Assembly (NCBI RefSeq): GCF_002848005.1
Contig: NZ_PKHX01000006.1
Location: 12,396 to 76,395 of the forward strand
Direction: 5' to 3'
DNA from: Varibaculum cambriense
GTDB taxonomy: Bacteria > Actinomycetota > Actinomycetes > Actinomycetales > Actinomycetaceae
Length of the DNA: 64,000 bases
Shown here one piece after another: positions 1-64,000 of the stretch. Each line of letters opens with the position of its first letter. Within the stretch, counting starts at the first letter, position 1. A program made the position numbers and the translations under genes. The notes beneath the pieces are model-generated. The model worked only from the letters and a program-made list of their open reading frames with translations. It was not told the origin of the DNA and did no database searches.

Positions 1-106
1 CGGTCCAACTTGCACAACACACGATAAAACAGGGCTGGATGCTGGTGCCGTTCTGAGGCTAGATTGCGCCGTATCCTGCACTATCGGGCAAAAGGAGCAG
101 CACCCC

Positions 107-134
107 TTGACCAATGTAGCTTTTAAGCTACAAT
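107..134 (+). promoter_or_regulatory. Promoter with overlapping palindromic operator of a toxin-antitoxin locus
   Basis: A -35-like TTGACC (107-112) and a -10-like TACAAT (129-134) are separated by 16 bp. A palindrome with 8-bp arms, TGTAGCTT-TT-AAGCTACA (115-132), fills the spacer and runs into the -10 box. That geometry is typical of autorepressed toxin-antitoxin promoters, where the antitoxin binds the palindrome. It lies upstream of the toxin remnant and the HTH antitoxin. The motifs are seen directly; the regulatory role is inferred. Confidence 0.6.
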
Positions 135-160
135 TAGGGTGTGGAAATTGCTTCCAGCAG

Positions 161-259
161 CTTGTTTGGCGCTTCGCTGGGGGGTATAAATCTAGCCAAA
201 TCAGAGATATTAAAACCGCTCAAAACCTCGCAAAACAGATAAGAAAGGAACGTCCATGA
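161..259 (+). pseudogene. C-terminal remnant of a HigB/Gp49-like (RelE-superfamily) toxin
   Basis: This open frame ends at TGA 257-259, overlapping the ATG of the next gene (256-258). Its last ~25 residues (AGGYKSSQIRDIKTAQNLAK and a basic tail) match the conserved C-terminal segment of HigB-type toxins, normally GGDKSSQ.RDI..A..LA. Residues upstream of about position 170 do not resemble the family. Only about 120 bp separate the -10 box from the antitoxin start, far too little for a ~100-residue toxin, and no start codon sits in frame. The body of the toxin therefore appears deleted, with the promoter, the toxin tail and the antitoxin kept. Assignment rests on the C-terminal motif and the ATGA junction only. 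Confidence 0.55.
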
Positions 260-543
260 ACGAAGTGACTTTTTTTGCATTTGACGCGAGCAAATATCTT
301 GACACTGATGAAGCGATAAATGATTACTTAACTATCGCACTCGAAGATGGTGACACCAAAACGGTGCAAGTGGTTCTACGCGACATCGCCCGCGCACACG
401 GCATGACTCAGCTCGCTAAAGAAACTCAGCTCAACCGCGAATCCCTCTACAAATCATTATCCAAAGAGGGCAACCCCTCCTTTGCGACCATCACGAAAAT
501 CATGAAAGCCCTCGGACTCAAAATGACCCTGGCTACCCAATAG
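256..543 (+). CDS. HTH antitoxin, probable addiction module antidote (HigA-like)
   Basis: A 95-residue protein with an N-terminal segment FFAFDASKYLDTDEAINDYL and a C-terminal helix-turn-helix (about residues 50-90, TQLAKETQLNRESLYKSLSK). This architecture is that of the 'probable addiction module antidote' family, which normally follows a RelE-superfamily toxin. Here the toxin gene is reduced to a short remnant whose stop overlaps this ATG, so the antitoxin looks orphaned. It probably still binds the palindrome at 115-132 and represses its own promoter (inference). An AAGGAA ribosome-binding site lies about 6 bp before the ATG. The family call is good; activity against any other toxin is unknown. 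Confidence 0.8.
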   Translation: MNEVTFFAFDASKYLDTDEAINDYLTIALEDGDTKTVQVVLRDIARAHGMTQLAKETQLNRESLYKSLSKEGNPSFATITKIMKALGLKMTLATQ

Positions 544-710
544 GCCCAAACCCCGGAGCGGAAAGATCAACCCTAAGTTTTTCAAACAATCCTCGCGGAT
601 TACCGCCCCGGGATACACCGGATTTTTCATACTCACGTTCCTCTCGCCCTCCCCTACCTCCCCCTCAGACAGATGTAGCCTTTAGCGCCGATTATTAACG
701 GTAAACGTCT

Positions 711-965
711 TTACGATGCCCCCCGTTCAACCAGAACAATAATGAGTTCGCGGTCCCGAATTTCCGTAATGAGCCGATAGTTTCCAACCCGGTAACGCCA
801 GTAACCAGAGAATTTGCCCTTTAATGCTTTCCCATACTTTCTCGGCTCAGCGGTATTGACTAGGTTCTTTTCTACCCACGCTTTAATCATCACCAAAACC
901 GGCTTATCCAGTTTTTTCAGGGCTTTCTTGGCTTCTTTCGTGTAGTAGAGCGAATACCGCTTCAT
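711..965 (-). pseudogene. RelE/ParE-superfamily toxin, C-terminus frameshifted
   Basis: An 84-residue RelE-like toxin beginning MKRYSLYYTKEAKKALKKLD, with the characteristic core ALKGKFSGYWRYRVGNYRLI. Its ATG overlaps the antitoxin stop (ATGA at 962-965), so translation is coupled. The protein ends ...VERGAS, lacking the terminal GHR..VY motif that carries RelE active-site residues. Removing one base from the six-C run at 719-724 restores the reading VERGHRKDVYR followed by a stop at 695-697, exactly the expected family ending. The gene thus appears to be a full-length toxin broken by a +1 change in a homopolymer. This could be a real inactivation, a phase-variable site, or a sequencing error; the sequence alone cannot say which. 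Confidence 0.75.
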
Positions 966-1186
966 ACCCCCAATTCCGTCCATACATCATCGTGGGAATA
1001 CAGCTCCGCCTCACCGGCACCCTTCTGCTTTTCATAACGCGCGATCGTCTGTAAATCGTATTCGTCCTCAATGCGTTCCATCATGGTTGCGCGAATAACC
1101 GCCGATAAACTCCGGTTTAGAACCCGCGCGTAATCCTTATATAAATCCAGCTCTTTATCTGGAACCCGTAAACTAATCGTCCCCAT
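962..1186 (-). CDS. RelB-type antitoxin (ribbon-helix-helix)
   Basis: A 74-residue protein, MGTISLRVPDKELDLYKDYA..., with the N-terminal beta strand and two helices of the ribbon-helix-helix DNA-binding fold (residues 1-45) and an acidic C-terminal tail suited to wrapping a RelE toxin. I chose the start at 1186 rather than an in-frame upstream start because a strong ribosome-binding site (GGGGAGGAGAG) sits immediately before it. The stop overlaps the toxin start by 4 bp, the usual antitoxin-then-toxin order. With its partner frameshifted, it may now be an unpaired antitoxin. The gene probably autoregulates with or without the toxin, as is usual for the family. Confidence 0.8.
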   Translation of the reverse strand: MGTISLRVPDKELDLYKDYARVLNRSLSAVIRATMMERIEDEYDLQTIARYEKQKGAGEAELYSHDDVWTELGV

Positions 1187-1591
1187 AATCTCTCCTCCCC
1201 GCGCTGTATTACAAGTGTAGTACCATCTGGCTTGGGGGCGCAACATTTTTACCCCTCCTTCCCGAAGACGAAAACCCGGGTATCTAAAGCCATGGTTAGC
1301 TAAACCCACCCGTCACACCAACGTCCTGGAGAGAAAAGAAACCAGCCCCCACACGGCTGGCATAGAAAAATCCCTAGAACCCGAGACCTTGGAATCATTG
1401 GTTTATAGCAAATTCGGCTTCGAAAAGTTCGACAGTTAAATCTCTACACCTACTGTGCTCTGTAAATCTTGAATCGGCAGGGGTGTGAAAACTCTGTAAT
1501 ACCAAAGCCCAATAGTTATCTTGGAACAGGGCTGCGGCAAAATTCACTCATAGTTTGCTAGTTTCCATGAAAAATTAGAAAGCAAGCCAGT
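1187..1591. other. Gene-free stretch between the RelBE locus and the catabolic operon
   Basis: It holds the promoter region of the relB-like gene (minus strand, roughly 1200-1250, with a TACACT-like -10) and the terminator of the catabolic operon (1329-1360). No credible coding sequence was seen in either strand. Confidence 0.5.
1329..1360 (-). terminator. Rho-independent terminator of the catabolic operon
   Basis: On the minus strand a CCAGCC / GGCTGG hairpin (1355-1360 and 1342-1347) is followed by the pyrimidine-rich tract TTTCTTTTCTCTC. It lies about 230 bp past the acyl-CoA ligase stop and is the first terminator-like structure downstream of that operon. Confidence 0.5.
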
Positions 1592-3199
1592 TTAGAGAGA
1601 AACGAACAGCGCTCGTACCGCGCTCTTATCCACCTTCGAACCAGCGGTCAGCGGAATGGCGGAAACCTGGCGGAAGTATACCGGAACCTGGTAGCGCGCC
1701 AACCGCTTATTTAGTTCTTGTTTCAGTTGTGTTTCAGTTGTGTTTGCCCCATCCGCAAGTACCACGGCAGCAGCAGCAACTTCACCATAGACTGGGTCGG
1801 GAACTCCAACCACAGATGCATCTGCAATCACGTTTAGCCTACGCAGTTCTTCTTCCACATCGATACACCAGATTTTTTCACCACCGCGGTTAATCATGTC
1901 TTTCTTGCGATCCATCAGGTATATATACCCCTGAGAATTGGCCCGCCCTACATCACCGGTGGCTAGCCAACCATCGGCAGTCAAGGCATCAATTTCGATT
2001 TCGTCATAGCGCCTAGCAATGTTAGCTCCGCGCATTTTTATTTCGCCCACCTCCCCAACGGGCAATTCCACCCCAGAATCATCACATATCTTCACTTCTA
2101 GTCCGGGGATAGGTAATCCAGAGGATCCTAAGTAAGGAGAGCCAGCCGCATCACAGGGAAACACGAAAGCAGGAGAGCAACTTTCGGTTAGCCCATACAC
2201 CGTACGGAACTGCATTTGCGGCATCCATTCGTGTAATTCTTTAATTCGCGATACCGGCATATGGGCTGCGCCACATGCCATCTTCTGCACCGATGGAAGT
2301 TCGGGAAAACGATCACGCTCTTCTAACATCAACGCGAAAACCGTAGGAGAGGCATGCACAAAGCTAACCTCAGAAGTGAAAATTTCTTTAACGAACGGTC
2401 TCCCTTCCATACGTTTTTGGATATGAATTGAACCTCCCAGATAAATAAATAATCCAATGATGGCAATCATTCCGGTTACATGATAAATGGGAACGGCGAT
2501 AATAGTGCTGTCGCCGCTGGTTAGCTCAAGTACCCTTTCATAAGAACGTACAGCATGTACTGCGTTCATATTTGTCAGCAGCACACCTTTGGATAGGGAT
2601 GTGGTTCCCGAAGTAAATAACAGGATGGAATCCTGCTCGATTCCCGGAAGTGGAACCTCTGCCAGCACTGTTTTCGGGTCTAACTCCCCCTTCTCACTAT
2701 TCAAAGGTAACCCGCAAGCACAAGTGTTAGAGGAGGTGGTAACTACTGGCTTATCCTCAAACCAAGCAGCTTGCTCAGGATGACAAATGACTAAATCTAA
2801 GTTGGCGCGAGCCACCAAAGCGTCGATTTCTGCCCGACGGAATTTACCAGGGAGCGGCACTATGATGGCGCCTAGCCGGTTGCTAGCGTAGAAAGAGGTA
2901 ATAAAGTCAATTCCGTTGTCCAGCAATACCCCTATCCGGTTTCCGGGACCAATTTTGTATTCTGTGCGCAAATAGGCCGCGAACTGGTCGGTTAGCTGCT
3001 TGACTTCAGAGAAAGTGAAACGGTTACCGTCCTCAGCAAAAATTGCCACCTTACTGGCGAACCGTTGCGCGGTATTTTCTAGAGTTTCATAAAGTGAAGC
3101 AGGACCAGGTACATAGGTTTGAACCGTTCGCCCATATACCTCAACTGGCTGCAAATCTTGCACCATATTTTTCGGCCAAAGGGCTTGTCCGGAAATCAT
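1592..3199 (-). CDS. Acyl-CoA synthetase / AMP-dependent ligase (ANL family)
   Basis: A 535-residue class I adenylate-forming enzyme. Such enzymes activate a carboxylic acid with ATP to an acyl-adenylate and transfer it to CoA. Visible motifs are the phosphate-binding loop ILLFTSGTTSLSKG (about residues 192-205), the adenine/acyl pocket RTVYGLTES, the hinge motif LATGDVGRANSQGYIYLMDR, the RGGEKI segment, and a C-terminal PLTAGSKVDK carrying the expected catalytic lysine. Length is normal for the family. It is the last gene of the operon, about 95 bp after the glycerate kinase gene, and starts 8 bp downstream of an AAGGAG site. The substrate is not evident; neighbouring thiolase and CoA-transferase genes suggest a short- or medium-chain organic acid. 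Confidence 0.85.
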   Translation of the reverse strand: MISGQALWPKNMVQDLQPVEVYGRTVQTYVPGPASLYETLENTAQRFASKVAIFAEDGNRFTFSEVKQLTDQFAAYLRTEYKIGPGNRIGVLLDNGIDFITSFYASNRLGAIIVPLPGKFRRAEIDALVARANLDLVICHPEQAAWFEDKPVVTTSSNTCACGLPLNSEKGELDPKTVLAEVPLPGIEQDSILLFTSGTTSLSKGVLLTNMNAVHAVRSYERVLELTSGDSTIIAVPIYHVTGMIAIIGLFIYLGGSIHIQKRMEGRPFVKEIFTSEVSFVHASPTVFALMLEERDRFPELPSVQKMACGAAHMPVSRIKELHEWMPQMQFRTVYGLTESCSPAFVFPCDAAGSPYLGSSGLPIPGLEVKICDDSGVELPVGEVGEIKMRGANIARRYDEIEIDALTADGWLATGDVGRANSQGYIYLMDRKKDMINRGGEKIWCIDVEEELRRLNVIADASVVGVPDPVYGEVAAAAVVLADGANTTETQLKQELNKRLARYQVPVYFRQVSAIPLTAGSKVDKSAVRALFVSL

Positions 3200-3294
3200 T
3201 TTTACTCCTTATATTTTGCAGTTTGGATAGCAAAACAAGCGTGACCTCACTGCGATTAGATATTGCTAGTCCAAGTCCAAGGGGATTGGACTGT

Positions 3295-4443
3295 TCAAAA
3301 TTTTTTAGTCTGTCTGGCAGCGGCAAGTATTCGGCATGCCATTCGTACTGATTCACGTAACGTCGGTTGAGCTTTTGCAAGAGCGTCTTTTAGGCTACCC
3401 ACTTCGCGAACTGTGGGAACAATGGCGGCAAAGCCATTTTCGTGCAGCGACTCAACGTTGCGACCTAAATTGCCGGTGAACGCAATAGTGGGTACGCCCT
3501 GTGCGCGTGCCTCGAGCATGACTCCCCACGGGGTTTTGCCAAATTTGGTCTGGAAGTCCATGGAGCCTTCTCCGGTGAACACGAAGTCCGCACCCGCGAT
3601 TTTTTCGCCGAGCTTCACGGTGGCTATCACGACTTCCACGCCGCGCTGCGGTTTTGCGCCCAGCAGTGCCATGAAGGCCGCGCCCAGGCCGCCGGCTGCT
3701 CCGGCTCCGGGAATCTCGGATACGGCACGCCCGCTTGCTGAGTCCAGGAGCTTTCCCCATTGGGCGAGGGCTGCGTCAAACACCTCAACCTCATTCGGTT
3801 GCACGCCCTTTTGGGGGCCGAAGACGGCGGTTGCGCCGCGTTCGCCGGTGAGTGGGTTATCGACGTCGCACGCGAGCGTGATTTCTACATCTTGCCAGCG
3901 TTCGCTGATGCCGTTGGTGTCCAGGTTGGCGGCGTCCGCCAGGGCCAGTGCCCGGATCTCAATTTCCTTTCCTGCGGCAGTTGTGGCAACCGCGCCCAGG
4001 GCGCGCGCCATGCCCCAGCCGCCGTCATTGGTGGCTGATCCGCCCAGGCCAACTATCAGGCGGGCGGGGGAGAGTTCAAGTATGTGGTTGAGCAGCTGAC
4101 CCACGCCCGCGGTGTTTGCTTCGCGGGGGTTCAGCTCTTCTGTGGTGAGATGTTCGATGCCGGCAGCCTCGGCGATTTCGACGACCGCCAGGCGTTCCGC
4201 CTCGATCCACCCGAAGTGGGCGGTTCTGGGGCGCCCGAGTGCATCGGCGACATCGACGTGGAGTAGTTTGCCGCCAAGCGCGTCCACCAGGGACTGGGTG
4301 GTCCCCTCGCCACCATCAGCCATGGGAACCTCGATACATTCGGCATCAGGAAACACATCATGAACCCCGGCACTCATGGTGGCTGCGACAGTAGCTGCGG
4401 TCATGGTTCCCTTGAATGAATCTGGCGCTAGAATAAATTTCAT
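3295..4443 (-). CDS. Glycerate kinase (GlxK/GarK family)
   Basis: A 382-residue glycerate kinase of the type I family, which phosphorylates D-glycerate to a phosphoglycerate with ATP. It begins with the signature MKFILAPDSFKG, followed by PMADGGEGTTQSLVDALGG, the Gly-rich VGLGGSATNDGGWGMARALGA, and GADFVFTGEGSMDFQTKFGK, all diagnostic for the family. The length is standard. It lies between the MFS permease and the acyl-CoA ligase of the LacI-headed operon, so it may handle a glycerate-like product or substrate of that pathway, but thiolase and CoA-transferase neighbours do not demand it. A perfect hairpin precedes the gene at 4463-4499, which may uncouple its expression from upstream genes. 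Confidence 0.93.
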   Translation of the reverse strand: MKFILAPDSFKGTMTAATVAATMSAGVHDVFPDAECIEVPMADGGEGTTQSLVDALGGKLLHVDVADALGRPRTAHFGWIEAERLAVVEIAEAAGIEHLTTEELNPREANTAGVGQLLNHILELSPARLIVGLGGSATNDGGWGMARALGAVATTAAGKEIEIRALALADAANLDTNGISERWQDVEITLACDVDNPLTGERGATAVFGPQKGVQPNEVEVFDAALAQWGKLLDSASGRAVSEIPGAGAAGGLGAAFMALLGAKPQRGVEVVIATVKLGEKIAGADFVFTGEGSMDFQTKFGKTPWGVMLEARAQGVPTIAFTGNLGRNVESLHENGFAAIVPTVREVGSLKDALAKAQPTLRESVRMACRILAAARQTKKF

Positions 4444-4462
4444 TGTTTCTCCGATTGCTGAG

Positions 4463-4499
4463 TGGTGGGGTAGCCGGGTTTAAAGCGGCTACCCCACCA
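4463..4499 (-). promoter_or_regulatory. Intra-operon perfect stem-loop
   Basis: TGGTGGGGTAGCCG (4463-4476) and CGGCTACCCCACCA (4486-4499) form a perfect 14-bp stem with a 9-nt loop in the gap between the MFS permease stop and the glycerate kinase start. No T-tract follows on the minus strand, so it may be an RNA-stability or processing element, or a weak or factor-dependent terminator. Confidence 0.6.
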
Positions 4500-4511
4500 A
4501 TCTAAGGTGCG

Positions 4512-5849
4512 TTACGAATTTGCTGATTCTTCAGCGTGGGTGTTGCGGTACTTCAAGCCCCATACCAGGACCGAACCAATTAGTACGGCGATGATGATGA
4601 ACCACAGACCGGCCAACTGGTTACCGGTCGAGTGCTCCAACTTACCCATGACCGTGGGGCCTAGGAAGCCACCTGCCAGGCCGCACATATTCATAAATGC
4701 GACGGCGGCTGCAACGGTAGCGCCAGAGAAGCGCTGCTGCGGGAAGGTGAACAGGATCGACTGGATCACGAACAGCTGTGAAGCAGCGATGAAGAAGCCG
4801 ATAACGGCGACCCATAGGTTCGTTGAGGCAACAGCAGCGATGGTCAGACCAGCGGCAACCGTGAGGAACCCAATCGAGGCCATGAACTTCGACTTGCGAA
4901 GACCGGTGGCGTACTTCGGTAGGAACCAGGATCCCAGCGCAGCCGCGATCCACGGAATCGCAGTAATTAGACCCACCGTCATGCTGCCCATGTTCGCGTC
5001 GTAAGACTTAATCATGGAGGGCAGGAAGTAAGACAGCGAGTAAACCGCGATTTGGTGGGTGAAGTACGCAATAACTACGAGCCAGATAATTGGATCGCGA
5101 AGGACCGGGCCGAGTGCGCGCAGATCGCTGTGGCTGGACTCTTCGCCGACGTCCTCCGAAGCGAGGTAGCGCTCGATGAGATCCTTATCCTCGTCGCTGA
5201 GCCACTTAGCGTTCCGCGGCTTGTCGGGTAGCCAGTGCCACACGCCGTAGGCAAGGAAAACTGCCGGCAGACCTTCAATAATGAACATCCACTGCCAACC
5301 GTGTAGGCCGAGCAAACCATGCATCTGGAGCAGAGCGCCCGCCAGCGGGGCCCCAATGATGTTTGCGATCGATACGCCGAGGAGGAAAATGCCGATGGCG
5401 CGAGCGCGGTACTTCTGTGGGAACCAGTACGAAATGTACAGGATGATGCCAGGGTAGAGGCCTGCTTCAGCGACACCTAGCAAGATTCGCAGTACGTAGA
5501 ACGATGTATCGTTCCAGACGATCGCCATAAGCATCGAAATAATGCCCCAGGTGACCATGATTCGGGTAATCCAGAAGCGAGCACCCGTTTTGTGCATGAT
5601 CAGGTTCGAGGGGATCTCGAGCACGGCATAGCAAAGGAAGAACAGACCGGCACCGAGGCCGAAGGCGGCCGCCGAAAGGCCGATATCAGCCTGCAGCGCT
5701 TCTTTAGCCATACCGATATTGGTGCGGTCAATGAAGCTAATGATGTACACGATCACCAGGAGCGGCATCAGCTTCTTGAAGTTCTTCTTTGTTAGTAGGT
5801 CCATCCTAGATTTCTCTTCGGAGGAGAACTCAGCATGTGTAGTTGACAT
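4512..5849 (-). CDS. MFS transporter, anion:cation symporter (ACS) type
   Basis: A 445-residue major facilitator with about 12 predicted membrane helices. The N-terminal FIDRTNIGMAKEAL in helix 1 and the VAEAGLYPGIILYISYWFP segment are hallmarks of the anion:cation symporter family, which imports organic anions such as glucarate, galactonate, tartrate or aromatic acids. I chose the start at 5849 (MSTTHAEF) because a GGAGAAAT ribosome-binding site precedes it; the open frame extends further upstream. It begins 14 bp after the thiolase stop, inside the catabolic operon, and is the obvious candidate for import of the operon's substrate. The exact substrate cannot be read from sequence. Confidence 0.85.
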   Translation of the reverse strand: MSTTHAEFSSEEKSRMDLLTKKNFKKLMPLLVIVYIISFIDRTNIGMAKEALQADIGLSAAAFGLGAGLFFLCYAVLEIPSNLIMHKTGARFWITRIMVTWGIISMLMAIVWNDTSFYVLRILLGVAEAGLYPGIILYISYWFPQKYRARAIGIFLLGVSIANIIGAPLAGALLQMHGLLGLHGWQWMFIIEGLPAVFLAYGVWHWLPDKPRNAKWLSDEDKDLIERYLASEDVGEESSHSDLRALGPVLRDPIIWLVVIAYFTHQIAVYSLSYFLPSMIKSYDANMGSMTVGLITAIPWIAAALGSWFLPKYATGLRKSKFMASIGFLTVAAGLTIAAVASTNLWVAVIGFFIAASQLFVIQSILFTFPQQRFSGATVAAAVAFMNMCGLAGGFLGPTVMGKLEHSTGNQLAGLWFIIIAVLIGSVLVWGLKYRNTHAEESANS

Positions 5850-5863
5850 ATAATTTCTCCGTT

Positions 5864-7039
5864 CTATAGTGCGCGGAATACCGCTGCCACGCCTTGGCCT
5901 CCACCAATGCACATGGTTACCATGCCAAATTCGGTGTTCGTGCGACGCAGGTTGTAAAGGGTACGAAGTGTCAAAATAGCGCCAGTTGCTCCCACCGGGT
6001 GCCCCAAGGCAATCGCACCACCCAGCGGGTTGGTCTTATCCATATCCAGATCCTGATCCCGGATCACGGCCAGTGCCTGAGCGGCGAAGGCCTCGTTAAG
6101 CTCGATCCAGTCGATATCGGCCAGGGACAGCCCAGCCTTCTCGAGCGCCCGCGGAATCGCCAATGCTGGAGCAAAACCCATAATTTCGGGAGACAAACCT
6201 GCCTTTGCAAAACTAACCAGCTCACCAATCGGCTTTAAACCTTCCGCCTTGGCAATAGATTCAGTGGTCATCACCAACATCGCAGCAGCATCGTTAATGC
6301 CGGAGGAATTACCGGCGGTAACGGATCCACCTTTGCGGAAAGCAGGACGTAGTTTGGCCAATTTCTCCTCGTTGGAGGTGGGGCGCAAATGCTCATCGGT
6401 GTTAAACACACGCTCTGACTTACGTTCCTTAACTGTGATGTCCACAATCTCATCTTGGAACATGCCGTCAGCTTGAGCTTTTGCGGCTAACCTTTGTGAA
6501 CGTGCTGCAAAAGCATCCTGATCCGTGCGGGAAATATCGAATTTATCCGCTACATTTTCTGCGGTAACACCCATCGGGTAACCACCAAAAGGATCGGTTA
6601 CTAGCGACATGGTTCCATCAACCAAGGTATGGTTTCCAGTGCGCCAGCCGTTACGCGCCTGAAAATCCATAAAGGGCTGATTCGACATATTTTCGGAACC
6701 ACCGGCAACTACGAATTTTGAATCCCCGGCACGCAGTTCAAGCGCTGCAGATTGAACTGCCTGCAACCCCGATCCACATAACCTATTTACTGTAAAAGCA
6801 GTGGACTCTTCGCGTACTCCCGCCTCTAAGGAAATTCGGCGTGCCAAGAAGGCATCCCCGCCTACTTGTCCCACGCAGCCAACTACTACTTCATCAATTG
6901 CATCCATGGGAACGCCAGAACGTTCCACCGCCGCTTTCATCGCGGTTGCCCCCATGACGTGATTAGGCGTAGTGGACAGGGAACCAGCAAATGTACCGAT
7001 TGCAGTCCTTGCGCCCTCAATAATGACTATTTTTTCCAA
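5864..7039 (-). CDS. Acetyl-CoA C-acetyltransferase (thiolase)
   Basis: A 391-residue thiolase, of the class that cleaves a 3-ketoacyl-CoA with CoA or runs the reverse condensation. The nucleophilic Cys88 lies in NRLCGSGLQA. The His of GHPVGATGA is at about 347 and the acid/base Cys of MCIGGGQG at about 377. NEAFAAQA is also present. The length matches biosynthetic and acetoacetyl-CoA thiolases. It follows the CoA-transferase gene by about 55 bp and precedes the permease by 14 bp. In this context it most plausibly splits an acetoacetyl-CoA-like product of the SDR and CoA-transferase into acetyl-CoA. That direction is an inference from the operon, not from the protein itself. Confidence 0.92.
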   Translation of the reverse strand: MEKIVIIEGARTAIGTFAGSLSTTPNHVMGATAMKAAVERSGVPMDAIDEVVVGCVGQVGGDAFLARRISLEAGVREESTAFTVNRLCGSGLQAVQSAALELRAGDSKFVVAGGSENMSNQPFMDFQARNGWRTGNHTLVDGTMSLVTDPFGGYPMGVTAENVADKFDISRTDQDAFAARSQRLAAKAQADGMFQDEIVDITVKERKSERVFNTDEHLRPTSNEEKLAKLRPAFRKGGSVTAGNSSGINDAAAMLVMTTESIAKAEGLKPIGELVSFAKAGLSPEIMGFAPALAIPRALEKAGLSLADIDWIELNEAFAAQALAVIRDQDLDMDKTNPLGGAIALGHPVGATGAILTLRTLYNLRRTNTEFGMVTMCIGGGQGVAAVFRAL

Positions 7040-7094
7040 TTGTTTACCTTTCTTAATAGAACCGCTCCCGCGTTAGCGGAATTCAGCTGTTTAC

Positions 7095-8555
7095 TTAACG
7101 CGTCGTATGAATAAGCGCCGCTGCTTCGCGTGCAGCATCATTGTCATCAACCTCGAGAATCTTCCAACCCTCGGTGGTTAGTTGCACCATGTAGTGTTCG
7201 GATGCCAAGTAGACTTCTTGCCCTTTATCTAGGGCTGCGGCGCCGTAGAAGGTTAATTGATCTACTTCATCTACCCACTTGGGATGTTTCGAATCGGCAA
7301 TCATCAGGAAGCAGATTCGTTTCGCACCGTCCACAATGTCCATGAAGCCACCGCAACCGATGGCTTTGCCACCGAAAGCCGAAACGTTAATATTGCCTTT
7401 ACCATCTACTTGCCCCACACCCATGTAGGTGATGTCCACGCCGCCACCGTTGTAAAAATCGAACTGTTGCGGATGGCTGATAATAGCTGCCGGGTGAATT
7501 GCACACCCAAAGTCCACTCCCCCTAGCGGGACACCTCCATATGTGCCGGACTCCACCGTTAAGGTAACTGTGGCGAGCTTACCGCTAACCGCGAGCGCCC
7601 GACCTATGGAGTCACCGGGGAGACCGGTACCCAGATTAATAATGTCTCCGTCGCGTACCAGCTTTGCGCCCCTCTCCCCAATGCGTACCCGAACTGGTTC
7701 CACCTCGTGGGCAAGGATGGACTTTGCCAGTTCCTCGGAAGAGGCATACCCCGTGATCAGATCCATATTTACCTCAATCGCGGAGTTAGTTTGCTTGTGG
7801 TATTTCGCTGGATCAGAAGTCACCATAACGTAATCCACCAGTACACCGGGAACATTCACCAGACGAGCCGGAATGTCACCACGCTCCACAATCTCCTTCA
7901 CCTGGGCAATTACGATTCCGCCATTATTATGAACAGATTGCGCAATTGCCAGTGAATCCAGAATTGTCACGTCGTCTTCTTGCGATATGTTTCCATCTGG
8001 ATCTATCTTCGTTCCCCGTATAATCGCCACGTCAATCGGGAAAGACTTGTAGAACAGATATTCCTTACCATCTATTTCCACCAGTTCCACATACTCGTCA
8101 GGAGCTGTGACCGCGCGGGCAGAATCGTTAATTCGCCCCCCATCCAGCCGTGGATCAATGAAAGTACCTAATCCCACAGTAGAAAGCTGACCCGGCCTAC
8201 CGGCTGCTATCGTGCGATACAGCGTGGATATTTGACCTTGAGGTAAGCAAATTGCTTCTACCTCGTCTTCACCCAAGAGGTTTGCCATAGGCGGGTTTAG
8301 CCCCCAGTGTGGCCCCACTACGCGTTTTAGTAATTTTGGGTGTGCCAGGCGAGCTAGCCCATCCACTCGGTTCGACTGCCCAGCTGCATGTACGAATGTC
8401 AAATTATTTGGGGTACCTTTTTCTAAGAATGACTGTTCGATATGCGCATAGATTTCATCAGCTACGCTCATCATGGTGAAGCCATCGGCAGCTACAGTAG
8501 CCCCGTTCGGAATCAGTGATGCCACTTCTTCGGGCGTCACTTGTTTAAAGCTCAT
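7095..8555 (-). CDS. Family I CoA-transferase (YdiF/propionate CoA-transferase-like)
   Basis: A 486-residue protein joining both alpha- and beta-type CoA-transferase domains in one chain, as in YdiF and propionate CoA-transferases. The likely catalytic glutamate, which forms the glutamyl-CoA intermediate, is in TVESGTYGG at about residue 335. N-terminal NGATVAADGFTMM and GPHWGLNP and C-terminal GGFMDIVDGAKR agree with the family. It would move CoA from an acyl-CoA donor onto an organic acid such as acetoacetate. Its ATG overlaps the stop of the SDR gene (ATGA, 8552-8555), implying translational coupling. Slightly shorter than some homologues (about 520). Substrate pair unknown. Confidence 0.87.
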   Translation of the reverse strand: MSFKQVTPEEVASLIPNGATVAADGFTMMSVADEIYAHIEQSFLEKGTPNNLTFVHAAGQSNRVDGLARLAHPKLLKRVVGPHWGLNPPMANLLGEDEVEAICLPQGQISTLYRTIAAGRPGQLSTVGLGTFIDPRLDGGRINDSARAVTAPDEYVELVEIDGKEYLFYKSFPIDVAIIRGTKIDPDGNISQEDDVTILDSLAIAQSVHNNGGIVIAQVKEIVERGDIPARLVNVPGVLVDYVMVTSDPAKYHKQTNSAIEVNMDLITGYASSEELAKSILAHEVEPVRVRIGERGAKLVRDGDIINLGTGLPGDSIGRALAVSGKLATVTLTVESGTYGGVPLGGVDFGCAIHPAAIISHPQQFDFYNGGGVDITYMGVGQVDGKGNINVSAFGGKAIGCGGFMDIVDGAKRICFLMIADSKHPKWVDEVDQLTFYGAAALDKGQEVYLASEHYMVQLTTEGWKILEVDDNDAAREAAALIHTTR

Positions 8556-9313
8556 AGCTTGTATCCCCCTCCGATACGAATGGTTTCACCGGTCAGGTAG
8601 GAGGCATCGTCAGATACCAGGAACGCAACCAGATTGGCTACATCCTCTGGTTTTCCGGCACGCTTGAGGGACACCTTTGCGACTTGCTCTTCATAGAGGT
8701 TCTCGAATCCAGCACGTGAAGGAATTTCCTTAAGCTTGCAGGTCATATCCGTTTCAATAAAACCAGGAGCAATTGCATTGGCGGTCACATTCTTGAACCC
8801 CAGCTCCTTGGATATAGAGCGGGTTAGGGAGACAACGCCACCTTTTGCTGCCGCGTAGTTAGTTTGCCCCACGTTTCCTTGCCAAGATTCGGAGGCCACG
8901 TTACAAATGCGCCCATACTGGTTTTCACGCATATGGGCTCCTACCTTGCGACACAAGTAGAAAACGGCAGAAAGATCTACTGCGAGCACCACATCCCACA
9001 TGTCATCGGTCATCTTATGAAGCATGCCGTCACGGTTGATTCCGGCGTTATTTACCAGGATGTCAATCTTGCCCAGTTCCGCAATCACCTGCTCTATGGC
9101 GGCATCCACAGCTTCACGATCGGCAACATTCAATGCAATGGATCGTGACTTGCCTCCACACTGTTCAGCCACCACCTTGGCAGCCTCGCCATTAATATCT
9201 ACAACAACCACGGTGGCTCCGCGCTGCGCAAGTTTTAGCGCGATGCCTTTACCAATCCCCTGCGAGGCTCCGGTTACTACCGCAACCCTGCCGTTTAGCG
9301 ATATCGAATCCAT
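8552..9313 (-). CDS. Short-chain dehydrogenase/reductase (3-hydroxyacid/3-oxoacyl type)
   Basis: A 253-residue classical SDR. It shows the dinucleotide motif TGASQGIG (14-21), NNAG (about 88-91), and the catalytic Ser141, Tyr153 and Lys157 (YAAAK). It resembles FabG, PhaB and 3-hydroxybutyrate dehydrogenases, which interconvert 3-hydroxy and 3-oxo acyl groups with NAD(P)H. The start at 9313 is preceded by AAAGG; the frame is open further upstream but would overlap the regulator gene. It is the first enzyme gene after the LacI-type regulator, and its stop overlaps the CoA-transferase start. In this operon, oxidation of a 3-hydroxy acid to a 3-keto acid would feed the CoA-transferase and thiolase (inference). 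Confidence 0.9.
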   Translation of the reverse strand: MDSISLNGRVAVVTGASQGIGKGIALKLAQRGATVVVVDINGEAAKVVAEQCGGKSRSIALNVADREAVDAAIEQVIAELGKIDILVNNAGINRDGMLHKMTDDMWDVVLAVDLSAVFYLCRKVGAHMRENQYGRICNVASESWQGNVGQTNYAAAKGGVVSLTRSISKELGFKNVTANAIAPGFIETDMTCKLKEIPSRAGFENLYEEQVAKVSLKRAGKPEDVANLVAFLVSDDASYLTGETIRIGGGYKL

Positions 9314-9335
9314 TATTCTTATACCTTTCATTAGA

Positions 9336-10376
9336 TTAAATAGGTTGACAGCGGCAAGAATTGCCGATGTGTAGTTCATATGGACATACGATGTCCGTTT
9401 GCTTGACACGCTCGTTACGCATCAGGTTTTCTAGCTGCACCACAGCTTGATCCGCCATCGCACGAATTGGTTGCACGATAGTGGTAAGTGAAAATCCTGG
9501 CCATACCGCTGGGGTAACACCATCAAAACCTCCCACAGCGACGTCGTCAGGAACGCTAATACCATGAGCGTTAAAATCCTCTATTATTCCGAAAGCAATG
9601 GCATCTGAGCCACACAGAATTGCCTCTGGTAACCCACGTTTTAGCGAACGAAAATGTTTTGCGGCGTTATACCCGCCCCCAGTTCCCAGATCGGTACGCA
9701 CAATCCACTCGGTAGGGGTGGATAATCCGCTTTCGATTAGACCTTCAAGATACCCAACATGACGCTCGTTTGACGCCGAAGAGCTCCGGGGACCAATAGC
9801 CAGCGCTATCTTCTTATATCCGTGGCTCACCATATGTAGAGCCATATCTTTTGCCGCGTTCTTGTTATCTATTCCCACAAAAGCTGCACGCACTGTTGGC
9901 ATTTTGCGTGATACCTGCACATAAGGCAGGTTTGCATTGCGCAATAGGCGAGCTACCGAAGCATCACCATCTTGCGTTGCGGTAAGAATGATTCCATTAA
10001 CTCCATGCTGAGTCATGGTTTGCACAGTCGAGAGCAAATCTTTAGGACGGTCGCCGGTGTGTGCTAACAGCGTGTTTAGATTATGTGACCGAGCGACCTC
10101 TGCCACAGCAACGCCTAGCTCCTGGTAAAACGGGTTGGAAAGATCCGCAAGTACCAAACCTACCAACGAGGGGATAGTGTGCATATTTGTAGCACGTTCT
10201 GGTACTTCTATGCCGTAAGCACGTGCCAATTCGATTATTGACCGCCGGGTTTCATCAGAGATTCCGGGCTTCCCATTTAATGCATAGGAGACCGCTGCCT
10301 TCGACACTCCCAACACCTGGGCGATATCAGATGCCGATCCGCGGGTAGGCCTACTACGGTTCTCATTAACCCTCAT
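9336..10376 (-). CDS. LacI-family transcriptional regulator
   Basis: A 346-residue regulator. The N-terminal helix-turn-helix is SASDIAQVLGVSKAAVSYAL followed by NGKPGIS, and a periplasmic-binding-protein-like sensor domain fills the rest (LVGLVLADLSNPFYQELG, ICGSDAIAFG-like LCGSDAIAFG). I chose the start at 10376 because AGGAGA lies just upstream; an in-frame extension to 10448 lacks that support. It heads the catabolic operon, 22 bp before the SDR gene, and would be expected to repress it until an inducer binds. No clear LacI-type operator with good symmetry was recognised in the 500 bp upstream. The inducer is presumably the imported organic acid. Confidence 0.9.
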   Translation of the reverse strand: MRVNENRSRPTRGSASDIAQVLGVSKAAVSYALNGKPGISDETRRSIIELARAYGIEVPERATNMHTIPSLVGLVLADLSNPFYQELGVAVAEVARSHNLNTLLAHTGDRPKDLLSTVQTMTQHGVNGIILTATQDGDASVARLLRNANLPYVQVSRKMPTVRAAFVGIDNKNAAKDMALHMVSHGYKKIALAIGPRSSSASNERHVGYLEGLIESGLSTPTEWIVRTDLGTGGGYNAAKHFRSLKRGLPEAILCGSDAIAFGIIEDFNAHGISVPDDVAVGGFDGVTPAVWPGFSLTTIVQPIRAMADQAVVQLENLMRNERVKQTDIVCPYELHIGNSCRCQPI

Positions 10377-10880
10377 GCATTTCTCCTTGTAACGCCCAAG
10401 GCTCGCTTCTTTGCTGAGACCTTTTTGGACGCTTATGCTCATAATCACATCAGGACTGGGAGTTAAGCAACGTTAAGTTGTAGAGTTTATTTTTTACGTT
10501 TCTGCTGTTTAACCCAATTTTTACCGCGTAGGAGACCGAAGCTTTTTAAAATCGAGCAATAATCGCCAACGCCCGTAAGCTACGATTTATCCCAAACAAT
10601 CTTCAAAAATGAATATTCTCCGATGCTGATATAAGCACCACGACCTTAACGCCTTCTAAGTCACCATGAGTGATTATCGCTATCCGCCGCTCTTATGCAT
10701 ATGAATCATTCTTGCTGCGCTACCTCTCCCACTCGACTGAATAATGAGAAATGGCTAGGGTACACACACAGGTACATCTTCAAGACCGAAAATAAGCCTT
10801 CCCGATAATAGGGTTCTTCCCCCTTAATGGGGAAAATACCAGGATCACATCCTAACTGCGCGGTAATAATCATTCTCGCG
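10377..10880. other. Gene-free region upstream of the lacI-type gene
   Basis: About 500 bp between the regulator start and the tRNA gene. It must contain the operon promoter on the minus strand. Seen here are an AACGTT core at about 10469-10474 without good flanking symmetry, a GAATATTC palindrome near 10612, and a TTCCCC/GGGGAA hairpin near 10817-10834 that may end the tRNA transcript. No convincing open reading frame. Confidence 0.45.
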
Positions 10881-10956
10881 TGGAGCCGACTATCGGACTC
10901 GAACCGATGACCTGCTGTTTACAAGACAGCTGCTCTACCAACTGAGCTAAGTCGGC
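10881..10956 (-). tRNA. tRNA-Thr (anticodon TGT)
   Basis: The minus strand folds as a standard cloverleaf: acceptor GCCGACT pairing AGTCGGC, D arm GCTC...GAGC, anticodon stem GCTGT/ACAGC with loop CTTGTAA, giving anticodon UGU, and a T arm ATCGG-TTCGAGT-CCGAT. The discriminator base is T and CCA is encoded at 10881-10883. It reads ACA codons (and other ACN codons by wobble). Two small palindromes lie on its 5' side (10959-10973 and about 10984-11003) and may be processing sites. Confidence 0.97.
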
Positions 10957-11232
10957 GGGTACGCAATGCGTACAGAGGGCGCGGTGCGTGTGTAATGCAC
11001 GCGACCCTCACGAAACCTGCGCGTTGGGTAGGTATCCCGTACCCGCAGCACTCGCCTCGCGTCCTCAAAATGAAGACGCCCTTTAGTTTGTCACGGCTTT
11101 AGCAAATGAACAAAACCGCAGCTAGTTGCAACCCGATCTCCCGGATTTCTTCGGCGATTAAGACCCACCTAGTCCACCCCGAGTTACTGTTGACTGACCC
11201 TAATCCCCGTTCAGCCACCAGCCCCAGACCTA

Positions 11233-12138
11233 TTACTTCCCCAGCAACACGTCCTCGTTAAAACTTCCGTCCTGGTTAATCGGGTTTTCAACCAACTTCC
11301 CATTGGAGGCAAACATCGGGGTGCCGACCTGCTGGGTTTGCTTACCCGCAGCCTCCGCCCACTGCTTTTGCCACTTCTCCAACAGCGCCGATTGGGGTTC
11401 TGCCTTAAAGGAGTTAATGATCTCCTCTTTAATCCCAACCTTCTTGGCAACCTCCTTGATTTTTTCTAGCGACTTCGCCGGATCGGTCATAATCGTGGAG
11501 TTACCCTGATCCTTCCAGCCCGCGTCCTCACCCTTGGCGAACATCACTCCATATCCGGCATCAATCAACGCCTGGTGGAAAGCCAGCGTCTTCTCCGGCT
11601 GACCTGCTGCTACCTGCATAGAAGCATTCCCGGCGATGATCGTCCACGGCAGGGCGTGAGTAGCCACCGGATGCAGCACCAGATTAGCTTTACCATCTTT
11701 AGCAAAAGCCAAGACTTTATCCCCCAGCTTGTGCTCTAGATTCAAACAAGCGGGGCAGCCATAGGAATACCACATCTCAATCGTGGGCACCCCCGAGGTA
11801 GCCTGGTAAACACCCTTTTGACCAACTAAAATCCCTTGCGCCGCATCAACGGCTTCCTGACCGGACAGGGCAGCGATTTTTTCTGGGCGCTGACCGGAAA
11901 GCACATCCCCACTAGGTTTGTCATTTCCGCTCTGAGCAACCAGGTATCCGGCGAGGGCGACCGCCGCCACCACCAGCACCGCAACTATCGCGATTATCGC
12001 GCGATTACGAGTCTGCTTGCGCCGCGCCGCTTCCCGCTGCGCCTCTACCTGTTTCCAAACTTTTTGTTGGCGATTTTTTTCATTTTTCGCCGAGCTTTTA
12101 CCCTTAGCGGCCTGCATCTTACCTTTTTTCTGTGCCAT
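11233..12138 (-). CDS. Membrane-anchored DsbA-family thiol-disulfide oxidoreductase
   Basis: A 301-residue protein: a very basic cytoplasmic N-terminus (residues 1-46), one transmembrane helix (about 47-67), then an extracytoplasmic thioredoxin-fold domain with active site C128-P-A-C131 in MWYSYGCPACL and the cis-proline loop QVGTPMF. It belongs with actinobacterial DsbA-like oxidoreductases that introduce disulfides into exported proteins. The start at 12138 (MAQKKGK) is chosen for the GGGAGAG site; the frame is open further upstream. It is next to a Ser/Thr kinase gene (120 bp), not obviously an operon partner. The window also encodes a pilin and an adhesin with paired cysteines, which are plausible substrates (inference). 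No VKOR/DsbB partner gene is adjacent. Confidence 0.85.
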   Translation of the reverse strand: MAQKKGKMQAAKGKSSAKNEKNRQQKVWKQVEAQREAARRKQTRNRAIIAIVAVLVVAAVALAGYLVAQSGNDKPSGDVLSGQRPEKIAALSGQEAVDAAQGILVGQKGVYQATSGVPTIEMWYSYGCPACLNLEHKLGDKVLAFAKDGKANLVLHPVATHALPWTIIAGNASMQVAAGQPEKTLAFHQALIDAGYGVMFAKGEDAGWKDQGNSTIMTDPAKSLEKIKEVAKKVGIKEEIINSFKAEPQSALLEKWQKQWAEAAGKQTQQVGTPMFASNGKLVENPINQDGSFNEDVLLGK

Positions 12139-12257
12139 GACTCTCCCGCTATTACTTTCCTGCGACTTTCTTAATTTGCTTGCTTTAAGCATAGATGAGG
12201 ACGCGCCCGGCTCCCACTTCATCCGGGATTCTCACCAGTAAAAGTTGCAAACTTCTC

Positions 12258-14006
12258 CTACCAGTACCCGCCTACTACCAGATATTGCGCGCCCACCCCG
12301 GCGGCCAGCGCCACCAAACACCAGAAGAAACGCGCCCCGGCTCCCCCTAACAAGCGCACTAGGGAGCCAAATCCTACGCGGAAAGCCCGGGAACAAAAAG
12401 CAACAATCATCCCCAGCAGGGAATACCCCAAGTACAAAAATGCTCTATAAACTTCCGGTCGCTCCCGTAATCCTTCCGGCAAAACCGGGTAGGCGGCATT
12501 CACTAGCGGCTGGTAACCGAAGCGCCCTAGCAGTATCACCCCTAGCCCTACCAGCACGGTCACCACTACTGCTCCGATTAACGGCGCGAGCAGAGGTTGG
12601 GCTCGCAGGGCCGCCCGGGGAGGTTTCAGCAGCCCCGAGGCCAGCTGGGCATCCCGCAGGCGCGCCCTAAACACCCCGAAAAACGCGGAAATCGCCACCA
12701 GCAGCATGAACACTACCGCATACAGATCCGGATCCGCTACCATTTGGGGATCATTTTGGTAAAGGAATGCCCCCACCCCGAAACACAAGGCCAGCATCAA
12801 CAGTAAGCAGGACAGCCAAGCCTGCGGCAGTTTTTGGGGAAGATAACGCGGCTGCCATTGCGCGCCTGCCGCTGCTAGCTGCTCCGCCTGTCCGCTGCCG
12901 AGCCCGCCCAATGGCGAGGCCCCCTGCGGCTGATTCATACTGGCACCGCTAGGGGTGGGCAAATAACCACCATTTGCTTCCCGGATGCTATTTGCTTCGC
13001 TGCTAATCACCGGAGCCGCAGGGGGATAACGCCGGGTTTCCTGGCGGGGTGGAACCACTCCCAGATTTGCATCTTGGCTCCGGTCTTCTTGATTGAGATG
13101 CGGAGAAAAACTAGGAGGAAGCGCCCCGGATCCAGAAACAGCGGCCGCTGATACTCCTTCTGTTCCTAAGGTATCCCCCGCCGCTAAACCGGCAGACAAA
13201 TAAGGGGTGGGATCTTTACCCTCGTTTACCGCTTGCAATGCCGCTATCAGTTCTTGGGGGGAGGGTCTACGCGCCGGATCCACCTGGAAACCAGCCGCAA
13301 AAACCCGTTGCCAGGAATCGGGTAATCCCGATAGGTCGGGATTACCAGTGGTAATCCTCCCCAGTACCACTTCCACGGGGCCCGACCCAAAGGGCGGATG
13401 TCCACTGGCGCAATAAAGTAATACACACAGCCAAGCCCACCAGTCATCACGCTCCCGCGCATCCTCGCCGTGGATAAGCTGCGGGGAAATATAGCCGGGA
13501 GTCCCGGTAACCAGGCCGGTGGCAGTCAAACGTTCAGCGCCGGGAGTTTGAGAAATCCCAAAGTCAATCAACACGGGTCCTTGTTTGGCGATCATGATAT
13601 TAGCGGGTTTGATATCGCGATGCACTACCCCGGCGCGATGCAACTCCCCCAAAATTTTTGCGAGCCATTGTGCCAAGTCAATCAAGTCTGGCAAATCCCA
13701 AGTGCCATTGGCGCTCACGTCCTCGGCAATAGTTACTCCCCGAATTAGTTCCATAGCCACATACGGGGTTTGCCCGGCGGTGTTTACCTCAAAAACTTTC
13801 GCCACCCCGGAGGAGCTGACTCGGTTAATCGCATCTGCCTCCCGTTGCAGACGCTTGCGAGCATTGGGGTCATTAGCAATCTGCGGATGCAAGAACTTCA
13901 GCGCTACCTCGCGGCCAGTGGGGGATTCAGCTTGATAAACTGAAGCCATCCCTCCTGCACCCAAGGCCTTAAGTACCTTGTATCCGCCGATTTCCTGCTC
14001 GAGCAC
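12258..14006 (-). CDS. Ser/Thr protein kinase with C-terminal multi-pass membrane domain
   Basis: A 582-residue Hanks-type kinase. Catalytic features: glycine loop GAGGMASVY (16-24), Lys37 in VALKFLH, Glu56 of helix C, catalytic loop HRDIKPAN (129-136), DFG (148-150), and the activation segment GTPGYISPQ. The usual APE glutamate appears as Gln (SPQ). A Gly/Ser/Pro-rich linker (about 270-385) leads to about five hydrophobic segments at the C-terminus instead of the PASTA domains of PknB. It is divergent from the DUF4032 gene, sharing a 110-bp promoter region. Substrates are unknown; it may sense a membrane-associated signal. Kinase identity is secure, physiological role not. Confidence 0.9.
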   Translation of the reverse strand: MLEQEIGGYKVLKALGAGGMASVYQAESPTGREVALKFLHPQIANDPNARKRLQREADAINRVSSSGVAKVFEVNTAGQTPYVAMELIRGVTIAEDVSANGTWDLPDLIDLAQWLAKILGELHRAGVVHRDIKPANIMIAKQGPVLIDFGISQTPGAERLTATGLVTGTPGYISPQLIHGEDARERDDWWAWLCVLLYCASGHPPFGSGPVEVVLGRITTGNPDLSGLPDSWQRVFAAGFQVDPARRPSPQELIAALQAVNEGKDPTPYLSAGLAAGDTLGTEGVSAAAVSGSGALPPSFSPHLNQEDRSQDANLGVVPPRQETRRYPPAAPVISSEANSIREANGGYLPTPSGASMNQPQGASPLGGLGSGQAEQLAAAGAQWQPRYLPQKLPQAWLSCLLLMLALCFGVGAFLYQNDPQMVADPDLYAVVFMLLVAISAFFGVFRARLRDAQLASGLLKPPRAALRAQPLLAPLIGAVVVTVLVGLGVILLGRFGYQPLVNAAYPVLPEGLRERPEVYRAFLYLGYSLLGMIVAFCSRAFRVGFGSLVRLLGGAGARFFWCLVALAAGVGAQYLVVGGYW

Positions 14007-14117
14007 TGTCTCCCTAACTGTTTTTTAACTCTCTTTATCTGAGTTTAGCTAAATGCGTTCGCACTTTCCCAACCCCCTATGCCAGAATTGTCTTAGCAAT
14101 TGCAACGAGGAGGAAAT

Positions 14118-15398
14118 TTGCCAAACAAGCACAAAATTCGGGTTACCACCTCTGGTACTTCCTCCTTCTATTCTTTAGTTCCTACTCTCCCCTGGTCAAT
14201 ACCTTTAGAGGATTGGCCCAATGAGCTCCTAGCTGCCCTTCCGCAGGGAATCTCCCGCCACGTGGTGCGTTTCATTAAGGCGGGGGGCGCAATTTTTGCG
14301 GTAAAAGAGATCTCCGAACAGGACGCGCTGCATGAATACCAAATGCTGCGCCAACTGCAAAGTAAGGAACTGCCTACCGTATCCGTGGCCGCGGTGGTGG
14401 CGGGAAGAGTCGATGAAAACGGCGAGGAACTACCGGCCGCCCTCGTCACCCACCACCTGCAGTATTCTCTGCCCTATCGGGTGCTACTTTCCAAGCATCT
14501 ATCTCCAGACAACCTCAATCGGGTGCTTGATTCCCTAGTTGCCCTGCTGGTTCACCTGCATCTCAACGGTTTTTACTGGGGAGATGTTTCCCTGTCTAAT
14601 ACCCTTTTCCGCCGTGACGCCGGCACCTATGCCGCCTACCTGGTAGATGCGGAAACCGGACGCTTTTATGACAATATTTCCGACCGTTCCCGCGAATATG
14701 ACGTTTCTTTAGGCGCCATGAATATCATCGGGGAACTGATGGATTTGCAAGCCGGAGGCCTGGTAGATGAAGATTTTGACGCCACTATCGTCGGTGACTA
14801 CCTGGAGAAACGTTACCACGACCTCTGGAATGATTTAACCGGAGCCGAACGTATCCCGGCCGATGAGATTTGGCGAGTAGGAGCGCGTGCCGAGCGGCTC
14901 GGGCAACTCGGGTTCGATATCGGTCAGGTAGAAATCGAAAGCGACGAGGACGGAGATTTTCTAAGCTTCGCGCCGCGAGTAGTCGAGGCCGGGCATTTCC
15001 AGCGGCGAGTAAAAGATTTAACCGGTCTGGAAGTTCAAGAAGAACAAGCCAAACGGATCTACACCGATATTTTGACCTATCAACGCCGCAAGAAAATGGA
15101 GAAGCTACCGCTGCGTATAGTGGCAAACACCTGGCTAGAACGGGTTTACCTGCCCACTATTAACGCCATTCCCGATGATTTACGCTCAAAACTAGAGCCG
15201 GCGCAGATCTTCCATGAGGTGTTGGAACATCGCTGGTTTATGTCCGAAAAAGCGGGGCATCATATCCATACCCGCAAAGCGGTTAAAGACTATATCCGCA
15301 CCCAACTGGCAGTCCGCCCCGATGAACAGGTGGTGCTACCTATGCCTTTGACGGCGATGGCGGATACTTCCGATTATTTGGATCTAAAGGAGCTCTAG
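14118..15398 (+). CDS. DUF4032-family protein with kinase-like motifs
   Basis: A 426-residue protein of the actinobacterial DUF4032 type. The middle (about 150-185) contains GFYWGDVSLSNTLF followed by YLVDAETGRF, resembling the catalytic-loop Asp...Asn and the metal-binding Asp of protein-kinase-like folds such as InaA/LPS kinases, and an upstream FAVKEIS could supply the lysine. I chose the TTG at 14118 as start because a consensus AGGAGG (14108-14113) sits 4 bp before it; the frame is open to 14100 but lacks a site. It diverges from the Ser/Thr kinase gene and converges with the two-component operon. No experimental function is known to me for this family; the kinase-like reading is inference from motifs. 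Confidence 0.7.
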   Translation: MPNKHKIRVTTSGTSSFYSLVPTLPWSIPLEDWPNELLAALPQGISRHVVRFIKAGGAIFAVKEISEQDALHEYQMLRQLQSKELPTVSVAAVVAGRVDENGEELPAALVTHHLQYSLPYRVLLSKHLSPDNLNRVLDSLVALLVHLHLNGFYWGDVSLSNTLFRRDAGTYAAYLVDAETGRFYDNISDRSREYDVSLGAMNIIGELMDLQAGGLVDEDFDATIVGDYLEKRYHDLWNDLTGAERIPADEIWRVGARAERLGQLGFDIGQVEIESDEDGDFLSFAPRVVEAGHFQRRVKDLTGLEVQEEQAKRIYTDILTYQRRKKMEKLPLRIVANTWLERVYLPTINAIPDDLRSKLEPAQIFHEVLEHRWFMSEKAGHHIHTRKAVKDYIRTQLAVRPDEQVVLPMPLTAMADTSDYLDLKEL

Positions 15399-15507
15399 CC
15401 AGCAAGATTAAGCCGCGCACCCCGAGCATTTATTGCGGTAGCAAATATTCAAGCCATACCCGCGCTCGGAGTTTGGTTAATGGTTCCCAAGCGCCAACGA
15501 TATTACC

Positions 15508-16830
15508 TTATTGGCGTCCGTGGCGGCGTCCTACCACCACTAATCCTCCCTGCGGCAAGAGCCGATCCGGAGACATAGATTCGGAAACCGCTGAGAGGGA
15601 AATCGTGAATACTACCGGTTTGCGACTGGTGAGCTCGATGCGTCCCCCATCTGCCTCAATGAGATCTTTCGCGAGTGCCAGTCCGATGCCACTGGAGCCA
15701 TGACCGCTAACCCCGCGCCGGAAAATATGAGGAGCTAGTTCCTCACTCACGCCCTCGCCCTCGTCGGTAACTTCCACAAATATGGAGCGGCTAGAAACCC
15801 CTTTACGAGTAGAAACCGTGACCGTGCCCGCCCCATATTTCAAGGAGTTCTCCACTAAAGTGGCGATTGCCTGCGATAGCGAAGAGGGAGTGGCTAGCGG
15901 CAAGCGATCGGTTACCTGGTTTTTAAAAACAATTTCCCGGCCTTCCGCCGCAAACTGCGCCGCCCACTCATTCTTTTGCTGACGGAAAATATCATCTATC
16001 TTCACCGCCTGGGTATTGCCATGATTGGCTTGCGCGGCGCGTTTCTTTAAGTCCTCTACCACTTGGGTGATTCGTTCTACCTGCTCTAGACAGGCCTCGG
16101 CTTCACTGCGTACTTCCTGGTCATCGGTGAGGTATTCGATTTCTTCAATCCGCATGGACAGGGCGGTAAGGGGGGTGCGCAACTGGTGCGTAACATCTGA
16201 AGCAAATTGGCGTTCTTTGGCGATCCGGCCAATAATCCGTTCCCCGGATCGGGAAAGTTCCTCGCTGACCAGATCGATTTCTTCAATCCCGGTAGGTTGG
16301 ATGCGGGCTTGGACTACCCCCGACCCCACTTGCTCAGCCTGGGCAGAAAGATAGATAAGAGGTGCCGCCAAGCGTCGGGAACCGTGAAAAGCGAAGGCGG
16401 TACCCGCCCCCAGGGCGACTGCTCCGCAGATTAGCACAGCACAGACCGCTCCCACCGCTGACCAAATCACCGGCACCGCCGAGGAACGCAAAGACACATA
16501 GAGACCGCCGGCACTGCGCGCATGGGAATACAGTTGCCAGTTAGCATCTACCGCGCCCGCGTGATAGATCCGTTTTTCCCGTTGATCGATATTGATCTCT
16601 GATTCGGGCGCATAAACCCGCTGCCAGTTGGACACCGCTTGCTGGGTACGTTCCAGGTCGCGGGTGCCAATCTGATCCAGGTAGCGAGAAAGATTAACCG
16701 TAAGTTGATCTTGACTAGTCTGGCTAGACTGCCACACGTAAGCGGGCGCTAGAATCGCCAGCGGCAACCCCAGTAGGGTCAGGGAAACCAGAACCGACTG
16801 GAAAACCATTAACAGCGCACGCCGGCGCAT
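15508..16830 (-). CDS. Sensor histidine kinase
   Basis: A 440-residue two-helix membrane sensor. Transmembrane segments at about 9-33 and 119-148 enclose an ~85-residue extracytoplasmic domain. A HAMP-like region follows, then the dimerisation/phosphoacceptor box FASDVTHQLRTPLTAL with His215, and an ATPase domain with N box LVENSLKYG, G1 DEGEGVSEE and G2 GSSGIGLALAKDL. It would autophosphorylate and pass phosphate to the response regulator encoded 6 bp upstream. The extracytoplasmic domain shows no recognisable fold, so the stimulus is unknown. Converges on the DUF4032 gene about 110 bp away. Confidence 0.92.
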   Translation of the reverse strand: MRRRALLMVFQSVLVSLTLLGLPLAILAPAYVWQSSQTSQDQLTVNLSRYLDQIGTRDLERTQQAVSNWQRVYAPESEINIDQREKRIYHAGAVDANWQLYSHARSAGGLYVSLRSSAVPVIWSAVGAVCAVLICGAVALGAGTAFAFHGSRRLAAPLIYLSAQAEQVGSGVVQARIQPTGIEEIDLVSEELSRSGERIIGRIAKERQFASDVTHQLRTPLTALSMRIEEIEYLTDDQEVRSEAEACLEQVERITQVVEDLKKRAAQANHGNTQAVKIDDIFRQQKNEWAAQFAAEGREIVFKNQVTDRLPLATPSSLSQAIATLVENSLKYGAGTVTVSTRKGVSSRSIFVEVTDEGEGVSEELAPHIFRRGVSGHGSSGIGLALAKDLIEADGGRIELTSRKPVVFTISLSAVSESMSPDRLLPQGGLVVVGRRHGRQ

Positions 16831-16836
16831 GACAGA

Positions 16837-17517
16837 CTACTTTCGTTCAGTCTCGAAACGGAAGCCCATTCCCCGCACCGTCGAAATGTAATAGGGGTAG
16901 GCGGCGTCATCACCCAGTTTGCGGCGCAACCAGGAGATATGCATATCGAGGGTCTTGGTAGAACCAGCCGGATCTGAACCCCATACTTCCTGCATAATCA
17001 CTTGCCGCGGCACCACGTTACCGGCTTCCTTAATCAGGATCCGCAACAGATCGAACTCTTTGGCGGTTAGCTGCAGTTCCCGCCCATTTTGGAAGGCGCG
17101 GTGAGCGGAAACATCGATCTTAATATCTTGTGCCTCGAGAGTATCGTCCTGGAAGTCACTTCCCGCGCGACGCAGCAGGGCGCGCACCCTGGCCAGTAAC
17201 TCCGCCAAACGGAAGGGCTTGGTTACGTAATCGTCAGCACCCGCGTCTAAGCCCACTACCATGTCGACTTCGTCAGTGCGGGCAGTCAGCACCAGGATCG
17301 GTACCGATGATCCCTGGGAGCGAATCTCCCGAGCCACATCTAAACCATCCATATCGGGCAGACCCAGATCCAAAACCACCAGATCGGCTCCTAAAATATC
17401 GCCGAGGGCTCCCCGGCCGGTGCCGTGGGCGCGCACTTCGTAGCCTTCTCGTCCGAGGGCGCGTGCCAAAGGTTCGGAGATTGCCGGGTCATCTTCAACA
17501 AGTAAAACTGTAGTCAT
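16837..17517 (-). CDS. OmpR/PhoB-family response regulator
   Basis: A 226-residue regulator. The receiver domain (1-120) has the acidic pair ED9-D10 region, phosphoacceptor Asp50 in VVLDLGLPDMDG, the switch Thr in VLTART and the Lys of DDYVTKPF. The C-terminal winged helix (about 130-222) includes LTAKEFDLLRIL and TLDMHISWLRRKLG, typical of OmpR/PhoB DNA binding. It is transcribed 6 bp ahead of its histidine kinase, so the two form a canonical two-component pair. Targets are unknown; an extracytoplasmic stress or envelope role is common for this class but not shown here. Confidence 0.94.
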   Translation of the reverse strand: MTTVLLVEDDPAISEPLARALGREGYEVRAHGTGRGALGDILGADLVVLDLGLPDMDGLDVAREIRSQGSSVPILVLTARTDEVDMVVGLDAGADDYVTKPFRLAELLARVRALLRRAGSDFQDDTLEAQDIKIDVSAHRAFQNGRELQLTAKEFDLLRILIKEAGNVVPRQVIMQEVWGSDPAGSTKTLDMHISWLRRKLGDDAAYPYYISTVRGMGFRFETERK

Positions 17518-17577
17518 ATTCCCATGCTAATCTAAAAAAAACTTTGTCGCCACTACAGCGAACTGAAAATAGCTTTA

Positions 17578-18678
17578 CTATTTTTTTACTGGCGGAGCAG
17601 CTATCTCTAGGGTACTGCGACGAATAAAAGGCTGCTCGCCCTGCTGAGCGTGCCCGCGCGTAAGCAGCCATCCTTCCACCTCGCCTACTCCCTGCAGGTC
17701 TCGAGTGGTAGCCGGCCTGACCGCGAAATACCCTTTATTATCAATAGCTTGCAGCTGCTTGGCTGAGTCAGCATCCATCAAGATTTGTCCCCGCGGCGCA
17801 ATATCTACCAAACGCGAAGCCAAGTTAACCGGAGGTCCGAAAATATCGCCAGAACGGGAAACTACCCGTCCGTGAACCAAGGAGGCACGCACCGGTAAAA
17901 TTTCCGGCCGGGATTTTAGGAGCTCCACAATGGAACACACTATATCCGCGGCCACCAACAGATCGTCCGCAACATATAGCACCGCATCCCCCAGGGTTTT
18001 CACTACTCGTCCTCCGCGAGTAGTAATTACATCCCGGCAGGCCATCTCAAAACTTTGCACCAGATCGGCCAAGGCGGCACCACTCATAGTGGAAGAACGG
18101 CGCGTATAGGCCACCATGTCCACAAAACCCATAGAGCGCTCTAAAGGATAGGAATCGGTAGCGGCGTCTTTACCTTCGCGCATTTCTACTTCCCGGTTAG
18201 TGTTTAGCAACAGATATGCCATCTGTCGGCGCCAGGCATACCCCAGTTGTGACTGCAACAGATCGATGTATTCGTCGATTTTGTCTAAGACAACCAGGCG
18301 CGCAGAGGTATCATCCAAACCCATACGTTCTTGAAAATCCGTAACAATCGCCTCTAATTGCCATAACACTAGGCGATCAGCCATATAGGACTGTGCACGC
18401 AGTAGGGAGGTCACGGTATTGCGCCCCAAGGTTCCCTCACCAAATTCTTGGCTCCATTCCCCGATTGCCTGCGCATCTTGCTCGGTAAACATATAGGTAT
18501 CGGGATCAGCCTTCGGAAATCCACAGGAAGTCCAAAAATGGTCGATTTCTGCAACACTGACTCCCAGTTGCTGCGCCATCTCCCGCATAGTCATGGTGGG
18601 AGCACCCCCGATGAGTTTCCACACCGGGCGCATCACGGTGTTGCGCGCTATCTGGGCTGCGGATAAGGATTCACTCAC
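17578..18678 (-). CDS. Class III adenylate cyclase
   Basis: A 366-residue soluble nucleotide cyclase. An N-terminal ~180-residue region (including an HTH-like TMREMAQQLGVSVAEIDHFW) precedes the catalytic domain. Catalytic features: first metal Asp in FVDMVAYT, adenine-selecting Lys and second metal Asp in VVKTLGDAV, and the transition-state Asn/Arg in PPVNLASRL. All key residues are present, so it should make cAMP as a homodimer. The layout resembles mycobacterial Rv2212/Rv1264-type cyclases with N-terminal regulatory domains. The start is a GTG at 18676-18678. A palindrome ACCTTAAGGT lies just upstream (18685-18694) in the 213-bp divergent region shared with maf. Confidence 0.9.
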   Translation of the reverse strand: MSESLSAAQIARNTVMRPVWKLIGGAPTMTMREMAQQLGVSVAEIDHFWTSCGFPKADPDTYMFTEQDAQAIGEWSQEFGEGTLGRNTVTSLLRAQSYMADRLVLWQLEAIVTDFQERMGLDDTSARLVVLDKIDEYIDLLQSQLGYAWRRQMAYLLLNTNREVEMREGKDAATDSYPLERSMGFVDMVAYTRRSSTMSGAALADLVQSFEMACRDVITTRGGRVVKTLGDAVLYVADDLLVAADIVCSIVELLKSRPEILPVRASLVHGRVVSRSGDIFGPPVNLASRLVDIAPRGQILMDADSAKQLQAIDNKGYFAVRPATTRDLQGVGEVEGWLLTRGHAQQGEQPFIRRSTLEIAAPPVKK

Positions 18679-18891
18679 CCCTTAACCTTAAGGTGAATGA
18701 CCTCACTTTTTCCAGCAGACCCGGCAATCTCCGCGCACTAACGGAAACTTTCCCGGGACTTACTAGCACTGATTCGTATTTGCCTGCCCCTTTACAATTC
18801 CCGTTTTCTTGTCTACTACCCACCTAGTAGCCAGCGCGTACCCCAATTCCGGTTCTACGGTTTCCGGATTACGCCTCTTAAAATAGGTTCT

Positions 18892-19614
18892 ATGAGCGAT
18901 CGACTTGTTTTAGCTTCTGCCTCCCCAGCTCGCCTGAAAGTTTTAACCCAGGCGGGCGTTCCCCCTCTTGCCTGGCCGGCAAATATTGACGAGGACGCGG
19001 TGCGCGCCGGACTTAAAACCACAGATCCATCGCAGGTAGTTACCGCTTTAGCCCAAGCGAAAGCCCGTCATATCGGCCAGCTACTAACCAATCCGAAGAG
19101 GTCGCGTCCTAACGCTTTTCCCCTAGAGAGCAAGGCACGAGAAGAGCTGGAGAACCTCCCCTTGGGCGCACGCCTAGCGGTAATAGGTTGCGATTCTATG
19201 TTGCTACTTAACGGCAAGTTACGGGGAAAACCCCACAGCTTTGAACGCGCTTTGCAGCAGATACATGAACTTTCAGGAGCAAGCCCCACTCTATTCACCG
19301 GACATTGCGCGCTAGCGTTAAAGCGTTCTACCACCGGTTTTACCTGCGAAAACGAAGTAGTAGGCCATTCGCAAGCCACCTTATATTTTAGTGAGATTAG
19401 CACGGAGGAAGCTCGCGCCTATGCCGAAAGCAAAGAGCCACTAGAAGTTGCCGGAGGCTTTACTATCGATGGCCTAGGCGGGGCTTTTATTGAATCAATT
19501 AAAGGGGATCCCCACGGAATTATTGGCATTTCTTTACCGTTAGTGCGTAAACTATTAACCGAACTTGGCTTTTTTTGGCCAAATTTATGGAAGGTCTTAC
19601 CAAATGAATCCTGA
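18892..19614 (+). CDS. Maf-family nucleotide pyrophosphatase
   Basis: A 240-residue Maf/YhdE-type protein, a nucleoside triphosphate pyrophosphatase thought to remove non-canonical nucleotides, formerly called septum formation inhibitor. Signature features: LVLASASPARLKVL at the N-terminus, GCDSMLLLNGKLRGKP, LFTGHCALAL, and the C-terminal GGFTIDGLGGAFIESIKGDP with GISLP. The length is slightly above the family norm, owing to an insertion around residues 65-90. An AGG site lies 5 bp upstream of ATG. It is followed after 17 bp by dapD in the same direction, so they are likely co-transcribed. Confidence 0.9.
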   Translation: MSDRLVLASASPARLKVLTQAGVPPLAWPANIDEDAVRAGLKTTDPSQVVTALAQAKARHIGQLLTNPKRSRPNAFPLESKAREELENLPLGARLAVIGCDSMLLLNGKLRGKPHSFERALQQIHELSGASPTLFTGHCALALKRSTTGFTCENEVVGHSQATLYFSEISTEEARAYAESKEPLEVAGGFTIDGLGGAFIESIKGDPHGIIGISLPLVRKLLTELGFFWPNLWKVLPNES

Positions 19615-19631
19615 GCGGATAAGGTTGAGTT

Positions 19632-20615
19632 ATGAGTGAAAGAAAAGCACGCGGGGTTGGCCTCGCAACCGTAAGCGAAACTGGTCAAACCCTGGACGTA
19701 TGGTATCCGCGTCCCTACCTAGGAGACCAGCCAGATGAATCAGACGCCCAGTTAATCGAAAAGCTAAGCCAGATTGAAGGACGCGACGATGGGCGAGGTG
19801 TCAACCGTACCGCTACCGTGGTAACGATTGATCTGGACGAATCTGCCCGCTCCACCGCCGATGCCTACCTGCGTTTACATTTACTTTCCCATCGCCTAGT
19901 AAAGCCAAATACCATTAACCTCGATGGCCTGTTTGCTCGTCTACCTACCGTTGCCTGGACGACCGAAGGTCCCTGTGCGGTCGAGGATTTCGAAACTACC
20001 CGTATGCGGATGCGTTTAAGCTTCGGCCACCCAATTCACCTCCTTAGCGTAGATAAATTCCCGCCGATGGTTAACTACATTATCCCTTCCGGAGTGCGCA
20101 TCGCTGATGGAGCAAAAGTACGTCTCGGAGCCTATCTAGCGCCGGGCACCACCGTTATGCATGCGGCTTTCGTTAACTTTAACGCCGGCACTTTGGGCGC
20201 TTGCCTGATTGAAGGACGAGTAGCGCAAGGGGTTGTGATCGATGACGGCTCCGATATCGGAGGCGGTGCCTCTACCGCCACTACGGTCTCCGGTCAGACT
20301 GGGAAACAAATTTCTTTAGGAAAACGTTGCCTACTGGGCGCGAACTCGGGGCTCGGAATCGCGCTAGGTGATGACTGTGTGGTGGAAGCGGGATTAAACC
20401 TGACCGCCGGTACCAAAGTATCGGTTCTCCCCCACGCCGGGGTGGCTCCCTCTGCCGAAGGCTATTTCGCGGAGCCGGTAGTGGTGGCCGCCTCGGAACT
20501 CTCGGGGGTTTCCGACGTAATCTTCCGGCGGAACTCCCAATCTGGTCGCGTAGAGGCGCTGCCCCGGGCAGGCAAAGAAATCAAGCTCCCCACCGCCTCC
20601 CGCATCAACCCGTAA
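19632..20615 (+). CDS. dapD: 2,3,4,5-Tetrahydropyridine-2,6-dicarboxylate N-succinyltransferase
   Basis: A 327-residue protein matching the long actinobacterial DapD type: N-terminal GVGLATVSETGQTLDVWYP, then a left-handed beta-helix built from hexapeptide repeats (about 150-270; e.g. GVRIADGAKVRLGAYLAPGT, GARVSQGV-like turns) with FNAGTLG. It succinylates tetrahydrodipicolinate in the lysine/diaminopimelate pathway, using succinyl-CoA. It sits 17 bp after maf with an AAGG site. A strong inverted repeat starts 50 bp after its stop. Confident on identity. Confidence 0.93.
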   Translation: MSERKARGVGLATVSETGQTLDVWYPRPYLGDQPDESDAQLIEKLSQIEGRDDGRGVNRTATVVTIDLDESARSTADAYLRLHLLSHRLVKPNTINLDGLFARLPTVAWTTEGPCAVEDFETTRMRMRLSFGHPIHLLSVDKFPPMVNYIIPSGVRIADGAKVRLGAYLAPGTTVMHAAFVNFNAGTLGACLIEGRVAQGVVIDDGSDIGGGASTATTVSGQTGKQISLGKRCLLGANSGLGIALGDDCVVEAGLNLTAGTKVSVLPHAGVAPSAEGYFAEPVVVAASELSGVSDVIFRRNSQSGRVEALPRAGKEIKLPTASRINP

Positions 20616-20664
20616 CCTTTATCCCGCCAAGTACAGCGCGGAGCCGAGGTTTTTCCTCCCGCCC

Positions 20665-20702
20665 AAGAATTCGGAAAACGTAGCGGCGTTTTCCGAATTC
20701 TT
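20665..20702. terminator. Long perfect inverted repeat, probable bidirectional terminator
   Basis: AAGAATTCGGAAAACG (20665-20680) and its exact reverse complement (20687-20702) enclose a 6-nt loop, a 16-bp perfect stem 50 bp after the dapD stop. It lies between convergent transcripts. The outer ends are A/T but there is no long U-tract, so termination efficiency is uncertain. Confidence 0.65.
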
Positions 20703-20782
20703 ATGCCCACCGCGCCCACTCGGATAAAACCTCGACTCCACGCTCGAGTCGCGGCCGGTACCGAGTAGCTGATTCCCAGCAA

Positions 20783-20871
20783 GGGTCGGGCGGTAAAAGA
20801 TGCGAGAGGGGGCTTGAGCCGAGCGAAGCAAGGCTCACCGGGGTCCCCCGAGCACTTTTACCGCTCGACCC
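20783..20871. repeat. 89-nt multi-segment inverted-repeat element
   Basis: Arms GGGTCGGGCGGTAAAAG (20783-20799) and CTTTTACCGCTCGACCC (20855-20871) pair over 17 positions with one G-U wobble. Inside, TGC/GCA, GGGGG/CCCCC (20808-20812 with 20845-20849) and TGAGCC/GGCTCA (20815-20820 with 20832-20837) continue the stem to a small apical loop. The whole lies between dapD and the NarL-type regulator. It could be a REP/MITE-like element, a structured RNA, or a terminator. Confidence 0.65.
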
Positions 20872-20889
20872 GCCCGAGAGAGGAATGGG

Positions 20890-21555
20890 CTACGACTGAT
20901 GGCGCCAAGCGGCGGAGCGTTGACTGGCTACCCAGGCAGCGACCTGCGTGCGGCGCTGCAGCCCCATTTTGGCCAGTAGCGAAGTGATATGGTTCTTTAC
21001 GGTCTTCTCCGCGACCCCGAGTTTTTCGCCGATTTCCCGGTTAGAAAGTCCATCCCCGATTAGGTTTAATACTTTGCGTTCTGCCGGTGTCAGATTCGCG
21101 GTGGGGTCTTCGCTCCCGGCGCGACGGCGGGTTACGGTACGTTCGTCCAGCAGTACCCGTCCGCCTACTACCGCCCGAATAACATCGGTAATTTCAGCCC
21201 CGCGCACAGTTTTTAACACATAGGCTTTTGCCCCGGCCTGCAAGGATTCTGCTAACGCATCGTCATCATCAAAACTGGTAAGCACAATTGCCAGGGAATC
21301 CGGTGACACTTCCCGCAACTGTTTCATCACGTCAATACCGGTGCCATCAGGCATTTGTAAATCTACGAGCACCACATCTGGACATACCAGTTCAGCGCGA
21401 CGTACCGCATCCTCTACGGTTCCCGCTTCGGCCACTACCTCCATGCCGACAGTGCGATCTACGATTTCGGCAATCCCCCGACGCACAATTTCGTGGTCAT
21501 CAATGATCATTACCCGCGTGGGCTGTTCAACTGTCTGCGATTGCTGGATCTTCAC
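20890..21555 (-). CDS. NarL/FixJ-family response regulator (no adjacent kinase)
   Basis: A 221-residue regulator with receiver domain (about 13-130: acidic DD19-20, phosphoacceptor Asp65 in VLVDLQMPDG, LTSFDDDDA, Lys in YVLKTVRG) and a C-terminal LuxR-type HTH (LTPAERKVLNLIGDGLSNRE, then IGEKLGVAEKTVKNHITSLL). It resembles actinobacterial DevR/NarL proteins. No histidine kinase gene lies beside it in the window, so it is an orphan here, perhaps paired with a kinase elsewhere. It starts 150 bp after mutM stops, in the same direction. The 89-nt inverted repeat lies just beyond its stop. Confidence 0.9.
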   Translation of the reverse strand: MKIQQSQTVEQPTRVMIIDDHEIVRRGIAEIVDRTVGMEVVAEAGTVEDAVRRAELVCPDVVLVDLQMPDGTGIDVMKQLREVSPDSLAIVLTSFDDDDALAESLQAGAKAYVLKTVRGAEITDVIRAVVGGRVLLDERTVTRRRAGSEDPTANLTPAERKVLNLIGDGLSNREIGEKLGVAEKTVKNHITSLLAKMGLQRRTQVAAWVASQRSAAWRHQS

Positions 21556-21709
21556 CCTTTGATTCTACCTAATCCTCTCAGCAGGGAAATAACTATTCCA
21601 CAAAGTTGCACCTAGGGGGATAGAGAAAGCGACAAACACTCAGGCGGTTTCCTCTGCTAGCGGTACTAACAGGTTAACCGAACCCAGCTAGCAAGCTCTG
21701 GCTCGAGCG

Positions 21710-22618
21710 TTATTCCTGCAGTGGTTGACACTTCGGGCAATAGATAGCGTTACGTCCAGATTGTTGCAGTTTCTCCAGAGTGGTGCCACAAGTTTTACAA
21801 CTCTCACCACCGCGTCCGTAAACCTTTAATTCCTGCTCGAAATACCCGGGGTTTCCACTGGTATCCACGTAGAGCTCATCAAAGGAGGTTCCGCCGTGTT
21901 TGATTGCGGTTTTCATGATTGCCCCGGCGGTTTTAAACAGTTCTTGGATCTGTGCTTCCGAAAGCGAATCTGCTCTTTGCCCCGGGTTAACTCCGGAAGC
22001 GAACAGGGTTTCATCAGCATATATATTGCCGATTCCCGAAACTAACTTTTGATCCAATAGGGAATGTTTAATGGAACTCTTCCGTTTGCGAACCGTAGAC
22101 GAAATTTTTTCTAAATCAACATTGGGATCGAGGGTGTCCCGGGCAACATTTAATTCCACATTGCGGGGAACTAAGTGGGATCCTGCTCCCAGTCCTCCCG
22201 GTTTCTTATCCCTGGTCTCTACCAGGGGTTCTACTACCATCCGTCCGAAAGTACGCTGATCTACAAAATTAACGGTTCTATCGTCTTCCATAGTCAGTCG
22301 CACCCGCAGATGTCCCTGGTTTTTGTGGGACAGTTCTATCTGCGGTTGGTTAATCAGCAACTGACCAGACATTCCCAAATGAATTACCAGGGAATACAGG
22401 GTTTCTTGGCCTTCCTGGTCCTCACCAAGCAACCACAAAAACTTACCGCGCCGCACCGCTGCGGTGATAGTCCACCCCTCTAGAGCAGCGCAAAATCGTT
22501 TAATGTCCTGGCCGCGCAAAGAACCGGGAAAGAAAACTTCGACCCCCTTTATCTTGGCACCCAGCAGCTGTTTTTCTAAGCCGCGCCGCACGACCTCTAC
22601 TTCCGGCAATTCTGGCAT
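21710..22618 (-). CDS. mutM: Formamidopyrimidine-DNA glycosylase
   Basis: A 302-residue Fpg/MutM enzyme that excises 8-oxoguanine and other oxidised purines. The N-terminal PELPEVE gives the catalytic Pro and Glu after Met removal. A helix-two-turn-helix region (VSGIGNIYADETLFASGVNP) and a C-terminal zinc finger (CKTCG ... YCPKC) bind DNA. It is the last gene of the rnc-mutM cluster, 55 bp after rnc, the normal actinobacterial order. Length is standard. Confident. Confidence 0.95.
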   Translation of the reverse strand: MPELPEVEVVRRGLEKQLLGAKIKGVEVFFPGSLRGQDIKRFCAALEGWTITAAVRRGKFLWLLGEDQEGQETLYSLVIHLGMSGQLLINQPQIELSHKNQGHLRVRLTMEDDRTVNFVDQRTFGRMVVEPLVETRDKKPGGLGAGSHLVPRNVELNVARDTLDPNVDLEKISSTVRKRKSSIKHSLLDQKLVSGIGNIYADETLFASGVNPGQRADSLSEAQIQELFKTAGAIMKTAIKHGGTSFDELYVDTSGNPGYFEQELKVYGRGGESCKTCGTTLEKLQQSGRNAIYCPKCQPLQE

Positions 22619-22673
22619 GTTTCAGTTCCCCTCAAAACCTAAAGTAACCATCTAACTCTGACTGGCAAACGCC

Positions 22674-23393
22674 TTAAAATCCTAGGGGGGTGGTTACCCC
22701 GTGTTCTTCCCGCAAGGCCATAACCGCCTGGCGGGCGGCCTCATGTTCCGCTACTTTTTTGGAGCGTCCCTTGCCGGATCCAATGACCCGATCCCCGATT
22801 AGAGCTCGAGCCGTAAAGCGCCGGTCATGATCTGGACCGGTACCCTCTACCGCGAACTCTACACTACGCACCCCTAACTGACCAGTAAGTTCTTGTAAAG
22901 TAGTCTTCCAGTCCATGACTGCTCCCCGCTCTAGAGCGTGATCCAGCAAGTCCTGCAACAGGTTTTCAACTACTTTGCGAGTGGCTTCTAATCCATGGCA
23001 CAGATAGGTAGCTCCAATCATGGCTTCTACTGTGTCGGAAAGAATCGAATCTTTTTCTCGACCTTTGGTTTTCTCTTCTCCCCGCCCTAGCAGGATGAAT
23101 TCTCCCAGATTGATATCCCGGGCTACCCGAGCCAACGCGGGCTGCGAAACCGTGGCCGAACGCATTTTTGCTAGATGCCCCTCGGGGTGAGTGGGATAGT
23201 TTTGGTAGAGACGCTCAGTGACTATTAGCTGTAAAACCGCATCTCCCAAGAACTCTAGACGCTCATTATTGGGAAGATTGTCTTGTTCGTGTGCAAAAGA
23301 GCGATGAGTAAGCGCCAATACCACCATCTCGGGGTCTAGCTCGATTCCCCATCTGGTTAGCAGCTCCGCTAGATCTTGCGAACCGCGACTCAT
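22674..23393 (-). CDS. rnc: Ribonuclease III
   Basis: A 239-residue RNase III that processes double-stranded RNA, including rRNA precursors. The catalytic domain carries NERLEFLGDAVLQL and DTVEAMIGATYL with the metal-binding Glu/Asp residues; the C-terminal dsRNA-binding domain (about 160-228) ends KKVAEHEAARQAVMAL. Its ATG overlaps the yceD stop (ATGA, 23390-23393), so the two are translationally coupled. Ribosomal protein L32 (rpmF), often found between yceD and rnc, is absent here. Confidence 0.96.
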   Translation of the reverse strand: MSRGSQDLAELLTRWGIELDPEMVVLALTHRSFAHEQDNLPNNERLEFLGDAVLQLIVTERLYQNYPTHPEGHLAKMRSATVSQPALARVARDINLGEFILLGRGEEKTKGREKDSILSDTVEAMIGATYLCHGLEATRKVVENLLQDLLDHALERGAVMDWKTTLQELTGQLGVRSVEFAVEGTGPDHDRRFTARALIGDRVIGSGKGRSKKVAEHEAARQAVMALREEHGVTTPLGF

Positions 23394-23986
23394 TCGTCCT
23401 TTTTCTCCTGTTCATCAAATAGGTTAGCTAGCACCGACCAGCGCGGATCGATCTTTTCGTGGTGATGATCCGCTTCCGCCTTTGCCAGCATGATTCCGCA
23501 TTCGGGGCAAAGACCCGGACAATCGGGACTACACAGCACCGAATAGGGAATCTGTGGCACGATAGCGTCTATCAAAAGTGGCTCGAGATCCAAACGTGAA
23601 TCTGGCTGCACCTGATAGGCCTCGTCCAAGTCAGCATACACGATTGAGTCCTCACTCACCTCATTTAGCAGGTGTGCTAGTTCCTCGGGATAGTAGTAGA
23701 CGCGACTCAAGGAAAAATCCAGGGATTTTTTTACCGGTTGCAGACAGCGCACGCACTTCCCTTCCGCGCGGGCAGCTCCGTTAACGCTCAGGGAAACGCC
23801 CTCGGAAATTGCCACCGCCAGCAGCTGCAAATCTAGAGACTGTCCAGCCGGAACCGCCATATCCTCGGTACCAATAGCCGTAGGTAAAGTTACCTGCAGC
23901 TGCCAAGTTTTACTATCCCCCTCGCTAGAACCTAAACCAGTTAACTCCAGCGGGATCGTGGCTTTCTTAACTTGCTTCATGCCCAT
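23390..23986 (-). CDS. YceD/DUF177 family protein
   Basis: A 198-residue DUF177 (YceD) protein. Two cysteine pairs are visible, CVRCLQPV (about 93-100) and CSPDCPGLCPECG (about 152-165), typical of the family. DUF177 proteins are implicated in 23S rRNA accumulation in plants and bacteria and are usually co-transcribed with rpmF. Here the stop overlaps rnc directly, so rpmF is missing from the usual slot. Start ATG at 23986; an internal Met a few residues later is possible. Identity is good, molecular role modestly known. Confidence 0.88.
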   Translation of the reverse strand: MGMKQVKKATIPLELTGLGSSEGDSKTWQLQVTLPTAIGTEDMAVPAGQSLDLQLLAVAISEGVSLSVNGAARAEGKCVRCLQPVKKSLDFSLSRVYYYPEELAHLLNEVSEDSIVYADLDEAYQVQPDSRLDLEPLLIDAIVPQIPYSVLCSPDCPGLCPECGIMLAKAEADHHHEKIDPRWSVLANLFDEQEKKDE

Positions 23987-24035
23987 CAGCCTAGGGGTTA
24001 TTCTGCCGCGGCGCTAGCAAGCCTACCCTCAGTTA

Positions 24036-24725
24036 TTAGAACTGGGGGCGCTCCAGGCTAGAAAACTGGGCGCGGCCGTTATGGGTTTGCTCCGCGATTG
24101 CCCCCAGTAGTTCCTCCAATTGGGACAGCGCCTGGTTAACGTACTGGTCAGACTGATCCATAAAATCTTTAGCTTCCGCGCGGACACTGTCAATGGTCTG
24201 CTCCGCTGCCTGCTTCGCCTCGCGGTAAACGTTCTCTTTAGAAACCAACTGATCGGCACGGGCTCGCGCCTCATGCAAAATTTGGGCTGCCTGCTCATTG
24301 GCTTGGGTTACAGTTTCTTCCGCCCGGGCGCTGGCGTGCGCAATCGCCGACTCTGCTTGCCGGTTAGCATCATCGATAGTTTCCTGCGCCTTGGCATTAG
24401 CTTGCGCAATGGTATCTTCCGCGTTCTGATTAGCTTCAGTAGTTACCCGTTCCGCTTCCGCGCGGGCATCAGAGAGGGTTTGTTCGGCCTCTTCATCGGC
24501 AGCATCCAACACTTTATTAGCATCGGCCACAATCCGATCCGCATTAACCAGATCAGCCGGTAGCGCTGAGCGAGCATTATCGAGCAGCTCCACCCCTTCG
24601 GCCTGGTTAATCATTACCGATGCAGAAAAGGGAACGCTGCGTCCCTCCTCGATCATCTCGGTAAGACGATCGAGAACTGCGATTACATCTGAAGGCGCGT
24701 ACTGCGGTTCTTCCTGGGGTTCCAT
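24036..24725 (-). CDS. SepIVA-like coiled-coil (DivIVA-related) protein
   Basis: A 229-residue, highly acidic protein that is almost entirely coiled coil from about residue 70 to 215, built of imperfect 11-residue repeats rich in Ala/Glu/Gln (AEAERVTTEANQNAEDTIAQ). The N-terminal YAPSDVIAVLDRLTEMIEEGRSVPFSASVMIN is conserved in mycobacterial SepIVA (Rv2927c type), which acts in cell-envelope assembly or septation. The location between yceD and coaD matches that family. It starts 16 bp after coaD ends. The family assignment is by position and N-terminal similarity; function here is inferred. Confidence 0.75.
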   Translation of the reverse strand: MEPQEEPQYAPSDVIAVLDRLTEMIEEGRSVPFSASVMINQAEGVELLDNARSALPADLVNADRIVADANKVLDAADEEAEQTLSDARAEAERVTTEANQNAEDTIAQANAKAQETIDDANRQAESAIAHASARAEETVTQANEQAAQILHEARARADQLVSKENVYREAKQAAEQTIDSVRAEAKDFMDQSDQYVNQALSQLEELLGAIAEQTHNGRAQFSSLERPQF

Positions 24726-24741
24726 ATTCTTCCTTCCTGTT

Positions 24742-25266
24742 TTAGGCTGGCGGGTTCACTACTTCGCGGGTAGGGTTACTATTTTCCGAGGACGCATCGA
24801 ATTCTCGCTGCAGTGCCTGGGCTACTTCGGGGGGAACAAATCCGGAAACGTCTCCTCCATAAGCAGCTATTTCTTTAACTACTGAGGACGAGATCAAAGC
24901 ATTTTCGGGGGAAGTGGGAATCAAAATAGTGTCAATCCCGGAAAGTTGCCGGTTAGCGAAAGCCTGGGTCATTTCGCTGTCAGTGTCTTTCGAGTTACGA
25001 ATCCCCTTCACCAGCGCTGCTGCCTGATAGCGGGTTGCCAGGTCACAAGCTAGCCCCTCCCAGGTAACTACCTGCACATTCGCTAGCTCCTCGGTGGCTC
25101 GGACGATAAACTCTTCGCGTTTGCTGGCCGGGAAAAGGTAAGTTTTCTTGGGATTTTTCGCTACCGCCACGATCACGCGATCAAAAATATTGGCTGCGCG
25201 GCTAATAACGTCCAGATGCCCAAAGGTAAGGGGGTCGTAGGATCCGACGCAGACAACAGTACTCAT
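24742..25266 (-). CDS. coaD: Pantetheine-phosphate adenylyltransferase
   Basis: A 174-residue PPAT that adenylylates 4'-phosphopantetheine in coenzyme A synthesis. The nucleotidyltransferase motif is GSYDPLTFGHLDVI with the catalytic His; LVKGIRNSKDTDSE and ISSSVVKEIA complete the family pattern. I use the start at 25266 (MSTVV) because homologues begin there; the frame is open 8 codons further. It lies 63 bp after rsmD, a common pairing in actinobacteria. The C-terminal ~15 residues form a variable tail. Confidence 0.95.
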   Translation of the reverse strand: MSTVVCVGSYDPLTFGHLDVISRAANIFDRVIVAVAKNPKKTYLFPASKREEFIVRATEELANVQVVTWEGLACDLATRYQAAALVKGIRNSKDTDSEMTQAFANRQLSGIDTILIPTSPENALISSSVVKEIAAYGGDVSGFVPPEVAQALQREFDASSENSNPTREVVNPPA

Positions 25267-25329
25267 AGCTTCCAAAATACCGGTTAGCACTCACTGTAGG
25301 CGGCGTCCCACGCGGGTAAAGAGGGAAAA

Positions 25330-25932
25330 CTAGGCTTCTTCTACCTCATTTTTCGGGTATTCGAGGGCGGGACGCAGAAGGTATACCGCACTTTCTCCGT
25401 ACAGTTTGCGCGATTCTTCCTCCCACTGCTCCGTTTCCCAAGCGGGAGCCTCGTCGCGCGCCGAACGTTCCACCACTATCCAGGCATCCGGGTCACAAAG
25501 CGGGTGCAGCTGGTCTAGCACTTCCAGGATTTCGCTATTTTTCATCGCATAGGGAGGATCGATAAAAACCAATTCCCACTGCGGGTTGGGGTTGGCTCCT
25601 AGAAGTCGCGATCCCAAGAAAGTAAGAGCCGGTTGCACATAGAGCTTTGCCGAGGTAAAAATCGGGGAAGAGGCACGGTTCTTGCGGATTACTTTGGCGG
25701 CGCTTTGAGCTCGATCCACCAAATCCAAGCTGAGGGCCCCGCGCGATAAAGACTCGAAACCATAAGCTCCCGATCCGGCAAAAAGATCCAAAACACAGGC
25801 GTCTTCCGTGGCGCCGCGAGCTTGCAGAGCAGAGAAAATTGCTTCCCGAACTCGATCTTGAGTAGGACGCGTACCGGAGGAGGGTACGGCTAGCTGAGCA
25901 CCTCGGGCAGTTCCAGCTATTATTCTCATCAT
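25330..25932 (-). CDS. rsmD: 16S rRNA (guanine(966)-N2)-methyltransferase
   Basis: A 200-residue SAM-dependent methyltransferase. The SAM-binding motif is VLDLFAGSGAYGFESLSRGA and the catalytic N-methyltransferase motif is DPPY (in VFIDPPYAM). N-terminal MRIIAGTARG is diagnostic of RsmD. Two consecutive ATGs at 25932 and 25929 are possible starts. It modifies G966 of 16S rRNA in the P-site region. The gene follows recG (67 bp) and precedes coaD, as in many actinobacteria. Confidence 0.93.
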   Translation of the reverse strand: MMRIIAGTARGAQLAVPSSGTRPTQDRVREAIFSALQARGATEDACVLDLFAGSGAYGFESLSRGALSLDLVDRAQSAAKVIRKNRASSPIFTSAKLYVQPALTFLGSRLLGANPNPQWELVFIDPPYAMKNSEILEVLDQLHPLCDPDAWIVVERSARDEAPAWETEQWEEESRKLYGESAVYLLRPALEYPKNEVEEA

Positions 25933-25999
25933 GATGACAGTTTAACCCTAGCTAAGTTCCTACGACAGCCGCTCCCGGTTATTACTTTTGAGGCATCCA

Positions 26000-28237
26000 C
26001 TATCCGCGCTCTAAAAATTCTTGTTCTTCTTCACTGATCCGCCGGGAGATCGCCTGCTGTAACACCTGATGCTGTTGTAGCTGCGGATCGGTTTCCACTA
26101 GATGCTTTGCATCCTTACGCGCCTGGGAAATTACCCCTTCGTCAGCCAGCAGATCCAAAATTTTTAACGAGGACGCCCGGCCCGATTGACTGTCTCCCAG
26201 AACGTTCCCACTTTCTCGTAGCTGCAAATCAATCGCCGCCAGTTCGAAACCGTCGGTAGTTTTGGTGAAAGCATCAAGGCGGTTACTGGCAAGGGTATCT
26301 GGCTGCGCCCTCGACCAGACCAGGCATACTCCCCCAAATTTGCCCCGCCCTATCCGTCCGCGCAGCTGATGCAACTGGGCGAGACCGAAACGGTCAGCAT
26401 CTAGAATCACCATCATCGTCGCCTGGGGGACATCTACTCCCACTTCAATTACCGTGGTAGACACCAGTAAGGGCGTTTTTCCGTTAGTGAAATCAGCCAT
26501 GGCGCGATCTTTTTCTTCCGCATCCATTTGTCCATGTAACATCCCGATTTCGATTCCGTCTAACACCGGTAGTGCCCGTAGCTGGTTGACGGTATCGTAA
26601 ACGTTCGCGAGGGGTTCTTTTTCGGCTGCTGTGGTAGTCTCCGCGGCGTCCTCGTCCTCTAAGAGAGTTATGCCCTCTTCGCTTTGCACGCCGGGATTAA
26701 TCGCCGGACACACCACAAATACACGATGACCAGCTTTGATTTCTTCGGCGGCGCGCTGCCAGGTACGGGCTGTCCAGCTCCGATTAGCGGTATCTACTCG
26801 GAAAGTCTCTACTTTTGCCCTCCCTGGAGGCATTCCCTGCAAGGTCATAAAATCCAGATCCCCAAAAGAGGTCATAGCTACCGAGCGCGGTATCGGGGTA
26901 GCGGTCATCACCAGCAAATGGGGAGTACCTGATTCTGCCTGGCGCAACCGGTCGCGCTGACGCACCCCGAATTTGTGTTGTTCATCGATAACCACCACTC
27001 CCGGGGAGGTAAGTATTACGCGGTTAGATAGCAGTGCATGAGTTCCCACTATCAGTGCTGGTTGCCCGGTTTTAAGCGCATCTAAAGTACGGCGTTTTTC
27101 CGCGGCAGGCATCGAAGAAGTCAGGCGATAAATCGGGACTCCCTCTCCCCCGCGCAAAGTAAATCCTCCCGGCTGAGCGTACTTGCCTAGCAGGTTAGTG
27201 AGGGTGGCAAAATGTTGTTGTACCAGAACTTCGGTGGGCGCCATGAAGATCCCTTGCCGGCCACCATCTATAGCTCGCAGCATCGCCAGCAGCGACACCA
27301 CGGTTTTACCGGAACCGACATCCCCTTGCAATAACACATTCATCGGACGCGCAGATGCTATCTGCTGGCCGATATCGGCTAGCGCCTGTTGCTGGGAGTC
27401 AGTTAAAGCAAAAGGCAACGTGGAGGCGACCTGCTCGGTGAAACCCCCGGATACCTCCTCAAGAATCGGGGCATCTTCGGCAAGTTCTTGGCGCCGCTGG
27501 GCTAAAGCCGCCTGTAATATAAAGGCTTCTTCGAAGCGAAAACGGTTGCGAGCTGCCTCGAACTGCGCGCGAGTTTGGGGACGGTGGATCTGCTCCAGCG
27601 CCGTATTTAGTTCTAATAGCCCCTGTTCCACCCGGATATCGGCGGGGAGGGGATCATCCAAAGGTTGGGACTTTAATAACTCCAAAACCACCGCAATGGC
27701 TTTTTGGGTAGTCCAAGTCGGTAGCCCCGCCTTCGCGGGATAAATCGGTTCGGGTCGCTGCGCCTGTACTTTAGCTGTCTGATTGCTGGCTACGTCCAGA
27801 TTTTCATCTTCTACCTCCTGATAGGAGGGGTGGGACAGTTGCAGGCGTCCGCGGTAAAGACTGGGGCGACCAGAAAATAGTTTTGTTTGCCCCACCTTTA
27901 GCTGTGAAGACATCCAGTTGATGAGATGCTGGCTTTTCGCCCAAAACACCGCATCCATGAAGGTTTCCCCGTCACTAAGCTGCAGGGAAAGCATCCATTT
28001 TCCTCCGCGAGTGCGGCGCCGAGAAGAGTCAGAGATTTGGGCGATGACCGATTGTTCTTCCCCTAAGATGAGCCCAGAAAAAGCCGTGAGCTCCCCTAAC
28101 TCGTGATACCGGCGAGGAAAGAAATATAGCAATTCCAGGGGAGTTTTAATCCCAAATTTCTTTTCTAGTTTTCCACCTGCCCGTCCCAAAATATTCTTTA
28201 ATGACTCACCAGCCAGGGAGTTCGAGTTGTCGCTCAC
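26000..28237 (-). CDS. recG: ATP-dependent DNA helicase RecG
   Basis: A 745-residue RecG. An N-terminal wedge/OB domain (about 60-150) precedes the superfamily 2 helicase core: Walker A QGDVGSGKTV, DEQH box (VVIDEQHKFG), motif III TATPIPRS, HGQMDAEEKDRAM and QLRGRIGRG. It reverses stalled replication forks and processes branched DNA. It starts with GTG at 28235-28237, overlapping the DAK2-protein stop by 4 bp. A short acidic insertion (about residues 520-545, EEGITLLEDEDAAETTTAAE) interrupts the helicase core between motifs. Otherwise normal length and order. Confidence 0.96.
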   Translation of the reverse strand: MSDNSNSLAGESLKNILGRAGGKLEKKFGIKTPLELLYFFPRRYHELGELTAFSGLILGEEQSVIAQISDSSRRRTRGGKWMLSLQLSDGETFMDAVFWAKSQHLINWMSSQLKVGQTKLFSGRPSLYRGRLQLSHPSYQEVEDENLDVASNQTAKVQAQRPEPIYPAKAGLPTWTTQKAIAVVLELLKSQPLDDPLPADIRVEQGLLELNTALEQIHRPQTRAQFEAARNRFRFEEAFILQAALAQRRQELAEDAPILEEVSGGFTEQVASTLPFALTDSQQQALADIGQQIASARPMNVLLQGDVGSGKTVVSLLAMLRAIDGGRQGIFMAPTEVLVQQHFATLTNLLGKYAQPGGFTLRGGEGVPIYRLTSSMPAAEKRRTLDALKTGQPALIVGTHALLSNRVILTSPGVVVIDEQHKFGVRQRDRLRQAESGTPHLLVMTATPIPRSVAMTSFGDLDFMTLQGMPPGRAKVETFRVDTANRSWTARTWQRAAEEIKAGHRVFVVCPAINPGVQSEEGITLLEDEDAAETTTAAEKEPLANVYDTVNQLRALPVLDGIEIGMLHGQMDAEEKDRAMADFTNGKTPLLVSTTVIEVGVDVPQATMMVILDADRFGLAQLHQLRGRIGRGKFGGVCLVWSRAQPDTLASNRLDAFTKTTDGFELAAIDLQLRESGNVLGDSQSGRASSLKILDLLADEGVISQARKDAKHLVETDPQLQQHQVLQQAISRRISEEEQEFLERG

Positions 28238-30168
28238 GAAGAGAGCACCCCCACTACAGTGGCTCCGTTTTGCCCGCCGCTAATAAGTTCGATCCGGATT
28301 CCCGGGGCGCCTTGGAAAAGCGCGTTTTGTACTCGGGAGATCAGTTCGGAGTCTTCTCCCCGCCCGCTCAAGATTCTTGCCTGCACATCATCGCGGTTCA
28401 CCGAGGAAGAAAGCGTATCGAAAGGCATTTCCGGGGTAACACTGAAGGTGCGTTGCCTAGCTAAGGAGTCAAAAGTGCGCGAACGCTGCAACTGCATTAA
28501 ATCGGCAGCCGCAATTGCGGAAGAAACCACTTGGGTGAGGGCGCGGGCGGCTTCCAATACTTGCAAATCGTCTTGCGTGGGAGCCACCATCAGCTCGACA
28601 CCTTGATCTTTGGCAGGTCGTACCAGGTTGGCCAGCTCCGCGGCACTTACTTGGTCACAGGGTAAGACTTGTACTACTTCTTGTTCCATTTCCGCAATGA
28701 CCGCCAGTACTTGCGGGGAGATTCCGGGACGCGAATACACTACCGAAGCTCCCAAGTTAGCTATGTCTGCGACCAAGCCGGGAGCCGAAGTGTAGGCTAA
28801 AACCGCTGGTCTAACCGGATGGATGGTATGCGAAGACCCTAGACTCACCAGGTTGGAAGCGGAGGCTTCAGTTTCGACTGGTAAGGGCGGACGGATCAAT
28901 ACCATCCCCGAATTTTCGGGTAAAAGCTCGATTACTCTCCGCGGATGCCGGCTGCGCACCAGCAACATGCGCGGCCCAATCCCCAGCATGTCTGCCCTGC
29001 CGGTCATCGCCCCGTAAACCCCGTTTTCTTCTAGTTGCTTACGTATCTGCTGGAAGCGTGAGTCATCGGCCTCCCCGCGCCAGGTAAGCAGCAAAGAGTT
29101 CATTCGGGTGGGCGCGTGCACCCCCGGGTGAGAGACGGGAACCATGTCCCGTACCATCTGCAAACTGGTATTAACTGCTCCGATCTCTTGCTGGTTTTCT
29201 CGGGAATAAGTTTCCAGCATGGCCGCTATTAGCAACATCAACACCGCTGCCCGCGCGTCAGGACGCCCGCGGTTATCTTCCGCGCCCTCAACTAAAGCCA
29301 CTTGGCTAGCCAGCCAGGCGCGAGAAAGAATATCTTCGATCGACATTTGCTCTGGCTGGGTTTCTAGTTCTGCGTTTACCTCCTCTATCAGCCCCGAAAG
29401 GGTGGGAGGATCTAGCCGCTCAACTGCGGGAAGTAAGCAGCGCTCCGGACAATCTCTACTAGAACGCAATATTTTCAACAGCTGCACCGGGTTCAAGGAG
29501 GGCGAGCTGGTCGCCCCGGCAGCAACGCTGGCTAACTCGGCGAGCACAATCCCGATCATTCCTCTGGCTCCCGCCAAGGAGGCATCGGCAACTGCCTCTA
29601 GAACCCAGCGAGCGTCTTTATCGGCACCGGCAGGTAATCCGGCAACTGTCAGCGCCACCTTATCCCAGGTCAGGAGAGCGTTTGAACCGGTGTCAGAGTC
29701 AAGTTCACTCTGCAAATCCATGGCATCTAGGGCTGGCTGCCCCGCCTGCAGGACTTCCCCGCTAATCTTTACCCAAGTGCGAATATTAGCCCCGGTCACT
29801 AGCAAATCAACCCGTTCAGCAGATTCCAGAGTTTGCGCCACATTTTCCCGTTGCCGTTTAGTTTTGGGTTTCACTGACTTCACCGCTACCTGCGGCACTT
29901 CAAAATCAAGCAAGCCGGTGGTTCCATTGGGCTCTGCGGTCTGCTGCGATTGCGCCCCGCTAGCTTTTTTCCCCGAAACCCGAGGACGCGAGGAGGTTTT
30001 GCTTTTCTTTACGCTTTGGTTTCCACTATCAGTTATCTTTCCCCACTGATAATCATCCGGTTGCGAAGCGGTTGCCTCCTTAGCCGTTTTAAGCGAATTT
30101 TTCTCCCGGGCGGCGCGAGCGAAATCTGCAAAAGAAAACAGATCTGCTAGGGGTTGTTCTTCTCCCAC
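28234..30168 (-). CDS. Divergent DAK2-domain protein (FakA/YloV-like)
   Basis: A 644-residue protein in the position (rpmB-DAK2-recG) where actinobacteria encode a FakA/YloV-type DAK2 protein, the ATP-binding part of fatty-acid kinases. A lysine/serine-rich ~110-residue N-terminal extension precedes the DAK2-like domain. The metal-binding Asp pair is kept as DSDTGSN (157-163), but the usual GARGNSG loop reads GARGMIG (200-206) and the flanking sequence is much diverged. The C-terminal half (about 400-640) fits the FakA-like domains. It may have lost or altered kinase activity (inference). It diverges from rpmB and is coupled to recG by a 4-bp overlap. Confidence 0.7.
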   Translation of the reverse strand: MGEEQPLADLFSFADFARAAREKNSLKTAKEATASQPDDYQWGKITDSGNQSVKKSKTSSRPRVSGKKASGAQSQQTAEPNGTTGLLDFEVPQVAVKSVKPKTKRQRENVAQTLESAERVDLLVTGANIRTWVKISGEVLQAGQPALDAMDLQSELDSDTGSNALLTWDKVALTVAGLPAGADKDARWVLEAVADASLAGARGMIGIVLAELASVAAGATSSPSLNPVQLLKILRSSRDCPERCLLPAVERLDPPTLSGLIEEVNAELETQPEQMSIEDILSRAWLASQVALVEGAEDNRGRPDARAAVLMLLIAAMLETYSRENQQEIGAVNTSLQMVRDMVPVSHPGVHAPTRMNSLLLTWRGEADDSRFQQIRKQLEENGVYGAMTGRADMLGIGPRMLLVRSRHPRRVIELLPENSGMVLIRPPLPVETEASASNLVSLGSSHTIHPVRPAVLAYTSAPGLVADIANLGASVVYSRPGISPQVLAVIAEMEQEVVQVLPCDQVSAAELANLVRPAKDQGVELMVAPTQDDLQVLEAARALTQVVSSAIAAADLMQLQRSRTFDSLARQRTFSVTPEMPFDTLSSSVNRDDVQARILSGRGEDSELISRVQNALFQGAPGIRIELISGGQNGATVVGVLSS

Positions 30169-30361
30169 CGCCGCCTCCTTCTTTCTCTCTATGTCCAGGG
30201 TTCTCGCCTACCCGCTCTCATAGTCTAGCGAGTTTTCAGTGAAGCCTGGCACAATAACCACCTGGTAGTTGGCTGTTGCCCCCCGAATCGGTTAATCTGG
30301 TCGGGTTGCCGATATCTGGGTTCTTATCCCAGAACTAAAAGAATACTTGAAGGAGACTATC

Positions 30362-30547
30362 GTGGCTGCCACCTGTGACATCTGCGGAAAAGGCCCCGGT
30401 TTCGGGAAGAGCGTTTCGCACTCCCACCGGCGCACGAACCGCCGTTTTAACCCGAATATTCAAAGCGTGCGCGCCGTTGTTGGTAGTGGCCGCAAGCGCA
30501 TGAATGTTTGCACCAAGTGCCTCAAGTCGGGGCGAGTTGCTCGCTAG
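30362..30547 (+). CDS. rpmB: 50S ribosomal protein L28
   Basis: A 61-residue L28 with the zinc-binding type CDICGK near the N-terminus and CTKC near the C-terminus, and [16 protein letters not shown] between. The start is the GTG at 30362, chosen because AAGGAG lies 7 bp before it and homologues begin (M)AATC; an upstream in-frame TTG is not supported. A TCTGGG/CCCAGA stem-loop lies in the leader at about 30314-30333. A terminator follows at 30564. Divergent from the DAK2 gene. Confidence 0.95.
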
Positions 30548-30563
30548 CTGAGGGGAAAATCAG

Positions 30564-30596
30564 CGCCGTCTGCCTATGGCAGGCGGCGTTTTTATT
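30564..30596 (+). terminator. Rho-independent terminator after rpmB
   Basis: CGCCGTCTGCC (30564-30574) pairs with GGCAGGCGGCG (30578-30588) with one G-U wobble, followed by TTTTTATTT. A classic intrinsic terminator 17 bp past the rpmB stop. Confidence 0.9.
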
Positions 30597-30784
30597 TCCG
30601 ATCCTTCTGCCTGGCACTCCCACAGACCCCCACACCAAAGCTGTGATGTGAGGAAGTTCAAAGGTTACCGGGGCGCTCTCAGCTTTCCTTAAGATGCTCT
30701 GGTCTGCTAGATTAGGTAGTAACCGACCAGGAAACTGGTACGAAAGTGGAGGTTTTCCCACCTGGATGCTCTCGGGGATCGGGT

Positions 30785-30894
30785 AAGAACAGATGCTTTA
30801 AGCATCTGCGCGTTTTTCGCTGCCTCCGCTCAACAAGCGGGGGCTTTTCTTTTTAAGTTTGGCTCTCAAAAAAATTTTTAAGCAAGGAGTAGCT
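30785..30894 (+). promoter_or_regulatory. infC leader with tandem terminator-like hairpins
   Basis: Two successive stem-loops precede infC. CAGATGCTT-T-AAGCATCTG (30790-30808) is followed by CGCGTTTTT. CCTCCGCT...AGCGGGGG (30823-30843) is followed by CTTTTCTTTTT, an intrinsic-terminator layout, about 50 nt before the infC start. This fits an attenuated leader for the infC-rpmI-rplT operon, analogous in position to L20-binding leaders in Firmicutes. Regulation is inferred; the hairpins are seen. Confidence 0.6.
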
Positions 30895-31551
30895 ATCAGC
30901 AACGAGACACGCATTAATGACCGCATCCGGGTGAAAGAAGTACGCCTAGTTGGCCCCAGTGGGGAACAAGTAGGGGTAGTCCGGATCGAGGATGCATTGC
31001 GCCTAGCCACCGAAGCTGGCTTGGATCTAGTAGAGGTCGCCCCCACGGCGAAACCTCCAGTTTGTAAGTTGATGGATTACGGCAAGTTCAAATACGAAGC
31101 CGCACAAAAGGCTCGGAACGCGCGCCGTAACCAGGCAAACTCCCAGCTAAAAGAGATTCGTTTCCGTCTCAAAATCGACGACCACGACTACGAAACCAAG
31201 AAAGGTCACGTAGTGCGGTTCCTTGAAGGCGGGGACAAAGTAAAAGTCATGATTATGTTTCGCGGGCGCGAACAGTCTCGCCCCGAACTGGGCGTCAAAC
31301 TTCTAGAACGCCTAGCCGAGGACGTAACCGAGATGGCCACCGTAGAATCTATGCCCCGCCAAGACGGACGCAATATGACTATGGTGCTGGCCCCCACGAA
31401 ACGTAAACACCACACTAAGTCGGATCAGCGTCGCCGCCGCGACGAGCAGCGCGGCGAAACTATGAACCGGCAACAACTTAAGGATGCCCGTAAAGCGCGG
31501 AAAGCCAAAGAGGCTCAGGAAGCTGCAGCCGCCGCGAAAGCAAAAAAGTAG
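30895..31551 (+). CDS. infC: Translation initiation factor IF-3
   Basis: A 218-residue IF-3 that guards start-codon selection on the 30S subunit. The N-terminal domain ([19 protein letters not shown]), linker and C-terminal domain ([17 protein letters not shown] ... MIMFRGREQ) are complete. A lysine/alanine-rich tail (about 180-218) is longer than in E. coli, as in other actinobacteria. I place the start at AUC 30895-30897: AAGGAG (30884-30889) is 5 nt upstream, and the protein then begins (M)SNETRIND like homologues. The only conventional alternative, TTG at 30859, has no ribosome-binding site and overlaps the leader's T-rich tract. Rare start codons allow IF-3 autoregulation in E. coli (AUU); the same may apply here. 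Confidence 0.92.
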
Positions 31552-31613
31552 GGACATCCGAATCGCCTAAGAAAGAGGCAAAACCACCGGCGTGCCGGTA
31601 GAGAGGAAAAACA

Positions 31614-31814
31614 ATGCCGAAGATGAAAACGCACTCCGGTGCGAAGAAGCGCTTCCGCCGGACCGGAAGCGGCAAACTAATGCGGGAAAAGGCGGGCAAA
31701 CGCCACCTGCTAGAACACAAGTCTTCCAAACAGACCCGTCGCCTCAGCCGTGATCAGGTAGTGGCTCCTGCCGATACCAAGCGCGTAAATAAGCTGCTGG
31801 CTGGCAACAAGTAG
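31614..31814 (+). CDS. rpmI: 50S ribosomal protein L35
   Basis: A 66-residue, very basic L35: [20 protein letters not shown] at the N-terminus and [19 protein letters not shown] near the end, both diagnostic. It lies 62 bp after infC and 21 bp before rplT in the universal infC-rpmI-rplT order. A GAGAGGA ribosome-binding site precedes the ATG. Confidence 0.97.
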
Positions 31815-31835
31815 GCAAGGAGAGGATTAAGAGAG

Positions 31836-32216
31836 ATGGCACGCGTAAAACGAGCAGTTAATGCCAAGAAGAAACGTCGCACCGTACTGGATCGCGCCTC
31901 TGGTTACCGCGGTCAGCGTTCCCGCCTATACCGTAAGGCCAAAGAACAGCTGCTACACTCGGGCGTTTATTCCTACAACGATCGCCACAAGCGCAAGAAT
32001 GATTTCCGGAAACTGTGGATTCAGCGGATCAACGCCGCTTGCCGCGCCCAGGGCATGACCTACAACCGGTTCATCCAGGGTCTGCGCCTAGCGGAAATCG
32101 AAGTTGACCGCCGGATGCTCTCCGAACTAGCGGTGTACGATATTGACACCTTTAATCAGCTGGTAGAAAAAGCGAAAGCTGCCCTACCGAAGGACGTAAA
32201 CGCTCCGGCTGCTTAA
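31836..32216 (+). CDS. rplT: 50S ribosomal protein L20
   Basis: A 126-residue L20, an early-assembly 23S rRNA-binding protein. Starts [20 protein letters not shown], with [16 protein letters not shown] and the C-terminal [20 protein letters not shown]. Length is normal. It is third in the infC operon. The TrmH-type methyltransferase gene follows by 24 bp, with a terminator-like hairpin inside its first codons, so transcription may largely stop there. Confidence 0.97.
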
Positions 32217-32240
32217 AGCCGCTAATAAGAAGTTAGCTTT

Positions 32241-33071
32241 TTGCTTAATCTACGCCTAGACACGATTGACAATCCTCGCTCCCAGCGGGTGCGGACCCTA
32301 GTCAATCTGTCTAGGCGTAGTTTTCGTTTAAAACAAGGATTACTCCTGGTAGAAGGCCCCCAGGCCTGCGGAGAGCTGCTACGTTTTTACCCGGAAGCGG
32401 TTCGGGATGTTTATATTGAGGTCGGCGCCCCCTCCCCCGCGATCCAGGTGGCGCGGGAGGCACTAGGAGTTACCTCCTGGGTGCATCCGGTTACCCGGCA
32501 GGTAATGAACTTGTTCGCGCCCGCGGCGCAAGGAATTGCGGCCACTGCCCAGCTTTCACTGCTCCCTAACGCCAAGCTTCCCCCTGCTGAGGTTTCGAAA
32601 GAGGGCGCCTGGGCGGTATGCGCGCGGGTGCAAGATCCCGGCAACCTGGGGACAATCATTCGGATTGCCGACGCCTGCGGCCTTAACGGGGTATTAGCTT
32701 TAGCAGGCTGCGCGGATCCCTCCAGTCCGAAAGTTATCCGCGCCAGTGCCGGAAGCCTATTTCACCTACCGGTTTACTCCGGTGCCTCCTTCGAGGCTTT
32801 AGCGGAGCTGAACGAGGAAAATGGCGGCTGCCTGGTAGGGCTCTCGGGAGGCGCCGTAACAGATCTACCGGCTTTCACCGCTTCTAGTTCGGTGGCGGCC
32901 TCACCGCTGTTTATCTGCCTGGGTAACGAAGCCCAAGGTTTAAGTGGTGAGGAAATCGCCCTCTGTAATGAAACCATTGCTATCCCTATGTGGGGAAAGG
33001 CGGAATCTCTTAATGTGGCGACTGCCGCGGCAATCGCCCTGCACGCCATCGCTACCGCCCGCGCTCGCTAA
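32241..33071 (+). CDS. TrmH/SpoU-family RNA 2'-O-methyltransferase
   Basis: A 276-residue SPOUT methyltransferase. The N-terminal substrate-binding part (IDNPRSQRVRTLVNLSRRSF, LLLVEGPQA) precedes the trefoil-knot domain with ARVQDPGNLGTIIRIADACG, motif 2 LFICLGNEAQGLS and motif 3 IPMWGKAESLNVATAAAIAL. Members methylate ribose 2'-OH in rRNA or tRNA; the exact target is not clear. The start is a TTG at 32241 with only a weak upstream site, consistent with low expression. A 20-bp hairpin with a following T-tract lies within codons 4-30. In related genomes pheST usually follows; here a toxin-antitoxin module does. Confidence 0.88.
   Translation: MLNLRLDTIDNPRSQRVRTLVNLSRRSFRLKQGLLLVEGPQACGELLRFYPEAVRDVYIEVGAPSPAIQVAREALGVTSWVHPVTRQVMNLFAPAAQGIAATAQLSLLPNAKLPPAEVSKEGAWAVCARVQDPGNLGTIIRIADACGLNGVLALAGCADPSSPKVIRASAGSLFHLPVYSGASFEALAELNEENGGCLVGLSGGAVTDLPAFTASSSVAASPLFICLGNEAQGLSGEEIALCNETIAIPMWGKAESLNVATAAAIALHAIATARAR
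32250..32329 (+). promoter_or_regulatory. Terminator-like stem-loop inside the trmH-type coding sequence
   Basis: CTACGCCTAGACA-C-GATTGAC (32250-32270) pairs with GTCAATC-TGTCTAGGCGTAG (32301-32320): 20 bp with one bulged C and a 30-nt loop, followed immediately by TTTTCGTTT. The layout is that of an intrinsic terminator, yet both arms encode conserved residues of the methyltransferase. It may limit read-through from the ribosomal-protein operon unless ribosomes translate this gene. Confidence 0.65.
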
Positions 33072-33077
33072 ACCTCC

Positions 33078-33356
33078 CTATTCCAAAAGATCAGCGTGAC
33101 TACCAGTCCTAGTCAGCGATAGCACTAACTGCTGGGAACTGATTTTATAGATCAGCAACCAATCAGGGCGAATGTGACATTCGCGATGCCCCAACCAGTT
33201 TCCCGTTAGTGCGTGATCCTGTAGTGTTTTTGGAAGTGCTTCTCCACCTGCTAACAACCGGATAACGTCATCTAGCTCCTCTATGGGCAGCCCGCGCCGA
33301 ATAGCCTGCTTGTAGTCTTTCTTAAACCGGCTAGTCCACTGGATCTGGTAGCTCAT
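33078..33356 (-). CDS. YafQ-family RelE-type mRNA interferase toxin
   Basis: A 92-residue toxin of the YafQ branch of RelE: QIQWTSRFKKDYKQAIRRG at the N-terminus, LTGNWLGHRECHIRPDWLLIY in the middle and the intact ending LVLSLTRTGSHADLL, which includes the conserved HxxLF-type terminus. Such toxins cleave mRNA on the ribosome. Its start overlaps the antitoxin stop by 4 bp. It converges on the trmH-type gene with only 6 bp between stop codons. Unlike the first two toxins in this window, this one looks functional. Confidence 0.9.
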   Translation of the reverse strand: MSYQIQWTSRFKKDYKQAIRRGLPIEELDDVIRLLAGGEALPKTLQDHALTGNWLGHRECHIRPDWLLIYKISSQQLVLSLTRTGSHADLLE

Positions 33357-33628
33357 GATTTAAGTTCTTTTAAGGCATCTTCAACATCTACATAACGCTG
33401 GGCATCAGGATCGGAAAGAATTCTTTCCGATTCCGCCAACGCCAACTGGGTTTGATAGTTGGGAGATTTTTGACGGATTTCAAACGGAAATCCCCCCGCT
33501 TGGATAGCTTGACGCAAAAAAATATTAATCGCGGTAGTCATATTGACCCCTAGATTGCGAAAAATATCTTCGCTTTGCTGCTTAACATCTTTATCCATGC
33601 GCACACTGAAACTGGTAGTACCGGACAT
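33353..33628 (-). CDS. RelB/DinJ-family antitoxin
   Basis: A 91-residue antitoxin with the N-terminal ribbon-helix-helix SFSVRMDKDVKQQSEDIFRN-LGVNMTTAINIFLRQA and a C-terminal toxin-binding tail. The combination DinJ-type antitoxin then YafQ-type toxin is the standard pair. I chose the start at 33628 (MSGTTSF) because GGAGGGAGGA lies just before it. It likely autorepresses its promoter in the AT-rich stretch around 33650-33700. Confidence 0.9.
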   Translation of the reverse strand: MSGTTSFSVRMDKDVKQQSEDIFRNLGVNMTTAINIFLRQAIQAGGFPFEIRQKSPNYQTQLALAESERILSDPDAQRYVDVEDALKELKS

Positions 33629-33828
33629 AGCAAATCCTCCCTCCTGCAATAAAATACATCTAAAATAAGTCTATTATCTAGGCAGTAGATATGCAATAGC
33701 TAGTTTATTCGTACTATCTGAGGGGGCAGGATGAGGGTAAAAATAGTTCCGGAGGTGGCGCGATCCCTATAGTCAGGTATTTTGACTTTGCTGAGGGCGC
33801 TTGAAAGTGATACCTGAAACCTAGGAGA

Positions 33829-34230
33829 TTATTCTGCGGGCTGGTTCGCGCAGTTGGCACAGAGGCCAAAAATATCTGCCATATGTTCAATATCGCTGAA
33901 CTGGTAACGCTGAGAAATCTCGGCAATCCACTGTTCTAACTGGTCATCTTGGATATCGACGGTGTAGCCACAGTTGCGACACACCAGGTGGTGATGGTGG
34001 CGCCGCGCCGCGCAGCGCCGATAGAGGGTTTCACCCTCTTCGGAACGTAAGCTGTCGAGTTCCCCGGCCTCAGTCAGCATCTGCAGATTCCGGTAAACAG
34101 TAGCCAGCCCCACCGTTTGCCCGGCTGTCACCAGGGCAGCGTGTACCTGTTGGGCAGATCGAAAATCCGTTTCATCAGCCATGATTGCCATAATGGCGTC
34201 CCGCTGCCGGGTTTTTCGCTGCATTGTCAT
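33829..34230 (-). CDS. Fur-family metalloregulator, Zur-like
   Basis: A 133-residue Fur-superfamily repressor. The winged helix (about 1-85) contains the recognition segment GLATVYRNLQML; the dimerisation domain has the metal/structural ligands HHHHLVCRNCG and FGLCANC, the two CxxC pairs of a structural zinc site. Features such as the short C-terminus and HHHH cluster resemble actinobacterial FurB/Zur, which senses zinc, but Fur or Nur cannot be excluded. It is 30 bp downstream of holA. Start at the first ATG (34230); a second in-frame ATG follows two codons later. Confidence 0.85.
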   Translation of the reverse strand: MTMQRKTRQRDAIMAIMADETDFRSAQQVHAALVTAGQTVGLATVYRNLQMLTEAGELDSLRSEEGETLYRRCAARRHHHHLVCRNCGYTVDIQDDQLEQWIAEISQRYQFSDIEHMADIFGLCANCANQPAE

Positions 34231-34260
34231 TGTTTGTGTTACCTACTTTCCTGCATCGCC

Positions 34261-35229
34261 TCAGCTTTGACGCAAAAGACAGATTTTCCTAACTGCCGCC
34301 TCCAGCGCGTATTGTGGATCCCGGCTAGCACCTTTCGCATCTTCATCAGCTTGCGCAATAATCTTAATCGCCTCCGCCAGGTGGGTATCACTCCATCCGC
34401 GCACTTCTCTCCGCGCTTTTTCCATCTGCCAAGGAGCCATTCCCAGCTGAGCAGGGCTTACTCCCCGGGCGCTAACTTTTGCCAGGTTGCGAAATTTGAG
34501 GGCAAGCGCGCCTCCAATCGCGACCGGCTCCACCCCGGAAGAAAATGCTTGCCGCAGCAACACCAGGGCGCGCGAAAGATTCCCCACCGCGGCGGCATCG
34601 GCTACGTTAAATCCGGTAGCCCCCACCCGCGAGCCGTAGAACTGTTGCACGCCCTGCAAGGTTACTGCCTGCGGATAGTCCGAGACCAACTGGCGAGCAG
34701 CGCCGATTAGTTCCGCTAAATCCCCACCGAGCGCATCTACTAGCAGCTGCGCTCCGGCAGGCTCTATACGTCCGCCTGCCGTGCGAACTTCTTCGACCAC
34801 TAAGGACAGTTTGTCGCGGGCATTTTTGATCCTCGCGACTTTGACCTCCCGCGCTCCCGCTTTCTTAATCTTGTCTACCTGGCGTTTTCCTTTATTGGAG
34901 CCATCGTGCATGGCAACCACCCAGCAATCTGCTTGCGGCGCGGCTAAGTAATTTGCCAGATCTTGCCCTAAATCCTCGTCGGCGGATTCAAAATCGGGGA
35001 TCACCACCAGGCGGGCTTCTCCAAATAATGAGGGAGAAGTCAAGGAATCTAGGGAACCGGCCTGATAGCCGCTAGCAGTCACCTCGGTCACCGCTAGCGA
35101 GGGATCTTGGTTTCTCCCCAGCTGTTTTAAACGTGCCAGGGCGCGATCTGCCAGCAGCTTCTCGGGGCCGCGAATCAGCACCCCGGTACTTAACGTGCAA
35201 TCGCGCCAACTCATCTGCTTTGAGGCCAT
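34261..35229 (-). CDS. holA: DNA polymerase III subunit delta
   Basis: A 322-residue HolA, the clamp-loader subunit that opens the beta clamp. N-terminal LIRGPEKLLADRALARLK and SLFGEARLVVI, middle VEEVRTAGGRIEPAGAQLLV-DALGGDLAELI and the C-terminal collar region with ALVLLRQAFSSGVEPVAIGGAL fit the family. Its start overlaps the comEC 3' end by 19 bp, the usual comEA-comEC-holA order. MSWRDCTL (35214) is an alternative start. rpsT, often near holA, is not present here. Confidence 0.92.
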   Translation of the reverse strand: MASKQMSWRDCTLSTGVLIRGPEKLLADRALARLKQLGRNQDPSLAVTEVTASGYQAGSLDSLTSPSLFGEARLVVIPDFESADEDLGQDLANYLAAPQADCWVVAMHDGSNKGKRQVDKIKKAGAREVKVARIKNARDKLSLVVEEVRTAGGRIEPAGAQLLVDALGGDLAELIGAARQLVSDYPQAVTLQGVQQFYGSRVGATGFNVADAAAVGNLSRALVLLRQAFSSGVEPVAIGGALALKFRNLAKVSARGVSPAQLGMAPWQMEKARREVRGWSDTHLAEAIKIIAQADEDAKGASRDPQYALEAAVRKICLLRQS

Positions 35230-36839
35230 GCTTTAACATTGCCATTTATCTTCTTTTTTGGAAAGTAGCAGCGGTAAATATAGGTCAGCCCCACCGTCAC
35301 CGTCCCCAAAGCTAGAATCCCTGGTCCGCCCGCTGGCCACGGCAAGATCGCGAGCCGATTAGAGGCAACCGCCCGGGCAACTGCTATCACCCAACTGCAC
35401 CCGATTCCCAGTATTTTTGCCAAGAGCGTTCCCGGCAGTGGCAAAAACGTTAGGCAGGCTCCACCCCAGATCAGCAGGGTCACTACCGGAGCGATAGCCA
35501 CATTAGCGAGCACAGTCAAAGTGTTGATTCCGGGACGGATTAGCAATTGCCCCGGTAGGCAAGCTAGCTGCGCTACCAAGCTAACTGCGCCGACGGAGAG
35601 GAAAGTGGATAAAAACTTTCTGAAAAACGGGGGAGATTTTCGCGATAGCATTCGAGAGGTTTTCCCGTTGCCCCGTATTTTTGCAGTCTCGATTCCCTTT
35701 TGTAGCTTTTCCTCTAAAGGCTTAGCTACCAGCACAATTGCCGCTGTAGCACTGACTGAGAGCAAAAAACCGGTATCGGCTCCGAATCCGGGTTCAAAAA
35801 TTAGCAGACCGATAATCGCGATTTCGAGGGCGGTAAAAGAGTACGGTTCTCTGCCTCTAGCTAAAGCCAGGAGGGCAACCATTCCCATAACCGCCGCCCG
35901 CAGCAGCGAAGGAGAAGGCCCTAGGAGCAGACAGTATCCCACTAACAAACCGGCACACGTCAACAGACGCCAGCGGGGTTTCAGCCCCGCACTAAGTAGC
36001 GCTACCAGGGAAAGTAGCACCGAGATATGCATCCCGGACACACAGGTAATATGCACAATCCCGGCAGTTTTTAGGGCTTCAGTATCCGCAGACGCATCGG
36101 CGCGGATCCCCAGAATCATGGCCGGCAGCAGCGTAGCTGCTGCCGGGGAATCTGCAGCTACCAGTTTTTCTTCCAGCCGGGCCGCGAACTTTTGTTTAAG
36201 AGCCGCCGCCCCGCGCGGCTCGGCTCTCACCTTTGGGGTAGCGATAATTCTTCCCGGGATCTCCAAAAGAGTATTCGCACTGATTACTGTGGTTAAGTCT
36301 TGGTTAGATTCCCCGGGGTTAGATTCCCCGGCACGGGACGGTTTTTCTAGCTGCAAGATAGTTTCCACAACAGTTCCCCGGGGATATTTTGGTAGGTGTT
36401 GCCCAAAGGCCACCACTTTCAGACCGGTTTTTACTGCCGGCGCAGGTGGCAGGCGGGCTGATAATAGGCGTAACTGCGTTATTTGTTGGTTGCTTTCGGC
36501 GGAGTATTTTCGCGGCGGCATCTCTACCACTGCTATCGCCTGGAATCGGTCGATCTGCCCCTGCCAGGCACGCGCTAGCGGGTCAGCGGCTATCACCCGC
36601 ACTTCCTGGCTGATTGCCACTGCTACCCCGCCCAGCGCCCCTAAAGCCAGTGCACACCCCAGGATAATCCCGGGGAGAACTTTCCAGTAGCTAACCAGCA
36701 ACACTAAGGCAGCGCTCCCGAGGGCTAAGGCACCGATAAGCGGCACCCATGCTAAGGGAAGAGCAGGTAAGACCACTGCGCCTAACCAGGCAATAATGGC
36801 TGCTGGCGCTAAACGTAAATCTAGGATTCGTCCTTTCAT
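35211..36839 (-). CDS. comEC: ComEC/Rec2-family DNA-uptake channel (lacks beta-lactamase domain)
   Basis: A 542-residue polytopic membrane protein. It contains the N-terminal soluble region with the ComEC competence domain (ATLLPAMILGIRADAS, HITCVSGMHISVLLSLVALL) and multiple helices with the conserved SPSLLRAAVMG segment. ComEC translocates single-stranded DNA during natural transformation. The C-terminal metallo-beta-lactamase-like domain seen in many ComEC proteins (~750 residues) is missing; the protein ends after the last helices in a basic tail. Shorter forms occur in actinobacteria, so this is not clearly a truncation. It follows comEA by 7 bp. Confidence 0.88.
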   Translation of the reverse strand: MKGRILDLRLAPAAIIAWLGAVVLPALPLAWVPLIGALALGSAALVLLVSYWKVLPGIILGCALALGALGGVAVAISQEVRVIAADPLARAWQGQIDRFQAIAVVEMPPRKYSAESNQQITQLRLLSARLPPAPAVKTGLKVVAFGQHLPKYPRGTVVETILQLEKPSRAGESNPGESNQDLTTVISANTLLEIPGRIIATPKVRAEPRGAAALKQKFAARLEEKLVAADSPAAATLLPAMILGIRADASADTEALKTAGIVHITCVSGMHISVLLSLVALLSAGLKPRWRLLTCAGLLVGYCLLLGPSPSLLRAAVMGMVALLALARGREPYSFTALEIAIIGLLIFEPGFGADTGFLLSVSATAAIVLVAKPLEEKLQKGIETAKIRGNGKTSRMLSRKSPPFFRKFLSTFLSVGAVSLVAQLACLPGQLLIRPGINTLTVLANVAIAPVVTLLIWGGACLTFLPLPGTLLAKILGIGCSWVIAVARAVASNRLAILPWPAGGPGILALGTVTVGLTYIYRCYFPKKKINGNVKAWPQSR

Positions 36840-36846
36840 GGCTTGC

Positions 36847-37620
36847 CTAGAGCCTGATCATTCCGGCCAAGGCCGCATATTTTTTCTCCCCGATTCCGGA
36901 AACATTCTTCAAATCCTCCAGGTTTTGGAAACGTCCCTGCGATTGGCGATAATCTACGATCCTTTGCGCTAGCGATTCTCCTACCCCCGGAAGTTGCTCT
37001 AACTGCTGCTTCGAGGCCTCATTAATTGAGATTTTCCCGCCGCCCGCGCTGGCGGCACCGCCCTCATCTGCCGGTTGCCTGCTGGTTCCTGCCGCGCCTG
37101 CTCCTGCCGCCGTTTCTGTCCCCGCCCCACTGCTTTCCTCAATTCCCACCCGCAGCTGCTCCCCGTCGCTAAGACGGCGCGCGAGATTTAGTCCCGACAG
37201 ATCGGTACCTGGAAGCGCTCCCCCGGCAGCTTTAATCGCATCTTGCACCCGCGCAGAAGCCTCTAGGCGTACCACTCCCGGTTTTTTTACTTTACCCACC
37301 ACATCCACCAGTACCTCTCCGGTGCCGCCGGGTGCAGATCCCGGCGTAGCGCGGGCAGTTGAACTAAAACTAGGGGTTGCGGGAGAAGGTTTACTAGTAG
37401 GAGTTTTACCTTGCGCCCAACCCGCCATCACTGTCACAATCACCACTGCTATTAGCGCGGCTGACACGATTCGTGGGGAAGGAGCCCAGCGCAGGCGGAT
37501 CCCGCTGGGATCAGAACGCAGCCGGGTTTCCGCCTCTTGCAAAAGCTGGTGCGCCCGGGGAGTCCGAGAAGATGCCTGGCGAAACTGAGAGCGGGTATAG
37601 CTGGGTTTTTCTGGAGCCAT
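36847..37620 (-). CDS. comEA: ComEA-family helix-hairpin-helix DNA-binding protein
   Basis: A 257-residue membrane-anchored DNA receptor: cytoplasmic N-terminus, one transmembrane helix (IVSAALIAVVIVTVMAGWAQ, about residues 52-71), a low-complexity spacer, a SLBB/beta-grasp domain (VLVDVVGKVKKPGVVRLEA ... ALPGTDLSGLNLARRLSDGE), and the C-terminal helix-hairpin-helix pair (INEASKQQLEQLPGVGESLA, VSGIGEKKYAAL). It binds incoming DNA for ComEC. Neither the start at 37620 nor an in-frame GTG at 37692 has a clear ribosome-binding site; I use the ATG. Placed between rluD and comEC. Confidence 0.88.
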   Translation of the reverse strand: MAPEKPSYTRSQFRQASSRTPRAHQLLQEAETRLRSDPSGIRLRWAPSPRIVSAALIAVVIVTVMAGWAQGKTPTSKPSPATPSFSSTARATPGSAPGGTGEVLVDVVGKVKKPGVVRLEASARVQDAIKAAGGALPGTDLSGLNLARRLSDGEQLRVGIEESSGAGTETAAGAGAAGTSRQPADEGGAASAGGGKISINEASKQQLEQLPGVGESLAQRIVDYRQSQGRFQNLEDLKNVSGIGEKKYAALAGMIRL

Positions 37621-37715
37621 AGAGCGAAAATAAGTTGCTGACGCGGCCTCGGCAAGCTTTAAAAAGTTCGTAACAGGAAAAGCTAACCCCACCTAGGACG
37701 GGGGACAAACCGCTA

Positions 37716-38636
37716 TCAGAATCCGCGGCGCAAACGGGTTAATGCATCCTCTAAATCAGCGGTTAAAGGAGCCCCAAAACTCATTTGCTCACCGGTTACC
37801 GGATGGGTAAAACCTAAGGTCACCGCATGTAACCACTGCCGAGTCAACCCCAGTTCCTGCGCTAGGCGCGGATTTGCCCCATAAATCGGATCACCTACGA
37901 TCCCATGCCCGATTGCTTCCATATGCACTCGAATCTGATGCGTCCGCCCCGTTTCCAGTTGTACCTCGAGCAGTGAGGCCCCCGGTAGGCACTCCACAGT
38001 GCGGTAATGGGTTATGGCCGGTCTGCCCCCGGTAACTACCGCCATTTTGAAATCACGGGAAGGATGCCGCCCAATCGGGGCATCAATAGTTCCCGCAGGC
38101 GGATCTAGGTAGCCTTGCACCAAGGCATGATAGATCTTCTGCACCCGGCGCTCGCGAAAATCATCCTGCAACCGGCCATAGGCTAACTCCGATTTGGCCA
38201 CTACCATCGCCCCAGAAGTTCCCACGTCTAAGCGGTGCACGATTCCTTTTCGCTCTGCTGGACCGGAGGTAACAATTTCTGCTCCCGCTGCCAACAAGGC
38301 ACCAACAACCGTCGGCCCCTCCCAACCGGGAGCCGTATGCGCCGCCATCCCCACCGGTTTATTGACCACTACGATATCGGCGTCCTGGTACAGAATCGGA
38401 AGCGGTGCCGGGGTTTCTAAAGTCTTGGGAGAGGCATCGGGCAGCAGCACTTCCACCTGGTCACCGCGAGCTACCTCCGCCGATTTTCGCGAAACTACTC
38501 CGTTTACCTTTACCTCATTTTGTTTTATCAGTTTGGCAACCAGGGAACGAGAAATCCCTAGTTCAGCTGCCAGTACTTGGTCAAGGCGCTTGCCTTGCGC
38601 GCTTTCAGGAACCCGCAGGCGAACCCGTTCACGCAT
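37716..38636 (-). CDS. RluD-type 23S rRNA/tRNA pseudouridine synthase
   Basis: A 306-residue RluA/RluD-family enzyme. An N-terminal S4 RNA-binding domain (GKRLDQVLAAELGISRSLVA ... VKVNGVVSRKSAEV) precedes the catalytic domain with HRLDVGTSG, whose Asp is the nucleophile, and LLEVQLETGRTHQIRVHM. RluD isomerises uridines in helix 69 of 23S rRNA; other RluA-type targets are possible. Its start overlaps the lspA 3' end by 8 bp, the standard lspA-rluD order. Confidence 0.93.
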   Translation of the reverse strand: MRERVRLRVPESAQGKRLDQVLAAELGISRSLVAKLIKQNEVKVNGVVSRKSAEVARGDQVEVLLPDASPKTLETPAPLPILYQDADIVVVNKPVGMAAHTAPGWEGPTVVGALLAAGAEIVTSGPAERKGIVHRLDVGTSGAMVVAKSELAYGRLQDDFRERRVQKIYHALVQGYLDPPAGTIDAPIGRHPSRDFKMAVVTGGRPAITHYRTVECLPGASLLEVQLETGRTHQIRVHMEAIGHGIVGDPIYGANPRLAQELGLTRQWLHAVTLGFTHPVTGEQMSFGAPLTADLEDALTRLRRGF

Positions 38637-39171
38637 CCTTGCCCCGCACCCGCGCCGGTTTGTAGGAGTGATTACCGCTAACCGAGGGGACGCCCAGCAC
38701 CACTAGCACCACTACGGCCACTACCCCGATCACAATCGCAATATCCGCAATATTTCCGACGAACATTGAACGGTAGTTCAAAAAATCAATCACATGCCCG
38801 CGAAAGATTCCCGGAGGGCGAATGAGGCGATCGACCAGGTTTCCCAGCGCCCCTCCTGCCAGTAGCCCAAGGGAGAGTTGCCAGGCACGATTAGTCATTG
38901 CCCGTCCACTCCAAATAATAATGGCCAGCACCACCGCCGCTATTACCGAGAACACCCAAGTAAAGCTTTCTGCCAGTGAAAAGGCTGCACCGGGGTTACG
39001 CACTAGTTGCAGACCAATGAAACTACCGATTAAAGGTTTTTCGGGTGCCCCTACTTCCAACACGCTGAGCGCCCAGGCTTTGGTGACTTGGTCAATGATT
39101 AACACCGGTAGCGCTACGAACGCGAATATCACCAGGAGCGGCGACCGTTTTTTCTTTTTTCGCTGATTCAT
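38629..39171 (-). CDS. lspA: Lipoprotein signal peptidase (signal peptidase II)
   Basis: A 180-residue membrane aspartyl protease with four helices. Conserved motifs: LVRNPGAAFSLAESFTWVFS, GALGNLVDRLIRPPG with the first catalytic Asp, and VGNIADIAIVIG with the second. It cleaves lipoprotein signal peptides after lipid attachment. A short basic cytoplasmic tail follows the last helix. A terminator for divIVA lies 40 bp upstream, so lspA probably has its own promoter or depends on read-through. Confidence 0.95.
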   Translation of the reverse strand: MNQRKKKKRSPLLVIFAFVALPVLIIDQVTKAWALSVLEVGAPEKPLIGSFIGLQLVRNPGAAFSLAESFTWVFSVIAAVVLAIIIWSGRAMTNRAWQLSLGLLAGGALGNLVDRLIRPPGIFRGHVIDFLNYRSMFVGNIADIAIVIGVVAVVVLVVLGVPSVSGNHSYKPARVRGKDA

Positions 39172-39211
39172 TTTCTTTCCAGGTCGATTGAGTCTATGCC
39201 TAAATTTAATA

Positions 39212-39250
39212 AAAAAGTAGCGGCGCCACCACTTACGTGATGGCGCCGCT
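39212..39250 (-). terminator. Rho-independent terminator after divIVA
   Basis: AGCGGCGCCACCAC (39219-39232) pairs with GTGATGGCGCCGCT (39237-39250), one mismatch. On the minus strand the stem is followed by CTTTTTTATT. It ends the ftsZ-to-divIVA transcript before lspA. Confidence 0.85.
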
Positions 39251-39295
39251 CTAATCCTCCTTGGCTCTTAGGAGGAACCACGTTTAAATTGCTAG

Positions 39296-40096
39296 CTATG
39301 CCTCTTGCGCATCTAGCTGGCCGATCAAAACCTGTAGGTGCTCGCGCACCTTCTGACGATAATCGTTTTCGAAGGCCTTGAGGTCATCGACCCGGGACTC
39401 GAGATCTGCACGCTCGGATTCTAGCTGCTCGAGTACGCGGCGACGCTCATCATTGGCTTCCCGTACGATCTGGTCACCCTTGAGGCGGGAATCTTCCAGA
39501 ATCTGGTCAGCTTCCTGCTGCCCGTTGCGCACGTATTCGTCGTGTACCCGCTGTGCCAGCGCCAGCATAGAGGTGGCATCTTCTGGCTGTTCCGCGCTGG
39601 ACTGCGCCGCAGCCTGCGAGTTTTGCTCCGCCTGTGCCAGTTGCTCCCGCAATTGCTCGATTTCCGCCACGGCCTGCTGGGTTTCCGCCTGAGACTGTGC
39701 CAGCGCCGCCTGGGCTTCTTGTTGAGTTTGCGCCAAGTGGGCCTGCAGAGCCTGGATTTGCTCTCCAGCTTGCGGATCGCCCTCGGCGGCGGCCGCCTGG
39801 TACTGCTGTACCTGCGCCTGCATTTCGGCAATCTGCGCATTAGCCGTCTCGAGCTGCGCCTTGAGCGCGGCAGTTTCTTCACCGCTGTCACTGGGGGCTA
39901 CTACCCCACCGGCAGCTGCCTGCTGGCGAACCTCATCTAGTTCAGATTTTAAGGAAGCATTTTGATCCTGCAGAGTCGCGATAGTTTCTACGACCTCATC
40001 GAGAAATTCGTCAACTTCTTCCTGATCGTATCCTTCACGGAACTTGGTCGCCTGGAATTGTTTCCAGTGGACATCTTCAGCAGTCAGCAGAGCCAT
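39296..40096 (-). CDS. divIVA: DivIVA/Wag31 polar-growth scaffold protein
   Basis: A 266-residue DivIVA homologue. The N-terminal lipid-binding domain (LTAEDVHWKQFQATKFREGY ... DEFLDEVVETIATLQ) is followed by long coiled coils rich in Gln/Ala (about 90-170) and a C-terminal coiled coil (LEQLESERADLESRVDDLKA). In actinobacteria it marks cell poles and organises cell-wall growth. I use the ATG at 40096, with GAGG upstream; a GTG three codons earlier is possible. The Gln/Ala-rich central part is lower-complexity than in mycobacterial Wag31. Confidence 0.93.
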   Translation of the reverse strand: MALLTAEDVHWKQFQATKFREGYDQEEVDEFLDEVVETIATLQDQNASLKSELDEVRQQAAAGGVVAPSDSGEETAALKAQLETANAQIAEMQAQVQQYQAAAAEGDPQAGEQIQALQAHLAQTQQEAQAALAQSQAETQQAVAEIEQLREQLAQAEQNSQAAAQSSAEQPEDATSMLALAQRVHDEYVRNGQQEADQILEDSRLKGDQIVREANDERRRVLEQLESERADLESRVDDLKAFENDYRQKVREHLQVLIGQLDAQEA

Positions 40097-40278
40097 ACCT
40101 GTCACCTCAGTTATCTATCGTGTTTTTCCCGAGGTAGGTGCTCTACCTGCCAGCGGGAACTTCTGCGCTATAGGTTGCAGTTGGAAACAAGCATACCGGA
40201 GATCTGCTCAACTTCCACATCTTCAACAATAGTAACATCTATGATTTTGAGCAACACTTTAGGCAATTTTCTGCAGTT

Positions 40279-40608
40279 TTATCTTTGTAAAAGAACTAGC
40301 AGCGCGTTAATCAGGTGGATCCAAATATTTATCAATACTGTGACCAGCAAGAACAGTACAATAAAACTCATATCTAGGGCGATAGTCCCAAGCCGCAGGG
40401 GTTTAATGAATCTCCCTAAAAAACGTAAGGGTGGATCGGTTAATCCAAAGACCAAGTTACAAAGAAATAACGTAACCGAGTTCTTTGGCCGCCAACTCGG
40501 GTTCAGTGCCATCACCCAAGAGAGCACCGCCCGCACTATTAACGCCAGAATATAGAGCTGGAGGAGCCATCTGCCTATCTGGCCGATCCAATAGACTAAA
40601 GTGAGCAT
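40279..40608 (-). CDS. YggT-family membrane protein
   Basis: A 109-residue protein with two strongly hydrophobic segments (about 3-30 and 75-105) separated by NPSWRP...LTDPPLRFLGRFIKPLRLG, the YggT signature. It follows sepF by 3 bp and precedes divIVA by about 180 bp, a conserved division-cluster location. YggT proteins are linked to envelope organisation and osmotic tolerance in some bacteria; the role here is inferred from context. Confidence 0.9.
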   Translation of the reverse strand: MLTLVYWIGQIGRWLLQLYILALIVRAVLSWVMALNPSWRPKNSVTLFLCNLVFGLTDPPLRFLGRFIKPLRLGTIALDMSFIVLFLLVTVLINIWIHLINALLVLLQR

Positions 40609-40611
40609 CTA

Positions 40612-41076
40612 TCAGCTTTGATTGAAAAAGTCTCGCTTAGATCCCAGCGAAGATTCACCCTCGTCTACCTGTACCGATTTCGGAGAAAGTAAAAATACCC
40701 GGTTAGTAACTTTTTCAATTCCCCCGTCGAGGGCGAAGCTGAGACCCGCAGCAAAATCAATCATCCGCCGCGCTTCCAGGTCATTCATTGCCCCCAGATT
40801 CATAATCACCGGGGTGCCGTCTTTGAAGGCTTCCCCAATGTTCTGCGCCTCGTTATAGGTGGTAGGCCGGATGGTCACAATCCGCTTAAGCTCTGAAGCC
40901 ACTTCGGGCTGGGAGCTGACTGCATGCGGGAAACGCAAGGCCGGTTCCACTATTCGAGGACGGGGGGTAGGAACTTCAGAATCCGGAACTGTGCTTTCTA
41001 GTTCATCGCTGAATTCTTCGTTCTCTTGCGGTTCGGACAGGCCTAAATAGTCCATCGTCTTCCTCAAAGCGCCCAT
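40612..41076 (-). CDS. sepF: Cell division protein SepF
   Basis: A 154-residue SepF. An N-terminal amphipathic membrane-binding segment (MGALRKTMDYLGLSE) and acidic linker lead to the globular FtsZ-binding domain (about 60-145), including YNEAQNIGEAFKDGTPVIMN and FAAGLSFALDGGIEKVTNRV-FLLSP. It anchors FtsZ to the membrane and is essential where FtsA is missing, as in actinobacteria. Located 109 bp after the pgeF gene. Confidence 0.95.
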   Translation of the reverse strand: MGALRKTMDYLGLSEPQENEEFSDELESTVPDSEVPTPRPRIVEPALRFPHAVSSQPEVASELKRIVTIRPTTYNEAQNIGEAFKDGTPVIMNLGAMNDLEARRMIDFAAGLSFALDGGIEKVTNRVFLLSPKSVQVDEGESSLGSKRDFFNQS

Positions 41077-41185
41077 CAGGTTCTCCTTCTTCTAATACTG
41101 GTCTACAAAAACGTTAAACGGGACTAGGATTTTTTTGAAGCATTAACGCGGCGTGTTCCCAAAACTAGGCACCTAAATGCGCAGT

Positions 41186-41932
41186 TCAGCCCGCTGGAAC
41201 TTCTCGCTTACCTACTACGATTCCCGCGAATCTGCCGGTAACCCCATCACGGCGATAGGAATAAAGGTTTCGGTCTTCAAAAGTGCAGCGTTTAGAAGCA
41301 AAAGTAATCCGGGCTCCCGCCGCTCTAAGCTGGGAAATTACCCCCGCTTGCAGATCTAAACCAGGACTTCCCACCCGAGTACGAGACCAGGCAGCTGGCA
41401 CATGCCCGGTCACATGGGTTCGCATCGCCTCGGGTACCTCGTAGCAGGCTCCACAGATCGCAGGTCCAATAGCGGCATGAATCTTGCCGCTCTGGGCTCC
41501 TAGTTTCCGTAAAGCCAGCACCGCTTCGCGCACAATCCCGGTGACCATTCCAGCTCTGCCCGCATGCACTGCGGCCACCAGCAGACCGTCATCGGAAGCC
41601 AGTAGCAGGGGCACGCAATCAGCCACCATCACTCCCGCTGCCGGGGTGGTTAGTCCCAGTTCTACGAATTCGCGAGTGTCGATGATGATCCCGTCGGCCT
41701 CCACCGGAGCGTTGGTATGACCGGGACGGACTTGCACTACCCGGTTGGAATGGGTCTGATGCATCCAGACGACTTTCCGCCCGATTGCCTCGTCAACGAT
41801 TCTGCGGTTCTCCGCTACGGTATCGGGGTTATCTCCGACGTGATCTCCCAGGTTGAGGGTAGCGTATGTTCCGGAGGAGTGCCCCCCGATCCGGTTGGTA
41901 AAAACCGCCTGCGCGCCACCAATGCGAAACAT
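41186..41932 (-). CDS. pgeF: PgeF/YlmD-type purine nucleoside phosphorylase (DUF152)
   Basis: A 248-residue protein of the multicopper-oxidase-like DUF152 family, now known as purine nucleoside phosphorylases/adenosine deaminases and peptidoglycan editing factors. The zinc ligands lie in HQTHSNRV, VADCVPLLLA and AVHAGRAGMVTGIV, all conserved. It lies 6 bp after ftsZ and before sepF, its usual place. Its link to division is by gene order only. The symbol follows family usage. Confidence 0.87.
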   Translation of the reverse strand: MFRIGGAQAVFTNRIGGHSSGTYATLNLGDHVGDNPDTVAENRRIVDEAIGRKVVWMHQTHSNRVVQVRPGHTNAPVEADGIIIDTREFVELGLTTPAAGVMVADCVPLLLASDDGLLVAAVHAGRAGMVTGIVREAVLALRKLGAQSGKIHAAIGPAICGACYEVPEAMRTHVTGHVPAAWSRTRVGSPGLDLQAGVISQLRAAGARITFASKRCTFEDRNLYSYRRDGVTGRFAGIVVGKREVPAG

Positions 41933-41938
41933 CGCGAC

Positions 41939-43276
41939 CTACCGCATGAAGTCGGGTACATCAAGACCCGATTCTTGATCGTCGTCCTCGAATACTCGCG
42001 GTACGGTTAAGGTGCTATCGTCCTCGCTCTTGCTGTTAACCCCAAAGTTATCGCGGTAGCTGCTGGGGGTTTCGTTTTCTTTACGATTAAAGGCGTCGCG
42101 CGAAGGGGGAGTTACCGGCAGGCGGTGCGCTCCTCCAGTGACGCTGGTACGCGGCAGATCCCCGACGCTGCGTTCGTCCTCTTTAAGCACTGCGCGGCGC
42201 GGAAAGGCCGGGATAGCGGAGGTTACCGTGGCATCCTCCCTGGTTTTTTCTTTTTCAGAGGAGGCGGCGGGTTCGGAGGCCGGCTCGGGGGTTGCTTTCT
42301 TCTCTACCCGCGCACTCTTTTTACCCTTCTTGGGGTCATCGAACCCGGCGGCAATAATAGTCACCCGAATCTGATCGCCCAAGGATTCGTCAACGTTGGC
42401 GCCGAAAATAATATTGGCTTCGGGGTGCACCATTTCGCGTACCATATCCGCAGCGCGATGCACTTCCAATAGTCCCATATCCGAGCCGCCCTGGAAGAAC
42501 ATCAACACTCCCAGCGCCCCGTCAATATCGGCTTCTAGCAGCGGGGACATAAAGGCGGCTTCGGCAGCGCGGATTGCGCGGTCTTCCCCGGTGGCCGAAC
42601 CAATCCCCATCAGAGCAGTCCCTGCCCCTTTCATCACGCTTTTCACGTCCGCGAAGTCAACGTTAATGAGGGCGGAGGTGGTAATCAGGTCGGTGATACC
42701 CTGCACGCCGGAATGCAGAACTTCGTCAGCCGCGGAGAAGGCATCCACCATGGTGATGTTTTGATCTGAGATTTCCAGGAGGCGATCGTTGGGAATCACG
42801 ATAATGGTATCTACTTCTTTGCGCAGTGCCTCTACCCCGGCTTCTGCCTGCGTATGACGACGCTTGCCTTCAAAGGAGAACGGCCGGGTAACTACCCCGA
42901 TGGTCAGGGCGCCCATTTCCCGCGCCACCCGCGCCACGATAGGAGCGCCACCAGTACCGGTACCGCCGCCCTCGCCGGCGGTAACGAAGACCATGTCCGC
43001 CCCTTCTAGGGTGTCTTTGATTTCCTCTTCGTTATCAGCGGCAGCGCGTTCGCCTACCTTGGGATCGGCACCGGCGCCGAGGCCACGGGTTTCTTCCCGT
43101 CCGATATCCAGTTTCACGTCCGCATCTGACATCATTAGTGCCTGCGCATCAGTGTTAATCGCGATGAACTCTACGCCTTTTAGGCCGAACTCAATCATGC
43201 GGTTAACGGCGTTTGCTCCGCCGCCGCCGATGCCTACAACTTTAATATCTGCCAGGTTGGTATCTGGTACTGTCAC
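41939..43276 (-). CDS. ftsZ: Cell division protein FtsZ
   Basis: A 445-residue FtsZ. The GTPase domain has [13 protein letters not shown], the tubulin signature [10 protein letters not shown], and the T7-type [11 protein letters not shown] (about 200-215). A variable, charged linker (about 315-435) ends in the conserved peptide LDVPDFMR that binds SepF and other partners. It forms the Z ring. First gene of the pgeF-sepF-yggT-divIVA cluster; the 190-bp region to the divergent HIT gene holds its promoter. The linker is a little longer than usual. Confidence 0.98.
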
Positions 43277-43468
43277 GGTCGCCCTCCGATCTAACCCTAA
43301 AGCTTTACTTTAGAGTTAGGATTATTAGCCCTCTTGGTCAAACGAAAATCCTATGTAAAGAGGAGTTTTCAGCAAGCATTATGGGCGCGTGTTGCCCATT
43401 TCCCATAAAAGTTTCCCGTTTGCTTTCCCGACATATCATTAGAGACAAGAAATAACTCAGGAGGAAAT

Positions 43469-43897
43469 ATGCCCACCATTTTTACTCGCATTATCGCTGG
43501 CGAAATCCCCGGCGAGTTCTGCTGGAAAGACGATATCTGTGTCGCCTTCGCTGACATTAACCCCATAACCCCCGGACACGTGCTATTAGTCCCCCGCCGG
43601 GAAGTAGAAAACTATTGGGACGCCCCCACCGCGGAGCTACAGCACCTAATGAAAGTGGCACAGATTATCGGGCGCGCCCAACGGCAGGCTTTCGGATCTG
43701 AGCGCTCCTGCCTAAGCATCGCCGGATTCGACGTACCGCATTTGCATCTACATCTAATTCCGGCAAACTCCATGGAAGACATTAAGTTCGCTCACGCCCA
43801 ACCCGCCACTGCGGAGGACATCGCCGCCTCTATGCAGAAGCTACGCCAGGCAATTGCCGCCCAGGGACACGCCAGGGAGGCGGGAGCCCGCGCCTAA
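43469..43897 (+). CDS. HIT-family nucleotide-binding protein
   Basis: A 142-residue HIT protein. The histidine triad is HLHLHLIP preceded by DV P (DVPHLHLHL), and the N-terminal FTRIIAGEIPGEFCWKDD is typical of HINT/Fhit-like bacterial hydrolases that cleave nucleoside phosphoramidates or related nucleotides. A GGAGGAAA site lies before ATG. It is divergent from ftsZ and converges with a DUF6912 gene, whose stop overlaps its own by 4 bp. Physiological substrate unknown. Confidence 0.93.
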   Translation: MPTIFTRIIAGEIPGEFCWKDDICVAFADINPITPGHVLLVPRREVENYWDAPTAELQHLMKVAQIIGRAQRQAFGSERSCLSIAGFDVPHLHLHLIPANSMEDIKFAHAQPATAEDIAASMQKLRQAIAAQGHAREAGARA

Positions 43898-44433
43898 GGG
43901 ACAGCATTTTCTGCTAGCGCCCCGCGTAAATAATCAAGTTCGCTGGCATCAAACCAGGAAAGAGGCTCGGCGGCGAGCTCTTCCCAAAGTTCCAGTGCTG
44001 GCGAGGCCGCTGCCGTTAGATCGGTACTTGCATCGCTAAAGTCACCGCGACACCACGCTGCGGCCTGCTCCGCGCCTACCTGCGAGCGCACCTGGGCGCA
44101 TAGCTCCAAACTTTCGGAACTGTCTACATGCAGGCTCACTAAGCGCTGCCAGTCAAAGCCGGATTTAACCGCAAATACTCCGGGCGCATTTCCCTCGCCC
44201 ACTTCCTGAGGTTTAGCATCGAGCGCTGCGACTATTCGCCCCGGATAGCCCGCGACTTCCCCCTGGAGGCAGGACATAGCGGATATAGTCATCGCCAAAT
44301 CTTCTGCCTGCTCACTGTCGAGAGGATCAAGTCCCCAAAGCTGACAGAATTCAGCGCTGCCCTGCCAGGCAGAGGGGGAATACAGATGTGGCTCTAACAG
44401 GTCAGATACCGCCAGGGGAAGATAAATTCGCAC
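43894..44433 (-). CDS. DUF6912-type protein of unknown function
   Basis: A 179-residue protein, MRIYLPLAVSDLLEPHLYSP..., of an actinobacterial family (DUF6912) with a conserved RxYxPL start and an acidic C-terminus ending WFDASELDYLRGAL. No catalytic motif, signal peptide or membrane segment is visible. It converges with the HIT gene with a 4-bp overlap of stop codons. Family recognition is by N-terminal pattern and composition; function is unknown. Confidence 0.6.
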   Translation of the reverse strand: MRIYLPLAVSDLLEPHLYSPSAWQGSAEFCQLWGLDPLDSEQAEDLAMTISAMSCLQGEVAGYPGRIVAALDAKPQEVGEGNAPGVFAVKSGFDWQRLVSLHVDSSESLELCAQVRSQVGAEQAAAWCRGDFSDASTDLTAAASPALELWEELAAEPLSWFDASELDYLRGALAENAVP

Positions 44434-44726
44434 CTGGCAATTGTAGCGGCTAGCCGGGGATCCTCAGCCTCTTTAATGCTGTGTTGCCCAAATACTCTCC
44501 GGCCAACCAACACCCACCACAAATTTCCCGCTATAAACTCATCTTTCTTTAATTCTTTCTTAATTCGCTTTTATGGACAGCCTCCCCGCAAATGACTTTT
44601 GTAACTGGAGAAATTTGCATATACCTGTTTAAACAGTTCGAGAACGCGCATTGGCAACGGAGCCCTCTTATCCCCGCCTCTCTAATGAATTAGCGTTTTT
44701 CTCTAATATTTAAAGGATTTGAGTCG

Positions 44727-45350
44727 ATGAGTTTAGCAGCGCAAAGCCTCCTCGCCCGGGAGGTAACAGAAACAGATGTTCCCCCGGAAATAAACAAGGT
44801 AAACCCGAGGCAAGAACTTTTTCCGCCCGGCAAACCGTTAGTAACAATCTGCCCTCAAGATGGCGATACTCCTGGACCCTGCGCGATAATTTGTCCCGAA
44901 CTTCCGCGGATTCCCTTAAGCCCCAAATACGGCCCCCTCGAAGTCCAGACTCTGCTGCCCCGCCCTCAAGATAGTGAGAAAACACCCGCTAAACCGGCAG
45001 GTGCCTCCCTATCGTCATTACCTCAGATAAAACCGTGGGTGGCAACCGCCGTAAAAACCATATTCGAAGTATTTTCTGGCCGCCGTTCTGCGCAGGCGGT
45101 AACTAACTGGTTTACCCCGGACTTACAGAGACCGTTTCTAGCATTAGCGCGTAGCGAGAGGCATCGTCCCCTGCCAACAGCGATTCAGATCCGCCGAATT
45201 CTTTGTCGCAGAGCCGGGATCGGGACTGAGGGCGGCGGCGCCTTCGAAGTCGCGGTGAGTATTAGCGATGGCTCTCGGGTACGGGCAGTGGCAATGCGTA
45301 TCATCCCCTGTGACAAAAAATGGAAGATTTCGGCGCTCGAGATCGGATAA
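44727..45350 (+). CDS. Rv3235-family protein
   Basis: A 207-residue protein. The first ~100 residues are Pro-rich and poorly conserved. The C-terminal ~100 (VATAVKTIFEVFSGRRSAQA-VTNWFTPDL ... FEVAVSISDGSRVRAVAMRI, KWKISALEIG) match the actinobacterial Rv3235 family, usually encoded near secA. No enzymatic motif is evident; a compact alpha/beta fold is likely. It converges with secA. Ribosome-binding site AAAGGA about 10 bp upstream of ATG is weak. Confidence 0.7.
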   Translation: MSLAAQSLLAREVTETDVPPEINKVNPRQELFPPGKPLVTICPQDGDTPGPCAIICPELPRIPLSPKYGPLEVQTLLPRPQDSEKTPAKPAGASLSSLPQIKPWVATAVKTIFEVFSGRRSAQAVTNWFTPDLQRPFLALARSERHRPLPTAIQIRRILCRRAGIGTEGGGAFEVAVSISDGSRVRAVAMRIIPCDKKWKISALEIG

Positions 45351-45458
45351 ACGATTCCGCCGGTAAGTCTCGACGAACAATCAGTTCTATCCTTGGTTTT
45401 TCCTAAGGCCTCTCCACCCAGTCGCCAAACTTCTGCGGTAGTCAGCAGAAATTCCGAA

Positions 45459-45490
45459 AGGTACCGCTAGCCTTAGAGCTAGCGGTACCT
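45459..45490. terminator. Perfect inverted repeat between secA and the Rv3235-family gene
   Basis: AGGTACCGCTAGC (45459-45471) and its reverse complement (45478-45490) form a 13-bp perfect stem with a 6-nt loop, 11 bp past the secA stop. On the minus strand it is followed by TTTCGG, so it likely terminates secA and possibly the convergent gene. Confidence 0.75.
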
Positions 45491-45500
45491 CCGGGAAGGA

Positions 45501-48278
45501 TTAGCGACGCTTCTTACGCTTCTTCTGCGCGCGGCGCTGAGCACGGTTACCGCCTTGCGCGGCGGTTTGCCGCGCAGCCTCGGCACCAAAAGCTGAGCCT
45601 TGCCCAGAAGCTCCCGCGCCAGCCGGCACCGTTTGTGAGGATTCCTTATGTCCGGTATCTCCCATCACCGAGCCTTCCGCCAGCGCCTTCTTCTTGGCTT
45701 GCTCCGCTTGCTGTTTTTCTGCCTCTAGCTGCTGCTCATAGACCTGCTGGAACTGGTGGGAGAAACTGAAAATACCGGTAATGGTATCTTCACGTACCTG
45801 TCCCATCATATTTTCGAACATGAGCGCGCCCTCGGACTTATATTCCACCAGGGGGTCGCGCTGCCCCATCGCCCGCAGACCGATACCTTCTTTGAGGTAA
45901 TCCATCTCGTAAAGGTGCTGTTGCCACAGGCGATCTACCGTAGCCAGCAGCACCCGGCGTTCCAGTTCCGCCATCGGCTGGTCACCCAATTGATCAATCG
46001 CAATTGGGTTCTCGTTTACCTGATCCAGAATCTCTTCATAGGCATCGGCAATATCGTTTTGTAGCATAGTTTCCAGCTCGGAAGCTGAAATATGCAGGAA
46101 AGAGCCGTCCTCGTCTTTAAGCTCAGATAGGGAGGCGCGCACCGGATAAACCGCACGCAGATTATTCCACAGTTTTTCCAAATCCCATTCGTTAGAATCG
46201 GCGCCCTCACTGGTGGCGTGGGTGACCGCCTCTTTAATCAAAGTGCGCAGGTAGGAAGGAATCAGCTCGTCGAGATCGATTTTCTTATGCAGAACTTCCT
46301 GACGTTCGGTGTAAATCAGGTCGCGCTGATCGGTCATCACGTCGTCATATTTGAGGACGTTTTTACGGATCTCGAAGTTCTGCGCCTCCGTCTGGTGCTG
46401 CGCGGACTGGATGCGCCCGGAAACCATCTTGGATTCCAGCGGCAAATCCTCGGGGTAAAGCGAAGAATTCATAAACCGGGTAACGAACGCCGCCATGTTC
46501 TTCATCATCAACGGGTCATCCATAGCCAGGTAGAAACGAGATTCCCCGGGGTCACCTTGACGTCCCGAACGCCCGCGCAACTGGTTATCAATGCGGCGAG
46601 CATCGTGACGTTCGGTGCCGAGGACGTAGAGTCCGCCCAGGTCAACGACCTCTTCGTGTTCGTCGGCCACCTCGGCCTCCGCCTCGGTAAGGGCGTCCTC
46701 CCAGGCTGCTTGCCATTCAGAGAGGTTATCTTCCGGATCCAGGCCGCGCGCGCGCAGTTTCTGATCCGCAATATGTTCCGGGTTGCCGCCCAGCATAATG
46801 TCGGTACCACGCCCGGCCATATTGGTGGCCACGGTAACCATGCCTTTACGTCCGGCATCGAACACCACCTGGGCTTCGTGGGCGTGCTGCTTCGCGTTGA
46901 GCACGTTGTGCGGCACCCCGGCCTCATCTAGCAGGATGGAAAGTTCTTCCGACTTGGCAACATCGGTGGTACCTACCAGAATTGGCTGACCTTTTTCGTG
47001 ACGTTCTTTAATATCGTCGACAATCGCCTTGAGTTTGCCGCGCCGGGAAGGATAAACCAAATCCGGCTGGTCAATGCGGATCATGGGCTTATTGGGCGGA
47101 ATCGGGATTACCCCAATCTTGTAGGTATTCATGAACTCGGCCGCCTCGGTTTCCGCGGTACCGGTCATGCCCGAAAGTTTGTTGTACAGGCGGAAATAGT
47201 TCTGCAAGGTGATGGTGGCCAGGGTCTGGTTCTCGGCTTTAACCGGGACGTGCTCCTTGGCTTCGATCGCCTGGTGCATTCCCTCGTTGTAGCGCCGCCC
47301 TTCCATTACGCGCCCGGTATGTTCGTCAACGATTAGCACTTCCCGGTTGCGGACAATATAGTCCCGATCCCGTTTGAACAGCTCTTTCGCTTTGATTGCG
47401 TTGTTGAGGAAGCCGATTAAGGGAGTATGGGAGGCCTCGTAGAGGTTGTCGATCCCTAAGAAGTCCTCGACCGCGGCAATCCCCACATCGGTGACCCCCA
47501 CGGTGCGTTTCTTTTCGTCGACCTCGTAATCCATATCTTTTTCTAAGCGGGTTACCAGGGAAGCGAACTTGTTGTACCACTGGTCAGCCTCGCCTTGAGC
47601 GGGACCGGAAATAATCAGCGGGGTACGCGCTTCGTCGATCAGAATGGAGTCAACCTCGTCGACAATCGCGAAGTTGTGTTCACGCTGCACGATATCTTCT
47701 ACCCGCTGCACCATATTGTCGCGTAGATAGTCGAATCCGAACTCGTTATTGGTGCCGTAAGTAATATCCGCTTGGTATTGTTTTAGCCGCTCCGTGGGGG
47801 TTTGGCCGTTGACAATACAGCCTACGGTTAGCCCCAGGAAGCGATAGACACGCCCCATGAGCTCACTTTGATAACTGGCGAGGTAGTCGTTAACCGTAAC
47901 TACGTGCACGCCCTTGCCACTAAGGGCGTTGAGGTAACTGGGCATGGTGGCGACCAGGGTTTTACCTTCACCGGTTTTCATTTCGGCAATATTGCCGTTA
48001 TGGAGGGCGATTCCTCCCATCACCTGCACGTGATAGGGCTTTTGTTTGAGGACGCGCCAGGCAGCCTCCCGCACAGTAGCGAAGGCATCCACCAGGATTT
48101 CGTCCTCGCTTGCCCCTTTTGCCAGTGCCTCTTTAAACTCGGCGGTCTTGGCTTTTAGCTCTTCGTCGCTGAGAGCGGCGTATTCTTCTTCTTTCGCCAC
48201 AACTTCGCGAGCTGTCCGGTCTAGGCGTTTGAGGATCCGCCCCTCGCCCATCCGCAGGATCTTTTCAAAAAACGACAT
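45501..48278 (-). CDS. secA: Preprotein translocase ATPase SecA
   Basis: A 925-residue SecA, the motor that pushes preproteins through SecYEG. Walker [26 protein letters not shown], and [17 protein letters not shown] are present, with the preprotein-crosslinking and scaffold domains in order. The C-terminal tail is basic ([14 protein letters not shown]) and lacks the zinc-binding SEC-C motif. The start at 48278 ([13 protein letters not shown]) has GGGAG before it; the frame is open upstream. The size and motifs fit SecA1, the essential paralogue. Confidence 0.98.
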
Positions 48279-48442
48279 TAGTTCTCCCGTGTGTTCGCTC
48301 CGTTTACCGATTCTATACGGCTGCTGCAAAAAGCACGATTAGTTATTTTAGTTTTTCCTCTCGGCGTAGCGCCTGGTGGCGCAAGTTTTTTAGGCTCCAC
48401 GCTTGACTGGCTAGGGGTCACGCCCCAACTTGCCCGCTGTTC

Positions 48443-49636
48443 TTACGCCCCCAGCTTGGCGTGTAGCTCCCGCGCCATATCGGTATCTTCCCAGGTAAAC
48501 CCGGAACGTCCGAAATGCCCGTAGGCGGCGGTACGCGAATAGATAGGTCGGCGCAGCGAAAGGCGATCGATAATAGCGGCCGGTCGCAAGTCGAAAGTTT
48601 CCCGCACGGCCTCAAGAATCTGAGCTTTATCCATCTTTTCGGTGCCGAAAGTTTCCAGTTCTATCGAAACCGGGTGCGCCGAGCCGATAGCATAGGCCAC
48701 CTGCAGTTCCGCCCGATCCGCAAGTCCGGCCGCCACTACGTTCTTGGCTACCCACCGCGCCGCATAGGCCGCGGAGCGATCAACTTTTGTAGCGTCTTTC
48801 CCGGAGAACGCGCCTCCACCGTGACGCGCCATCCCCCCGTAGGTGTCGACGATTAGTTTGCGACCGGTAACTCCGGTGTCAGCGGCTGGGCCTCCCAAGA
48901 TAAAGCGTCCCGCCGGGTTCACGAGGGTGCGGAAGTCACTGTCGTCAATCCACGGAACCTGGGAGATAACCGGATCGATCACCGCGGCTTTTACTTCTGC
49001 CCGCAGGTCTTTAAGGCTGACAGAAGCTAGATGCTGAGTCGAAAGCACGATGGTGTCTAGCCCTACTGGGCGCCCGTCCTCATAACGTACCGTTACCTGG
49101 GTTTTCCCATCGGGGCACAGGTAGTCGAGGATTTTTTCCCGCCGAACTTTTTCGAGTTGCTTAGACAAGCGATGCGCCAGCCAGATCGGGGCGGGCATTA
49201 AATCGGGGGTTTCGTTGCAGGCGTAGCCGAACATCATCCCTTGGTCGCCGGCTCCCTGCTGGTCAAAAGCATCTACCGCCGATCCTTCCCGAGTCTCCCA
49301 GGAATCTTGCACCCCTTGAGCAATATCGGGACTCTGGCGGTCGATAGACACCAGCACTCCGCAAGAATTTCCATCAAAACCAATATCGGAGGAGGTGTAG
49401 CCGATTTCGTTAATGGTTTCGCGCACTAGGGTCTGCAGGTCAACATAGCCGGAAGTGGTGATTTCGCCGGCCAGATGCACCTGCCCGGTGGTGGCCATCA
49501 CTTCTACGGCGGATCGCGCCTCCGGGTCTTGCTCTAGTAGGGCATCCACAATGGTGTCGGCGATGCGGTCGCAGACTTTGTCGGGGTGTCCGCTGGTGAC
49601 GGATTCAGAAGTAAAAATCGACTGCTTTGCGCTCAT
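48443..49636 (-). CDS. metK: S-adenosylmethionine synthetase
   Basis: A 397-residue MetK that makes SAM from methionine and ATP. Conserved [10 protein letters not shown] at the N-terminus, the [16 protein letters not shown] signature and the P-loop-like [20 protein letters not shown] are all present. Length is standard. It is upstream of secA on the minus strand by 164 bp. No SAM riboswitch was recognised in the short upstream gap. Confidence 0.97.
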
Positions 49637-49701
49637 AGTCTCCAGTTTATGGCAGCGCTGGCGGTTGCGGGAATTGGGAGGGAGGTAAGCAGAGTTAAGC
49701 G

Positions 49702-49965
49702 TTAGAAGTCACCATAATGGGTTCCACACTGGACTATTCGCAACACCTCGCCATCGATCTTGAAAACCAGACGATTTTTTTCATCGATGCGAGCGCTCCA
49801 GTATCCAGAAAGATCTCCCCGCAAAGGTTCAGGTTTACCTATGCATTTGTACCCGTTACGGTCAATTGACTGTATTAGCTTCAATATTCGTCTCACAGTT
49901 TTCTTGTCTTGGTTCAACCAATACTGAAATTCTTCCCAAGAATAATCTGTCCAAGCCTTAATCAC
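49702..49965 (-). CDS. YoeB/Txe-family toxin
   Basis: An 87-residue YoeB-type mRNA interferase: [30 protein letters not shown] at the N-terminus, [24 protein letters not shown] in the core and the intact QCGTHYGDF end with the catalytic His-Tyr. Its start overlaps the antitoxin gene by 8 bp. YoeB is usually paired with a YefM/Phd-type antitoxin, but the antitoxin here is of the DinJ/RelB type. Confidence 0.92.
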
Positions 49966-50215
49966 CGGGCAGAACCTCGTGAATGGTACCGCCAGTTTGT
50001 TCCATTTGGGCTATTGAACTGCGCAAACGCTTCATATTTGATTCTGAATAGAACGGATCAATAGCCACCTCGAACGGGATCCGCTTCTCCCGCACCACCT
50101 TTGCTGCAAACATGGTGTAGGCGCTGGTAGCTGTAAGCCCCAGTTCTTTACACGTGGCTTCAAGAGATTTTTTCAAACTAGCATCCATCCGAAAATTGAC
50201 AGTTGCTTGCGCCAC
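49958..50215 (-). CDS. RelB/DinJ-type antitoxin of the YoeB-like toxin
   Basis: An 85-residue ribbon-helix-helix antitoxin, (M)AQATVNFRMDASLKKSLEAT..., with LGLTATSAYTMFAAKVVREK and the RIPFEV element of the DinJ/RelB family. The GTG at 50215 is chosen because AAAGGG is spaced about 8 bp upstream, whereas the GTG at 50224 sits directly on it. The C-terminal ~25 residues (NMKRLRSSIAQMEQTGGTIH) should bind the toxin. The pairing with a YoeB toxin is a mixed combination. Confidence 0.85.
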   Translation of the reverse strand: MAQATVNFRMDASLKKSLEATCKELGLTATSAYTMFAAKVVREKRIPFEVAIDPFYSESNMKRLRSSIAQMEQTGGTIHEVLPGD

Positions 50216-50353
50216 TTTAACCACCCTTTAAATACAAATCTCGACTTCTGAAGTACACATTACAGCTTTTGCAACACAAATGGAATACTTTTTTACATTT
50301 TGCACTCAACTGCCGTCACTTTCACCAGCCTGAGACCCCCACTTACATAGGCT

Positions 50354-50547
50354 CCCACCCTCCTTAGTCGACGCGGGAGGGCGTTTTTGTCACCTTCTCC
50401 GCGCCGGAGGGTGTTCTGATACCGGGAGGGTGATTTTGTCCGTGGAGGGTGATTCTGCACGCCCTCACAAGCCACTACAGGCACAACACCGACATTTCCA
50501 CCCTCCCGCGACAATAACGCCCTCCAAGGACACTTCCACCCTCCAAA
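50354..50547. repeat. Cluster of GGAGGGYG-N4-TGTC repeat units in both orientations
   Basis: Four units in plus orientation (50375-50391, 50405-50420, 50424-50440, 50443-50460) and three in minus orientation (50491-50510, 50511-50529, 50528-50547) share GGAGGG(T/C)G followed by four variable bases and usually TGTC. A degenerate minus-orientation copy lies at 50354-50363. The inverted halves could pair into long imperfect hairpins. Function unknown. Confidence 0.75.
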
Positions 50548-51332
50548 GTGAATTGTTGGACAGTCAGTTCCAGATCCTGCGCGGCGTTGAAGAGACGAGA
50601 GTACGGGGCGCTTAAAAAACGGCAATAAGACAACAAATATCTGAGCTTTATCCAGATTTGACAATCTGTCCTGGTGCCACAACACCGGCATATCTGACGA
50701 GAACCTGTGGATAACTTTGTTGCGTAATTCATCGAAATTGAAATTAGGAATGCGACAGGAAAATTCATTAAATTAAACACCTAATTTCCATTATTTTTAA
50801 ATACAACTAAGTATTCTTTTGTACCTTTTATCGCGAAATTGGCGTTTTTAAATGTTTTTAAGCATAAAACAGCACATTTTGGGCGTCGGGGCTACATTCG
50901 CGGCCCATAAAAGTCCCGCAAAACCACTTTCGTGATAAACAGCTAACTTGTGGTGTATTTCACATAAACCTTTAATTGTCTGCCCGTTCACTAGGAGGCT
51001 GCCACACCTATAAACCAAAGAAAGAAGAATATCCGCAGGTGAGACAGGTAAGCGCCAGGACGATAAAGCTTGAGGCAGACAGTAGAGTCTCGGGAACCAA
51101 CAACGACGGAGCCAGAAAACTCATTTTGATTCGAAAAAATACAGATTTAATACCTCAATTGCGTGTATAAAATCGTTATTTTGGGGGTCTGATCAGGGGC
51201 TATAACTATTTAAATTCGCTTTGGGAGCATATTACGTGAAGAGTGCTTGTGATCGAGCAGTTTGTGGTGTATGCGAACAGAAGCTCGTGAAGAACGGTAA
51301 GAGGACAACAAAACTAGGAAGAATCCTGCGGT

Positions 51333-51414
51333 TTGCGTTGCATCGCAAAGTGCAACGCAATTTTTAGACTTGCAGCGCAAAGTGCAACGAAACCATTTGC
51401 GTTGCACTTGCGCT
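51333..51414. repeat. CGCAAAGTGCAACG palindromic repeats
   Basis: TTGCGTTGCA (51333-51342) and TGCAACGCAA (51351-51360) are perfect inverted arms around TCGCAAAG. AGCGCAAAGTGCAACG (51374-51389) is then nearly inverted at 51400-51414. The half-site GTTGCA/TGCAAC therefore recurs four times in 80 bp, just upstream of nothing obvious on the plus strand and downstream of the universal stress gene. Possible terminator array or protein-binding sites. Confidence 0.65.
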
Positions 51415-51499
51415 ACTAACTCTCAGTTTTCGAAGCCGGATTCTCTGCCATCGCAGCAGGCAGGCACTAGAGCGTGAAATAACCCGCTGGTACCTAGCC

Positions 51500-52405
51500 C
51501 TATCCTTCAGCCTCTTCTTCATGGTCGCCAGTGGGTACTACTAGCACCGGGCAGGCTGCATGCGCCAAGATCGATTGCGAGGTGGAACCCATTAGCGCTC
51601 CCGCGAATCCTCCGCCTCCGCGGGTACCTACCACCACCAGGTCAACGGCGGTGGAAAATTCCGTCAGCAACGCCGCCGGATTGCCGTCTAGGGCGTGAGA
51701 ATGTACTTTCACCCCGCTATCAGCGGTTTCTTCCTTACAAGTTTGTTTAAGTTTGTCACGCACATCCCGCAAGATACTGTCGCGGTCGACCGTTGCCGGT
51801 AACCAGGACAAAATCCCGGCGGATGAGGCCAGGGGAACCGCATCCACGGCGGTCAATTCTGCGCCCCAAACTTGGGCTTCTTTGATAGAGCGGCGCAAGG
51901 ATTTGCGGGAACGGGTGGAACCGTCAAATCCAATCACGATTTTCTTTACGGGAACGAATTGGTCATCCGCGCCCCGCCGCGGCACCACTACTACTGGACA
52001 GTGAGAATAGGCAGGTAGCGCCGAGGAGGTCGCTCCCAGCAACCGGTCAGTGAACCCGCCGCCTCCGCGGGTACCGACCACAATCAAATCAACTTCCTGC
52101 GACAGTTGCACCAAAATCGCGGTGGGATCACCGGCCTCCACCCGCCCTTCGGCCTGATAGCCTAGTTTTTTGAGATGGGCGATAGCTTCGTCAACTACGG
52201 TTTGCGCGCTTTCACGAATCGCATCATTGTCTACTACCGCGAATCCGGAATCCATCGAGGCTGCCGTATAAGAGGGCAGGGCGTAGGCACATAATACTTG
52301 CAGCTTGCTGCCGCTTTGTTGGGCGCGCGCACCCGCCCATTCAGCGGCCTCTAAAGATTCCGGGGAGCCGTCAACGCCCACTAAAATAGTTTCTTTTCCC
52401 GACAT
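51500..52405 (-). CDS. Universal stress protein, tandem UspA domains
   Basis: A 301-residue protein with two UspA domains. Each carries an ATP-binding loop: VGTRGGGGFTDRLLGATSS-ALPAYSHCPVVVVP in the first half and VGTRGGGGFAGALMGSTSQS in the second. N-terminal ILVGVDGSPESLEAAEWA is typical. Tandem Usp proteins are common in actinobacteria and respond to stress or hypoxia; no regulatory signal was identified here. Not clearly part of the pilus operon, 117 bp away. Confidence 0.93.
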   Translation of the reverse strand: MSGKETILVGVDGSPESLEAAEWAGARAQQSGSKLQVLCAYALPSYTAASMDSGFAVVDNDAIRESAQTVVDEAIAHLKKLGYQAEGRVEAGDPTAILVQLSQEVDLIVVGTRGGGGFTDRLLGATSSALPAYSHCPVVVVPRRGADDQFVPVKKIVIGFDGSTRSRKSLRRSIKEAQVWGAELTAVDAVPLASSAGILSWLPATVDRDSILRDVRDKLKQTCKEETADSGVKVHSHALDGNPAALLTEFSTAVDLVVVGTRGGGGFAGALMGSTSQSILAHAACPVLVVPTGDHEEEAEG

Positions 52406-52522
52406 GATTTGTCCCCCTTTGCTGCGCCTATGCCTGCTTACTTCTATTTTATAGGCCGGAGGGCGCCTTTGCTCTCAAATGAACCGTGAGCGCTGAAACG
52501 AACACGGAAACAGGCCTTGCGC

Positions 52523-53563
52523 TCAGATTAAACTTTTATCTTTATCCTGAGGAGACGCCTGGTCGCTTTTTGCGTTGGTTTTGCCAGCCCGGTGCACGCG
52601 AGAGGACGTGTGTGATTGCCTGGAATGGCGTGATCCTTTACGTTTACGCGATCCTCGGAACTTCTTTGCTCTTTCCGCCCGGGTTAACCTGCCTACCCAC
52701 GCCAGATTTTCTGCTTCCTCCGGGGTATCTTCTTCATCGTCTTTTTTACGGCCTTTTCGCAGGTACCGCGCCACGATGGTGCCTCCCACTGCGGAAATAA
52801 GGATCGGGAGGATCATCCACCAGCGCAACGCATCCCACCAAGTGGGGCCTTCTTCGTTCATCGGGGGCGCCGCCTTGAGGGCGATACGTTCCGCGGTAAC
52901 CACCAGGCGGTGGGTGTTAGTGCCGTAGGGGGTGCAGGTAAATAGGGTCAGAATATCTTTGCCCGGTACTGGTTGGAATAACTCTAACTGGGTGGGTTTA
53001 ATGACGTGGATAGCGCGGACTTTATACGCGAGCTTTTTTCCCGCCACCTGCACATAAGCAATATCACCGACTTTGACATCGTGCAGCCCGTCAAACAAAC
53101 TGGCGGTTCTCATCCCCGAATGAGCTGTGAGGACGGCGTTTACTCCTTTACCGCCAACTGGTAGCCCGGTGCCGAAAAGATGCCCGGCACCACGGGCAAT
53201 CGCGTCATCTTCGGTGCCGTGCCGCACCGGTAGGTCTATTTTTGCGGATGGCACCACTAGTCGCGCCATTACGTCTCCAGGGAGAGTCGCTAAGTATTCT
53301 TGATATTCTTCCGACCCGGTTTTAGTCATCTGGTAGAGGTAGGGGTCGAGAATGGGAATGCCGCGGATATTGTGGTTATATTCGTGTGCCGCTTTCAGCA
53401 GCGCCTGAGACTGATCGGGATGGGCAGACATCTGCTTCATTTCTTGCGCTTGCATGCGCGAAATTTCCCCAATACGCACATTGCCAATAAAAATAGCGAC
53501 TACCGGATACAGCAGTAGCAAGGCTCCCACTGCCGTCAAAATGATGATCAAAGTTTTTCGCAC
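52523..53563 (-). CDS. Class C sortase (pilin polymerase)
   Basis: A 346-residue sortase C. N-terminal transmembrane helix (about 5-28), the lid motif ILDPYL (residues 71-76), catalytic His148 in TAHSG, Cys210 in LFTCTPYG and Arg219 in THRLVV. A second transmembrane segment (about 247-267) is followed by an unusually long, very basic cytoplasmic tail of ~75 residues. It should join pilin subunits through the LPLTG motif and a pilin-motif lysine. It is third in the pilus gene order, 294 bp downstream of the pilin gene and separated from it by a strong hairpin. Confidence 0.93.
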   Translation of the reverse strand: MRKTLIIILTAVGALLLLYPVVAIFIGNVRIGEISRMQAQEMKQMSAHPDQSQALLKAAHEYNHNIRGIPILDPYLYQMTKTGSEEYQEYLATLPGDVMARLVVPSAKIDLPVRHGTEDDAIARGAGHLFGTGLPVGGKGVNAVLTAHSGMRTASLFDGLHDVKVGDIAYVQVAGKKLAYKVRAIHVIKPTQLELFQPVPGKDILTLFTCTPYGTNTHRLVVTAERIALKAAPPMNEEGPTWWDALRWWMILPILISAVGGTIVARYLRKGRKKDDEEDTPEEAENLAWVGRLTRAERAKKFRGSRKRKGSRHSRQSHTSSRVHRAGKTNAKSDQASPQDKDKSLI

Positions 53564-53766
53564 CGCGGTTCCCTCCTCTCGTTTTTCTAGCTGTTTGCGT
53601 CTTACTCTTCTTTTAGCTGGCTCGGTATTTTCTTAACTCAACTCGGATGCTTGAGCTGCTTGCAGTCTGCACCGGGCTTTTTAGTTGTTTAGTTAGCTAC
53701 TTGTCCCCTCATCAGCTCGTCTGCTTTCTACCGTTTTTCCGGCACGCAGTTTCCACTTTGAGGGCG

Positions 53767-53808
53767 CAAAGAGGGGGCGATGCATCCAGCTGCACCGCCC
53801 CCTCTTTG
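53767..53808 (-). terminator. Strong stem-loop between pilin and sortase genes
   Basis: CAAAGAGGGGGCG (53767-53779) and CGCCCCCTCTTTG (53796-53808) form a 13-bp perfect stem, 50 bp past the pilin stop. No long U-tract follows on the minus strand. It may act as a partial terminator or 3' stabiliser that keeps pilin mRNA above sortase mRNA. Confidence 0.75.
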
Positions 53809-53857
53809 GTCTTAGGGGCTATTGTTCACTCTATTAGTAGTTTTCCTAGACCTGTGC

Positions 53858-55414
53858 CTAGTCCTTACGGCGTTTAACGGTTAGTACCACGCCGATAGAG
53901 ACCAGAATCAAGCCCAGAGCCGAAAGGAGCAGAATCCCCTGCGCACCAGTCAGCGGCAGCCCCGGGTTCTTGTGGTTGGTAATATCAAGAGCGTTACCAG
54001 CTTTAGCTTTAGCAGCAGCACTCAAATCGGTAACCGTTCCCGGCTTAGTAAGCGAGAACTTAATAGCTTGCGGCAGGATCTGGTAACCAGCTGGAGCCTG
54101 TTCCTCAACCAGGCAGTAGGGTACCTGGTCCGTTTCCGGCACCGCTTCCCCATCAATCCAGTCAGTCATCTGCAAATCAGAGATTTTTGCTAGACCATCT
54201 GCCTTAGTCTCATTTGAGGTCTTGATAGTCGGGCCATAGCTGGAGCAATCTTTCTTGTCCGAGGTATCCAGGTGGACACTGAATATAGCGCCAGCCAGAG
54301 TCTCGCCCGCGCTGTTGACCTTCTTAATTACGATATCGCCGTGCTTGGTAACAACCTCCGGAGAATTGACCGGCTTACCATTGTCTTTTGCCCACTTATT
54401 CGGGTACAACTGACCAGTGTTCTTGGTCAAACCATCAGCCGGAACGCTCTTTAACTTAACGTGTAGAGTAACCTCGATCTTGGCGCCACCAGCGATAGTG
54501 TCCAGACCAGTACCTTTGAAGGCGACGGTGATCTTGTTACCATCGGCAGTGGCATCAAAATCTTTGGTATCTTTATCAGCAATCTTGGCGGTAGTCTTTA
54601 CATACTCCACGTTGGCCGGAAGTTGGTCGACAATCTGGTATAGATTACCCAGGTCAGCGGCATCCATCTTTCCATCGCCATTGGCGTCAGCGCCCGTGGA
54701 AGTGGTGGTCAAGACATACTTAAACTCATCCATACCGGTTGTAGACCCCGGTTTCTCAGTGGTAACGCCCTTGTCTTGAACCTTCTTATCCAGTTCGTTT
54801 TCCTGGTTCTTGGGGTAGACGTGTACGTCGCTATTCCAGGCCTTACCATCGGGATTGGTCATCGGCAAAGTAACTGCGAAGGGAGCAATCGGAGTGATTT
54901 TTTCCTTCTTAACCTCTTTACCAGCAGCCTTAATCGTGCCCGATCCGGCTAGGTCCTCTACCACGACGTACAGACCACGATCTACGGAAGTGAACTTAGC
55001 TTCCCCATTAGTGCCAGTTGTCATAGTCGTCGGGTTAGCGGCCAGCTTGTAAGTGGTAGCTCCAACTGTGATCCCGGTGGTGACTACATCGTCCTTCAAA
55101 GAAACTTCCCCAATTTCTTGAGCCAGTTTCAGACCGTCATTGGTAGAAACGTCAACGCCCTCAACCTTGTAGAGCTTAAAATTAACCCCTTCCAAAGGTG
55201 TTTTACCGGTAAGCTCGGCAGCGTCAATCGCGGTACCATCGTGTTTCAAATTCGTAGTCGCACCCAGATACTTATGCACCGTCAAAGATGCGGTAGTGGG
55301 CTGCGATGCACCCGGGGTAAACGTAGTATTAGCACTGGCGGCGCCGACGCCTGCCAGGCCCATAAAGGCCATCACCATGCCGGTTAGCACGGCTAATAAC
55401 TTTTTCTTACTCAC
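53858..55414 (-). CDS. LPLTG-anchored major pilin (FimA/SpaD type)
   Basis: A 518-residue shaft pilin. Signal peptide MSKKKLLAVLTGMVMAFMGL-AGVGAASA (about 1-29), an N-terminal pilin domain, the pilin motif WNSDVHVYPKNQ with the linking Lys202, a C-terminal Cna-B-like domain with E-box YCLVEEQAPAGY, then LPLTG (486-490), a hydrophobic helix and KRRKD. Two cysteines (KDCSSY, PYCLV) suggest a disulfide. The GTG start at 55412-55414 follows GGAAGAG and overlaps the adhesin stop by 8 bp. Order adhesin-pilin-sortase matches Actinomyces fim loci. Confidence 0.93.
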   Translation of the reverse strand: MSKKKLLAVLTGMVMAFMGLAGVGAASANTTFTPGASQPTTASLTVHKYLGATTNLKHDGTAIDAAELTGKTPLEGVNFKLYKVEGVDVSTNDGLKLAQEIGEVSLKDDVVTTGITVGATTYKLAANPTTMTTGTNGEAKFTSVDRGLYVVVEDLAGSGTIKAAGKEVKKEKITPIAPFAVTLPMTNPDGKAWNSDVHVYPKNQENELDKKVQDKGVTTEKPGSTTGMDEFKYVLTTTSTGADANGDGKMDAADLGNLYQIVDQLPANVEYVKTTAKIADKDTKDFDATADGNKITVAFKGTGLDTIAGGAKIEVTLHVKLKSVPADGLTKNTGQLYPNKWAKDNGKPVNSPEVVTKHGDIVIKKVNSAGETLAGAIFSVHLDTSDKKDCSSYGPTIKTSNETKADGLAKISDLQMTDWIDGEAVPETDQVPYCLVEEQAPAGYQILPQAIKFSLTKPGTVTDLSAAAKAKAGNALDITNHKNPGLPLTGAQGILLLSALGLILVSIGVVLTVKRRKD

Positions 55415-58400
55415 TTCTCTTCCTTTCAAATAGAGTGACTACAATAGCAATCCCTAATGCCAGGCACCCTAGAAGTAACACTTCTAAAGCACCGGCGTAT
55501 CCCGACAAGGGAAGTTTCCCTTCCGGGTAGTTAGTGACAGTCAGGGATCCATTCCCGCCACTAACGGTATTTACATTTCCTTTTCCACTGATAATGGTCA
55601 CGTTCCCGCTACCGTCTACCGTGAAGTTCACCGGCTGCGGCAATAGGGCGTAACCCCTGCTGGTTTGGGTTTCCTTTAAGGTGTAGTTTTGTCCAGGTAT
55701 CACCTTGAACTTAACTTTCCCGTTCTTATCAGTAGTCAAAGTCTGAGCAGCTCCGCTCGCACCCTCCTCAGAGAGTTCGAAGACCACGCCCTCAATCGCA
55801 GTACCGGTATCGGAGACTTTATTAAGCTCCACCTCGGTCTCGGATAGCTCGTTATAGCGCTTGAAAGTTATCACCGGGTTATCCGCGGTCAGGGAAATTG
55901 GCTCCACTGCATTGGAAATTAGATACCCATCCGGAGGCTTAGACTCCCGAAGCTCATAATCGTGACCAAAAGGTAAGCCAGTAAATGTAGCCAAACCCAC
56001 CTCGTTAGTAGTCAAAGACCTTTCGGTATTATCCGTTTTGTCCTTAAGCGTAAACTCCGCACCCGCCAACGGTTTACCGGTTTCTTTCGATAGTTTCGAA
56101 ACCGTAATCCTGCCGGTGTCCTTAGTGTTGGGCACCTCCATAGTGATCAGCCCGGTAAACCCATCTAGCAGGGCGTAATCGGATACTTTCACTGAAATCG
56201 CATTGGACTTAGCGATATAACCACCGCTAGGAGCTTGAATTTCCTTCAGCTTATAGATCTTGTCCGGATCCAGCTTCACGTTTGCCGGCAGGTTAACCAA
56301 ACCGTCACTACCAGTAACCAGGTTGGTAGCCACTTCCGTGGTCTCGTCCTCGTTAAAGAGGGTGAACTTGGCGCCCGAAAGGGGAATCACCACATCGAAA
56401 GTACCCGCCACTTGACCGGGGACTTTCACCGCACCCGGGGTACCCGACACCACTTTATCGGCAGCGTCCTCACCAATTGCCTTCACCAGGGGTTCGAACT
56501 TGAAGACCCGCAGACGCGAACGATTGTTATTAGCCGTCCAGGTAAACTGCTGCATCTTATAGTCATCAACCACGAACTCGTACTGAGCCCGGGGATCGAT
56601 GTAATACCCGGCAGGAGCCTTTAGCTCTTTCACCCGGTAAATACCACCAGAAAGACCAGTGAACTCTGCTTGCCCGGTCTGCTCAGTGGTTACCTTCTTG
56701 ATCGGTTCGGTTGGCCAAGAACCATCGCCGGCCTGCTTGAATAGGCCGAACTCGGCGCCCTTTAGGTTGCGGTTAGTAGCAGCAGCCTGCGGGTCAACCT
56801 TGGTGACTATCAGTGAAGACTCTTTCTTTTCTTTCTCGTTAGGCACCAGTAGCTCGTCCTGCTCTAGCAACAGATTCCCAGAAGCGTCCTTGAGTTTGCC
56901 AGCAGCATCAATCTGGAACTGCAACAGGGCATCGTTCTTGATATATCCGGCAGGAGCGAAGGTCTCTTTCAAGGTATAAACCTGGTCTAGATCCAGCCCG
57001 TCTAAAATGACGTTCATCTGCCCATCGCTGGCGGTGGTGACCGTCTTCACCCGATTGGTAGCACTGTCCGTAGTTCCTTTATATAGTTCGAAGGTTGCGC
57101 CACCTTTAATCACCCCGTCACTGCGTTTCCACTGGCCAAAGGATTTATTCTTACCGGCCATGCCCCGCACGCCTAGCTTCGATAGCGACACCGCGCCTTT
57201 ATCGTTAAAAATCAGGCCAAGATCCCCGAAGCCGAACGTCAAATTCAATCCGCGCAGGACGCAGTCGCTCCCTGAACAATTAGTAATCGTAAAGTCAATC
57301 GGAGCAATCGGCTGCAGGTGACGATCACCTGGATTCTCCGTTAACCGCCATTTACCGGCAGGAATGTTGTAGAACTTCACGTCACCGTCATCATTAGAGC
57401 GCACCGTAATCGGAGCCGAGTTCGGCACAAACATGGTGCCGTCATTTTGCTGCACCGGCTGGGGAGTAATCGTGAAGGCTATACCCGCTAAAGGCTGACC
57501 GTTCTTATCCACCTTCTTAAACTCGGCAGTACCCCGAATCGGCTCGACTGGATACCATTTGCCCATGTTGGTAACATCAGGCGCTTTAATCCGGTAGGTT
57601 CCGGTAGCAGAATCAAAATTAGTCGCGTTAAAGTCGGTGGCGGACAACATATATGCCTTATCGGTAACGGCATATCCCGTGGGAGCTTCGATCTCTCGCA
57701 CCGTCCACCCCGGGGCGGCATTCACATTCGTAAACTTGACTTTGCCGTTAGAGTCAGAGATGGCGGTGGCTTGGAGTTCGCCCTCTTTGTCGTAGAGGCC
57801 GAATTTGGCTCCTGCGAGCAGTTTCTTCTGCGCTGTTTGGAAGGGCTCAGCTTTATATCCGTACTTTGTCAGCTCGATATTTGTCGCTGGCGGCACCAAA
57901 GTGTTAATCACCGGATTGGATTCCAGTTTGCCTTCGTGCGAACTAGACACGCTCCAGAAATCATTGATTGCCTTCTTACCCAAATGCTCTTGGGAAAGCG
58001 GAGTCGCGCCCTTGGGGCCGGCAATCATCGGTACCGTAATCCGCACTTCGCTGCGCGGCTTTTGCGGGCTGGTATTGGTGAATTTCAACCCCGTTACCGC
58101 CTGGCAGGGTGCGCTCTGCCAGTTGGCGCGATCCAGGTCATATTTCGTCGCCATACCGGTATCGCAGGTATAGAAGGTATTCCAACCGTTAGCAGCCGTT
58201 CCATCAGCCATTTCGAAGCTGATTCGCCCGCTGGAATCGTACTGGTTAATCAGGGTGGAACCTTTGCGGGCAGGAGTACCTGCCACCGGCAGTAAGTCAT
58301 AGATTACCGGATTTTGCTCCGGGTTAGTTCCGTAGCCTAACCGCAGCTGATAATCGAATTTTGCTCCCCCGACAGTGCTAATCTCGGTAACCCAAGGGGT

Positions 58401-61400
58401 GTTTGGCTTACGCTCCCGAATCCGCTTAGTTATGTAGGTTTCGTCCCCTACTGCGACTCTGGTGGTATTTTCCGCTCTCGACCACACTCCCGAACCCGCA
58501 ATCGGGTTGGTTACCCTGGTTACCCATCTGTCTTTCTCTCTGTCGCTTTTATCTTCTGGGTACTCAACATTGCCTTGAGCATGCACGAACGCTTCGTTAA
58601 TGATGTCACCGTCGATAACACCCCTGGTGATAACGGTCTGCAGTTGACCCACACTGTAAACCTGGTTCGGATCCGTAACCTGGTCAGCTTGGAAACGAAC
58701 CGCTACGCGTCCTGTCCCATTGAAGTTAGAAAGGATCTGGTAACGAGCACCGGGCAGTTCCGCAAACTTTTTAGTCAGCGTCACCCGGTTAACTTCCAAC
58801 CCCCTAGGTAGCACATCTACCAGCTCAAAAGCGGTCAGAGGATCACCGTAATCGGTTTCTAGCTCGGCACCCACGGTATAGGTACCGGTTTTACCGGCGA
58901 TAGTTGCCTTGGCAAAAGTATTCACTTTACGAGCTTTAAGCTTCTTGCCCTCGGGCAATACCTTGACATGAGCCTCTTTAATACGTTCTCCGCCCTGTAC
59001 CTTATTTCTGAGGTCGGCTTGGCACTTCAGCCCCTCACAGAGTTTCTGATCCGGGTCACGGAGCTTGGTGTGAATCCGGGTAATAGTTCTTTCCCTCGGC
59101 TGCGTTTCCTTAACGCTGCTCCACCGCAACTGGATGTTCTCGTAGGAGGTAAGGTTCTCCGGCAGGTCGATCCGGTCAGTTCCCGTAATGCCCATGGAAT
59201 ACAGAACTTTATATTTACCCGGTTCACCCGTGGGGCTAATAATCTCTAGGGTGCCCCCTACAAATACCGGATCAGGAGTGATCGCGGTGTACTGTAAACG
59301 GTCATCAAGGTCGAAGTCCCTAAGATTTAGGGTGACAGCGGTATCCGTAGTGTTATTGGTAAGTACGTTCCAATTGAATTCAGGAATACGATCCTGCTTA
59401 GTGTCGTAGATTACCGCGACTCCATCACGGATATGGGGACCGGCAGCAACCTTCGTTAGCGGCACCCCGGGGGGTGCAGTCTCCATCGGCTTATAGAAGC
59501 TAAAGTGAGTGTTCGCCGCCCCCGTAATTAGCGGTTCCTTCGGACCTTGCTCCTCGGGGGTGAGGGTAAATTCCGCGGTGTTATCAATCCGTTTTTGTTT
59601 CTTTGCCCCCGGGAAATGCAACTTCAAGCTACCTAGACCGGAGCTCTCCGTGGTCAGACGTTTTTCGGTATTGGTGTAGGTGAGGGTGACCTGATCGTCA
59701 CCTAGCTTCCACCCCGGGTTTTCAGAGGCTACGAACTTGGCACGTGCCTGGGTACCATCAGTCTTGATGTATAGCGGCAACTGGTCGGTGATGGTGTAAC
59801 CCCGCACGTTCCGCATCAATTTCTCTACTGCGAAAGTAAAGGTGACCGCGTTATTTCCGTATCTGCTTACGTGCCCTTCTGGATCATCATCGTAGTCCCT
59901 ACATACGCCAAGATCACATCCAACTGTATCCTTCGTGAAAGTAGGCAGCGGATAGTAGCCTTTAAGGTTCACCGGTCCCGGTTTAGATTTTGGATGCGGG
60001 GTAAGCACATACCGATTCCCGTCCGAGGCTTTATCTAGCAATTCGGCCTTAAGCGGGAAAACCGCGTCCGAGGCGGTAATCCGCTTCTTTATACGCCAGT
60101 AGATAGGAATACTTGTTCGTATGGAGCTATCGTAATTCGGCTTCAGCTTAACTTCCAGGACTCCTGGGGCAACTACCTTAACTGATTGGAAGTATTGGCT
60201 GGAAGTATTATCCCAATCCGCAACTTCTACCCGGGTAGGATCATAAGTTACCCGAATGACCCCATCCTTAACTATCGAGGTTCCGGCATCCCCACCGTAG
60301 GCGAGGTCAACTCGCATATTATTGCCGAACTGCTCCTCTAGATCATTCGACTCGGGCCAGCCTGGCTGGTTTATTTTCCCGGTCAAATTCAAACGCGCGT
60401 AAAAACCCGTCAACTCGGCAGGAGCCTTCTGGTAACGGAAAACTATATTTTTGTCGTTGCCGTCCAGGTCAATCCATTGCGGTTGCGGCAGAGAGTATCC
60501 CTTGACCATCGGCGGCTGCAGCAAGTACTTATTTTCGCCATTGCTGTCTTTGGTGCTGATTACCCGGCTTTCGCTGGGAGCTACCGTCTCGCCGTTGGGG
60601 CCGAGGTATTGCACATTGACTTTATTGTCCACCAGGATGATAATCACCCCAGGTATACCCTCGATATTCAGGGGGTTCTTGCCTGATTCTGGCCGCAAGT
60701 AGATGGGGGCTTTAAGACCCACATAGGTGTCGAGGTATAAATCTTTCGCCCCAAGTATCCTTACCGCAAGATCTAAGCGGTTCCGGGGCGGCTTATACGT
60801 TGGATCGCCCGACGGATTACTCTGATCCACTGGGGTGTCAGGAACTGTAAATACCTGACCGGCGGGAACCGTTCCCCCAAAGGTATACTGTCCAAAATCA
60901 TTTATTTTCCCCAAAGAATTCGGAAGAGTAGTTATATTGTTCTTCCCTTTTTCTCGGTCTATTTCCTTGTTCTTGCTGAAACTGTCGGTTACATTCCCAA
61001 AAGTACCGGCGTAGTTCTCGCGCCCTCCATACATAGAGTAAATCCAGTAAGCACCTACAGACTCTACGTTTTCCCAGGAATCCGGGAGAGCTGTGAGAGC
61101 ATTGTTTACAAACGCCGAATATTTTATTGCTGTTACCGCACCCCAGGAAGCGGGTAACGCCTTTATCCGGTTCGATTCAAAAGCATGCCTATTGATGAGG
61201 GTGATCTTGCCCCAGGAGCTAGGGAGAGTAGTGATTTCATTATTGATGAATGCGCCTGTGGGAATTTCGGTGAAATTATCCCAGGGAGCCGTCAGGGCGG
61301 TAAGCTTATTGTCTTTGAAACTCTCCGCGCCAATGGTGGTAACGCTTCCCCACGAATCTGGCAGACCGGTGAGGGCATTACCCAAGAACGCCCGCCCTTT

Positions 61401-64000
61401 AATAGTTTTCACCTGTCCCCAGGAGTCCGGCAGCGCCTGTATCTGGTTATTATTAGCTGCGTTAGCATCGCCACCAGAGCAGCTAGGTAAATTGTCCGAG
61501 TTTACGTTGAAATACTTGTAGGTAGACTTACCTGCAAAAGCACATTCCCCAATAGTGGTCACGCTGTCCCATTGTGGAGGAAGCACCGTCAGGTTATTTC
61601 GCACGAAAGCGCTCTGACCAATAGTGGTGACCGCTCCCCAGGCGGGCAGCGCAGCCAGCTGGTTATCGTAGAAAGCCCGTTCCGGAATAGTAGTGATCTT
61701 TCCCCAGGAATCCGGCAAAGAAGTTAACAGGTTAGAAGCAAAACTACTCGTGTCTAGCCGAGACACGTTTTCCCAGGAATCTGGGAGTTTAACTAGCTTG
61801 TTTTTCTCAAATGCAGATTTCCCAATGGTGGTAACCGATCCCCAGGAATGCAGCGAGGTTATTTCGTTGTTCTTAAATGCAGATTCCCCAATGCTGGTAA
61901 TCGACCCCAGGGAATGCAGCGAGGTTATTTCGTTGTTCTCAAATACGTCCTTTGGCAGCCTAGTGAGCTTGCCCCAAGAGTCGGGTACGGCCTTAAGCTT
62001 ATTATCTTGAAAAGCCCCTACCCCCAGTTGCGATACATTCTCCCAAGACTCCGGCAATTCCGTTAACTGGTTATGCCTAAATACCTCTTGACCTACGCTG
62101 GTAATCGGACCCCAATCGGGCAGCGAGACTAGCTTGTTTTCCTTAAATGCATACCTGGGTAAAGTAGTAATTTTACCCCAGGAATTAGGCAAGGAGGTTA
62201 GCCCGCAATTATAAAAGGCTGTCTCTCCGATCTGAGAAACATTTCCCCAAGAATCTGGAAGCGCCGTCAGATTTGTGTTTGAGAAAAATGCCTCTTTGCC
62301 GATTGAGGTGATATTTTCCCAGGATTTTGGTAGTGATTGCAACTTATTCGCACCGAAAACCCCCTCATTGATCTCAGTGAGCAAGCCCCAAGAATCCGGA
62401 AGCCGGGTCAAGGCGCCACCTCTGAAAGCATTTTTCCCAATAGCTTTGACAGAACCCCAGGAATCTGGGATTTCACTCAGATTACTGTTTGCGTTAAAGG
62501 CTGATTCACCAATCGAGGTAACTTTGCCCCAAGACTTAGGAAGAGCCGTAAGTCGGGAACTTGCAAAGGCAGAATCGCCAATCTTAGAGACTTTGTCCCA
62601 TGATTTAGGCATCTCGGTGAAGCTGCTAGATGCAAACGCCCGGTTGCCGATGCTGGTGATAGAACCCCATGAATCCGGAATCCGGGACAGCGAAGGGTAC
62701 ATATCTGAAAAAGCATTATCGCCGATCGCGGTAATGGGTTGTCCCTTGTCCCCGAAAGTTGGCCAGCACCAGGGATCCTTGGTCTTCCCTGCCATATGCT
62801 TTTGATTACCGTCACGGCTGAACCCGCTAATGGTTCCCCCGTTGTAGGTGAAATCTTTTACCTGCCAACCTGCGCAAATGGTTTTCTCTGGCCAATCCGG
62901 ACCGACTGCCACCTTGCCTTTAACGGTTTTAGTGCGCCCCTGAGAATCAGTGACCGTGTAGTAGACATCGTAGGTGGCCTCTTGCACATTAGTATCAATT
63001 GTTTTCGGAGAAACCTTTAGCTTTTCAGTAATAACATTGCCGTAAGTATCTACCGCGGTCACATCCTTCAATAAAGCTTCTGTGGAACCGTCACCACGAT
63101 GCGGAATATGCTTATTAATCTCCCCGCTAATCTTGGGCGAAAAATCGGTTTTCTTATAGGTAAACGTAACCGCATTTTCCTCCCCGGACTTCGGGGTAAT
63201 CTTTTGGGAGGTCGGGGTCACCGCATAGCCAGCCAGGCGCGGTGCCTTAATAGTGTTTTCTTTGCCCGCGAAATAAACCCCGTCCGGTTCGGTGAACTCA
63301 CTTTGTAGCACCTGCTGGCTGCGCAGGGGCTTTTTTGTTTCTGCATCGACATATTTGATGGTAATCGAGACCGCGTCCTCCGCAGCCACCTGACCAAACC
63401 CGGAAGCATACTTTTCGGACTTTACTGCGGTCGGAAGCGGAGTATGCTCGTCCGCCTTTTCTAGCACGACCCAGCGCTTATTATTCGAAAAAACTTCCTT
63501 GCCAAAGGTGGTGATAGTCGCAGGAATCTTTACTTCTTTGATTTGGTTGCCGCTAAACGCTTCCTGACCCACCTTTTCGAGATTGGGCGGAAACGCGATT
63601 CCCGATAGCTGGTTATTTGCGAAGGCACTAGCGCCGATCTCGGTCACATACTTCGGCAGGGTGACCTCAGTTAGTTTATTGTCACGGAAGGCGTTCGCTG
63701 AAATAATGGTTAGCCGCTGGGGCGGGTTTTGCGGATCATCCGGGCGAGCGTCGGTGATATTCACCTTGGTTAACTGGTTATCGCTAAATGCGCCCTCGCC
63801 AATACTGATTATCGTATCCGAAGTGAAAGTAGTTAGCTGGTTCTTCTGGAACGCGCCCTCGCCAATAGTTTCTAGCCCCGGCGCCACCAGATCCGTAATC
63901 GAATTATCGTAAAAGGCGCGGTCGCCTACCTCTGTAACTGAAGCCGGCAGGGTGACCTTAGTGAGTTTCAGCCCCGAAAATACGTCCGCCGCAATCTTGG
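55407..64000 (-). CDS. Giant BspA-type LRR / SpaA-domain surface adhesin, LPLSG-anchored (partial)
   Basis: At least 2,863 residues are visible; the frame is open through the right edge, so the N-terminus and signal peptide lie outside. In order: BspA-type LRR_5 repeats (to about 63,430), a MucBP-like domain (KYVDAETKKPL), an Ig-like segment, about 24 repeats of 22-23 residues of the form LPDSWGxVTxIGxxAFxxNxLTx (about 62,760-60,870), a second MucBP-like unit, a long beta-rich region, seven SpaA/Cna-B domains with Lys starts and E-box ends (KEIQAPSGGY, KELKAPAGYY), then LPLSG, a hydrophobic helix and ERKRSE. Three CX4C pairs and one Cys-bearing insertion occur. Order suggests it is the pilus tip or accessory adhesin. 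Its stop overlaps the pilin start by 8 bp. Confidence 0.85.
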   Translation of the reverse strand, partial: KIAADVFSGLKLTKVTLPASVTEVGDRAFYDNSITDLVAPGLETIGEGAFQKNQLTTFTSDTIISIGEGAFSDNQLTKVNITDARPDDPQNPPQRLTIISANAFRDNKLTEVTLPKYVTEIGASAFANNQLSGIAFPPNLEKVGQEAFSGNQIKEVKIPATITTFGKEVFSNNKRWVVLEKADEHTPLPTAVKSEKYASGFGQVAAEDAVSITIKYVDAETKKPLRSQQVLQSEFTEPDGVYFAGKENTIKAPRLAGYAVTPTSQKITPKSGEENAVTFTYKKTDFSPKISGEINKHIPHRGDGSTEALLKDVTAVDTYGNVITEKLKVSPKTIDTNVQEATYDVYYTVTDSQGRTKTVKGKVAVGPDWPEKTICAGWQVKDFTYNGGTISGFSRDGNQKHMAGKTKDPWCWPTFGDKGQPITAIGDNAFSDMYPSLSRIPDSWGSITSIGNRAFASSSFTEMPKSWDKVSKIGDSAFASSRLTALPKSWGKVTSIGESAFNANSNLSEIPDSWGSVKAIGKNAFRGGALTRLPDSWGLLTEINEGVFGANKLQSLPKSWENITSIGKEAFFSNTNLTALPDSWGNVSQIGETAFYNCGLTSLPNSWGKITTLPRYAFKENKLVSLPDWGPITSVGQEVFRHNQLTELPESWENVSQLGVGAFQDNKLKAVPDSWGKLTRLPKDVFENNEITSLHSLGSITSIGESAFKNNEITSLHSWGSVTTIGKSAFEKNKLVKLPDSWENVSRLDTSSFASNLLTSLPDSWGKITTIPERAFYDNQLAALPAWGAVTTIGQSAFVRNNLTVLPPQWDSVTTIGECAFAGKSTYKYFNVNSDNLPSCSGGDANAANNNQIQALPDSWGQVKTIKGRAFLGNALTGLPDSWGSVTTIGAESFKDNKLTALTAPWDNFTEIPTGAFINNEITTLPSSWGKITLINRHAFESNRIKALPASWGAVTAIKYSAFVNNALTALPDSWENVESVGAYWIYSMYGGRENYAGTFGNVTDSFSKNKEIDREKGKNNITTLPNSLGKINDFGQYTFGGTVPAGQVFTVPDTPVDQSNPSGDPTYKPPRNRLDLAVRILGAKDLYLDTYVGLKAPIYLRPESGKNPLNIEGIPGVIIILVDNKVNVQYLGPNGETVAPSESRVISTKDSNGENKYLLQPPMVKGYSLPQPQWIDLDGNDKNIVFRYQKAPAELTGFYARLNLTGKINQPGWPESNDLEEQFGNNMRVDLAYGGDAGTSIVKDGVIRVTYDPTRVEVADWDNTSSQYFQSVKVVAPGVLEVKLKPNYDSSIRTSIPIYWRIKKRITASDAVFPLKAELLDKASDGNRYVLTPHPKSKPGPVNLKGYYPLPTFTKDTVGCDLGVCRDYDDDPEGHVSRYGNNAVTFTFAVEKLMRNVRGYTITDQLPLYIKTDGTQARAKFVASENPGWKLGDDQVTLTYTNTEKRLTTESSGLGSLKLHFPGAKKQKRIDNTAEFTLTPEEQGPKEPLITGAANTHFSFYKPMETAPPGVPLTKVAAGPHIRDGVAVIYDTKQDRIPEFNWNVLTNNTTDTAVTLNLRDFDLDDRLQYTAITPDPVFVGGTLEIISPTGEPGKYKVLYSMGITGTDRIDLPENLTSYENIQLRWSSVKETQPRERTITRIHTKLRDPDQKLCEGLKCQADLRNKVQGGERIKEAHVKVLPEGKKLKARKVNTFAKATIAGKTGTYTVGAELETDYGDPLTAFELVDVLPRGLEVNRVTLTKKFAELPGARYQILSNFNGTGRVAVRFQADQVTDPNQVYSVGQLQTVITRGVIDGDIINEAFVHAQGNVEYPEDKSDREKDRWVTRVTNPIAGSGVWSRAENTTRVAVGDETYITKRIRERKPNTPWVTEISTVGGAKFDYQLRLGYGTNPEQNPVIYDLLPVAGTPARKGSTLINQYDSSGRISFEMADGTAANGWNTFYTCDTGMATKYDLDRANWQSAPCQAVTGLKFTNTSPQKPRSEVRITVPMIAGPKGATPLSQEHLGKKAINDFWSVSSSHEGKLESNPVINTLVPPATNIELTKYGYKAEPFQTAQKKLLAGAKFGLYDKEGELQATAISDSNGKVKFTNVNAAPGWTVREIEAPTGYAVTDKAYMLSATDFNATNFDSATGTYRIKAPDVTNMGKWYPVEPIRGTAEFKKVDKNGQPLAGIAFTITPQPVQQNDGTMFVPNSAPITVRSNDDGDVKFYNIPAGKWRLTENPGDRHLQPIAPIDFTITNCSGSDCVLRGLNLTFGFGDLGLIFNDKGAVSLSKLGVRGMAGKNKSFGQWKRSDGVIKGGATFELYKGTTDSATNRVKTVTTASDGQMNVILDGLDLDQVYTLKETFAPAGYIKNDALLQFQIDAAGKLKDASGNLLLEQDELLVPNEKEKKESSLIVTKVDPQAAATNRNLKGAEFGLFKQAGDGSWPTEPIKKVTTEQTGQAEFTGLSGGIYRVKELKAPAGYYIDPRAQYEFVVDDYKMQQFTWTANNNRSRLRVFKFEPLVKAIGEDAADKVVSGTPGAVKVPGQVAGTFDVVIPLSGAKFTLFNEDETTEVATNLVTGSDGLVNLPANVKLDPDKIYKLKEIQAPSGGYIAKSNAISVKVSDYALLDGFTGLITMEVPNTKDTGRITVSKLSKETGKPLAGAEFTLKDKTDNTERSLTTNEVGLATFTGLPFGHDYELRESKPPDGYLISNAVEPISLTADNPVITFKRYNELSETEVELNKVSDTGTAIEGVVFELSEEGASGAAQTLTTDKNGKVKFKVIPGQNYTLKETQTSRGYALLPQPVNFTVDGSGNVTIISGKGNVNTVSGGNGSLTVTNYPEGKLPLSGYAGALEVLLLGCLALGIAIVVTLFERKRSE

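What the first reader, a model, noticed from the sequence alone, without database searches (positions are those of the whole stretch)
55407..64000. Very large fused LRR-and-SpaA adhesin as the probable pilus tip
BspA-type LRRs are typical of oral and vaginal anaerobe and protozoan surface proteins; SpaA repeats belong to Gram-positive pilins. Joining two LRR blocks, MucBP-like domains and seven SpaA domains in one >2,860-residue LPLSG protein, directly upstream of a shaft pilin and sortase C, is an unusual architecture. The SWG-containing repeat variant is distinctive and may define a subfamily with its own ligand. Its position suggests display at the tip of a pilus or along its length.
Basis: partly seen in the sequence, partly recalled or inferred. 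Interest (0 to 1): 0.7.

Follow-up and report, generated by a model that had tools for sequence, protein, structure and literature searches.

The report
Giant pilus-tip adhesin with swappable LRR
This is a genus-wide, roughly 3,000-residue surface protein of Varibaculum that most likely sits at the tip of a cell-surface pilus, and whose leucine-rich-repeat binding part has been exchanged between species by recombination while other parts of the gene stayed similar.

Summary
55407-63998 (-) encodes 2,863 residues of a ~3,005-residue secreted protein: BspA-type LRR block, weak MucBP and Ig-like matches, second LRR block of ~23-residue LPDSWG repeats, ~850-residue beta-sandwich stalk, seven SpaA domains, LPLSG anchor. 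A shaft pilin (with the operon's only pilin motif) and sortase C follow. It is no assembly artefact: 6 of 6 Varibaculum genomes have it. Relatives occur in Propionimicrobium lymphophilum and in an Arcanobacterium MAG; in the MAG, shaft and sortase C are also neighbours. A pilus tip is the best reading, but inferred. Among 103 homologues it forms 25 classes at 80% identity, against 8 (LRR1), 6 (stalk) and 9 (SpaA). Two species genomes share an exact 4,173-bp stalk tract, yet their second LRR blocks are 61% identical. I read the gene as a tip adhesin whose binding module is exchanged between strains and species. Long G-runs lie near several Varibaculum pilus operons (post hoc count) and at two frame splits, hinting at phase variation. 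Each element has precedents; I found no description of the combination. Ligand unknown.

The parts
55407..63998 (-). Giant LRR/SpaA adhesin gene, 2,863 codons in the window, 5' end outside
63474..63998 (-). LRR block 1 (BspA type; residues 1-175 of the part in the window, limits approximate)
   Evidence: (LRR_5 94-173)
63153..63365 (-). MucBP-like domain (residues 212-282), weak match
   Evidence: E 0.0041, below cut-off
62904..63068 (-). Bacterial surface Ig-like domain (residues 311-365), weak match
   Evidence: E 3.5e-5 alone, 24.2 bits, cut-off 27
61029..62726 (-). LRR block 2, SWG repeats (residues ~425-990): the variable, recombining module
   Evidence: model m15499624432e
59949..60416 (-). 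Cohesin/CLIPPER-like beta-sandwich at the head of the stalk (residues ~1195-1350)
57891..58946 (-). Two domains of the stalk that resemble pilin CnaA-type beta-sandwiches (residues ~1685-1849 and 1851-2036; 'CnaA-type' recalled)
55590..57836 (-). Seven SpaA domains, matched residues 2055-2122, 2157-2223, 2300-2369, 2395-2488, 2539-2607, 2629-2716, 2722-2803
55500..55514 (-). LPLSG sorting motif, followed by YAGALEVLLLG
53858..55429 (-). Shaft pilin, SpaH/EbpB family, LPLTG; likely GTG start at 55414 overlapping the adhesin stop
54809..54838 (-). Pilin motif WNSDVHVYPK of the shaft pilin
53768..53807 (-). Hairpin (18 pairs) between shaft pilin and srtC
   Evidence: -36.5 kcal/mol, z -6.5; similar hairpin in 5 of 6 loci compared, window included
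52523..53563 (-). Class C (pilus) sortase
51500..52405 (-). UspA-like gene (name recalled); its stop is the downstream edge of the block shared by G001 and G005

Best explanation
The gene encodes the tip adhesin of a three-gene sortase-assembled pilus (adhesin, shaft, SrtC). Proposed steps: the protein is secreted; SrtC cleaves LPLSG and joins it to the pilin-motif lysine of the first shaft pilin; having no pilin motif, it stays terminal (all inferred). The SpaA domains and the beta-sandwich domains before them form a long stalk (folds shown by profile and model; stiffening bonds inferred). The two LRR blocks at the N-terminal end meet a ligand (inferred, ligand unknown). The second, SWG-type block exists in discrete allele classes that recombination has moved between strains and species on a more conserved scaffold (shown by sequence), which would change binding or antigenic identity without rebuilding the pilus (inferred).
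For: Operon order adhesin-shaft-srtC in the window, V. vaginae L001 and V. cambriense L003 and L006 and G005 and G006: 6 loci, all with the uspA-like gene downstream; adhesin stop and shaft start overlap. Pilin motif only in the shaft; absent from 103 of 103 full-length homologues. LPLSG in 100 of 103; 83 of 103 share LPLSGYAGALEVLLLG. Arcanobacterium MAG L046: shaft-like pilin, srtC and an SWG-LRR/SpaA giant side by side in another order. Present in 6 of 6 Varibaculum genomes. Mosaic: G005 v G006 exact match of 4,173 bp, stalk dS 0 over 829 codons, SWG dS 1.67, shaft 0.26, srtC 0.63; 810 of 5,253 homologue pairs have stalk identity of 97% or more, and their SWG identity is 57% at the 5th centile, 65% at the median and 96% at the 75th; triplet walk, window between G005 and G006: descent 241 v at most 90, ascent 213 v at most 73 in 2,000 shuffles.
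Against: No imaging, expression or binding data were available. The FLIAG motif that marks tip pilins in Actinomyces oris (PMC11389406, passages) is absent from 103 of 103 sorting signals. A second copy in V. vaginae (L005) has no shaft or sortase beside it, and second copies in G005 (L061) and G003 (L004) have a shaft but no sortase beside them, so the gene can live without the operon. In the first locus of G003 a 949-aa protein lies between shaft and srtC (L090). The shaft-like pilin of the MAG has no match to my pilin-motif pattern, and its adhesin shows no stalk match and only two partial ones. dN/dS in the SWG block is at most 0.32 where defined, so no positive selection is seen on average. 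Window v V. vaginae shows no SWG excess (dS 1.34 v 1.41 in the stalk). Stalk and SWG classes are linked (rho 0.70): only 1 of 25 SWG classes occurs with two stalk classes. The 103 mix first- and second-locus copies of several species.
Confidence: 0.72

Rival explanations
1. The protein is a wall-anchored fibrillar adhesin, attached directly by the housekeeping sortase, and its place next to the pilus genes is incidental or only regulatory.
For: It has its own stalk of some 1,600 residues; an orphan copy without a shaft or sortase exists (L005); no FLIAG motif.
Against: Adhesin-shaft-srtC order in 6 loci (and the window), overlapping reading frames, the same three functions linked in another order in an Arcanobacterium MAG, and a sorting signal that is among the most conserved parts of the protein.
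Confidence: 0.2
2. The mosaic pattern is a database artefact: chimeric contigs or contamination make alleles look recombined.
For: Most of the listed homologues have only lgn or ena as source, which I take to be mostly metagenome assemblies. G004 shows long poly-G stretches, several at contig ends.
Against: The clearest case rests on contigs of 2.28 and 2.21 Mb that hold nearly all of G005 and G006. G001 v G005 gives a 14.8-kb block at 98.6% within flanking pieces at 70 to 93%. SWG classes of 21, 15, 15, 10, 8, 7 and 6 members recur among separate clusters.
Confidence: 0.07
3. SWG diversity arises inside each gene by repeat slippage and unequal exchange between its own LRR repeats, with little transfer between strains.
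For: Repeat number differs between alleles, and tandem repeats invite slippage.
Against: For four pairs (window-G005, window-G004, G004-G005, G005-G006) SWG dS is 1.67 to 1.99 but stalk dS 0 to 0.49, which needs old alleles, not fresh slippage; window-G006 shows less (0.64 v 0.32) and window-G002 none (1.34 v 1.41). V. massiliense P0066 shares SWG at 85% with P0008, whose stalk is only 62% identical.
Confidence: 0.15

Closest known systems
Actinomyces oris fimbriae (FimQ-FimP-SrtC1; FimB or CafA on FimA-SrtC2)
   Same: Two-pilin, one-sortase actinobacterial pilus; a second tip pilin may be encoded away from the operon (CafA; PMC11389406, passages), as the orphan copy L005 might be.
   Different: No FLIAG motif; the tip carries LRR blocks and is about 3,000 residues.
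Corynebacterium diphtheriae SpaABC pili
   Same: Shaft pilin with a lysine in a pilin motif, pilus sortase, tip and base pilins without that motif (PMC11389406, passages).
   Different: No separate basal pilin beside this operon in the window; LRR tip.
BspA-type LRR proteins and LRR adhesin HupY/LrrG
   Same: LRR_5 repeats; NCBIfam HupY scores 225 bits.
   Different: Far below the HupY cut-off of 1250 bits; SWG repeats; pilus operon.
SHOC-2 and Leptospira LRR proteins (LIC11098) in the PDB
   Same: The SWG block matches them best in sequence (1.8e-36; 1.3e-32) and SHOC-2 first in fold.
   Different: Solenoid similarity only; no shared role implied.
Pneumococcal rlrA pilus islet
   Same: Recombination hotspots and mosaicism in a pilus operon (PMC2576445, abstract).
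   Different: There rrgA and rrgB show positive selection; here average dN/dS stays low and one LRR module is exchanged.
Bifidobacterium breve pilus G-tract switch
   Same: G-runs at pilus genes of an actinobacterium (PMC9187656, abstract).
   Different: Slippage is shown there; here only inferred from genome sequences.
Ester-bond giant adhesins of Mobiluncus and, putatively, Varibaculum cambriense
   Same: Very large adhesins of the same or a related genus (PMC10619420, passages).
   Different: Ig-like cross-linked repeats, not LRR plus SpaA.

Membership tests
Sortase-assembled pilus, tip pilin | Encoded with a shaft pilin and a class C sortase | tested here: met
   second copies are exceptions
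Sortase-assembled pilus, tip pilin | Cell-wall sorting signal | tested here: met
   LPLSG; of 103 homologues 100 have LPLSG, 2 LPLAG, 1 IPLSG
Sortase-assembled pilus, tip pilin | No pilin motif of its own | tested here: met
   YPK triplets in 20 of 103 homologues, seven looked at: six in the stalk, one in the SWG block, none in a pilin motif
Sortase-assembled pilus, tip pilin | Located at the pilus tip by microscopy | not testable with these tools
   none
A. oris-type tip signal | FLIAG next to the LPXTG motif | tested here: not met
   0 of 103
BspA-type LRR protein (Pfam LRR_5) | LRR_5 match over the cut-off | tested here: met
   297.5 bits v 27.7
HupY/LrrG adhesin (NF047961) | Score over the equivalog cut-off | tested here: not met
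   225 v 1250 bits
SpaH/EbpB major pilin (NF033902) | Score over the cut-off | tested here: not met
   adhesin 71.3 v 95 bits; the neighbouring shaft 276.3, met
Phase-variable gene | Run length varies within one strain and changes expression | not testable with these tools
   only different genomes compared

The most novel reading that the evidence does not exclude
Varibaculum pili carry a serotype-like, interchangeable LRR receptor module: SWG-LRR alleles circulate between species of this human-associated genus by homologous recombination on a common tip scaffold, and G-runs at the pilus genes switch the tips on and off, together giving a two-layer system (which binder, and whether it is displayed).
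Probability: 0.4. Interest if true: 0.68.

Novelty: new variant of a known kind. Interest (0 to 1): 0.5.

Why it matters
Varibaculum cambriense is associated with bacterial vaginosis (PMC10619420, passage), and in the papers I could search its attachment is almost undescribed (listings, and passages of PMC10619420). A pilus tip whose LRR module is exchanged between species on a shared scaffold would explain strain differences in binding or immune recognition, offers a natural set of 25 LRR classes for finding ligands, and makes the module's role directly testable.

Tried and rejected
Fusion artefact of assembly: rejected, because the architecture is intact on the 2.2 to 2.3-Mb contigs of G005 and G006 and the gene is present in 6 of 6 Varibaculum genomes.

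Unique architecture: rejected. Of 296 stored proteins 120 have at least three [LIV]PxSWG and two E-boxes by my motif test, 9 of them outside the first list; others join LRR_5, SpaA and an anchor without SWG.

Positive selection on SWG: not seen as an average (dN/dS 0.16 to 0.32 in the eight of nine pairs where it is defined); site-wise tests were not run.

G-run enrichment inside the adhesin by composition: not shown. A first-order shuffle expects 0.67 runs of eight or more G or C per gene. Only the genome-wide count of runs of nine or more near pilus sortases is notable; I counted it by eye from the coordinates, and the 12-kb limit was chosen after seeing the data. G004 was left out because of poly-G artefacts. 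Comparison operons L092 and L093 have no run of eight or more; the run of L094 is at a contig end.

The stalk's Foldseek matches over long stretches (integrin legs, macroglobulins, antigen I/II; query TM-scores 0.11 to 0.15 in the rows shown) say little; only single-domain matches are used. A PDB sequence search with the stalk found nothing at E up to 1.

Wider spread of the stalk region: 19 of 213 genomes of the family at E 0.001, of which six Varibaculum and G078 nearly full length and G079 in two pieces; 2 of 396 sampled genomes of the order (G004 itself and G078) and 1 of 396 of the phylum (G004 itself) at 1e-10.

Rows dropped: of 334 homologues 120 were listed; 17 of these, 2,700 aa or shorter, were left out of the 103.

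In one search the start marker was not found for G002, so its stretch carried about 10 kb of extra upstream DNA into the alignment; the profile is read on window positions.

Full report
What is there. The minus strand from 63998 to 55407 is one open frame of 2,863 residues that runs off the window. Its cluster representative P0001 has 3,005 residues, so about 142 residues with the signal peptide lie outside. Pfam finds LRR_5 (9.6e-90, 6 stretches) and SpaA (4.1e-99, 7 stretches); seven C-terminal segments searched one by one each give one SpaA domain. The first MucBP-like stretch and the Ig-like domain are below their cut-offs, and the second MucBP-like stretch is not recognised. The second LRR block consists of ~23-residue repeats; twenty are listed. 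Over 1,764 homologue repeats that were selected for P, S, W and F at fixed places, the other conserved positions are hydrophobic residues, G, A and N. In sequence the block is closest to SHOC-2 and Leptospira LRR proteins among solved structures; its AlphaFold model (11 sequences, mean pLDDT 83, pTM 0.76) matches SHOC-2 first.

The operon. The adhesin stop overlaps the start of a shaft pilin (SpaH/EbpB family, 276 bits) with pilin motif WNSDVHVYPK and LPLTG; a class C sortase follows. Between shaft and srtC lies an 18-pair hairpin (-36.5 kcal/mol, z -6.5), similar in 5 of 6 loci compared, the window included; L006 is the exception. The order adhesin-shaft-srtC recurs in V. vaginae L001, V. cambriense L003 and L006, G005 and G006, with the uspA-like gene downstream in all six. 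In the first locus of G003 a 949-aa protein with LPLSG lies between shaft and srtC (L090). In the Arcanobacterium MAG (L046, G079; name) the order is shaft-srtC-adhesin, another arrangement that argues for a functional link; its pilin matches the window shaft at 82 bits but not my pilin-motif pattern, and its stalk is hardly similar.

Why a tip. In C. diphtheriae the shaft pilin SpaA, unlike SpaB and SpaC, carries the pilin motif (PMC11389406, passages). The adhesin has none, nor has any of 103 full-length homologues; 20 of 103 contain the triplet YPK, and in the seven looked at it lies in the stalk (six) or the SWG block (one). Its sorting signal is highly conserved (83 of 103 with the same 16 residues). 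Against: the FLIAG motif needed in A. oris is absent in 103 of 103. Second copies exist in three of six genomes: with a shaft but no adjacent sortase in G005 and G003, alone in V. vaginae (L005). By analogy with A. oris CafA these could be alternative tips, which is untested.

The variable module. Apart from the low-complexity linker at P0001 residues 51-100, identity is lowest in the SWG block and the link after it (pairs). For the 103 homologues over 2,700 aa among the 120 listed of 334, which mix loci and species, average-linkage classes at 80% (gaps counted as differences) number 25 for SWG, 11 for the link, 8 for LRR1, 7 for MucBP-Ig, 6 for the stalk and 9 for SpaA. SWG identity hardly follows LRR1 or MucBP-Ig identity (rho 0.13, 0.14), follows SpaA weakly (0.35), and follows link (0.84) and stalk (0.70). 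So the unit that varies is SWG plus link, often with stalk, between more uniform ends. Within the three large stalk classes there are 7, 6 and 8 SWG classes. One SWG class occurs with two stalk classes; the odd member is V. massiliense P0066 (SWG 85%, stalk 62% to P0008).

Direct evidence of exchange. G005 and G006 are genomes of separate species in a one-per-species collection; the locus lies on contigs of 2.28 and 2.21 Mb. They share an exact 4,173-bp match covering stalk and part of SpaA, while flanking BLAST pieces over 700 bp are at 73 to 89% identity and the SWG block differs at 25 to 50% of sites. dS is 0 over 829 stalk codons, 1.67 in SWG, 0.26 in the shaft and 0.63 in srtC. G001 (V. 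cambriense DSM 15806) and G005 share a 14.8-kb block at 98.6%, ending at the uspA-like stop, in flanking pieces at 70 to 93%. The window's own gene is mosaic too: 0.7 to 4.7% from G005 near 55,883-55,283 but 15 to 25% in the 1.2 kb upstream; 7 to 22% from G006 in the first half of SWG but 32 to 44% in the second half and link. In a triplet walk the window switches between G005-like and G006-like more than in any of 2,000 shuffles (descent 241 v at most 90; ascent 213 v at most 73). Of the four other triplets, G006 between G005 and window gave 223 v 19 and 732 v 566, G004 between G005 and window 79 v 59 and 143 v 138, window between G002 and G006 1490 v 1483 and 46 v 12, and window between G004 and G006 812 v 813 (no excess) and 30 v 18. 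Genome-wide divergence was not measured; the background is the 48 to 50 kb compared and the secA-metK region, where the window is 94% identical to G005, 93% to G001, 90% to G002 and G004, 89% to G006 and 85 to 88% to G003.

Possible switching. Runs of nine or more G number 55 in G001, G002, G003, G005 and G006. By my reading of the coordinates, 8 of 55 lie within 12 kb upstream of one of 12 class C sortase genes, where about 0.75 are expected (binomial 8e-7; limits chosen afterwards). Two more lie at the second adhesin of G003, one inside the gene and one about 208 bp upstream of the start used; G006 has one inside and one about 218 bp upstream of its adhesin, both within the 8. In four other pilus operons a run of 8 to 11 lies at or just before the start of the large tip-like gene (L086, L087, L088, L091), in one before a pilin (L089); L092 and L093 have none. 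The frame splits of the adhesin in DSM 15806 (L003) and in L004 lie at G-runs; intact copies exist in other genomes. In Bifidobacterium breve such tracts switch pili (PMC9187656, abstract). The window gene has no G or C run of eight or more, and its upstream part is off the window.

Known and new. Searches (listings) showed no description of this Varibaculum pilus or its exchange; the library lacks most subscription journals. Mosaic pilus operons (PMC2576445, abstract) and putative ester-bond adhesins in V. cambriense (PMC10619420, passages) are known. PMC9210967 (passages) treats fibrillar adhesins at large; the passages did not mention this one. I file it as a new variant of sortase-assembled pili, not a new kind.

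Noticed in passing
L086 14674, L087 6511, L088 13804, L089 8268, L091 13710, L063 14249 and 14792: Runs of 8 to 11 G or C at or just before the start of pilus tip-like or pilin genes in several Varibaculum pilus operons, the two in L063 in and before the adhesin itself; possible phase variation like that of bifidobacterial pili.
   Followed up: partly
window 53768-53807: Strong 18-pair hairpin between shaft pilin and srtC with a varying loop in relatives; no run of T follows, so perhaps an attenuator or mRNA-stabilising element rather than a clear terminator.
   Followed up: partly
L005, L061, L004: Second adhesin copies: alone in V. vaginae, with a shaft but no neighbouring sortase in G005 and G003; might be alternative tips.
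   Followed up: partly
P0183, P0184, P0204, P0280: SWG-type LRR repeats joined to PF00092 (vWA, name recalled) and, in three of the four, PF18957 in unnamed proteins (P0183, P0184 and P0204 with six LPxSWG each): another architecture with the same repeat.
   Followed up: no
L004 and L002: The record titled Tissierella sp. Marseille-P2918 carries these adhesins and pilus genes; one search places its genome (G003) in the genus of G004, so the title is probably wrong.
   Followed up: partly
window 49702-50224: Small pair of genes that looks like a toxin-antitoxin module of the RelB/YoeB kind beside metK (recalled from reading the translation; no family search made).
   Followed up: no
L087, L088, L091, L093: Another pilus operon downstream of fusA-tuf-like genes (names recalled) with a 2,245 to 2,344-residue tip-like protein with an LPXTG-like anchor and no SWG repeats.
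   Followed up: no
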